DNA from: Myxococcales bacterium
Lineage (GTDB): Bacteria; Myxococcota; Myxococcia; Myxococcales; 40CM-4-68-19
Assembly: GCA_020201435.1 (NCBI GenBank)
Contig: JAIVGS010000005.1
Coordinates: forward strand, 1-35,317
Direction of reading: 5' to 3'
Length of the DNA stretch: 35,317 bases
The position numbers and the translations under genes were made by a program. Positions within the stretch are counted from its first letter, which is position 1. Each line of letters opens with the position of its first letter. This document shows positions 1 to 35,317 of this stretch, piece by piece. Under the pieces are notes generated by a model that saw nothing but the letters and a program-made list of their open reading frames with translations, did not search any database and was not told the DNA's origin.

Positions 1-216
1 GTCCTGGACGCGGTAAAAGACGCTCGGCCCGATGGTGATCCACTTCGGGCCCGTCGGCGGCCGGCTTTCGCGCAGCGCCTTCGTGTCCGCGGCGCGCGTC
101 ATGCGCATCCAGCTCGTCGACCGGCCGATGTACACGCCGGCGTCGCGGTCGCGCAGGAGGGCAGGGCGCACGGCGACGACCTCGGCGCGGTCAGCCGGTT
201 GCGGGGCCTTGATCAC
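1..216 (-). CDS. AlpA/excisionase-type HTH DNA-binding protein (C-terminus off window)
   Basis: Seen: an open minus-strand frame of 72 codons runs from a GTG at 216 off the left edge. An AAGGAG ribosome site lies about 7 bases before the GTG. The protein contains GVYIGRSTSWMRMTRAADTK and then GPKWITIGPSVFYRVQD. This is the layout of AlpA/MerR-like excisionase regulators: a helix-turn-helix that picks the site, followed by a wing with a G-P-x-W segment. Its start overlaps the stop of the upstream small HTH gene (GTGA), so the two are probably translated together. Context: proteins of this kind act as recombination directionality factors or prophage regulators, which fits an integrative element whose integrase lies at 1544-2869. 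Whether it is an excisionase or a transcription factor cannot be decided here, and the C-terminus is missing. Confidence 0.7.
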   Translation of the reverse strand, partial: MIKAPQPADRAEVVAVRPALLRDRDAGVYIGRSTSWMRMTRAADTKALRESRPPTGPKWITIGPSVFYRVQD

Positions 217-413
217 GACGCGCGCTCCTTCAACAAGAGCGACTCGAGGCCGCAGCTGGAGATCGCTCGCCGGATACGCCGCTCGGTGAGGGATCGGACC
301 GGGTCGCCGGCGAGGAACCTGCGAACGCTGCGCCGATCGCACTCTGCACGCTCTGCGACGGAGCGCACCGCCATCGCGACGATCGCCTGTTGCGTCTGGT
401 CTGCTTTCGTCAC
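213..413 (-). CDS. Small phage-type HTH regulator, 66 aa
   Basis: Seen: a GTG start at 413 with GGAGG 7 bases upstream and a stop overlapping the next gene's start. The 66-residue basic protein contains VRSVAERAECDRRSVRRFLAG, a helix-turn-helix-like pattern (alanine in helix 1, a turn, then a basic recognition helix). It resembles small prophage repressors or Cro-like proteins, but I cannot name a family. It is the first gene of a leftward pair with the AlpA-type gene, and it is preceded by an array of 12-bp repeats (449-502). It may bind those repeats to control itself and the divergent PIN gene. That link is inference from position only. Confidence 0.65.
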   Translation of the reverse strand: MTKADQTQQAIVAMAVRSVAERAECDRRSVRRFLAGDPVRSLTERRIRRAISSCGLESLLLKERAS

Positions 414-430
414 GCCTTACCTCCGCGAAA

Positions 431-550
431 CATCTTGCAAGCGTCGCCGGACAGTTTCCGGCACGCGCGGGACAGTTTCCGCGAGCCGCGCGACTGATTC
501 CGCCGACAGCGACGACGCGCATCTTGCGGGCGCCGTTGGACAGTGTTCGG
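431..550. promoter_or_regulatory. Operator-like array of 12-bp repeats with 21-bp spacing
   Basis: GGACAGTTTCCG occurs at 449-460 and 470-481, and a degenerate copy CGACTGATTCCG lies at 491-502. The copies start exactly 21 bp apart, two turns of B-DNA, so all lie on one face. A fourth variant, GGACAGTGTTCGG, is at 538-550. A 30-bp unit at 431-460 recurs at 520-549 with about 23 of 30 identities. The array lies between the divergent HTH gene and the PIN gene, where an element repressor would act. Function is inferred from layout. Confidence 0.55.
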
Positions 551-577
551 GGGCGTCGAGGTCGCAAAGGACAGCGG

Positions 578-583
578 TACACT
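578..583 (+). promoter_or_regulatory. Possible -10 box of a leaderless PIN transcript
   Basis: TACACT lies 7 bases before the ATG at 591 and there is no Shine-Dalgarno sequence. A transcript started from this box would begin at or next to the start codon. No convincing -35 box is seen at the right distance, so this is weak. Confidence 0.3.
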
Positions 584-590
584 CGCTCGA

Positions 591-1547
591 ATGACGAAGG
601 AACCTGCAGTTCGACGCGAGATCAAGAACGCCGACTTCATCGTCGAGACGTCGACCCTTGGGTGTGCCGCGGATGATCGGCGGTTCTACGATCGGCTTGC
701 TCGCCAACTGCACCGGATGACTGCTCACCCGAGATATGGCCGCGCCTGGGTGCCGTGGACTTCATTTCACGAGATGGCCGCCACGCCGGATCCTCGGAGA
801 CGCGACGTGCTCGGTGTCGTGTTGAATCTCTACCGCGAGCTGCGTGATCGCTTTCTTTTGACCGGCACGTTCCAAGAGACCATCAAGGCGGAATGGAGTG
901 ACCCGCCGCATAATGTCTCTCGCTCGTTTTCGGCTTTCGAATCGGACTTGGTGGCGTGTTCGCGCACGAATGGACGCGGCACGTTTATCGACGAGCTCGG
1001 CGAAGACTTTCGCGCGTGGAGGATCGACCGTCGACTCGAATACGAGGAGCACAACGAGGATCTGACCAGAGCGTTCATGGAGCGTGAGGAGCTCCCTCGA
1101 TCAATCGCCCTCGTTCTTGAGCGTCCGTGGACGACCGAAGCATACGATGTCAGCGACGACATCGCCGGCCAAGTAATCGAGAGGTTTGCCGAGCGCGATC
1201 GCGAGGAAGGCGTCCAGAAGGCAAAGGCCAACCCGGAGGCGTACCGCACGACGTGGACGCACGCCTTTCTCTATCGCCTCGCGCAGTTTGCCCAGACGAT
1301 TCCGACCGAGCAGCGCGCGAAGGGCCGTTTCGGGCGGTACGCGAAACTGATGAAGGGTCACCGAAATGACTTCATCGACGCCGAGCTCGTCTCGCTCGGA
1401 TCTCGGTGCGGATTTCTGATAACGCAGGACGGCGACCTGCGCGAACGTTTGGACTATCTGTTCAACCGCGGCATCGTTCGCATTCAGGCGTTCGACTTCG
1501 ATTTCATCGAAGGCGCTTGGACGGAGCCAGTCGTTCGTGAAGATTAG
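591..1547 (+). CDS. PIN-like nuclease domain protein, 318 aa, element cargo
   Basis: Seen: the first strand reads ADFIVETSTLG, which matches the PIN beta-1 motif with Glu19 in place of the usual Asp. Glu61 in SFHEM sits where the second acidic residue is expected. The end reads NDFIDAELVSLGSRCGFLIT followed by QDGDL, giving Asp260, Asp263, Asp280 and Asp282. These fit the acidic metal-binding pocket of PIN ribonucleases. Known: PIN domains cut RNA and are often toxins, but those are about 130 residues. Here roughly 190 charged, helical-looking residues separate the two halves. The ATG at 591 was preferred over the in-frame GTG at 543 because the longer start overlaps the repeats and has no ribosome site. 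The gene converges on the integrase and overlaps its stop codon by 4 bases. No antitoxin gene is adjacent. A role in defence or element stability is inference. Confidence 0.7.
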   Translation: MTKEPAVRREIKNADFIVETSTLGCAADDRRFYDRLARQLHRMTAHPRYGRAWVPWTSFHEMAATPDPRRRDVLGVVLNLYRELRDRFLLTGTFQETIKAEWSDPPHNVSRSFSAFESDLVACSRTNGRGTFIDELGEDFRAWRIDRRLEYEEHNEDLTRAFMEREELPRSIALVLERPWTTEAYDVSDDIAGQVIERFAERDREEGVQKAKANPEAYRTTWTHAFLYRLAQFAQTIPTEQRAKGRFGRYAKLMKGHRNDFIDAELVSLGSRCGFLITQDGDLRERLDYLFNRGIVRIQAFDFDFIEGAWTEPVVRED

Positions 1548-2869
1548 TTCGTCATCCTCAGCACGGCCTGCCGGACGTCGCTCGGCACCACGTGCGCGTA
1601 CTTCTCCGTCTGCGTGATCGACGCGTGCCCGAGCGCGTCGCGCACCTGCTCGAGCGTCGCGCCGGACCGCAGCATCCGCACCGCGAAGTCGTGGCGCAGG
1701 TCGTGGAAGTGCAGATCGGTGATCGCCGCGGCCGCGGCGAGCGCCGGCCATTCGCGCTGGGTGATCCGGTCCTCCCAGTTCTCCGCGTTGCCCGGGCACA
1801 GCTCGCCGCGCGTGCCGCGCAGGGTCCAGCCCTTCAGCGCCGCGATCGCCGCGTCGCCGAGATAGACGATGCGCCCCTTGTCCGACTTCGTAATGCTGTG
1901 GGGCAGGGCAATGGTGCGCTCGCGCAGGTTGATCATCGCGTCGGCAAGGCGGACGATCTCACCGCGGCGCATACCAGTGGCCAGCGCGACGCGCGCAGCA
2001 AAGCGCAGGAAGTCGCCGCCGCACGGCTCGGCCGAGGAGAAGGCCTCGAGCGACTTCGTGAACCTCGTGCGTTCGCCTTCGTTCTTTCCGAGCTGCTCGT
2101 CGGTGTCGAATTGTCCGAGCCACCGCACCCGCTGGTTTCCCTTGCCCTTCCGGATCGGTTCGGGCCTGCGCGCCATCGGCACCGCCGCGAGCTGGCCGCG
2201 GTCGACAGCGTCCGCGAGCATCGCCCGGAAGGCGGACCAGTCGCGGAGCAGGGTGCCCATCGCCGTGCCGGCGACCTTGCGGTCGGCGAGGACCTTCTCG
2301 ATCGCATCGCGCTGCAGCGCGCCGAGCTGCGCGTCGAGCAGCGGCGCCCATGTCGACGTGATGCGCCCCCACGTGCCGGACGGCTTCAGCGTCTTGCCCG
2401 TGCGCGGCGAGACGCGCGGCCCTTTGCCGCCGTCCTTCCGGTGCGCGAGCACCTTCGGCGCGTAGACGTTCTCGAGATACGCGCGAACGGTCGACGATTT
2501 CGCAAGCTGCGACTGCGCTCGCGCCTGGCGCTTCTCCTCGGCAGGGTCAGCACCAGCGCGCACGCGCACCAGCTCGCCCTGCGCGGCCGCGCGAACGTCG
2601 ACGAGCGGCATCGCGCCGGCGCCGGCGATGCGGATATGCCGTTGGCGCCCGTCCTTCGTCCGGTAGTGCAGCAGGAACGACGCCGCGCCATCCGCCGCGA
2701 CTTGCAGCTCGAGACCAGGCACGGCGCCGTCGCTGAGCGAGTAGCGCTCGCCCAGCGGATGCGTCCGCACCGCCTCGAGGACGCGCTCGGTCAACGCGTC
2801 CGGCAGCTTGCCGCGAAGGCCGAGCTGCTGCAGTCGAGCTTGCCTCTTCGCCTGATTCGCGATGCCCAT
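1544..2869 (-). CDS. Tyrosine recombinase (phage/ICE integrase), 441 aa
   Basis: This is the site-specific recombinase expected to insert and excise the element at tRNA-Val. Seen: the N-terminal region has the DUF4102-like arm-binding layout (DGAVPGLELQVAADG, then SFLLHYRTKDGRQRHIRIAG). A central SAM-like core-binding region follows. The catalytic domain carries GMRRGEIVRL (Arg I), ITKSDKGR (Lys), HFHDLRHDF (HxxR), LGHASITQT (His/Trp position) and the nucleophile Tyr in TEKYAHV. All catalytic residues are present, so the enzyme looks intact. The ATG at 2869 has AGGAGG in good position; an upstream in-frame start at 2893 does not. The gene reads away from the att site, whose repeats lie just upstream (2882-3008). 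The stop overlaps that of the convergent PIN gene. Confidence 0.93.
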   Translation of the reverse strand: MGIANQAKRQARLQQLGLRGKLPDALTERVLEAVRTHPLGERYSLSDGAVPGLELQVAADGAASFLLHYRTKDGRQRHIRIAGAGAMPLVDVRAAAQGELVRVRAGADPAEEKRQARAQSQLAKSSTVRAYLENVYAPKVLAHRKDGGKGPRVSPRTGKTLKPSGTWGRITSTWAPLLDAQLGALQRDAIEKVLADRKVAGTAMGTLLRDWSAFRAMLADAVDRGQLAAVPMARRPEPIRKGKGNQRVRWLGQFDTDEQLGKNEGERTRFTKSLEAFSSAEPCGGDFLRFAARVALATGMRRGEIVRLADAMINLRERTIALPHSITKSDKGRIVYLGDAAIAALKGWTLRGTRGELCPGNAENWEDRITQREWPALAAAAAITDLHFHDLRHDFAVRMLRSGATLEQVRDALGHASITQTEKYAHVVPSDVRQAVLRMTN

Positions 2870-2881
2870 GTGCCCCTCCTG

Positions 2882-3008
2882 CGGAACAGCCACGGAACAG
2901 AGCGCGCCGTTCCAGACCTTTGCAAAACGGATCTGGTCCGTACCAAAGCCGTTCCGAAAAGACCAGTGGGGTCAAGGGCTTACAAACAGATTTGTAGTGC
3001 TTTTGTAG
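2882..3008. repeat. Short direct and inverted repeats beside the att site
   Basis: CGGAACAG occurs at 2882-2889 and 2893-2900, 11 bp apart. Its inverse core CGTTCC is at 2908-2913 and again within 2949-2956. TACAAA-CAGA-TTTGTA forms a palindrome at 2981-2996, and TTTGTAG recurs at 2991-2997 and 3002-3008, again 11 bp apart. Helically phased repeats between an integrase start and an attachment core are the expected place for integrase arm sites or excisionase sites. They also lie in the integrase promoter region. Assignment to a particular protein is inference. Confidence 0.5.
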
Positions 3009-3043
3009 CGTCGTTGGTAACGTCTGGCGCGTCGCTTTTTTCA

Positions 3044-3090
3044 CCTTCACACGGCAGGGGTCGCAGGTTCGAATCCTGCAGCGCCCACCA
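3044..3090 (+). tRNA. 3' fragment of tRNA-Val(CAC), attachment site
   Basis: Reading back from CCA (3088-3090): discriminator A, acceptor 3' strand AGCGCCC (3080-3086), a perfect T arm (GCAGG, loop TTCGAAT, CCTGC; 3063-3079), variable loop GGGTC, and anticodon 3' stem GGCAG (3053-3057). The loop is TTCACAC with anticodon CAC at 3048-3050. Bases before 3044 no longer pair with the stem, and no D arm or 5' acceptor strand is found. This is therefore a half tRNA left by recombination in the anticodon region, not a working gene. The intact copy should lie to the left, outside the window, at the other end of the element. Confidence 0.85.
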
Positions 3091-3099
3091 CGAATCTGC

Positions 3100-3795
3100 G
3101 TCGGAAATTAAGGTGTTGGGCGCTTCAACCGTGAGCGGTTCCGCGTCGGGTTGAGCGGTTTGGACCCAATTTGGACCCAACTCGGGGAGCTTCGCGACTG
3201 CTTCGCGCAGATCTTCCACGTCCAGGTGGCCGTAGATCGTCGTCGTCGTGCGCACGTCGCGGTGACGCAGCAATCGCTGCACGCGGTGCGCGTCGACGCC
3301 GGCGCGGAGAAGCAGCGTCGCGGTGGTGTGGCGCAGATCGTGGAAGCGGATCGGACGCGGAATCGCTTTCGGCCATAGAGCGCGTCCGCGTGGCTGCGCG
3401 AGCGCCTTGCCGGTGCGGTTGGTGCGCTTGAGACACTTCGGGCAGTAGCGCTGCTCATTGTCCGCCTGCCGCTCTTTGTGGCCGCACCAACGGCAGACGT
3501 ACTCGTAGCCTTCGACCAGGCAGGCGCGCGCCAGCGCATGCGGCAGGATCTTCTGCGGGTCCGATTCCGGCGAGTGCTGCGAGCCGTCCGGTGCAGGGAA
3601 GAGCAGGGCGCCCGGTGCGTGCTTCACCTGGTACGCGATCCATGGCCGCAGTGGCGCGGGCAGCGGCAGGACCGCAGCAGCGGCACCTTTCGTCGTATCG
3701 CGATCGTGCGAAGGGCAACAGTGATGGTGCCGCGGTCGAGATCGGCGTCTATCTTTGCGAGCGCGAGCAGCTCGCCCTTTCGTAGCCCCAAGGCG
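3100..3795 (-). pseudogene. Second tyrosine integrase remnant with zinc-ribbon insert (C-terminal part)
   Basis: Seen: the minus strand encodes GLRKGELLALAKIDADLDRG and then TITV. One base appears to be missing near 3711-3716, and the next frame continues SHDRDTTKGAAAAVLPLP. It goes on through a Cys4 ribbon (CRWCG and CPKC) to RFHDLRHTTATLLLRAG, LLRHRD and TTTIYGHL. The Arg, HxxR, His and Tyr motifs of an integrase are all recognisable. The N-terminal half is absent. The zinc-ribbon insert before HxLR is a variant I associate with integrases of Anaeromyxobacter-like bacteria. The frame reads on through the antisense of the tRNA fragment to 2980. That tail is not a real protein end. The remnant is likely left by an older element inserted in the same tRNA. 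Confidence 0.8.
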
Positions 3796-3960
3796 GAGTA
3801 TCCGCTCTGGCTCAGCACCGGCCGGCTGGTTTACCACTGGCACACTCGCACCAAGACGGGCCGCGTGCGGGCGTTGCAGCAAGCGGCGGCGGAGCCGTTC
3901 GTGCAGCTTTCGGCCGAGGACGCAAAGCGCCTGGGGATCGGACCGGGCCACGAATCCTGC
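3793..3960 (+). pseudogene. Molybdopterin oxidoreductase C-terminal scrap
   Basis: Seen: one plus frame reads EYPLWLSTGRLVYHWHTRTK, then TGRVRALQQAAAEPFVQLSA and EDAKRLGI. This is the conserved start of the molybdopterin-dinucleotide-binding domain of formate dehydrogenase or assimilatory nitrate reductase-type enzymes, where the motif is TGR-x2-YH-x-HTRTKTGR. Nothing before 3793 belongs to it: that sequence is the integrase remnant on the other strand, so the junction is abrupt. After about 3960 the match stops, suggesting an internal deletion. The piece is too short to function. Confidence 0.65.
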
Positions 3961-4382
3961 CCGCGCAAGGTGCGACACGCGCTCTTCGCCGGCCCGGGCC
4001 GCGCGGCGGCATCGGGCTCCTGCGCGACCTGCTCGATCCTCGGCGCTGGCGCAGTTCATCCACGTCGGCTGGAGCCCCTCGGTGCAGGCCGCCAAGGTGC
4101 TGCGCGACCGCGAGATGGAGACGCCATCGCCACGCTGGGAGCGCAGACCGATCGGCAGATCGCCTGGGTGCGCACGGTGATCGCCGCGACGGCGGCGCAG
4201 GCGCTGTCGGTGCCACCGAATCCGCTGGCCGAGCTGGTGGCGTCGCGGCCGAAGAGCCCGGGCTCGCCGCCACGACGGGCGATCCGGAAGGCACGGATTG
4301 AGCCGCTGCTGCGCCTGCTCATCCCGGCTTCGCCTCCGGAGCCGTAGGACTGCGACCGCGCCGGAGTCGATCTCTATCCCGC
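3961..4382 (+). pseudogene. Decayed coding sequence in several frames, origin uncertain
   Basis: Protein-like text changes frame along this stretch. IGLLRDLLD occurs around 4013-4040. FIHVGWSPSVQAAKVLRDRE starts at about 4055. After an apparent one-base loss near 4119 it continues DAIATLGAQTDRQIAWVRT to about 4180, and then IAATAAQALSVPPNPLAEL to about 4230. I believe this resembles a conserved hypothetical gene that follows some molybdopterin oxidoreductases, but this is recollection and not certain. The rest, to the stop of the giant gene at 4383, shows nothing I can name. Confidence 0.4.
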
Positions 4383-7300
4383 TCAGTTGGGGTGCGCTTC
4401 CTGGTGGCCGCCGGTCAAAGTCCCGCCGGCCGAGAACACGGTGGCGCCCGACGGCGAGACGATGGTCATCTGCGCCGTGTCGCGCAGGCCCCTTGCATCG
4501 GCATCGGTGAAGGAGAACGTAACCCGGTAGCCGGAGGTGCCGTTGAGCCGGCCGCTGCCCGACCCGGTGAGCGTATTGAACTGGGCCTCGGGGTTGGGCG
4601 GCGCGAGGGCCGCGTCGTAGGTGCAGCCGGAACTGGTCATGGTCTCGAGCGAGAACTTCTGGCCCCTGCCCCAGTTGATTTCCAGCCGCTCGGGCGAGAT
4701 CGAGTGGTCGCAGCGCAGCTCGAAGCCGTGGCTCACGCCGCCGGCCAGCGTGCCGCCGCCGGTCATTCGGCCACCCACGTCGACCAGCGCCAGGTACTGG
4801 GTAGACCCGCCGTCCTTGTCGATGATGCGCGCCAGCACGGTGTAGCGGCCCGCGGCGGCAAACTGGCAATCCGTCGAGTTGCCCGAGCCGCTGCTGGCAT
4901 ACGTCGCGCCTGCGAGCGAAACGCCGGTGCACGAGAACGCGTAGTGGAGGGCCGCCGCCCGATCGGCGGCCGAAGGATCGAAGGGGCTGACGAGCGAGAT
5001 CACCACCGGATCGCACTTGCGATCGTCAGCGTCGCCGTCGTCGTCGTGCTTGCAGGGAGAGCCGGGTCCGCTGTTGACCAGCGTCGCCGTCGGCGCCACG
5101 TTCTGCACCTGGATGATCGCCGAGTACAGCGTGGAGGCGCCGCCGACGTCGAAGATGAGGCCGGTGACGGTGCGCGCGGCGGGTCCGTCGTCGAAGGCAC
5201 AGCTGACGCTGGCCGCCACGCCGCTGTTTTCCCAGGTCGCGGTGGAGAGCGGCCCGCCCGCGCAGTCGAAGGCGTAGTGGAATCCGGCCGCGGCGTCGGA
5301 GCCCGACGGATCGACCGGGTTGGTAAACGAGAAGACCGCCGCGCCGCCCTCGGCCACCGAAACGGGTCCGCCGAAGCTGGCCGTGGGGGCGACGTCGTTC
5401 ACCACCACCGAGCCCAGGTAGAGGTGCGCGCCACCGTCCTTGTCGGCGATGCTGCCGCGCACCGTCCAGGTCCCCGAGCCGTTCGCCGTGCAGGTGCGGC
5501 TGGCCGCCGCGGTCGGCGGACCGAAGCCGGTGCCGTCGCCGCAGTCGAAGGCGTAGCTGAAGCCGGCGGCGGTGTCCGCGCTCGACGGGTCGGTCGCGCC
5601 CATAAGCGAGAGCGTGAACGTAGCGCCTTCGTTCACCGCGCCCGGCGTCACGCTCAACGTGGCGCCGGGCGCGACGTTGCTGACCGGAATGACGGCGGTC
5701 GCGCTGCCCGCGCCGCTATCCTTGTCGACCACCGTCAGCGTCACCGCGTAGTTGCCGTCGTCGTCGGGAGTGAAGTTGAACGGCGACCCGCTGCCCGACG
5801 CGAAGAGCGCGCCGTTCTTGAGCACGTTCCAGGAGAAGCCGAATCCGGCCGACGTGTCCGCGGCGCCAGGGTCGGTCGCGCTGGCGGTCAGCGTGACGGC
5901 GGCGCCCTCGGCGCCGCTCGCCGGCGCTCCGCCGATGCTCGGGACCGGCGGCGCATTGAGTACGTTCACCGTCACCTGGTAATCCGAGTAGAGCGAATCC
6001 TCGTCGAAGATGCGGCCGGTCACCATGTGCGTACCGGGTCCGTCGTCGTAGGTGCAGGTCACGTTGTCCGGCATGTCCGCCGAGGCGAAGCTGGTCGCCA
6101 GCATGGCGCTGTCGTCACAGGCGAACGAGTAGTGGAAGCCGGCGGTCCCGTCGGTGCTCGAAGGATCGAACGGCACGTTCAGCGCGAACGTCACCGCCGC
6201 TCCCTCGGTGATGGTGGTGCTGCCGGCGATGCTCGCCTGCGCGGTCGGTGCCACTCCGTTCACGGTCACATCCGCGAAGTAGCTGGTGGACCCGCTGCCG
6301 CCGGAGTCGTAGTCCTTGTCGCGGATCTGCAGTCCGACGTGGCGGGTGCCTTCGTCGCTGGTGGCGCACGACCGCGAGCTGGTCCCGCCGGTGCCGACGA
6401 ATCCGGCGCCGTCGCCGCAATCGAAGGCGTAGGTGAAGCCGGCGGCAGTGTCCACCGTCGAGGGATCGAAGGGGAATGTGAGCGCGATGACGAAGGACGA
6501 GCCCTCGTCGATCGCGCCCGGCAGGCTCGCGGTGGCGGTGGGGGCGACGTCGGTGACGGAGATGGTCTTGCTGTCGGAGCCCGAGCTGCCGTCCTTGTCG
6601 GTGACGGTGAGGGTGACGACATAGACGCCGTCGTCGTCGGGGGTGAGGCCGAAGGCCGCCGCGTCGCCGGTCACGAACGCAATGCCGTTCCTGGTGACGC
6701 TCCACGAGTAGAGGAAGCCCGTGGCGGTATCGGCCGGGCCCGGATCGCTGACGGCGGCGGTGAGCGAGAGGGCGGTTCCTTCCAGACTCGAGCTGCGTGC
6801 GCCCTGGATGCCGGCGATCGGTGCCAGATTGGCCACCGAGACCTCGAATGAGGCCTTGCCGGTGGCGCCGGAATTGTCGACGACGCTCACTGCGACGAGG
6901 TAGGTTCCATCGTCCTGGTAGGTGTGGTTCGCCGAGAGCAATCCCGGGAGCGTGGCGGGGAAGGAACTCGAAGACTTGTCGCCCCAGTCGACGCTGACCG
7001 TCCAGGGACCGTCGATGAGGGTGTCGGCAAACGAGCCGAGGCTGAAGTAGGCCATCGCGCCTTCGTCGCTGGTCTGCGCTGCCGCGGCCGAGACGCTGGG
7101 CGGCACGTTGGCGACCGTCACCTGGAACGATACCGGCGTGGCGGCGCCGTCCTTGTCGGTCACGTTGATGGTTCCGGTGTACTCGCCGTGATCGAAATAC
7201 GTATGGCTCCGGGCGCCGAGCGTCCCTTGCGCGCTGACCGTGAACGAGTCGGCGGGCGTGCCGTCGCCCCAGTCGACGCTGACGCTCCAGGGCGCATCGT

Positions 7301-10300
7301 TCAGGCCCGGATCGCTGAACGACCCCAGGTCGAACATGGCCGTGACGGCTTCATCGGAGGTCTGCGGGTCGGGCGTCGTGACCGACGGCGCGACGTTTTC
7401 GACCACCACCGAGGTGCTGGACTCGGTAAAGCCGCCGTCCTTGTCGAACACCCGCGCGATCACGCTGAACGTGCCCTGGTCGGGAAACGTGCAGCTTGCC
7501 GAGGGGGTCACGCCGCCCGTCGCGTACGAGCTTCCCGCGAGGGTGCCGGCGCAGGCGAAGGTGTAGCGGAATCCGGCGAGGGTGTCGGCGGTGGAGGGAT
7601 CGAACGGGTTGCTGAAGCTGACGGTGGCGGGTGCGCCCTCGCCTACGGGGCCGCTGTTGGAGAGTGTCGCGGCCGGCGCGACATTGGCGATCGAGACGCT
7701 GAAGCTGGCCGTACCCCAGCTGCCCGGCGAGTCGGTCACGGTGACCAGCACCGTGTACGAGCCGCTGTCGGCCCAGGCATGGTTGAGCGTTCCCAGCGAG
7801 CCGGGCGGGGCGCGCTGGAAGCTGTCGTGGGCACCGTCGCCCCAGTCGACGGATACGCTCCACGGCATGTCGCCGCTCGCGTCAGTGAACGAGCCGAGCG
7901 CGATCGCGGCCGCCGTTCCTTCGCTGGCGGATCCATTCCCGGGCGCGGTGACCACCGGCGCGACGTTGCCGACCGTCACCGTGAACGAGGCGCTGCCGCT
8001 CGCGCCGTCCTTGTCGGTCACCTTCACACCGACAGTGAATTGGCCCGCCTTCTGCCAGGCATGCGTGACGAGCGCGTTGGTGAGGCTGCCCGCGGCGGTG
8101 GTGGACCAGGCGCTCGTGGGCGGTCCGTCGCCCCAATCGACGCTGACGGCCCACGGCGCGTCGTTCACGCCGGGATCGGTGAAGGAGCCGAAGTCGAACG
8201 TGCTCGCCACGCCTTCGGTGGCATTCTGACCCAGGGGCGCGGTCACCGACGGCGCGACATCGTGGACGGTCACTTCGAACGTCGCCTGTCCGGTCTGGCC
8301 GGCAGTCCCCGCGCTGGTCACCTGGACGATAACGGTGTACGGCGCGTCGCCCGCCTGGTTGTCGAGGTAGGTGTGGCTGTGCGGCCCGATGGTGCCCGCG
8401 GCCGTCGCGCTGAAGACGGTATTGGCGGCGCCGTCGCCCCAGCTCACCGTCACCGTCCAGGGGCCGTCGCCGCTGGCGTCGGTGAACGAGCCGAGGCTGT
8501 ACGAAACGCTCGCGCCCTCGTTGGCGCTCTGGCCGGCCGGCGCGGTGACCACCGGCAGCGCCGTGATGAGAATCGAAACGGCGCTGCTGGCACTGCTCGT
8601 CTGGCCCGACGCCGTCTGGGTCGCGGTCAGCGAGTGCAAGCCGTAGGCGAAGGTGATGCCGGTGGAGAAGTTTCCGCTTCCGTCGGCGCTGGCGGTGCTG
8701 ATCTGGGTCGCGCCGTCGAAGAATGTCAGCGACGCGTTGGGCGCGGCCGTCCCGGTCACGGTCACCAGCGGGTTGGTCGAGCTGTAGGGCGATGTGGGCG
8801 CCGTGATGACCGGCGGGCCGACCACGACGGCCGGCAGGACGAACCGCACCAGCCAGACGTCGTTCTGTCCGGCGCCGTTGCCGCCGAACTGGTAGCTCCT
8901 GGTCTCGCCGACGGCGTAGAGGTCGGTCCCATCGGTCGCGACGCCGTTGAGCTTGTCGTCGCCGGCGCCGCCGTACAGCGTCTTCGAAAGGGTCGCGCCG
9001 GACGACGGATCGATCTCAAGGATCACGCCGTCCGCGCCGCCAGCCCCCTCGGCGGTGGTGTAGCCCACCGCGAAGAGCCGGTTGCCGGTCACCGCTACCC
9101 CGGTGAGCGCGCCGGCGCCGTTCGATGTCGACCGCCAGACCCGGTTCAAGGAGGTGTCGACGCGCTCGATCAGGTATTGCCCGGATTCGGTGCCCACCGC
9201 GATCAGATCGCCGCCGAGGCCGGTGATGCCGGCGAAGGAGCCGGACGGAAACGATCCATCCTTGTACCGGCCCTGCAGGGCGAGGCTGGTGTCGTACTTC
9301 CAGATGACGGGGCCGGCAGCTCCGTCCCAGCTGAATGAGGTGCTACCCGCGGCGTAGACGCTGCCACCCAGGAAGGTGAGCCCGTTCGCGGTCGCGCCGC
9401 CGCAGCTCGAGAAGCTAGGGCATTTCGCGACGAAGCTGTCGCAGCTGTTGAAGAGCGTCAGGCCGGCGGCGGAATCCGTGGCGGCGACGATGCGGGCGCC
9501 GGAGCTGTTGTATTTCGCCACCAGCGAGGCGCTGTAGCTGCAGGGCTGGCCGCCGCCGGCCGCGTAGACCACGCGCGCGCCGCTTTCCACGGTGGTGGCG
9601 AGGCCGCTCCAGAATTCGACGCCGCAATACTGGAAAAGGCCGCTGCAGGTGCCGCTCGTGGAGGCCGGACTCCTCCACAGCTCGGCATCGGAAGCCGGAT
9701 TGAACGCGGCCGCGAACTCCTTCACTTCCTTTCCGCCGGAGAGGTCGGTCGTCAGCGAGTAGCTGTACCCGCCCGAATAGACGGCATCGGGCGAGGCCGC
9801 GATGCCGAAGAAGTCGGTTCCCGATCCAAAGGGCAGCGACCAGGTGGGCGATCCGCCGGGGATGGGGACCTTCAACACCAGGGCGGCGGCCGCGCTGTCC
9901 TGCGTTTCGTTGGTGTCCGCCGAGAGGTAGATGGCGCCGCTGTCGATGGAGATGGCGGTCCCGCGCTGGTTTCCCGCCCCGCCGAAGAAGTACTGGTTGG
10001 CATCGATCCTGGTGATGAACGCATCGGCGCCGCCGGCGTTGGCGGTGTGCAGCGCGCCGGTCGTGGTAGGGAAGTTCGGCGCGGCGGCGCCCGTCAGGTA
10101 CACCTTCCCCGCGCCGTCGAGCGCGATTCCCGCGCCCGAATCGCTGCCGTTGCCGCCGAGGAAGCTGGAGAAGAGCAACGCCGTTCCGGAGGGATTCAAC
10201 GCGGCGGCGAACGCGTCGGGATTGAGGCCGCCGAACCCGTCGGTGCCTCCCCCGTAGGTCGCCTGGATCGGACTCGAGGTCGGGAAGGTCGACGAGGTCG

Positions 10301-12110
10301 TGAACCCCGTGAGCCACGCGTCGCCAAAAGCATCGAGCGCGACGGCATTGCACCCGGTGGTCGCGGAGGCGCCCAGCAGCGTCGAGTAAGCCAGGGAGGA
10401 GCCGCCCGCGGCGATGCGCGTAACGAAGCATGCCTGGCCGGCGGTTTGCATCGAAGTCTGGTACGCGCCCGTGGTGGTGGGAAAGGGCTGCGTCGTCGAG
10501 CCGACCACAACCGCGTTGCCTGCCGCATCCACCGCGATGCCGCTTCCGGAGCTTCCCGAGAAACTCCCCAGCAGGGTCGAGTAGACGAGGCTCGATCCGG
10601 TCGCGTTGAACGCGGTGACGAACACCTGCGTCTCCGAGCCCGCCTTTCCGTAGAGAGGATTCAGGGTGGGGAAGTCGAACTGGAAGGTGTTGCCGGTCAC
10701 GTACGCGCGGCCGCTCCCGTCGATGGCGATGGCGTGGCCGGCGCTGCCGATGCCCGTCGCGTTCCCACCCAGATAGGTGGAATACGCGAGAGTCGATCCG
10801 TCCGCCGAGAGCTTGGTCACGAACGCCTTCGACGGCGCGGTGCCGAGCGAAGACTGGAAGGGACTTCCGGGATGTGGGAAGTCGGCGGAAACGGTGACGC
10901 CTGTCAGGTAGGCGCTGTTGGTCGCGTCGAGCGCAATGCCGAAGGCCTGGTCGAGTCCGCTCCCGCCGAGATAGGTCGAGAAGGAGATCGCCCCGGTGGG
11001 CCCCAGCTTGGTGACGAATGCATCGTAGGTCCCGCCCGCGTGCGCCGGCTGGAGCGCATTCAGGACGGGAAAGTTGGTTGATCTGGTGTGCCCAGCCAGG
11101 TACGCGTTTCCCGAGGCGTCGAGCGCGATGGCAGTCCCAACGTCGTCCAGGCTGCCGCCCAGGTACGTCGACCAGATCAGATTCGATCCGGTCGGGTCGA
11201 TCTTGGTCACCACTGCGTCGACCCCGGAGGCATAGGCGCGGACCGGATTCGAGACCGGGAAGTTCGTGGATGCTGCATTTCCCAGGAAAAACGAATCCCC
11301 CCCGCGGTCGGCGGCGATGGCCACGCCGCTTTCGTTGCCGGGTCCGCCCAGGAAGGTCGAGTAGGCGAGCACCGGGTCGACCACCAGCTCCAGCGCGGGG
11401 TCGTACGCGCCCAGCTCGATGCCGATCGATCCGTCGGGCCGCAGCGCGTACCGGCCCGGGACCGAAACGCGCCCGCCGCCGCGCTCCTGGTACAGACTCG
11501 GCGCGCGCTGGATCAGGGTTCCGGCAGCGGTCGCGATGAGGACGTTTCCTTCGCGGTCCAGGAACGTGCGATCGGCGCCTTCGAAGGCGACGCGGATCTT
11601 GCGCGGATCGGCGCCGGCCTCGAGGACGAGGTCGTACTCCAGCTCGCGCCCCTGGCCGTGGAAGATCACGTCCACGCCCGGGTACACGCCGCGATGAACG
11701 ACGCGGCCGAAGGAAGGCACGCCGGTTCGCCATCCGGCCGGATCGCTGCCGAGAAAGTAGTTGGTGACGCCGGGAAGCGCGTCGAGCCCCTCCACCAGCG
11801 GGGCAGGATTGGCATCGAGGAACTTCATCCGCACGGCGGTGGAAGCGTCCTTCCCATGCAATGCCAGCACGGCCTCGCTGCCGGTGAGGAACAGCATTGT
11901 GCCCGACGCGCGGGCGATGAACCGCACCCGCGGATCGGTCTGACCGTCGTTGCGCTCGAAGCGGATCGCCAGCCGCCCGTAGCCGGGAACGACCGCGGAG
12001 CTTGCCGCGAATGCGGCTTTGGGAGCGCGGCGGGAGACCAAAAGCGCGGCGCCTGCTGCGATCAGAGTGGAGAAGAGCGCGGCCGCGATCCAAAGCCATT
12101 TGCGATGCAT
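4383..12110 (-). CDS. Giant secreted SBBP beta-propeller / PKD repeat protein, 2575 aa
   Basis: Seen: residues 1-36 form a signal peptide or anchor (WLWIAAALFSTLIAAGAALL). About 42-250 is a DUF7948-like domain (IRFERNDGQTDPRVRF, GVTNYFLGSDPAGW, YPGVDVIFHG, ELEYDL). About 252-740 holds seven to eight SBBP repeats (YSTFLGG, GNAYLAG, FPT). A further propeller-like stretch runs to about 1100. A Bap-type Ig domain spans 1100-1183. Thirteen PKD-like domains of about 95 residues occupy 1184-2440, each ending in V-x-N/D-V-A-P, several with DWGDG. About 2445-2575 matches the post-COAP-1 type end (GRMTGGGTLAGGVSHGFEL). Known: such architectures occur in exported adhesins and matrix proteins. No catalytic domain or sorting tail is seen. 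The ATG at 12110 has GAGGGG 5 bases upstream. A promoter and a long folded leader precede it. The surface-adhesion role is inference. Confidence 0.88.
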   Translation of the reverse strand: MHRKWLWIAAALFSTLIAAGAALLVSRRAPKAAFAASSAVVPGYGRLAIRFERNDGQTDPRVRFIARASGTMLFLTGSEAVLALHGKDASTAVRMKFLDANPAPLVEGLDALPGVTNYFLGSDPAGWRTGVPSFGRVVHRGVYPGVDVIFHGQGRELEYDLVLEAGADPRKIRVAFEGADRTFLDREGNVLIATAAGTLIQRAPSLYQERGGGRVSVPGRYALRPDGSIGIELGAYDPALELVVDPVLAYSTFLGGPGNESGVAIAADRGGDSFFLGNAASTNFPVSNPVRAYASGVDAVVTKIDPTGSNLIWSTYLGGSLDDVGTAIALDASGNAYLAGHTRSTNFPVLNALQPAHAGGTYDAFVTKLGPTGAISFSTYLGGSGLDQAFGIALDATNSAYLTGVTVSADFPHPGSPFQSSLGTAPSKAFVTKLSADGSTLAYSTYLGGNATGIGSAGHAIAIDGSGRAYVTGNTFQFDFPTLNPLYGKAGSETQVFVTAFNATGSSLVYSTLLGSFSGSSGSGIAVDAAGNAVVVGSTTQPFPTTTGAYQTSMQTAGQACFVTRIAAGGSSLAYSTLLGASATTGCNAVALDAFGDAWLTGFTTSSTFPTSSPIQATYGGGTDGFGGLNPDAFAAALNPSGTALLFSSFLGGNGSDSGAGIALDGAGKVYLTGAAAPNFPTTTGALHTANAGGADAFITRIDANQYFFGGAGNQRGTAISIDSGAIYLSADTNETQDSAAAALVLKVPIPGGSPTWSLPFGSGTDFFGIAASPDAVYSGGYSYSLTTDLSGGKEVKEFAAAFNPASDAELWRSPASTSGTCSGLFQYCGVEFWSGLATTVESGARVVYAAGGGQPCSYSASLVAKYNSSGARIVAATDSAAGLTLFNSCDSFVAKCPSFSSCGGATANGLTFLGGSVYAAGSTSFSWDGAAGPVIWKYDTSLALQGRYKDGSFPSGSFAGITGLGGDLIAVGTESGQYLIERVDTSLNRVWRSTSNGAGALTGVAVTGNRLFAVGYTTAEGAGGADGVILEIDPSSGATLSKTLYGGAGDDKLNGVATDGTDLYAVGETRSYQFGGNGAGQNDVWLVRFVLPAVVVGPPVITAPTSPYSSTNPLVTVTGTAAPNASLTFFDGATQISTASADGSGNFSTGITFAYGLHSLTATQTASGQTSSASSAVSILITALPVVTAPAGQSANEGASVSYSLGSFTDASGDGPWTVTVSWGDGAANTVFSATAAGTIGPHSHTYLDNQAGDAPYTVIVQVTSAGTAGQTGQATFEVTVHDVAPSVTAPLGQNATEGVASTFDFGSFTDPGVNDAPWAVSVDWGDGPPTSAWSTTAAGSLTNALVTHAWQKAGQFTVGVKVTDKDGASGSASFTVTVGNVAPVVTAPGNGSASEGTAAAIALGSFTDASGDMPWSVSVDWGDGAHDSFQRAPPGSLGTLNHAWADSGSYTVLVTVTDSPGSWGTASFSVSIANVAPAATLSNSGPVGEGAPATVSFSNPFDPSTADTLAGFRYTFACAGTLAGSSYATGGVTPSASCTFPDQGTFSVIARVFDKDGGFTESSTSVVVENVAPSVTTPDPQTSDEAVTAMFDLGSFSDPGLNDAPWSVSVDWGDGTPADSFTVSAQGTLGARSHTYFDHGEYTGTINVTDKDGAATPVSFQVTVANVPPSVSAAAAQTSDEGAMAYFSLGSFADTLIDGPWTVSVDWGDKSSSSFPATLPGLLSANHTYQDDGTYLVAVSVVDNSGATGKASFEVSVANLAPIAGIQGARSSSLEGTALSLTAAVSDPGPADTATGFLYSWSVTRNGIAFVTGDAAAFGLTPDDDGVYVVTLTVTDKDGSSGSDSKTISVTDVAPTATASLPGAIDEGSSFVIALTFPFDPSTVDTAAGFTYAFDCGDGAGFVGTGGTSSRSCATSDEGTRHVGLQIRDKDYDSGGSGSTSYFADVTVNGVAPTAQASIAGSTTITEGAAVTFALNVPFDPSSTDGTAGFHYSFACDDSAMLATSFASADMPDNVTCTYDDGPGTHMVTGRIFDEDSLYSDYQVTVNVLNAPPVPSIGGAPASGAEGAAVTLTASATDPGAADTSAGFGFSWNVLKNGALFASGSGSPFNFTPDDDGNYAVTLTVVDKDSGAGSATAVIPVSNVAPGATLSVTPGAVNEGATFTLSLMGATDPSSADTAAGFSYAFDCGDGTGFGPPTAAASRTCTANGSGTWTVRGSIADKDGGAHLYLGSVVVNDVAPTASFGGPVSVAEGGAAVFSFTNPVDPSGSDAAAGFHYAFDCAGGPLSTATWENSGVAASVSCAFDDGPAARTVTGLIFDVGGASTLYSAIIQVQNVAPTATLVNSGPGSPCKHDDDGDADDRKCDPVVISLVSPFDPSAADRAAALHYAFSCTGVSLAGATYASSGSGNSTDCQFAAAGRYTVLARIIDKDGGSTQYLALVDVGGRMTGGGTLAGGVSHGFELRCDHSISPERLEINWGRGQKFSLETMTSSGCTYDAALAPPNPEAQFNTLTGSGSGRLNGTSGYRVTFSFTDADARGLRDTAQMTIVSPSGATVFSAGGTLTGGHQEAHPN

Positions 12111-12128
12111 TCAATCCCCTCTTCGAAC

Positions 12129-12200
12129 GGGAACCAGGATGCAGCGAGTTGCGGAAAGCCCCGCACGCGCACGAGTCCAGGCAGCGTCGGTCTGGTTCCC
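12129..12200 (-). ncRNA. Possible structured 5' leader of the giant gene
   Basis: Two perfect 9-bp arms, GGGAACCAG at 12129-12137 and CTGGTTCCC at 12192-12200, enclose 54 bases that hold an inner hairpin (TGCGG/CCGCA). The closing stem ends about 19 bases before the start codon, just upstream of the ribosome site. With the start point expected near 12211, the whole structure would be in the transcript. It does not match a riboswitch consensus I know. A regulatory role is inference. Confidence 0.4.
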
Positions 12201-12217
12201 CCCAGTACGACCGCGGA

Positions 12218-12247
12218 ATTGTAGGCGTATGTGTGCTGTAAGATCAA
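12218..12247 (-). promoter_or_regulatory. Sigma-70-type promoter of the giant gene
   Basis: On the minus strand TTGATC (12247-12242) is followed after 18 bases by TACAAT (12223-12218). Both are close to the sigma-70 consensus. Transcription would start near 12211, giving a leader of about 100 bases. Confidence 0.5.
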
Positions 12248-12288
12248 TCATGGATGAACGTCGGAAACGCTCGGCGCACGTCCTCTGA

Positions 12289-12387
12289 TTGAGCAGCCCC
12301 GGAGGACGCGGCTTGCTGGCCGCCGCGGTGCTCGGCTCCGGGATGGCCTTTCTGGACAGCATCGCAGTCAACGTGGCCTTGCCGCCC
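12289..12387 (+). pseudogene. MFS drug transporter N-terminal scrap
   Basis: Seen: GRGLLAAAVLGSGMAFLDSI followed by AVNVALP. This is the first membrane helix and the following loop of DHA2-type MFS transporters, whose usual form is LGSGMAFLDxTVVNVALP. The match ends abruptly at about 12387, where a transposase scrap on the other strand begins. There are only about 30 residues, so it is not functional. Confidence 0.6.
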
Positions 12388-12502
12388 CCGCAGCGATTCG
12401 GTGGCCCGGTAGTGGGCAGCCCGAGGTGCTCCAGGATTTTCTTCACCACCTTCTTCTCGGTGATGTACGCGAGCACGACGCGGCGGCCGCCGCAGGACAG
12501 AG
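12385..12502 (-). pseudogene. IS transposase C-terminal scrap
   Basis: Seen on the minus strand: CGGRRVVLAYITEKKVVKKI, then LEHLGLPTTGPP. This matches the tail of IS91/IS801-like transposases, where a CGG-R-R segment is followed by I-T-x2-x-V-x2-I-L-x-HLGLP. Only about 35 residues remain. It lies between the MFS and hydrolase scraps and may mark the event that joined them. Confidence 0.55.
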
Positions 12503-12545
12503 AAGCACGTCCTCGCGAAAAACGCGCAGCGAGCACGGGCGCGCC

Positions 12546-12845
12546 GGCCTGGCCCAGCACCGCTACGACTTCTGCAAGCTGCTGTGGCGGCTGTGGTGCC
12601 CCACGTGGCGCTTCGACGAGGCGACCTATGCGCGCACCGCCGCGTCCTTCGACAACCCCGACTTCGTCGACGTCGTCATCCACTCGTACCGCCACCGCTT
12701 CGGGCTGGCGCCGGGCGATCCGAGCGTCGAGGACAGCGAGCGGCGCCTCGCCGCGCTCCCGTCCATCACCGTGCCGACGACCGTGCTGCACGGCCACGAC
12801 AACGGCGTCGCGCCGGCGGCCACCTCCGAGCGCCACGAACGGCGC
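12546..12845 (+). pseudogene. Alpha/beta hydrolase C-terminal remnant
   Basis: Seen: an uninterrupted 100-residue frame with LAQHRYDFCKLLWRLWCPTW, FARTAASFDNPDF-like text (ATYARTAASFDNPDF), VDVVIHSYRHRFGLAPGDP, and ITVPTTVLHGHDNGVAPA near the end. This is the lid and C-terminal part of alpha/beta hydrolases with a D-G-V-A-P segment after the sixth strand. The nucleophile elbow (G-x-S-x-G) and the N-terminal half are missing. The sequence also breaks before the catalytic His, joining directly to an MqsA-like gene. No start codon or ribosome site fits. Confidence 0.7.
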
Positions 12846-12847
12846 GA

Positions 12848-13153
12848 AAATGCGTCTCCTGCGGGGAGCTGCTCATTTCTGGCCCAGGGATGGGAGCTTT
12901 CGAACGCGCTATCACTCTCGAGCTGGCGCGGCGTGGCGACGTCGGGCCGGAAGGCTTCCGATGGCTCCGCAAGGCAGCGGGACTTAAGGCCGTGCGCCTA
13001 GCCGAGTTCCTCGACGTGACTCCCATGCAGGTGTCGCGGTGGGAGAACGGCCGCAAGCCGCTCGAACGGCTGCTGCGAGTTTCGCCAGTTGCGTTCCCCG
13101 ATCGAGTGCCATCGTCGTGGAACCCGAAGGTACGCGCAAAGACGCTGGTGTAG
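12848..13153 (+). pseudogene. Truncated MqsA/YgiT-like antitoxin
   Basis: Seen: CVSCGELLISGPGMGAFERA begins right after the hydrolase scrap. It is followed by a helix-turn-helix, FRWLRKAAGLKAVRLAEFLD then VTPMQVSRWENGRKPLERLL. Known: MqsA-type proteins have an N-terminal zinc domain with two CxxC pairs and a C-terminal HTH that binds the toxin-gene operator. Here only the second CxxC and the HTH remain. The tail after RPLERLL does not look like the family. An internal ATG at 12891 could still yield an 87-residue HTH protein, but it has no good ribosome site. No mqsR-like toxin is present. Called a remnant with moderate confidence. Confidence 0.6.
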
Positions 13154-13164
13154 GCTGGGGAAGC

Positions 13165-14031
13165 GTGCTTCGGCGACTCGCTCCTCTGACCATCCTCGCG
13201 ATCGGGTGCGCGCACGCGCCGTGGAGCTTGGAACATCCGGAAGACCTGGCCCGCGAGGGGTTTCCTTCGCCGGTCCTGGCCGCCTCGATCGACGGCAAGC
13301 CGATGCGCTTCCTCGTCGACACCGGCGCCGGCGTCCACACGCTGGCGCGTTGGGCTGCGAAAGCCGCCGGCCTGCGTCCGACGCGATTGACGAGCACCGC
13401 GACCGACTCGACCGGCCGGGAGATGGCCATCGACCGCGCCGAGACGGTGCTCGGGGTCGAAGGCCGCGACGTCCCGGTCGCGCTGATCGTGGTCGATTTT
13501 CCTCCGGTTTTCGAGCGGTTGCAGATCGCCGGCCTGCTCTCGCCGCAACTGCTCGCTCCGCCCGGTTTGGCCGCCGTGCTGGACGAGCGCGCCGGCACGC
13601 TGACGTTCGATTCCCTCGCCGCGGCGACGGGGAGGACCGGAGCGGTCCCGCTGCCGGGAGCCCGCGTCTGCGGCCAGGGCAGCATCAAGCCCAACCGTCT
13701 CTATGCAGCGCCGGTCCGGATCGGAGCGCGCACGGTGATGCTCGAGCTCGACTCCGGGGCGACGGTGACCTCGCTCAAGCGCGGGTCGCCCGCTGCGGCG
13801 GCGCTCGAGTTCCGCGAGCAGGGCTCCACGATGGGCGTCTCGGGAGAACGAGTCGTCACCGAGCGTGCGACGGCTGAGGTCGCGTTCGGCGGGATGACGA
13901 GGGCGCTCGGATTGCAGGTCGTTCCCGGGCAGCCGGGCGGCTGCGAGGGGGACGGACTGCTCGGCCAGGACGTCCTTGCACGCTGCATCCTCGTCCTCCG
14001 TGAGACCGGACTCGCGGCCGGCTGCAAGTGA
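13165..14031 (+). CDS. Retropepsin-like aspartic protease lipoprotein, 288 aa
   Basis: Seen: the start is a GTG at 13165 with GGGGAAG just upstream. The N-terminus VLRRLAPLTILAIGC ends in a lipobox-like LAIGC with Cys15. Two aspartic protease motifs follow: FLVDTGAGVHTL with Asp52 and LELDSGATVTSL with Asp196. Each sits at the start of a beta-rich half, and GLLSPQ and GLLGQDVL supply the hydrophobic-Gly motif typical of the second part of each lobe. Known: single-domain bacterial retropepsins act as homodimers. Two motifs in one chain imply a pseudo-dimer, as in pepsin, with both catalytic Asp residues supplied in cis. It would sit on the periplasmic face or cell surface. The substrate is unknown. 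The gene is alone on its strand, next to the MqsA-like remnant. Confidence 0.75.
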   Translation: MLRRLAPLTILAIGCAHAPWSLEHPEDLAREGFPSPVLAASIDGKPMRFLVDTGAGVHTLARWAAKAAGLRPTRLTSTATDSTGREMAIDRAETVLGVEGRDVPVALIVVDFPPVFERLQIAGLLSPQLLAPPGLAAVLDERAGTLTFDSLAAATGRTGAVPLPGARVCGQGSIKPNRLYAAPVRIGARTVMLELDSGATVTSLKRGSPAAAALEFREQGSTMGVSGERVVTERATAEVAFGGMTRALGLQVVPGQPGGCEGDGLLGQDVLARCILVLRETGLAAGCK

Positions 14032-14046
14032 AGTCCTGGCGACAAC

Positions 14047-14094
14047 GAGAAGGAGAACGAGAAGGAGAAGGAGAAGGAGAAGGAGAACGAGAAG
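14047..14094 (+). repeat. Hexanucleotide tandem repeat (GAGAAG/C)8
   Basis: Eight perfect 6-bp units run from 14047 to 14094. Units 2 and 7 are GAGAAC and the rest GAGAAG, so the array is nearly symmetrical. It lies 16 bases after the protease stop, in the convergent gap before the small membrane protein gene. No gene need be read through it. It is a likely site for copy-number change. Confidence 0.9.
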
Positions 14095-14214
14095 AGGCGA
14101 CGGCGGGGACGAACGCGAACGTAAGCATCAGGCCCGATAGCTTCTTCATGCCGGTTGGATACGGCGAGGGACCTTATTCGCCCTCGCCGCCACCCGATAC
14201 AATGGTGAAATATT

Positions 14215-14472
14215 TCAGCGATTCCAGGAGGTTGTCTTGCGGGAAGCGGCCGCCGGCGTCCCCGCGTGCAGCGACTCGGCCATTCCTGCGCCGAGCTCGG
14301 GCTCCGCACTGTCGTCGGTCGGGGCGACCAGGGCGGGTATCGCGGCGGCGGCGGGTATCGCGACGTGCTCTTCGGGAGCGGCGCGGCTGCCGAAGCCGAA
14401 CGCCATGGCGATGACGGCACCGGCGGCGCCGGCGACCAGATACTTCGCGATCGAAAGGGAGAGCGAGGGCAT
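14215..14472 (-). CDS. Small single-pass membrane or exported protein, 85 aa
   Basis: Seen: ATG at 14472 with GGAGG 7 bases upstream, which fixes the start. The protein has one hydrophobic segment, IAKYLVAGAAGAVIAMAFGF, at residues 8-27. An Ala/Pro-rich acidic region (AIPAAAAIPALVAPTDDSAE) and a short basic tail follow. There is no lipobox and no clear cleavage site, so it may stay anchored with its C-terminus outside. I recognise no family. Its start is about 165 bases downstream of the DUF1554 lipoprotein gene on the same strand, with inverted repeats in between. Confidence 0.6.
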   Translation of the reverse strand: MPSLSLSIAKYLVAGAAGAVIAMAFGFGSRAAPEEHVAIPAAAAIPALVAPTDDSAEPELGAGMAESLHAGTPAAASRKTTSWNR

Positions 14473-14580
14473 CGGGAACCTCCGGGGTTGAACCTGCAGT
14501 TGGCACAGCAAGGGCCGTGCCGCGAGCGGCGCCGGCGGAGGCCGCGAAATTCGTGGAGTTTTCGGAAGCCGGCGGCGAGC

Positions 14581-14624
14581 TGCAACGCCGCGAGCCGACG
14601 CACTCGCGTTGCACCAGCGTTGCA
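14581..14624. repeat. TGCAACGC / GCGTTGCA inverted and direct repeats
   Basis: TGCAACGC at 14581-14588 is the inverse of GCGTTGCA at 14606-14613 and 14617-14624; the latter two start 11 bp apart. They lie just after the stop of the DUF1554 lipoprotein gene and about 110 bases before the small membrane gene. They could form a terminator-like hairpin or be a phased operator. No T-run follows. Confidence 0.4.
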
Positions 14625-14636
14625 TGCCATCGGAAG

Positions 14637-17426
14637 CTATTGCTCGAGGCAGTAGAGCGAATAGGCGTACGAGCAGGGCGCGCGCAGGCCGGGGGAATCC
14701 GCATTCGCGACGAAGTAGTCCGGCCCGGCCTCGCTCGCCAGGCCGAACCAGCCCTGGGTCGTGGCGCTGCCGTCAGTCCAGTCGTTGCACGTGCCGTCGA
14801 GCGCCGGCGCCGCGCCGGCGGATGTTGCGCCCGCCCAGGCTGCGCCCTGCCAGACCTCCACGAATGGATCGGGATACGTGCCGTCGGCAAAGACGGCGAT
14901 CGGCGTCAAAAGCTGACCGGTGAGCAAATCCGCCGATGCGGCGACGACCGGGAGCCCGTCGGTTCGGACCCAGGCCATCGATCCGGCGCTCATGTCGAAC
15001 CGCGACGCTGCCGACGCGGTGCTGGTGGCGATCAGGGCCTTGAACTCTCCCGGCAACTTCGCGGCGGTCGCTTCGGTGGCGCAGACGGCATCCGCGCTCG
15101 CGATCCCGGCGCCCGGCGTCCAGAGGGCCTTGCTGACGAACGCCGTGCGGCCGGTCGCTGTCGCCGGGGTCACGGTGGTGACGAGGTCGGTCCCGAAGCA
15201 GTACAGGTTCAATTGCGCGTCGCAGAGGGTCCCGCCCGACTCGGTCCATCCGACCGGCCCGGCGATCGAGATCCCGAGGTTGACGTAGTCGGCCTCCGAT
15301 GCCGAGGTCCAGTCCTGACAGGTGAGATAGGCATCGCCGTGGGCGGTGGCCCCGGTGGCGACGGCGACGTGAACGTCGGCTCCGGTCTCGTCGATCCGCA
15401 CCGGGTAGTAGATTTGTCCAGCCGTCAGGCCGGCGGGCTTTCCCGAGAAAGGCTCACGGGTTACATCGGCAAACGGGAGGCCGTCGAGCCGCATCCAGCC
15501 GCGGGCGGCGCCGAGCCGCGAGACGGCGGTCACCGTCGAGGTCGAGAGCCAGGCGACGTAGGTCCCAGGAAGGCCGGCCGCGTCCGCACGCGCCTTGCAG
15601 ATCGCGTCCGCGCCGACGAGACCGCCCAGGTTTCCGTCGTGCGCCGTGGAGGTGACGAAGACGTAGTTGGTGCCGTTGAAGATGCCGGTCGTCGACCGGT
15701 CGGCGAGCATCGTGAGCTCGCAGGTGGCTTCCGGGCCGAAGCAGTCGCCGGATGACCATCGGAAAAGCGACCCGGCCGCTGGGGTCGCGGCCAGCGTCAC
15801 CTGCGTCCCGTAGTCGAGCACGACCGTGCTGTCGCACGAGCTGGCGCAGCCCACGCCGTCCTGGTCGGAAGCGATGCCGCCACCGCCGCCGCCCTGCAGC
15901 CGCTCGTGGAGCCCGAGGACGAAGGTCCGGATCGTGAACTGCGCGGTGGCCGATCGATTCGAGTCCATGAGCAGTGTGCAAGTTGCGCCGGAGTCGGCGC
16001 AGTCGCCGCCCCAGGCGGAGAAAGTCGAGCTGACGTCGGGCGTCTCGGTGAGTTGGGTCGTTTGCAGCGTGTCGGCGCGCGGGTACGTCCCGGTGCAGGC
16101 CTTTCCCGAGCAGGAGAGCCCCGCTCCTGAGACGGCGCCCGTGCCGGTGCCGGAGAGGGTCACCGAGAGCGAGACGGTGTCCCGCCCGATGCCGCCGAGG
16201 GCGATCGCCGCGCTCAGGGTGCCGTCGGTGACCGTCGCGGTGGCTGACTTGGTCCCGTACGTGCGCGGCGTGAAGGTCGCCGAGATGGCGCAGCCTGCCC
16301 CGCCCGCGAGCGCCGCCCCGGCGCAGCCGTCGGCCAGCGTGAAGTCGGCGTCGCCGCTCACGATCGTGGACAGGGTGCCGGTGCTCTGCCCGCCAGAGTT
16401 CTGGAAGGTGAACGTCTTCGAGGTGCTCGGCCCCGGAACGTCGACGGTGCCGAAACTGCCATGGTCCACGTCGACGGCCAGCACGGCGGGCGTGAGCAGG
16501 AAGATCGCGATGATCGACCGCGGGCCGTCCATCGGCACGGCGCAGGTAACGTCCGAGGCGGGGCAGGCACCGTTCCATCCGGCGAACGCCGAGCGCACTC
16601 CGACCGTCGCGGTCAGGGTGACGGTTGCGAACGAGTCGGTGCGCGGGTAGGTCCCCGAGCACACTCCGGCGTTGCAGCTGAGGCCGGGCGCGGACACGGT
16701 TCCGGCGCCGTCGCCGGAGAGCGTGACGGTGAGCGGCACCTGGTCACGGCCGATGGCGCTGACCGCGAACGCGGCGCTCAGCGATCCGCCGGCGACACGG
16801 ATCTGCGCCGATTTCGTGCCGTGGGAAAGGGGCGCGGCCGCGACGGCGATGGTGCAGCTCGCTCCGGCGGCGACGGCGAGGCCGGCGCAGCCGTCGGTCA
16901 GGACGAAGCCTTCCGCGGCGGTCGTCGTGAGGGACGCGGTGGCAACTTCGCCCGAGTTGGCGAGATGAAACGCGAAGGCCGTCGTCGTCTGACCTACGTC
17001 GACGACGCCGAACTCGTGCGCCGCCGCGTCGAAGGCGATGGCGGCCGGGGCGAGGCCGGTTCCGGTCAGTTGCAGCGTCGCGCTGGTCCCGCCCGACGAA
17101 ACGGTGAGGATCGCGGCGCGTACGCCGGCAGCGCCGGGCCGGAACGTCACGCCGATCGAGCAGTCCTCGCCGACGGCGAGCGAACGGGTGGCGCAGCCGT
17201 CGACGAGGGCGAAGTCGGCGCGTTCGCCGGAGACGGCCGTGATGAGCGTGCCGGTCCGCGCCTTGCCCGGGTTCGAGAGCCGGAACGTCTGCAGCGCGCC
17301 GTCCCGGCCGACCACGACCGAGCCCAGATCGGCGCGCGCCCGATCGAAGGCCAGTGCGGGACGCCCTCCGCCGCCGCAGCCGGCGAGGCCGAGCAACAAA
17401 GCCGCTGAGCCGATTCGGATGCCCAT
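14637..17426 (-). CDS. Outer-surface lipoprotein with choice-of-anchor D, InlB-like and two DUF1554 domains, 929 aa
   Basis: Seen: MGIRIGSAALLLGLAGC is a type II signal peptide with a clear LAGC lipobox (Cys17). Two beta-sandwich repeats at about 23-225 (FGVVDVGQTTTAFAFHLANS and similar) and another at about 312-410 match choice-of-anchor D/HYDIN-type domains. Three InlB B-repeat-like segments (GTYPRTD...FAGWNGACP, GTYPRAD...FSAWGGDC, YGTQVTL...FRWSSGDC) are interspersed. Residues about 595-760 and 770-929 are two DUF1554 domains (VFVTSTAHDGNLGGLVGADA, AICKARADAAGLPG, then LYCFG or LYCLEQ at the end). Known: DUF1554 occurs in exported proteins of leptospires and myxobacteria; its function is not established. 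Many paired Cys suggest disulfides and export. A G-rich ribosome site precedes the ATG at 17426. Binding or adhesion is inference. Confidence 0.85.
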   Translation of the reverse strand: MGIRIGSAALLLGLAGCGGGGRPALAFDRARADLGSVVVGRDGALQTFRLSNPGKARTGTLITAVSGERADFALVDGCATRSLAVGEDCSIGVTFRPGAAGVRAAILTVSSGGTSATLQLTGTGLAPAAIAFDAAAHEFGVVDVGQTTTAFAFHLANSGEVATASLTTTAAEGFVLTDGCAGLAVAAGASCTIAVAAAPLSHGTKSAQIRVAGGSLSAAFAVSAIGRDQVPLTVTLSGDGAGTVSAPGLSCNAGVCSGTYPRTDSFATVTLTATVGVRSAFAGWNGACPASDVTCAVPMDGPRSIIAIFLLTPAVLAVDVDHGSFGTVDVPGPSTSKTFTFQNSGGQSTGTLSTIVSGDADFTLADGCAGAALAGGAGCAISATFTPRTYGTKSATATVTDGTLSAAIALGGIGRDTVSLSVTLSGTGTGAVSGAGLSCSGKACTGTYPRADTLQTTQLTETPDVSSTFSAWGGDCADSGATCTLLMDSNRSATAQFTIRTFVLGLHERLQGGGGGGIASDQDGVGCASSCDSTVVLDYGTQVTLAATPAAGSLFRWSSGDCFGPEATCELTMLADRSTTGIFNGTNYVFVTSTAHDGNLGGLVGADAICKARADAAGLPGTYVAWLSTSTVTAVSRLGAARGWMRLDGLPFADVTREPFSGKPAGLTAGQIYYPVRIDETGADVHVAVATGATAHGDAYLTCQDWTSASEADYVNLGISIAGPVGWTESGGTLCDAQLNLYCFGTDLVTTVTPATATGRTAFVSKALWTPGAGIASADAVCATEATAAKLPGEFKALIATSTASAASRFDMSAGSMAWVRTDGLPVVAASADLLTGQLLTPIAVFADGTYPDPFVEVWQGAAWAGATSAGAAPALDGTCNDWTDGSATTQGWFGLASEAGPDYFVANADSPGLRAPCSYAYSLYCLEQ

Positions 17427-17856
17427 GGACCCCCCGAGGCCACGAACGACGCCATCTTACTGCCGTACTTTGGCGCGCGCGACGCGTTGAACCGGAACGG
17501 GCAGCCCAGACGGTTTATCTGCAACCGCCGGCCGGCCCGCGCGGCAGGGTGGCACACCCTTGCCGCGCTTTGCCGTATGCGCGCCTCGGCGCTCTGGCCC
17601 TGAGCCCTGAACGACCACACGCCGTCGCGATCCGCATGGTTCACAGCGCGGCGGCGCTCTGCAGGTGCCGATCCGGGGCGCGTCTCGAGGCGGTAAAATC
17701 GAAAACAACGTCGCGAATCCACCAGACCTCGCGAAGCCGCGCGCGCAGGGTGATCGGGCATGCACGTCTCATTAGGCGAGCGTTTCCCGAAAGATGGAAG
17801 AGCACGTCCGCCGCGGCGCGCCGTGCGTACGACTCCACCGCCGGTCACGAGTGGCT
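17427..17856. other. Gene-free stretch with one strong hairpin
   Basis: No frame here has a convincing ribosome site or recognisable protein. The hairpin at 17539-17568 is the only marked structure. The region should hold the promoter of the DUF1554 lipoprotein gene, but no clear -10/-35 pair was seen. Confidence 0.5.
17539..17568 (-). terminator. GC-rich hairpin, possible terminator
   Basis: The arms at 17539-17551 and 17555-17568 pair over 14 bp with one bulged T at 17561 and a 3-base loop (17552-17554). It lies downstream of the leftward gene 17857-18222 and upstream of the leftward lipoprotein gene. It could separate their transcripts. There is no T-run, so factor-independent termination is doubtful. 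Confidence 0.35.
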
Positions 17857-18222
17857 TCACCGGCGGGTCCTCTCGCGCCATAAGCGATAGTCCTTCGGCG
17901 CGTCCATCCCCTTCAGCTCGCGCCAGGCCTTCACGGCGTCCTCCCGCGTCGCCCCCTTCTCCGACGCCAGGAAGTCGCTCATGAAGTTGATGTACCTGCC
18001 GTGCGGGATTGGGGCGAACTCGCCTTGTTGGTTCAAGCGCACGTACTCGGCAACCAGGTCGCGGTACCTGATCTTCAGTCCCTGGGCGAGCTGCTCCTCC
18101 CGCCAGCGGTTCAAGCGGTAGCGAACCCCCGAGCGGCGCCGAAAACCCGGGACCAGCTTTCGGGCCTCGCGCTCGAGAAAGTCCCCGTTGGCTCCCGCTT
18201 CCTGCCCTACGCTCCTCGTCAA
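17857..18222 (-). CDS. Conserved hypothetical protein, 121 aa
   Basis: Seen: a basic, helical protein with RYRLNRWREEQLAQGLKIRY, DLVAEYVRLNQQGEFAPIPH, GRYINFMSDFLASEKGATRE and AVKAWRELKGMDAPKDYRLW. The text is protein-like throughout and resembles a family of about 120-residue proteins with a SAP-like helix-turn-helix tail that I recognise only as conserved and unnamed. No ATG or GTG lies upstream in frame. The TTG at 18222 with AGAGG before it is the best start, although the spacing is short. A nucleic-acid role is possible from the basic charge but not shown. It is divergent from the enzyme I gene, with 124 bases between them. Confidence 0.6.
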   Translation of the reverse strand: MTRSVGQEAGANGDFLEREARKLVPGFRRRSGVRYRLNRWREEQLAQGLKIRYRDLVAEYVRLNQQGEFAPIPHGRYINFMSDFLASEKGATREDAVKAWRELKGMDAPKDYRLWRERTRR

Positions 18223-18346
18223 GGACCTCTGCGCACGGCTCGGAAAACTGCTTCGCTGAAGGAAGCGGGACGAGCTGGTCGGGCCAGGTTGTGGTGGTCG
18301 CGGCGCGCGCTCTGACGGGCGCCGCTTTGGAGTAGTGTTCGCCGCG

Positions 18347-20116
18347 ATGACGGCACCCGGAACGCTCCACGGAGTCGCTGCGTCTTCTGGCATCGCCATC
18401 GGCCGGGCGCGCGTGCTGGTTCCGCCCGTCGACGTCGTCGATCGGCGGATTGCGCGGGACGCCGTGCCCGCCGAGGTCGCGCGGCTCCGCGAGGCGGTGG
18501 CCGCTACCGACGCCCAACTCTCGGTGCTCTCGGCCCGGCTGGACGGCGAGCACCTGCACGAGGGACATCTCATCCTCGAAGCGCACCGCATGATGCTGCG
18601 GGACGACGAGGTGGTGGAGGGCGCGCGGCGCCTGATCGAGGGAGATGGCCTCGCGGCCGAGTGCGCCGTGCGCAGGGTCATCGACGCCATCTGCGCCAGG
18701 TTCGCGAGCATCGAGGACGCATACCTGCGGGAACGCGGCGCGGATGTCGAGGCGATCGGCGAGCGACTCCTGCGGACGCTGCTCGGCTTGCCGGAGCTGT
18801 CGTCCGGCGCGTCGGCTGACGGCACCATCGGCGTCGGCCACACGTTGTCGCCGATCGATGCGCTGCACCTGCCGCGCTCCGGGCTCGCGGGCTTCGCGGC
18901 CGAGCACGGCGGCAAGACCTCGCACGCGGCCATCATCCTCCAGGCGCTCGGAATCCCCTTCGTCGTCGGCGTGCGCGGCCTGTTGTCGGCGGTCCAGCCG
19001 GGCGACACGCTGGTCGTGGACGGCTCGCGCGGCGAGGTCATCGTCAGGCCCGACGCAGCCACCCTCGCAATCTGCGAGGAGCGCCGCAGCCGCGAGCGTG
19101 CGCGCGCGCTGGCGCTGAAGTCCCGCGTGATGGGTCCGACCGTCACCCGCGACGGGGTGCGGATCGAGCTGGCCGCGAACATCGAGGCTCCCTCCGAGGT
19201 GGCGGACGCGCTCGAACTCGGCGCCGAGTCCGTCGGACTGTTCCGCACCGAGCTGCTCTACCTCGATCGGCCGGAGCTTCCCGGCGAAGAGGAGCAGTTC
19301 CAGGACGCGGTCGCGGTCCTCGTTGCGCTGGGCGGGCGGCCGGCAACCTTCCGCACGCTCGACGTCGGAGGCGAAAAGCTGCCCCTGGCGATCACGGTGG
19401 CCGGTGGCGCCAATCCGAGCCTTGGGGTGCGGGCGATCCGCTTCTCGCGACGCCGCCCGGACGTCTTCCGGACGCAGATGCGCGCGCTCTACCGCGCCTC
19501 CGCAGCGGGCCCGCTACGCATCATGTTCCCGCTCGTGTCGGGGATCACCGAACTGCACGAGGCCCGGCGAGCCTGCGCGGCGATCGCAGACGAGCTGGCG
19601 GGGGAGGGCATGGCTTTCACCGGCGAGGTCCCGATCGGCGTGATGATCGAGACTCCCAGCGCCGCGCTGACGACGGATCATCTGGCCGGGCAGGCGAGCT
19701 TCTTCAGCATCGGAACCAACGACCTCATCCAGTACACCTTCGCGGCGGATCGCGAGAACGAGGAAGTCGAGTACCTCTACCACCCGCTCCATCCCGCTTT
19801 GCTACGATTGCTCAAGAGCGCCATCGATGGCGCTCGCAGCGCAAACCGGCCGATCGCCGTTTGCGGGGACATGGCCGGAGATCCGGCGTTCACCTGGGTG
19901 CTCGTCGGGCTGGGGGTGCGGAGCCTCTCGATGTCGCCGCGCTTCATTCCCGCGGTCCGGTCGATCATCGCCGACAGCACGCTCGCGGAGATGGAGGCCA
20001 TGGTCGCGCAGGCGCTCTCGCTCCGCTCCGAGACCGAAGTCGAGGGCCTGGTGCTGGAGATGATGTCCCGGCGGTTCCCGCTGGTCTTCGGCACGCCGTC
20101 CGTCATTCCGGCGTGA
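18347..20116 (+). CDS. ptsI: Phosphoenolpyruvate-protein phosphotransferase (PTS enzyme I), 589 aa
   Basis: This enzyme takes phosphate from PEP onto a histidine and passes it to HPr in the cytoplasm. Seen: an N-terminal HPr-binding helical region (about 5-150, LHGVAASSGIAIGRA at the start). The swivelling phosphohistidine domain has EHGGKTSHAAII (His193). The PEP-binding barrel has ELAANIEAPSE, SVGLFRTELLYLD, GVRAIRF, GVMIETPSA, FFSIGTNDLIQYTFAADREN and AVCGDMAGDP with the acid/base Cys506. Length and all motifs are typical of an active enzyme. ATG 18347 is preferred on alignment with the family start. GGAG at 18329 is too close to the GTG at 18335 and rather far from this ATG, so the start is not certain. 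No HPr or permease gene is nearby. It converges with hsp20 across a hairpin. Confidence 0.93.
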   Translation: MTAPGTLHGVAASSGIAIGRARVLVPPVDVVDRRIARDAVPAEVARLREAVAATDAQLSVLSARLDGEHLHEGHLILEAHRMMLRDDEVVEGARRLIEGDGLAAECAVRRVIDAICARFASIEDAYLRERGADVEAIGERLLRTLLGLPELSSGASADGTIGVGHTLSPIDALHLPRSGLAGFAAEHGGKTSHAAIILQALGIPFVVGVRGLLSAVQPGDTLVVDGSRGEVIVRPDAATLAICEERRSRERARALALKSRVMGPTVTRDGVRIELAANIEAPSEVADALELGAESVGLFRTELLYLDRPELPGEEEQFQDAVAVLVALGGRPATFRTLDVGGEKLPLAITVAGGANPSLGVRAIRFSRRRPDVFRTQMRALYRASAAGPLRIMFPLVSGITELHEARRACAAIADELAGEGMAFTGEVPIGVMIETPSAALTTDHLAGQASFFSIGTNDLIQYTFAADRENEEVEYLYHPLHPALLRLLKSAIDGARSANRPIAVCGDMAGDPAFTWVLVGLGVRSLSMSPRFIPAVRSIIADSTLAEMEAMVAQALSLRSETEVEGLVLEMMSRRFPLVFGTPSVIPA

Positions 20117-20141
20117 AGGTTGCGCGGGTCCCCCGCAACCT
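20117..20141. terminator. Hairpin between convergent ptsI and hsp20
   Basis: AGGTTGCG (20117-20124) pairs with CGCAACCT (20134-20141) immediately after the ptsI stop. The inner loop is GC-rich. Being symmetrical, it could end transcripts from both sides. There is no T-run on either strand. Confidence 0.5.
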
Positions 20142-20160
20142 CCACGCTGATGCGGAAGCG

Positions 20161-20640
20161 CTATTGCTTCTGCGGCCGTCCGACGACCGGGTCGGTCTGG
20201 ACCTTGATCTGGCGCGGCTTCGTCTCCGCCTTCTTGGGAAGGAAGATGCGCACGACGCCGTCGCGGCTCGACGCGGTGATCTGCTCCATTTCCACCGTGG
20301 AAGGCAGCGTGAAGGTGCGGGCGAAGCTTCCATGGTACCGCTCGATCCGGTGATAGCCCTCTCGCTTGTCGGCCTGCTCGAGCTTGCGTTCGCCGCGCAA
20401 CTTCAGCGCGTTGCCCTCGATCTGGATCTCCACGTCGCTCGCGTCCACCTCGGGCAGGTCGAGCTTCAGCGTGATGCCGTCGCTGTCCTCGAAGACGTCT
20501 GCCAGCGGGGACCACGTGCCGGCGGCCTGCTCCGTCTGCTCCACTTCGGCGGCGCCGTAGGACTGCTCGAGGTTCTGGTGGAAGAGCTGGTGCTGCAGCT
20601 GCATCAACTCACGAAATGGGTCATAGCGAATCATGGCCAT
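20161..20640 (-). CDS. Small heat-shock protein, Hsp20/alpha-crystallin family, 159 aa
   Basis: This is an ATP-independent chaperone that holds unfolding proteins. Seen: the N-terminal arm MAMIRYDPFRELMQLQHQLF is typical of the bacterial family. The alpha-crystallin domain at about 45-140 has PLADVFEDSDGITLKLDLPE, VEIQIEGNALKLRGERK, the dimerising loop segment YHRIERYHGSFARTFTLP, and the family signature DGVVRIFLPKKAE. A short tail with IKV (I-x-V) can dock on neighbouring subunits. GGGGAGG 6 bases before the ATG at 20640 fixes the start over the ATG two codons later. No CIRCE element was found upstream. It is convergent with ptsI. Confidence 0.95.
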   Translation of the reverse strand: MAMIRYDPFRELMQLQHQLFHQNLEQSYGAAEVEQTEQAAGTWSPLADVFEDSDGITLKLDLPEVDASDVEIQIEGNALKLRGERKLEQADKREGYHRIERYHGSFARTFTLPSTVEMEQITASSRDGVVRIFLPKKAETKPRQIKVQTDPVVGRPQKQ

Positions 20641-20986
20641 ACGAGCCTCCCCGCTGTGCGAGCGCCTCGATCGGCGCAGGAGAGGTCATCGACCGATCCA
20701 CAACCTCCAGCGGGAGCCAACGTAACCACCGCCGAGCGCTCGTCAAGCAAGCGTCACCGCGATCTGGTCGCCTCCAAGCTGCCCGGCGAACCGGGGCCTC
20801 TTGTCCGCCGCCTCGCACAGTCTTCGAGGAGCCGGTGATCGCGAGGAAATCCGGCGACGCCAAATCGCGCCGAGGCACGAGCGCGCGCTCCTCACTCAGT
20901 CGCCCTTGCGTGATACAATCTCACCAGAACTTTCAGCGGACCTGGAGTTTTGAACGAGGGTCCGCGTCTGACGAGATAGGCGGAAG
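20641..20986. other. Divergent intergenic region between hsp20 and the KaiC operon
   Basis: About 346 bases with no supported gene. It must hold the hsp20 promoter (minus) and the operon promoter (plus, see 20909-20917). No CIRCE, no CRISPR-like repeat and no tRNA were seen. Confidence 0.5.
20909..20917 (+). promoter_or_regulatory. Extended -10 promoter of the KaiC-like operon
   Basis: TGATACAAT combines an extended -10 TG with TACAAT, about 70 bases before the ATG at 20987. Extended -10 promoters need little or no -35, and none is evident. Confidence 0.5.
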
Positions 20987-21406
20987 ATGGGCGGTGTCGC
21001 GGGCAGCGGACCATCGGGAGTCCCCGATGCGAGCGCCGAGATGCGTGGCGCTGCGCTGTTCAAGCTGATCTGGGATTGCATTGCAGACGTTCTCGGCACC
21101 ACCGCCGCGGCCACGCTGGTGCGGCGCGCTACGCGACGGGCAATGCTCCGCAGTCCGGAGCTCGGCGACCTCCAGGTCTTGCGCACCGACGGAGGATACA
21201 CTTACGCGCTGCCGCGCGCTCTCGTCGGGAGGGTCGAGCACACGCCGACCGCGCTGCGCGAGCTCTTCGGCGAACTGCGCCCGCTGCTGCTGGAGCTCGG
21301 CGGGAACCTGGTCGTTCGCCGCATCGAGCAGAACCCTTGGCTTCAGGAGCGGGGAATCGTCCTTCCATCCCCGAGGATCAGTGACCAAGATCCAATCCAA
21401 CCTTGA
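20987..21406 (+). CDS. Unrecognised 139-aa partner of the KaiC-like ATPase
   Basis: Seen: ALFKLIWDCIADVLGTTAAA, TLVRRATRRAMLRSPELGDL, QVLRTDGGYTYALPRALVGR and LGGNLVVRRIEQNPWLQ. These point to a helical, soluble protein of one compact domain with no membrane segment. I do not recognise a named family. It is not KaiA or KaiB. Its last 26 bases overlap the start of the KaiC-like gene at 21381, so the two are almost certainly co-translated and probably act together, for instance as a regulator or adaptor of the ATPase. The ATG at 20987 has a weak G-rich site (GGCGGAAG). An ATG at 21040 would give a shorter protein that still contains the conserved-looking part. Confidence 0.7.
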   Translation: MGGVAGSGPSGVPDASAEMRGAALFKLIWDCIADVLGTTAAATLVRRATRRAMLRSPELGDLQVLRTDGGYTYALPRALVGRVEHTPTALRELFGELRPLLLELGGNLVVRRIEQNPWLQERGIVLPSPRISDQDPIQP

Positions 21407-22841
21407 GCTCCTCGCGACCGGCAGCCCCGACCTCGATCGCATCCTCGGAGGGGGGCTCCCAGCGCGATCCATCAACCTGGTCGCCGGCCAGCCGGGCACC
21501 GGGAAGACCCTGCTTGCGCTCCAGATCATCTTCCATCTGGCCCGGCAGGGCCGGAAGTGCCTTTACCTGACCACGCTCTCCGAGCCGGCGTTGAAGCTGG
21601 TCGGATACATGCGGCAATTCTCCTTCTTCGAGAATGGCCTGGTCGGTCAAAAGGTCGTTTTCGCGGACATCGGATCGGTGGTCAGGGGCAAGAGCGAGGA
21701 CGCGATCCTGACCGAAATCACCGCGCTGGTAGAGCGCGAGGAACCGGCGGTCGTCGTCATCGACAGCTTCAAGGCCGTTCGCGAGATGGTCGCGGAGCCA
21801 GCGGTTCGGACCTTCGTGTACGATCTCGCGGTCCAGATCGCAGGCTGGGGAGCGGCGAGCCTGCTGGTCGGCGAATACTCCGAGGCGGAGATCGCGACCC
21901 ACTCCGAATTTGCCATCGCGGACGGCATCATCCGCTTGATCAATCGACATCACGAGCTGATCGCAGTACGCGAAATCGAGGTCGTGAAGCTGCGCGGCGC
22001 CGACTACGTGACGGGCCATCACTTCTTCGAGATCGGCACCGCCGGACTGACGTTCTTTCCGCGGGTGCGCAGCCCGGATGCGGCCGACAGTGGGGAGATC
22101 GCTCCCAGCGAGCGCGTACCCACGGGGGTCGCCGGTCTCGACGCCATGCTGGGCGGCGGCCTGCCGCGCGCGAGCGCGACCGTGGTCCAGGGCGGGACGG
22201 GGACCGGGAAGACCGTTCTCGCGCTCCATTTTCTCCTCGAGGGGGCGCGGCGCGGCGAACCGGGGATCCACTTCACCCTGGAGGAGACGCCGGACCAGCT
22301 CCGCGGCATCGCCCACGGTTTTGGCTGGGATCTCCGCGCGCTCGAAAAGCGCAAGCTCCTGACCCTGGCCTACGTCTCGCCTGTCGAGCTCTCGACCGAC
22401 ACTTTCCTCAATCGGGCGCGCGAGCAGGTAGAGCGGCTCGGGGCGCGGCGCGTGGTCCTCGACAGCCTCACCAGCATGGCGATCGGCGTCCTTTCCGAGC
22501 GGCGCTTCAAAGAGCTCGTCTACGCGATGACGAAGCACTTCCGCGTCCTGGGAGTCACGCTCCAGATGAACATGGAGATCGCCGAATTGCTCGGCTCGGC
22601 GCAGATCTCAGGATACGGCGTCTCGTTCGCCGCCGACAATGTGATCCAGCTCAAGTACGTCGAAGTGAGCGGTGGACTCGACCGCGGCATCCTGGTCTTG
22701 AAGGCCCGCGGGGTGCGGCACGCCACCGAAGTGCGCGCGATGAGCCTGGGAGCGGACGGAATCAAGGTCGGATCGCGGTTCCACGGCGCGCGCGGGATAC
22801 TGTCGGGACTGCCGATCAATTCTTCCCGGAAGAAGCGCTGA
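21381..22841 (+). CDS. KaiC-like ATPase with two RecA-fold domains, 486 aa
   Basis: Seen: domain 1 (about 1-230) has SPDLDRILGGGLP, Walker A GQPGTGKT and Walker B VVVIDS. Domain 2 (about 245-486) has GVAGLDAMLGGGLP, Walker A GGTGTGKT and Walker B RVVLDS. The paired catalytic glutamates of KaiC are kept in domain 2 (HFTLEETPDQL). In domain 1 the matching place reads LYLTTLSEPALKL, so the pair is lost. In cyanobacterial KaiC the second domain carries phosphorylated Ser/Thr in a TITDT-type stretch; here it reads VSFAADN, so clock-type autophosphorylation looks unlikely. Known: such KaiC-like proteins outside cyanobacteria act in signalling and stress in forms not well defined. The GTG at 21381 has GAGG 5 bases before it and lies inside the partner gene. 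Confidence 0.9.
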   Translation: MTKIQSNLELLATGSPDLDRILGGGLPARSINLVAGQPGTGKTLLALQIIFHLARQGRKCLYLTTLSEPALKLVGYMRQFSFFENGLVGQKVVFADIGSVVRGKSEDAILTEITALVEREEPAVVVIDSFKAVREMVAEPAVRTFVYDLAVQIAGWGAASLLVGEYSEAEIATHSEFAIADGIIRLINRHHELIAVREIEVVKLRGADYVTGHHFFEIGTAGLTFFPRVRSPDAADSGEIAPSERVPTGVAGLDAMLGGGLPRASATVVQGGTGTGKTVLALHFLLEGARRGEPGIHFTLEETPDQLRGIAHGFGWDLRALEKRKLLTLAYVSPVELSTDTFLNRAREQVERLGARRVVLDSLTSMAIGVLSERRFKELVYAMTKHFRVLGVTLQMNMEIAELLGSAQISGYGVSFAADNVIQLKYVEVSGGLDRGILVLKARGVRHATEVRAMSLGADGIKVGSRFHGARGILSGLPINSSRKKR

Positions 22842-23004
22842 CCTTGGGCGCGAGCACGATCCCGACGTGGAACGTGCTCCCGTCGCCCGCGACGCCGGTC
22901 GAGTCGACCCAGATCTTGCCGCTGTGCAGGTCGACGATGCCGCGAACCGCCGGCGAGTACCGGACCGGATTTGCGATCAGGTTGGTGAGCATCTGGTCGC
23001 TGCC
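22816..23004 (-). pseudogene. Histidine kinase C-terminal scar with internal deletion
   Basis: Seen on the minus strand: SDQMLTNLIANPVRYSP, an N-box, runs directly into AVRGIVDLHSGKIWVDSTG and STFHVGIVLAP, the end of an HATPase domain. The stretch between them (G1, F and G2 boxes, about 60 residues) is missing, and everything before the N-box is absent. Its end overlaps the KaiC-like stop by 26 bases on the other strand. Its front merges with the tail of the YihY gene. It cannot bind ATP. Confidence 0.75.
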
Positions 23005-23861
23005 GTTGGGTACTCGCGAGGATGCCCATCGTCGGGTGGACGCCGGAGCACGGCGTTGACCTCGGCCCCCAGCATCAAAGCAAGCGAGGAAAGCCACATC
23101 CAGACGAGGAGGATGACGATCCCTCCCAAGGCACCGTAGGTGATTCCGAAATTGCCGAACTGAGAAACGTAGAACGAGAACACCAGCGTTGCGGCGAGCC
23201 AGCCGATCACTCCCGCGACCGAACCGGGCATGATCAATCGGACCGTCTGCGTCACGTTCGGGAGAACGTAGTAGATCGTCGCCCAGACGATCATCATGAG
23301 AAATGTCGCCACCGGCAACCGTAGCCAACCGACGAGTGGCTGCCATGAAGCCCCCAGCTGCCGCGCGGCGATCGGGACGACCACGGCCAAGAGGGCGGCC
23401 AGCAAAGCCAGAAGGGTTGCGCCCAGCATGACCGCGAACGCCATCGTGTAGACCTTCCACCGCGGACGCCGCTCGGACACCCCGTATGCGGAGTTGAGGG
23501 CCGTCACGAGGCTGGTGACACCCGTCGTCGATGACCACACGGCCGCAAGCGCGCTGAAGGTCAGCACGCCCACGCGCGGGCGCGAGGTGAGCTCCCCGAG
23601 CCTCGCAAGGAGGATGGGCGCCAGGGCCGGCGGCGTATCCCGCGCCAAAGCGTCGCCCAGCGCCTGCACTTGCTCTGGCCGGATGATCAGACTCGCCGCT
23701 GCCACGATAAAGAGAACGAACGGAAACAGCGCGAGGATGCCGTAAAACGTGAGAGCGGCGGCGGCGTCCGTCAGCTTGTTGGCTGCCCACTCACGCCTCA
23801 GCGCGCGCACGAAGCTACGCCATTTTTTCGGTTTCGCGATGTTTGAAGGCGTCGTGTCCAT
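22977..23861 (-). CDS. YihY/BrkB-family inner-membrane protein, 294 aa
   Basis: Seen: ATG at 23861 (MDTTPSNIAKPKKW). The cytoplasmic N-terminus leads to the family hallmark TDAAAALTFYGILALFPFVL. Five more hydrophobic segments follow, including VYTMAFAVMLGATLLALLAA, LPVATFLMMIVWATIYYVLP and LGGIVILLVWMWLSSLALML, ending in GAEVNAVLRR. This is the six-helix layout of the YihY/BrkB family, once misnamed ribonuclease BN; its transport role is not settled. The last dozen residues (EYPTAATRCSPT) are read out of the histidine kinase scar, so the native C-terminus has probably been replaced. The ribosome site is weak. It runs in the same direction as the upstream two-component genes but is about 100 bases from them. 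Confidence 0.88.
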   Translation of the reverse strand: MDTTPSNIAKPKKWRSFVRALRREWAANKLTDAAAALTFYGILALFPFVLFIVAAASLIIRPEQVQALGDALARDTPPALAPILLARLGELTSRPRVGVLTFSALAAVWSSTTGVTSLVTALNSAYGVSERRPRWKVYTMAFAVMLGATLLALLAALLAVVVPIAARQLGASWQPLVGWLRLPVATFLMMIVWATIYYVLPNVTQTVRLIMPGSVAGVIGWLAATLVFSFYVSQFGNFGITYGALGGIVILLVWMWLSSLALMLGAEVNAVLRRPPDDGHPREYPTAATRCSPT

Positions 23862-23964
23862 CACAGAAGGATCCCGACGATGTGGCGCACGATCGAAAGG
23901 CGGACTTCGATGTCGCCGCCGGTGACGCCCACGTCCTGCGGATCCGAGGAGGTGCAGCGCGAGA

Positions 23965-24369
23965 TCACGCCGGCAAGCCGTGCGCGACGTCTGTCTCGAC
24001 GAGGGCGAGCAGCTCTTCCATGGCGAAGGGCTTCTGCAAGATTCGCGCGCGAGCGGGAAAAGTAAGGCCATTTCGGATCGTCAACAGCACTATCACTGCC
24101 GCGCGCGAAAGCACCACATCGTCGTCGAGCGCCACGTGCAGCGTTGCCCAGTCCGGGTCGGCCTCTCCGGCTCCCAGGGCCAGCACGAACGCGTCTGGCT
24201 GAGGGTTCACGCTGCTCCGCCAGGCCAGCACTGCGGCGCAATCCGCGACGCACTCCACCCGGTGACCCTCGAGCAAGAGCGACGTGCAGATCACGGCGCG
24301 CAAGTCCACATCGGATTCCATCACCAGCGCGAAGCCCGGTGGCCCTGGACTCTTGTTGATCGTGCGCAT
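23965..24369 (-). CDS. Atypical receiver (pseudo-receiver) protein, 134 aa
   Basis: Seen: a stand-alone receiver fold with GFALVMESDVDLRAVICTSL at strand 1, PDAFVLAL at strand 3, AVIVLLTIRN with Thr97 at strand 4, and ILQKPFAMEELLALV with the conserved Lys113-Pro at strand 5. The phospho-acceptor Asp, expected at the seventh position of P-D-x4-D, is Ala64. It therefore cannot be phosphorylated in the usual way. There is no output domain. GGAAGG precedes the ATG at 24369. It starts 38 bases after the histidine kinase stop, on the same strand, so the two form an operon. It could bind the kinase as a non-phosphorylated inhibitor or adaptor (inference). Confidence 0.72.
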   Translation of the reverse strand: MRTINKSPGPPGFALVMESDVDLRAVICTSLLLEGHRVECVADCAAVLAWRSSVNPQPDAFVLALGAGEADPDWATLHVALDDDVVLSRAAVIVLLTIRNGLTFPARARILQKPFAMEELLALVETDVAHGLPA

Positions 24370-24406
24370 TGTACGGCCTTCCGCTGGATGGCCGTTGTGC
24401 GGTTGG

Positions 24407-25951
24407 CTACGGCCCCTTGCTCGGTCCCGATCTGAGCAACTGAATGGTGAACGTCGTGCCGCTCTCCGCGGCAGAATCCGCGAAGGCCACGCCGCCGTGC
24501 GCTTCCGCGATCTGCGCGACGATGAAAAGGCCCAGGCCCAAACCATGCTGCCGCTCGGTCGACTCGCCCCGGATACCGCGGCGATAGGCCCTGAAGAGCT
24601 CCGGCAGCACATCGGCCGGAATGACTGCGCCTCCATTGTGGACCTTGATCTCGACGCTGTGCGCCGCCGATGCGATGGATTGTACGCGCACCGGGGCGGT
24701 GCCGCCATACTGGATCGCATTGGTGATCAGATTGATCAGGGCCTGCTCGATGCGGTCGGCGTCCCAGGAGCCGGTGGCGTCGCCGGCCGTTTCGAGCTCG
24801 ATGGTGTTCGCTGGATAGGCGCGGCGGCACTCGTCGACCGCGTCGTGGCAGATGGCGTGGAGATCCGCCCGGGCGAGAACGATGGGCAAGCCGCCCGGTG
24901 TGCGCGTGCGCGCGTAGTCGAGCAGGTCGCTGATCAGCCTGGCCATCCGCGCCGCGCTGCGCGCCACACGGTCCAGCGATTCCACCGACGACGGCGTCAG
25001 CCCTGGCTGGCGGCGCAGCAGGCTGACGGAGCCGGCGATGGTCGCCAGCGGATTGCGCAGATCGTGCCCCACGATGGCGATGATCTGCTGCTGGAAGTCC
25101 AGATTCGAGCGCGACACTTCCAGATCGTGCTGTTCGCGAGTGACGTCGTGCAGCGCGACGACCACGTCCTCGACCTTGCCATGAACGTTCCGCAAGGAGG
25201 TAACATCCGCGATCAGCGCTGCGCGCCCTGCGTCGGTCTCCACGTGAAGCTCGCCTCGAAACAGCCCGGGCTGCGCGAGCGCGTGCGTCAGGAGCGCAGA
25301 GGCGTCTCGGCCGGCACTGCCGTCGGCGCACCACCAGCGCTGATCCTGGATCTGAGCTCCCGCCAGCGCCTTGCGAGGGTGACCCAGGATGCGTTCCGCG
25401 GCCTGGTTGACGAGCTTGATCCGCCCGGTCGGCCCGACCACCAGCAACCCATCCTGGACGGACTCGATCAGTCGCGAAAGCGCGTACTCCTTTGCGGTCG
25501 CATCGGCCAGAAGGTCGGCGATCAGACGGTTCGCTACCTCGACCGCCCGGAAGGCATCGCGCTGATCGGTCACGTCCACGGCCACGATGCCGACGCCGAT
25601 CGGTTGCCGGTCGCTCGGGCGAAGCACGGGATGTAGCTTGACGAGAACGCACCGGCCGGAGAGCGTGAATTCGACGTCCTGCGCGTCTCCGAAAATCGAC
25701 TGGCGCAAGCCCTCCGCGAACGCATCCGGCAGGCGCGCGAGGATATCATCGCTCGTGTAATGCGCGTCGACGGACAATCCATCGAAGCGGGCAAGCGCCT
25801 CGTTGACGCGGACGAAGCGCAGGTGCGCGTCGCAGAATCCCAAGCCCACGGGAACGTCCCAGACGGCGTCGAGGAAGCTCCACGCGGCTTCCTCCGCTTC
25901 GTGGGAAGAGGAGGGCACGACAGACAAGTTGCGCTGGCCGAACGGCTCCAT
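24407..25951 (-). CDS. PAS-domain sensor histidine kinase, soluble, 514 aa
   Basis: Seen: two PAS-like regions at about 22-130 (VPVGLGFCDAHLRFVRVNEA) and 157-275 (SVQDGLLVVGPTGRIKLVNQ). A coiled linker leads to the H-box QQIIAIVGHDLRNPLATIAG with His296. The ATPase domain has the N-box ALINLITNAIQYGG (Asn411), HNGGAVIPADVLPELF (the G1 position is degenerate, with N-G-G in place of D-x-G), the G2 box GLGLGLFIVAQIAEAHGG, and SGTTFTIQL at the end. No membrane helix is present, so it senses a cytoplasmic or ligand signal. The ATG at 25951 lies just downstream of a perfect TATAAT. Its partner downstream is a receiver without a phospho-Asp, so the true phosphate acceptor, if any, lies elsewhere. 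Confidence 0.92.
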   Translation of the reverse strand: MEPFGQRNLSVVPSSSHEAEEAAWSFLDAVWDVPVGLGFCDAHLRFVRVNEALARFDGLSVDAHYTSDDILARLPDAFAEGLRQSIFGDAQDVEFTLSGRCVLVKLHPVLRPSDRQPIGVGIVAVDVTDQRDAFRAVEVANRLIADLLADATAKEYALSRLIESVQDGLLVVGPTGRIKLVNQAAERILGHPRKALAGAQIQDQRWWCADGSAGRDASALLTHALAQPGLFRGELHVETDAGRAALIADVTSLRNVHGKVEDVVVALHDVTREQHDLEVSRSNLDFQQQIIAIVGHDLRNPLATIAGSVSLLRRQPGLTPSSVESLDRVARSAARMARLISDLLDYARTRTPGGLPIVLARADLHAICHDAVDECRRAYPANTIELETAGDATGSWDADRIEQALINLITNAIQYGGTAPVRVQSIASAAHSVEIKVHNGGAVIPADVLPELFRAYRRGIRGESTERQHGLGLGLFIVAQIAEAHGGVAFADSAAESGTTFTIQLLRSGPSKGP

Positions 25952-26232
25952 GGCGTTAATCCCGATTATTATAAATCAGGCGCAAACGAGTCGCGCTCCA
26001 ACCGAACGCTTAACGTACATGGGCGCCTTTGGCCACCCCGACCGACGCGAAGATGTTGACCAAAGTCCGTTCCGTCTGGCGACCCGACCGATTCGCCGCT
26101 GTCGCGCCGGAGCAGCGGCGAAAAGTCCCTCATCGCTTGCGCCGAGGGTCGACGCCCGGCGCTTCCTGCAGGCGCACCTATCGCGTCTCCGAAGTCGAGA
26201 AGCAGCCTCGGTTCGGTTAGGCGAAATGTCGC
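25952..26232. other. Intergenic, no supported gene
   Basis: Frames here look like shadows without ribosome sites. The left end carries the kinase promoter (TATAAT at 25968-25973). Nothing else was recognised. Confidence 0.45.
25968..25973 (-). promoter_or_regulatory. -10 box of the histidine kinase operon
   Basis: A perfect minus-strand TATAAT lies about 17 bases before the ATG at 25951, within an AT-rich patch unusual for this DNA. The untranslated leader would be only about 10 bases. No good -35 was seen. Confidence 0.45.
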
Positions 26233-26547
26233 TTACGGTCCCCGGCGCCGCTGGCTTCCGTCGAAGGTCAGCTCCGAGCGGGTGGCGGACGGAAGCATGC
26301 GGCAGCGGAGCAGCACCAGCGTGCCGTGCCTCAGCTCGAAGCCGCGATCCATGACGCCACCGGTGCGCTCGAGGATCGCCTCCAGCGCATCGCGCGCCGG
26401 TCTCGAGAGCGTCGCGCGGTTCCAGCCGACGCTCAGGCCTGACGACTCGATCTCGCCGAGAAGCTCGTCGCCGCCGTTGCCGCCGCGCGAGCTTCCGATC
26501 ACCTGCGTCATCAACGGCGAGGTCGCCGATCCGGTGGTTTCAGACAT
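26233..26547 (-). CDS. Hypothetical protein, 104 aa
   Basis: Seen: ATG at 26547 with AGAGGAG 5 bases upstream, a strong start. The protein has a Gly/Ser-rich N-terminal half (VIGSSRGGNGGDELLGEIES). The second half reads WNRATLSRPARDALEAILER, then a beta-like FELRHGTLVLLRCRML and TRSELTFDG. No membrane segment, zinc site or family signature is recognised. It lies in the same direction as the lmo0937-type gene, about 90 bases further on, and may share its transcript. Confidence 0.6.
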   Translation of the reverse strand: MSETTGSATSPLMTQVIGSSRGGNGGDELLGEIESSGLSVGWNRATLSRPARDALEAILERTGGVMDRGFELRHGTLVLLRCRMLPSATRSELTFDGSQRRRGP

Positions 26548-26637
26548 TTTGCTCCTCTGAGCAGGTTGGAGGCCGCTCTCAGGAGAGCGTCGCTCAACCT
26601 ATGCATCGGCGCGCCGCCGCGCACTCGAGCGCCTCGG

Positions 26638-26832
26638 TCATCGCCGGCCCGCGCGCTCCGAAGCCGGCCGCCAGCGGCCGAATTCGGTATTCCGATCCCT
26701 GCCCATCCGCCGCGCCACCACGAAGACCAACGCCCCGATCGGGATGAGGTGGATCAAGCCTCCGAACGTCACCGAAAAATACATCGCCACGGCCCAGACC
26801 AGCAGGGCGAGCATCAGCAGTTTCCAGAACAT
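26638..26832 (-). CDS. lmo0937-family small membrane protein, 64 aa
   Basis: Seen: two hydrophobic segments in MFWKLLMLALLVWAVAMYFS and GGLIHLIPIGALVFVVARRM, joined by a short T-x-GG-x-IH turn. This is the signature of the lmo0937 (DUF5670-type) family of about 50-residue membrane peptides. The basic tail of about 16 residues is longer than usual. GGGAGG 8 bases before the ATG at 26832 fixes the start. Known: these peptides are common in stress-related gene clusters, but their function is not established. Confidence 0.8.
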   Translation of the reverse strand: MFWKLLMLALLVWAVAMYFSVTFGGLIHLIPIGALVFVVARRMGRDRNTEFGRWRPASERAGRR

Positions 26833-27014
26833 ATGCGTTCCTCCCGCGCCGACCAGCGGCGCTCAAGTGTGGAGCGGCACGAGCTTCTTCCAGCAGTATC
26901 CGCAGAGCGTCGCGTCGCGCATTCCCACATTGCATTGCCGCAATCAGGGCAGTTGCCGCGTCGCGCGAGCACGGCCTGAGCGCAAGCGTGCTCGTGCTGA
27001 CGAGCTGCGACCAT
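26814..27014 (-). CDS. Doubtful small Cys-rich protein, 66 aa
   Basis: Seen: an ATG at 27014 with GGAGG 4 to 5 bases upstream. The frame contains HACAQAVLARRGNCPDCGNA and further Cys/His, which could hold a zinc. It overlaps the start of the lmo0937-type gene by 19 bases. The tail is low-complexity and Arg-rich. A ribosome site plus a CPDC motif is modest support; it may be a chance frame. Confidence 0.3.
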   Translation of the reverse strand: MVAARQHEHACAQAVLARRGNCPDCGNAMWECATRRSADTAGRSSCRSTLERRWSAREERICSGNC

Positions 27015-27178
27015 GCAGCCTCCGCATGTCCGGGATGGGCAGGCGATAAGCGAGACGGAGCAGGATGATTGTATGAGTGCGCCGAGCGAACGCTCGTCAA
27101 TCGAGCGGGGGCAACGAACATGGAGGGGCGAGACGCCAAACGAGCGGCTACCATCGATGGTGTCCAAAGGAGTCCCCG

Positions 27179-27487
27179 ATGATCGCCGATCCCGCCTGGA
27201 AGTCCGCGTTGTTGCACAAGGGCCAGGACGTAGCGGACTTGCTCGAGGCCGTGCTTTCCGGCAAGGACGTCGACCTCGCCGCGCTTCCCGTGCCGCTCGG
27301 CCCAGATCAGGATCCGGAACTGCGGCTCAGAGGGTTCCTCGAGCAGATCGATCGCGCCATCAAAGCATTCGACACCAACGCGTACGGCCGCTGCCAGCTC
27401 TGCGGAGTCGATCTTCAGCGCGACGCGCTTCAACAGCAGCCATGGCTCGCGATGTGCGCCGTGCACGCGGGGCGGTGGATTTCATGA
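27179..27487 (+). CDS. DksA/TraR-like zinc-finger protein, 102 aa
   Basis: Seen: ATG at 27179 with AAGGAG 6 bases before it. The N-terminal helical part ends in LRLRGFLEQIDRAIKAFDTN. The C-terminal finger is YGRCQLCGVDLQRDALQQQP followed by WLAMCAVHAG, giving Cys72, Cys75, Cys92 and His95 (C-x2-C-x16-C-x2-H). This is the DksA/TraR layout, with the last Cys replaced by His. The acidic coiled-coil tip that DksA inserts into RNA polymerase (D-x2-D-x-A) is not evident, so a DksA-like effect on transcription is not assured. It is upstream of groEL on the same strand, with about 300 bases between. Confidence 0.72.
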   Translation: MIADPAWKSALLHKGQDVADLLEAVLSGKDVDLAALPVPLGPDQDPELRLRGFLEQIDRAIKAFDTNAYGRCQLCGVDLQRDALQQQPWLAMCAVHAGRWIS

Positions 27488-29374
<1,887 letters not shown>

Positions 29375-29375
<1 letters not shown>

Positions 29376-29647
29376 TGATGGATCCCTACATGGCGAAGAC
29401 CGAAGCGCTGCTGCGCGAGGGAAGGGCCCTGCTCGACCGCCGCTCGGTTTCGCTGCGCGCCCTGACGCCGGAGTTCTCCGCGGTGACCCGCAGACGGAAG
29501 CTGATGCATCTCGAGGCGCGCTATGCCGACGTGAGCCGGCGATTCGAGATGCTCCGGGGCACGGGCGTCGCAAGCATCGCGGACGCCAAGGTCGGGCTGG
29601 AGAAGGCCTGGAACGCGTTCCGATCCGAGATCGGCTGGAAATCGTGA
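29375..29647 (+). CDS. Coiled-coil stress protein, sll1863-like, 90 aa
   Basis: Seen: the ATG at 29375 overlaps the groEL stop (TGATG), with GAGG about 6 bases before, so translation is coupled. The charged, helical protein reads MAKTEALLREGRALLDRRSV, then RKLMHLEARYADVSRRFEML and ADAKVGLEKAWNAFRSEIG. The last part resembles the DLKAGxEKAWDELKxA repeat end of the sll1863 family of stress proteins. It has no Cys, signal peptide or membrane helix. Coupling to a tail-less GroEL suggests it acts with it, perhaps as a client, co-chaperone or lid substitute. That is inference. Confidence 0.65.
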
Positions 29648-30049
29648 TGGCTGATATCCGCAACCGCGACCGCCGGCCGTTCAATGTGGATCGAGCACGC
29701 GCAGGCGTGCCGTCAAGCGACGAAATCTCGCGCTGAAGGTCTGCTTCCACGAACTCGCGGCCATCGATTCCTGGTTCATTGCTCACGAGGCCTCCCAGAG
29801 GTCGGGACGATCCTGCCGCGCCTCCAGCAACGCGCGACGGTTGATGACGTCCGCGCTGCAGTGCGCCCTCGACGTGAAAAGCGCTCTTCTCGAATGATTG
29901 CGGGGACTTGCGGAGGGTGAGGACACGTCCGCTCGGGGCGCATGTTGACACCACCCTAGCTCGTCACACATAAGCCTACGTCGTTGTCGGGGGGCCCACC
30001 TACAGACTTTGGTCCTTGGGTCGAACGTCCACTTCGAAGGGAGAGGGGT
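29648..30049. other. Gene-free stretch before the BNR-repeat gene
   Basis: About 400 bases with no frame that has both a ribosome site and protein-like text. A minus-strand frame ends here with VINRRALLEARQDRPDLW at about 29790-29843, which could be a scrap, but I cannot name it. The promoter of the gene at 30050 should lie in this region. None was clear. Confidence 0.4.
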
Positions 30050-32734
30050 ATGCGCTTTGGGATTGTCGTTGCTGCACTGACGTTGTTCTCGATTCCGCAG
30101 GACGTCTTGTCTTCGTTCGCGCGCGAGGAGTCGGCCGGCCGGCATCGGATCGGCGCCAAGCGGCACGTCGAGTCGCGGGAGGACAAGTCGTTCGCCGAAG
30201 GCGACGATGGCGCGTCCTTGAGCTACGCGGAAGAGCAGGCCGCGCTCCGCGCCTATCCCGCCGACGACGTGTCGCCTGACGCGACGTTGAACGCGTTGGC
30301 CGGGTTCCAGTCGTTCCGGAAGAGCGGCAAGTCGGTGGGCCAGTGGGCCCCGATCGGCCCGCTCAACCAGGCCCGCTATCCCGGCCTGCTCGACGTCTTC
30401 CTCTTCGACGGCGCCGACTACGTCGCGTCCGGACGCGTCACCGCGCTGGCGATCGCGCCGACCTGCGACCAGGGCCACTGCCGTCTGTACGTCGGCGCGG
30501 CCGGCGGCGGCGTCTGGGTCACCGACAAAGCCCTGAGCGGCGCCAGCGCGACGTGGACGTTCGTCGGCGGCTCGCTGGGGTCGAACGCGATCGGCTCGCT
30601 CCTCGTCGATCCGAACGACGCGAGCGGCAACACCGTCTACGTCGGCACCGGCGAGCCCAACGCATCGGGCGATTCCGAGGCGGGCGTCGGCATCTTCAAG
30701 ACGACCGACGGCGGCCAGACCTGGTCGCTGGTCCCGGGCAGCGACGCCTTCTTCCAGCGGGCGGTCTCGAGCCTCGCCTTCGACAAGGACGGCAAGTTGC
30801 TGGCCGGCATCGCCAGCGCGGTGCGCGGCGTCTCGGCGGTGACCAGCGGCGCGAGCTCGAGCCCGGCGACCGGCCATCCGCTCATCACCCGCGGCATCTA
30901 CCGGCAGAACGGCGCCACCTGGACGCTCTTGCGCGGGACGTTCATCCGCGGAACCAACCAGCTCGCCGTCGATCCCAACAATCCCAGCGTCCTCTACCAG
31001 GCCTCGTTCGCGGAAGGCGTCTGGCGCTCGCTGGACAACGGCGCGACGTGGACGCAGATCAAGACGGCGCTGAATGCGACGCGCAGCGACGACCGCGCCT
31101 CGTTCGCGGTGGCCAAGCTGGCGAACGGCAAGACCCGCATGTACGTCGGGGTAGGTAACGGCAGCGACAGCGGCGCCAACCGCGCTCGCTTCTACCGCAC
31201 CGACGACGCTGCCGGGGCCGCGGTCTTCGCCGACATGACGACCGCGCAGAACATCGGCTACTGCACCGGGCAGTGCTGGTACGACAACTACGTCGTCTCG
31301 CCGGCGGGCGCGCCGGACGTCGTCTATCTCGGCGGGTCGTTCAGCTACAACGATCTCCACGGGCGCGACAACGGCCGCGCGGTCCTTCTCTCCACCGACG
31401 GCGGCGCGACCTTCTCGGACCTCACCCAGGACGGCGACCCGAACCATGCCGAGGGCATGCACCCCGACCAGCACGCGCTGGTCACCGTTCCCGGCAACCC
31501 GTTCCTCTTCTTCGCCGCGCAGGACGGCGGCCTGATGCGGTCGGACGGCCAGTTCGCCGACGTCTCGTACAAGTGCGCATCGCGTGGGCTCAACGAGGCC
31601 GACAACGCGCTCTGCCAGTCGCTGCTGTGGCGGGTGCCGAACCAGCTGATCTCGATGAACCTCGGCCTGAATACGCTGCAATTCCAGAGCGTTTCAGTGA
31701 GCGCCCAGCATCCCAAGAACCTTCTCCAGGGCGGAACGCAGGACAACGGGACGTTCCAGTACGACGGGTCGGGGCAGATCTGGCCGCAGATCATCTACGG
31801 CGACGGCGGGAACTCCGGCTTCAACGTGAGCGACGACACGCTGCGGTTCAACACCTTCACCGGACAGGCGAACGACGCCAACTTCCACGGCGGCGCGGCC
31901 GACAAGTGGGTGATCATCTCGGCCCCGATCCTCTCCAGCCCCGAGGGGGCGTTCTTCTACCCGCCGATCATCGCCGACCCGAATCCGGCCTGGGCGGGAT
32001 CGATCTTCCAGGGATCGTTCTCCGTCTGGCGCACGCAGGATTGGGGCGGCGACCCCGCGTATCTCGAGGCGAACTGCCCCGAGTTCACGGCCTCCGCGAC
32101 GAAGCCCGGCTGCGGCGATTTCGTCCGCATCGGCGACGGTGTGCCTTCGACCGATTTGGGCAGCGCGGCGTGGGGCACTCGCAGCGGCGGCGCGGTCGCG
32201 TGGATCGCCCGCACGGCGCAGAACGGCGGGTCGATGTGGGCCGCGACCTCGACCGGCCGGGTGTTCATCACCGACAACGCGAACGCTCCCGCGGCGTCCG
32301 TGCACTGGACCCGGCTCGATACGGCCGCCGCGAACTCGCCGGGGCGCGCGATCAGCCAGATCCACGTCGATCCGGCGAACGCGAATCACGCGTGGGTCTC
32401 CTACAACGGCTACAACGTCAACACCCCGGCGACGCCGGGCCACGTGTTCGAAGTGACGAGGACGGCCACCACCGCGACCTGGGTCGATCGCAGCGGCAAC
32501 CTTCCCGACTTCCCGATCACCGCGCTGGTGCGGGACGACGTGACCGGCGACCTCTACGCCGGCTCCGACTTCGGCGTCACGCGCCTCGCGAGCGGCACCA
32601 CCACCTGGACGGCCACCGGTGGAATGCCGACCGTCGAGGTCGCCGGCCTGACCGTCGTGCCGAGCGAGAGGATCCTCTACGCGGCGACGCACGGGCTCGG
32701 CGCGTGGGCGCTCGACCTCGGCAAAGTGAAGTAA
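30050..32734 (+). CDS. Secreted BNR/sialidase-fold repeat protein, 894 aa
   Basis: Seen: signal peptide MRFGIVVAALTLFSIPQDVL. A charged pro-region follows to about 90, then a long beta-propeller-type body. Asp-box (BNR) motifs are TTDGGQTWSLV, SLDNGATWTQI and STDGGATFSDL. Propeller strands with RLYVGAAGGGVWVTD, NTVYVGTGEPNASGD, LLQGGTQDNGTFQYDG and LYAGSDFGVTRL resemble VPS10/sortilin-like and photosynthesis-stability-factor-like propellers. Known: BNR motifs support the fold of sialidases and other glycan-acting enzymes, but do not show catalysis. No Arg triad or nucleophile Tyr could be assigned, so enzyme activity is unproven. The ATG at 30050 follows GAGAGGGG. A strong terminator follows the stop. 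Confidence 0.85.
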   Translation: MRFGIVVAALTLFSIPQDVLSSFAREESAGRHRIGAKRHVESREDKSFAEGDDGASLSYAEEQAALRAYPADDVSPDATLNALAGFQSFRKSGKSVGQWAPIGPLNQARYPGLLDVFLFDGADYVASGRVTALAIAPTCDQGHCRLYVGAAGGGVWVTDKALSGASATWTFVGGSLGSNAIGSLLVDPNDASGNTVYVGTGEPNASGDSEAGVGIFKTTDGGQTWSLVPGSDAFFQRAVSSLAFDKDGKLLAGIASAVRGVSAVTSGASSSPATGHPLITRGIYRQNGATWTLLRGTFIRGTNQLAVDPNNPSVLYQASFAEGVWRSLDNGATWTQIKTALNATRSDDRASFAVAKLANGKTRMYVGVGNGSDSGANRARFYRTDDAAGAAVFADMTTAQNIGYCTGQCWYDNYVVSPAGAPDVVYLGGSFSYNDLHGRDNGRAVLLSTDGGATFSDLTQDGDPNHAEGMHPDQHALVTVPGNPFLFFAAQDGGLMRSDGQFADVSYKCASRGLNEADNALCQSLLWRVPNQLISMNLGLNTLQFQSVSVSAQHPKNLLQGGTQDNGTFQYDGSGQIWPQIIYGDGGNSGFNVSDDTLRFNTFTGQANDANFHGGAADKWVIISAPILSSPEGAFFYPPIIADPNPAWAGSIFQGSFSVWRTQDWGGDPAYLEANCPEFTASATKPGCGDFVRIGDGVPSTDLGSAAWGTRSGGAVAWIARTAQNGGSMWAATSTGRVFITDNANAPAASVHWTRLDTAAANSPGRAISQIHVDPANANHAWVSYNGYNVNTPATPGHVFEVTRTATTATWVDRSGNLPDFPITALVRDDVTGDLYAGSDFGVTRLASGTTTWTATGGMPTVEVAGLTVVPSERILYAATHGLGAWALDLGKVK

Positions 32735-32753
32735 TTACATCGCTGAAGGACCT

Positions 32754-32793
32754 GGTCGCGGCGGGGTATGCGCTCCGCCGCGACCTTTTTTTT
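32754..32793 (+). terminator. Intrinsic terminator after the BNR gene
   Basis: GGTCGCGGCGG (32754-32764) pairs perfectly over 11 bp with CCGCCGCGACC (32775-32785). The loop has 10 bases, and eight T residues follow (32786-32793). It lies 20 bases after the stop at 32734 and 8 bases from the end of the convergent esterase gene. Confidence 0.92.
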
Positions 32794-32800
32794 GCAGACC

Positions 32801-33931
32801 TCACCAGCCGAGCTGGGCGCGCAGATACGCGGTGAGCTGGTCGGCGACCCGCCGGTGCGTCGCGGCGTTCGGGTGCGACTTGCAGCCGTAGCTGCCGGCC
32901 TCGTCCTGGTTGTCGAACTCGATCAGCTTCACCCGCGGATCGGCCGTCGCGTTGACCACTTCCGAGACGTACGCGCGGGCGCGGCTCAGCGCCTGCGCTC
33001 CCTGCGGCCAGAGGTCGCTCAGCATCGGTCCGAGCGCGACCACGATCAACGCCGACGGGTAGGTCTGCCGCACCCGGCCGAGGAGCGAACGGTACGCCCC
33101 GACGAAGGCATCGTGCCCCGGATCGCCGGAGGTGAAGTCTTCGGTCCCGAGGTTGATCACCACCGCATCCGGCGTCCAGGCCGAGAAGTTCCAGTGACTG
33201 GCGGGATCGGTCGGCAGGACGCGTGGATAGAGGTCGCCGATGGTCTCCACGGTGCTGCCGCCCCAGTTGCGGTAGACGCCGGCGCCGGAGCTGGCGACGG
33301 CGATCTGCGCGGCGCCCAGGTCCTGCGCGGTGAGCGCCGCGTAGCTGTGGGAGTAATTCTCGGTGTCGGCTGAGAAGAGGCAGCTCGCGTCGCTGCCGTC
33401 GACGCCGAAGCCGACGGTGACCGAGTCGCCGATGAACTCGAGCCGCCGTTGCGGAGACTCGGCCGCCAGCACTTTCGAGCCGGGATCGAGCTCGAAGCCG
33501 AGCAGTTGTCCCACTCCCACGTACGCCTCGGTCCGCTTGCGCAGCGCCAACCGATGCTCGCCGCGAACGAGGCCGGCCGCGAGCAGATAGCTCTGCGTGC
33601 CTTCCGCCGCGAGGAGCGGCTGGGCGGGCTGGCCGTCGACGAAGACGTCGTACCAGTTGTGCGCGGCATGCCCGTACTCGTCGGTCTCGAGCGACTGCTC
33701 GGAGAGGGTCACCTTCGCCCCGGTCCCGTCGAAGCGCAGCCAGACGGTGCTGCCGGGCCACTCGAATCGCGGTCCGGACGGATCGGAGCCGTCGAAGCGG
33801 CCTTCGAAATGCAATTGCGCCGCGCCGGGCAAAACCTTCACCGGCGAATTCGACGCCACATGTTGAGAACCGCACGCCAGGATCGCGCACGACGCGATCG
33901 GCAACCACCATCCCCGCAGTCTATCCCGCAT
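32801..33931 (-). CDS. CE2-type SGNH carbohydrate esterase lipoprotein, 376 aa
   Basis: Expected to remove acetyl groups from polysaccharide outside the cytoplasm. Seen: a type II signal peptide ends at AILAC (Cys20). A beta-sandwich at about 35-155 (AQLHFEGRFDGSDPSGPRFE, WYDVFVDG) is the N-terminal jelly roll of CE2. The SGNH domain starts EFIGDSVTVGFGVDGSDASC with the nucleophile Ser170, has SSGAGVYRNWGG at block II and INLGTEDFTSGDPG at block III (Glu where Asn-Asp is usual). It ends KSHPNAATHRRVADQL with the probable catalytic His353. Known: the characterised CE2 enzymes use a Ser-His pair without the Asp, which fits the missing Asp before HP. GGGGGAG 8 bases before the ATG at 33931 fixes the start. 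It is divergent from the deacetylase, with 137 bases between. Confidence 0.85.
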   Translation of the reverse strand: MRDRLRGWWLPIASCAILACGSQHVASNSPVKVLPGAAQLHFEGRFDGSDPSGPRFEWPGSTVWLRFDGTGAKVTLSEQSLETDEYGHAAHNWYDVFVDGQPAQPLLAAEGTQSYLLAAGLVRGEHRLALRKRTEAYVGVGQLLGFELDPGSKVLAAESPQRRLEFIGDSVTVGFGVDGSDASCLFSADTENYSHSYAALTAQDLGAAQIAVASSGAGVYRNWGGSTVETIGDLYPRVLPTDPASHWNFSAWTPDAVVINLGTEDFTSGDPGHDAFVGAYRSLLGRVRQTYPSALIVVALGPMLSDLWPQGAQALSRARAYVSEVVNATADPRVKLIEFDNQDEAGSYGCKSHPNAATHRRVADQLTAYLRAQLGW

Positions 33932-34068
33932 ACGCCTGCTCCCCCGCCTGCGCGATCTGGTGACGGTGCAAGGCTCCGGCAAGGGGTCGTTTGGCCTGGA
34001 ATGTGTCGACCGCGTGACGTTGTGATCGGGGCCACCCCTGCGCACCTTGCGATGTAGGGGGACGGGGG

Positions 34069-35317
34069 ATGCGGACACACCTTTGGGGGGCTGCGGCCCT
34101 GCTCGCGGCCGCGACCGCGGCGCAGGCGGCGACTCCTTTCGCGCAGCCGATGGTGACCATCACCATCGACGACGGCTTTCAGTCGCAGTACGACCTCGCG
34201 CGGCCGGCGCTCAATCAGCGCGGCCTCAAGGCGACGTACTTCCTGATCTCGCAGCCGATTCAACAGAGCTGGAGCGGTTACCTCACGCTCGCCGAGGCGC
34301 GGACGCTCGCGGCCGAAGGCAACGAGATCGGCGATCACACGGTGACCCATCCCCACCTGCCGGCGCTCTCGGCGACGCAGGTCGACCACGAGCTCGCCGA
34401 CTCGAAGTCGTGGCTGCAGACGAACCTGGGCCTTTCCTCGATCACCGCTTTCGCCTCGCCCTACGGCGAGTACGACGACGGGGTCCTCGCCACCGCGCGC
34501 ACGTACTTCGGCTGCCACCGCACGCAGAACATGGGCCGCGTCTTCAGCGACGACGACCGCTACCAGCTCCGCGCGGCCTACGTCCGCAACACCACCACCG
34601 TCGCCGACATCGAGGGCTGGATCGACCAGGCCGCGCAGGAGGGCAGCTGGCTGATCCTCACCTTCCACGAGTTCACCACCGGGACGCCGACCCGCGAGAC
34701 GCAGTATCCGATGGCGCGATTCACCACCGTGCTCGACTACCTGGTCTCGCGCGGCATCGCGGTCGTGACCGTCGCCGGCGGCGTCGCGCAGATGGGCAAG
34801 ACCCAGGACGTGAATCCGACGATTTGGGTCTACGGCGATTCTTTCGGCAACGACGTCGAGGACTGGAGCTGGGCGCCTATCACCTGGGGCGAGACGACGC
34901 TGGTCCACGACGGAAAGCGCGCGATCCACTTCGAGCCCGACAACTGGGGCGGGCTCGCCTTTCATCTCGACACGCCGTTCGACGCCGCGACCTGGAACAC
35001 GGTCGAGTTCTGGATCCACGGCGGAACCAGCGGCGGCCAGAAGATCTCGCTCTCGCTCCAGAGCAACGGCGCGACGATCGGGGCCATCGGCCTCGACACC
35101 GCGCTCGGCCATCCGATCACCGCCAACGCCTGGCAGCAGGTCTCGGTGCCGCTTTCGCGCCTCGGGGTGACCTCGGGCATGGTCGACGAGATCGACCTCG
35201 AGGACACTTCCGGCAAGAACCAGGCGGGCGTGACGGTCGACACCGTGGTGGTGCACTCGAGCGCCGCGCCGCCTCCTCCGCCCCCACCGCCGCCGCCGCC
35301 GCCTCCGCCTCCGCCTC
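34069..35317 (+). CDS. Secreted NodB-type polysaccharide deacetylase with carbohydrate-binding-like domain (C-terminus off window)
   Basis: This would remove N- or O-acetyl groups from an extracellular glycan (CE4). Seen: signal peptide MRTHLWGAAALLAAATAAQA, cut after AQA. NodB motifs are TITIDDGF (Asp34-Asp35), GDHTVTHPHL (metal His90 and His94), FASPYGEYDD, and LILTFHEF for the last catalytic His. After about residue 260 a beta-sandwich (TIWVYGDSFGNDVEDWSW, FWIHGGTSGGQKISLSL, WQQVSVPLSRLGV) looks like a carbohydrate-binding module. It ends at VVVHSSAA, followed by a run of 16 prolines cut by the window edge, so another domain follows. The ATG at 34069 has a G-rich site. The first NodB Asp pair and His pair are all kept, so it is probably active. 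Confidence 0.88.
   Translation, partial: MRTHLWGAAALLAAATAAQAATPFAQPMVTITIDDGFQSQYDLARPALNQRGLKATYFLISQPIQQSWSGYLTLAEARTLAAEGNEIGDHTVTHPHLPALSATQVDHELADSKSWLQTNLGLSSITAFASPYGEYDDGVLATARTYFGCHRTQNMGRVFSDDDRYQLRAAYVRNTTTVADIEGWIDQAAQEGSWLILTFHEFTTGTPTRETQYPMARFTTVLDYLVSRGIAVVTVAGGVAQMGKTQDVNPTIWVYGDSFGNDVEDWSWAPITWGETTLVHDGKRAIHFEPDNWGGLAFHLDTPFDAATWNTVEFWIHGGTSGGQKISLSLQSNGATIGAIGLDTALGHPITANAWQQVSVPLSRLGVTSGMVDEIDLEDTSGKNQAGVTVDTVVVHSSAAPPPPPPPPPPPPPPPP

Follow-up and report, generated by a model that had tools for sequence, protein, structure and literature searches.

A small-protein family encoded upstream of KaiC-like ATPases and of histidine kinases in Myxococcota

In the 35,317-nt stretch of a Myxococcales genome analysed here (the window), the gene of a small protein overlaps the start of a gene for a two-domain KaiC-like ATPase, and relatives of the small protein were found before other KaiC genes of the same class and before, or fused to, histidine kinases. 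The reading which we prefer, with a probability of roughly 0.6, is that the pair represents an input subunit and a KaiC-ring hub, together the first half of a modular signalling pathway other than the clock. The pair looks like a reusable signalling switch, the input part of which has been uncatalogued until now, and the KaiC, a relative of the bacterial clock protein, is probably not a clock. KaiC operons as such are of a known kind; the new part is the partner family, its specificity for one KaiC class and its pairing with kinases. KaiC-like genes are common in clock-less bacteria; their likeliest input subunit is a partner whose gene precedes that of KaiC and elsewhere precedes, or is fused to, that of a histidine kinase.

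The gene pair and the motifs of the ATPase

The coordinates of the features are collected in Table 1. The overlap of the small frame with the KaiC-like gene is 26 nt, as had been reported from the sequence alone, and is borne out by the coordinates of the two reading frames. The small frame was not picked in the window by a crude codon-usage gene finder; despite this miss, sequence comparison indicates that it is a real gene. Its dN/dS was 0.32-0.40 among three related genomes (0.13-0.15 for KaiC), the other two frames showed no such pattern in the same three genomes, and homologues occupy the same place in other genera. The extended -10 promoter which the two genes had been said to share may be represented by TGATACAAT, the sole TGNTAYAAT of the window, where 0.05 would be expected. 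Scanning 20600-23100 for two-hexamer promoters, however, gave no -35/-10 pair, and the element is therefore kept only as a lead.

Table 1. Positions of the features described in the text (window coordinates, except for the last row, in which the loci are named)
Feature	Position	Strand	Remarks
PTS enzyme I-like gene	18347..20116	+	PF02896, PF05524, PF00391; 77% identity to L093g3
Hsp20 chaperone gene	20161..20640	-	PF00011; 70% identity to L093g8
Extended -10-like TGATACAAT, candidate promoter	20911..20919	+	lead only
Small partner gene	20987..21406	+	139 aa, ATG start; homologues elsewhere; dN/dS in relatives
KaiC-like two-domain ATPase gene	21381..22841	+	486 aa, GTG start; PF06745 twice
Walker A, domain 1, GQPGTGKT, residues 36-43	21486..21509	+	
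Disrupted catalytic Glu pair of domain 1, S67-E68	21579..21584	+	
Walker A, domain 2, GGTGTGKT, residues 271-278	22191..22214	+	
Domain 2 catalytic Glu pair E301-E302	22281..22286	+	
S415-F416, equivalents of clock KaiC S431-T432	22623..22628	+	alignment to solved KaiC
Receivers in the slot before KaiC	L094 5397-5777; L095 8842-9300; L096 5491-5862; L101 5513-5893; L023		

The two PF06745 stretches of the window KaiC scored 264.9 bits against a curated cut-off of 26.6, and both domains contain, besides Walker A, a K-x-R finger (KLR and KAR, respectively). It had been proposed that domain 1 lacks the catalytic Glu pair that domain 2 retains. The comparison with other KaiCs showed the change from EE to SE, domain 1 reading L66-S67-E68-P69 where clock KaiCs have F-E-E, and Ser or Gly occupies the first position in all 23 class-I rows of a 35-KaiC alignment; the second position (E68), however, is Glu in 35 of the 35 aligned KaiCs. 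This invariance means that domain 1 may also hydrolyse ATP; its pair is broken, and the one Glu that appears to be under constraint may serve. In domain 2 both Glu residues are present in 8/8 orthologues. Within the class-I rows the first Glu of this domain is kept in 19/23 and the second in 15/23 (two rows being incomplete copies), with Lys or Gln at the second position in six of the 23.

The phosphorylation sites of clock KaiC had been described as replaced by AAD, and this assignment was found to be misaligned. In the alignment to solved KaiC, T426 corresponds to S410, S431 to S415, which is thus kept, and T432 to F416; the AAD motif lies one step further on, opposite I433-T434-D435. The Ser-Phe arrangement is present in all eight orthologues. 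In the wider class the S431 equivalent is often Ala, Glu or missing, so that phosphorylation at this place is no general feature of the module.

In a genome of the same genus (G005, locus L093) the enzyme-I and Hsp20 neighbours are common with the window region 18347-22841. The KaiC module between these shared neighbours belongs to another clade (36% identity) and has its own, different type of small protein, as if one KaiC module had been swapped for another in place. The Hsp20 neighbour hints at stress. On the minus strand, the stretch 22819-23115, which converges on the KaiC gene, has by eye, at 22819-23040, the appearance of a cut-short C-terminal end of a histidine kinase and gave no Pfam match. 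Two further minus-strand genes near the unit are candidate partners: a degenerate-looking, receiver-like frame (23965-24369) and a PAS-histidine kinase (24407-25951, Pfam).

A partner family before KaiC and before histidine kinases

When 145 genomes of the order were searched for KaiCs of the window type, eight full-length orthologues were obtained (that of the window itself and, at 55-67% identity to it, those of G029, G032, G008, G102, G096, G105 and G013), and a ninth, in G002, cut off at a contig end. Seven of the eight, the window included, have the small gene immediately before KaiC. The exception is G008, in which a C-terminal receiver domain is fused to the orthologous KaiC (62%) and the KaiC locus contains no small gene; the first contig scan had returned two KaiC loci, namely this record and a 3.7-kb contig devoid of the 5' side. 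With the small gene present at 7/8 orthologues, its absence beside most of them, which the sequence-only reading had named as a refutation of the unit, did not occur, and the neighbourhood survey agrees with the two-gene unit with a non-clock job put forward in the sequence-only reading, a partnership that extends to distant KaiCs. Single-sequence matches of the window small protein (P0001) in G027, G115 (C342) and G134 were on the strand opposite to called genes and were set aside as chance. A weak match in G108 contains an internal stop.

Less similar KaiCs were preceded by other reading frames of 130-160 aa, mostly with a 4-nt overlap with the KaiC start. The window type (A1) and two of the others (A2 and A3) constitute one family according to hhalign (E 3.3e-5, 6.8e-7 and 2.2e-4), none of 150 column-shuffled controls scoring as high for each pair. 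A joint profile, A4, composed of 14 rows with P0001 among them, matched the window at 20978-21379 (E 4.7e-41, P0001 itself being a row) and altogether 42 places in 37 of the 189 Myxococcota genomes. The next gene was KaiC at 28 places and a histidine kinase at 13, one place being at a contig end; thus each of the 41 readable next genes codes for a KaiC of class I or for a histidine kinase, in one case fused in frame. The kinase label was Pfam-tested in eight of the 13, and every one of the remaining five shares 73-95% identity with one of those eight over the part compared. The family gave no match to Pfam, NCBIfam or PDB sequences, and P0001 gave none at E 1 in Pfam or NCBIfam. Together with the literature, in the available text of which no account of the partner was found, this fits the module having been called little-described.

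The fused case is found in G012 (L061 7400-9028), where a single 542-aa protein combines the small domain with a GAF-histidine kinase; in the sister genome G013 the small gene, KaiC and a GAF-kinase are three consecutive genes. In view of the histidine-kinase pairs and of the G012 fusion, the small protein may also be able to act on kinases where KaiC is lacking. The host genome itself (G000; 4.76 Mb, 363 contigs) has a second family member on contig C314 (L173 4505-4921), the gene of which overlaps that of a GAF-histidine kinase by 4 nt; its product might partner the window KaiC in trans. Beyond Myxococcota, 138-144-aa proteins annotated as hypothetical precede KaiC in four plasmid records, three from Caballeronia and one from Paracoccus. 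These pairs were located through KaiC, and the A2 profile, to which three of the four small proteins contributed a row, matches all of them; a direct search of plasmids with P0001 gave no match. Six other plasmid KaiCs, of other classes, have no member of the small family.

At five loci (Table 1) the small gene before KaiC is replaced by a receiver-domain protein. By eye these receivers have Glu or Gly in place of the phosphorylated Asp, and PF00072 was detected in two of the five. An Hsp20-looking gene is seen by eye near the slot receivers of L094 and L101. The gene that follows KaiC varies. A histidine kinase, Pfam-tested, follows class-I KaiC in L057 (a hybrid kinase-receiver), L060, L088, L091, L092, L093 and L100, and a histidine kinase is also found after KaiC in the receiver-type pairs L094, L095 and L101. 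A GGDEF-EAL protein follows in L089 and L097, and two of the Caballeronia plasmids carry a gene annotated as a diguanylate cyclase. In the window, G029 and G032 no such output gene stands directly after KaiC. As regards the composition of the unit, then, the pair proposed earlier was right, but the KaiC-less kinase pairs (13/41) and the frequent, variable third gene had been missed.

The genes, their overlap and conserved order, their co-inheritance, the motifs and the KaiC-less and fused arrangements are observed; physical binding, the direction of regulation, the division of ATPase activity between the domains and the signal are inferred. The small protein would be an input (regulatory) subunit, made in step with KaiC through the translational overlap, and would bind to and act on the KaiC ring, an ATP-driven double-ring hub. 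Domain 1, in which the Glu pair is broken and both Walker A and the K-x-R finger are intact, would mainly hold ATP and the ring together, and domain 2, with the full pair, would do most of the turnover. A kinase, or an enzyme acting on cyclic-di-GMP, would read out the state of the ring, and in some lineages KaiC would be skipped, the small protein feeding a histidine kinase directly. The asymmetric ring with the small protein as its regulator, which the sequence-only reading had proposed, is likewise an inference.

The same tight gene overlap (-4 nt in most loci) and the Hsp20 gene adjoining the module in the window and in G005 would also suit a small protein that is translated together with KaiC or the kinase and serves solely as a chaperone or folding partner in their assembly, carrying no signal. 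We regard this as unlikely. One family serves both KaiC and histidine kinases, which have no fold need in common, and occurs in G012 as a fusion with a GAF-kinase; moreover, the slot of the small gene is filled at five loci by a receiver, a signalling domain. Conserved gene order could also stem from dosage rather than contact.

It is tempting to go beyond an input subunit for this KaiC class and to speculate, at somewhat less than even odds, that the small protein is the founding member of an as yet uncatalogued family of signalling inputs, present in at least Myxococcota and Pseudomonadota, that docks on a KaiC ring or on a histidine kinase and is a third KaiC regulator beside KaiA and KaiB. 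If so, the small family would be a natural bridge from KaiC hubs to two-component systems, and the slot, since phosphorylation-dead receivers can occupy it, would correspond in function to KaiA.

Relation to the clock and to described KaiC contexts

The window KaiC scored 171 bits with the clock model TIGR02655 (cut-off 546.25) and 254.1 with NF006799 (cut-off 408). It differs from clock KaiC in these scores, in the Glu pair, which is not found in both domains, in the phosphosites, of which the S431 equivalent is kept and that of T432 is Phe, and in having no KaiB beside it. The host genome has two more two-domain KaiC genes, on contigs C138 and C180, and its sole KaiB match is on C138, not on C33. 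At about 5425-7364 of C138, on the minus strand, a KaiC with EE in both domains adjoins this KaiB, which represents a separate, clock-like pair. The window KaiC shares with this pair and with cyanobacterial KaiABC the two PF06745 stretches and, in both domains, Walker A and K-x-R; in contrast to the C138 KaiC, with EE twice and KaiB, it has SE in domain 1 and Ser-Phe, with KaiB not beside it. The KaiA model (PF07688) matched in none of the 189 genomes and was detected in the Synechococcus elongatus control. A clock was rejected as the main reading on four grounds, namely the scores with the clock models, the state of the Glu pair, the phosphosites and the location of KaiB.

A weaker form of the idea is a clock or hourglass timer in which the small protein replaces KaiA or KaiB and a daily or developmental cycle proceeds via phosphorylation of Ser415. 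KaiA is composed of a receiver-like N-terminal half and a helical half, and receivers are the rival occupants of the upstream slot, which would agree with a timer; so would the Ser at the S431 equivalent in 8/8 orthologues. However, the clock-model scores are far too low, the Ser is Ala, Glu or missing across much of the wider class, no KaiA was found and the KaiB of the host adjoins another paralogue, so that we consider a timer distinctly improbable. In support of it, the available text of a study of myxobacterial KaiC homologues (PMC11832031) cites work according to which a single Ser431 site is enough for a circadian period. Homology of the small protein to KaiA was also rejected, being without sequence support (no Pfam family at E 1). 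No KaiA chains were among the listed fold-search matches, an outcome compatible with either the presence or the absence of the KaiA C-terminal fold.

De Luca et al. (2011; PMC3164672) sorted bacterial KaiC contexts, in the sections available, by the genes after KaiC. The module resembles their third context, in which a KaiC with at most one phosphosite is followed by a receiver, a histidine kinase or a GGDEF/EAL protein. The upstream partner is unmentioned in the corresponding part of that source (section 17), and a supplementary legend contains 'HP' neighbours, which may include it. Relative to the available sections, the division by domain 1 motif, the small family and the KaiC-less kinase pairs are added here. 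The archaeal KaiC family, according to Makarova, Galperin and Koonin (2017), as cited in the accessible portion of PMC5847659, is a proposed hub joined to two-component parts, and inactivated copies are known; here, by comparison, the hub is bacterial, with a two- or three-domain KaiC and a dedicated small partner. For myxobacteria, PMC11832031 describes, as far as its accessible text goes, genomes with several copies of KaiC each, few of KaiB and none of KaiA, the KaiCs often having at most one phosphosite, and it treats KaiC alone, without an upstream partner. No account of the small partner was found in the accessible portions of the literature searched, including PMC11832031, PMC5520375, PMC5847659 and PMC3164672. 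A caution that follows is that annotations as 'circadian clock protein' in such genomes cover KaiC classes with different partners.

Co-inheritance and predicted fold

Among 37 class-I KaiC genes with a readable 5' side, 31 have the small gene, five a receiver-domain protein and one neither; the set includes three pairs found by hand (one in G138, two in G136), and its loci are best matches plus a hand-picked spread, hence a non-random sample. The small family was found in none of 30 loci of other KaiC classes (Myxococcota, G000 itself and plasmids), and was detected in 22/22 positive-control loci, many of which had contributed rows to the profile. On a tree of 45 KaiCs the label 'small' requires 3 changes, compared with a mean of 15.5 after shuffling. 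The distances between small proteins correlate with those between their KaiCs (r 0.95, 27 pairs), and within the clades r was 0.97 (7 pairs), 0.58 (7) and 0.96 (13). The two genes are therefore co-inherited; the correlation does not by itself indicate contact and does not separate co-evolution from shared descent. Mere hitch-hiking in the operon, with the small gene lying near signalling genes for its expression and its product working in another pathway, would account for the persistence of KaiC without the small gene in G008, but is very improbable, given that the correlation holds clade by clade and that every readable next gene (41/41) is KaiC or a histidine kinase, including one fusion.

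Single-sequence AlphaFold2 predicted for the small protein a helix hairpin, a beta hairpin and a second helix hairpin, with a mean pLDDT of 74 for the whole protein and of 82 for a core model (window 21035-21373). With both models, Foldseek gave no match at E <= 0.001 in PDB and viral structures. We give no fold name, because a helix bundle this small matches many things weakly. H-NOX chains came first in a second structure comparison (Z 5.7 and 5.3, 77 residues, rmsd 4.0 and 4.2), such Z values being common, and the A2-type profile scored 20.2 against the H-NOX N-terminus, the best of 100 shuffles reaching 19.2. That the small protein senses a gas or a ligand as a divergent H-NOX-like domain and feeds this into KaiC or a kinase is nevertheless extremely improbable: 5/100 and 24/100 shuffles scored as high as the window-type and C-type profiles, respectively, against myxococcal H-NOX, Foldseek had no match, and Pfam HNOB (PF07700) did not match the small protein. 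Homology to H-NOX was thus unsupported by two of the three profile types and borderline with the third.

Two minor observations concern the KaiC partner. The KaiC copies in L093, L096, L101 and L078 (the last on a plasmid) look split or frame-broken. L099 (4195-6339), L100 (3711-5876) and L123-L136 encode KaiC proteins of 714-741 aa in which the KaiC domain occurs three times, Pfam-tested in L099 and L100, and a gene of the small family precedes each of them.
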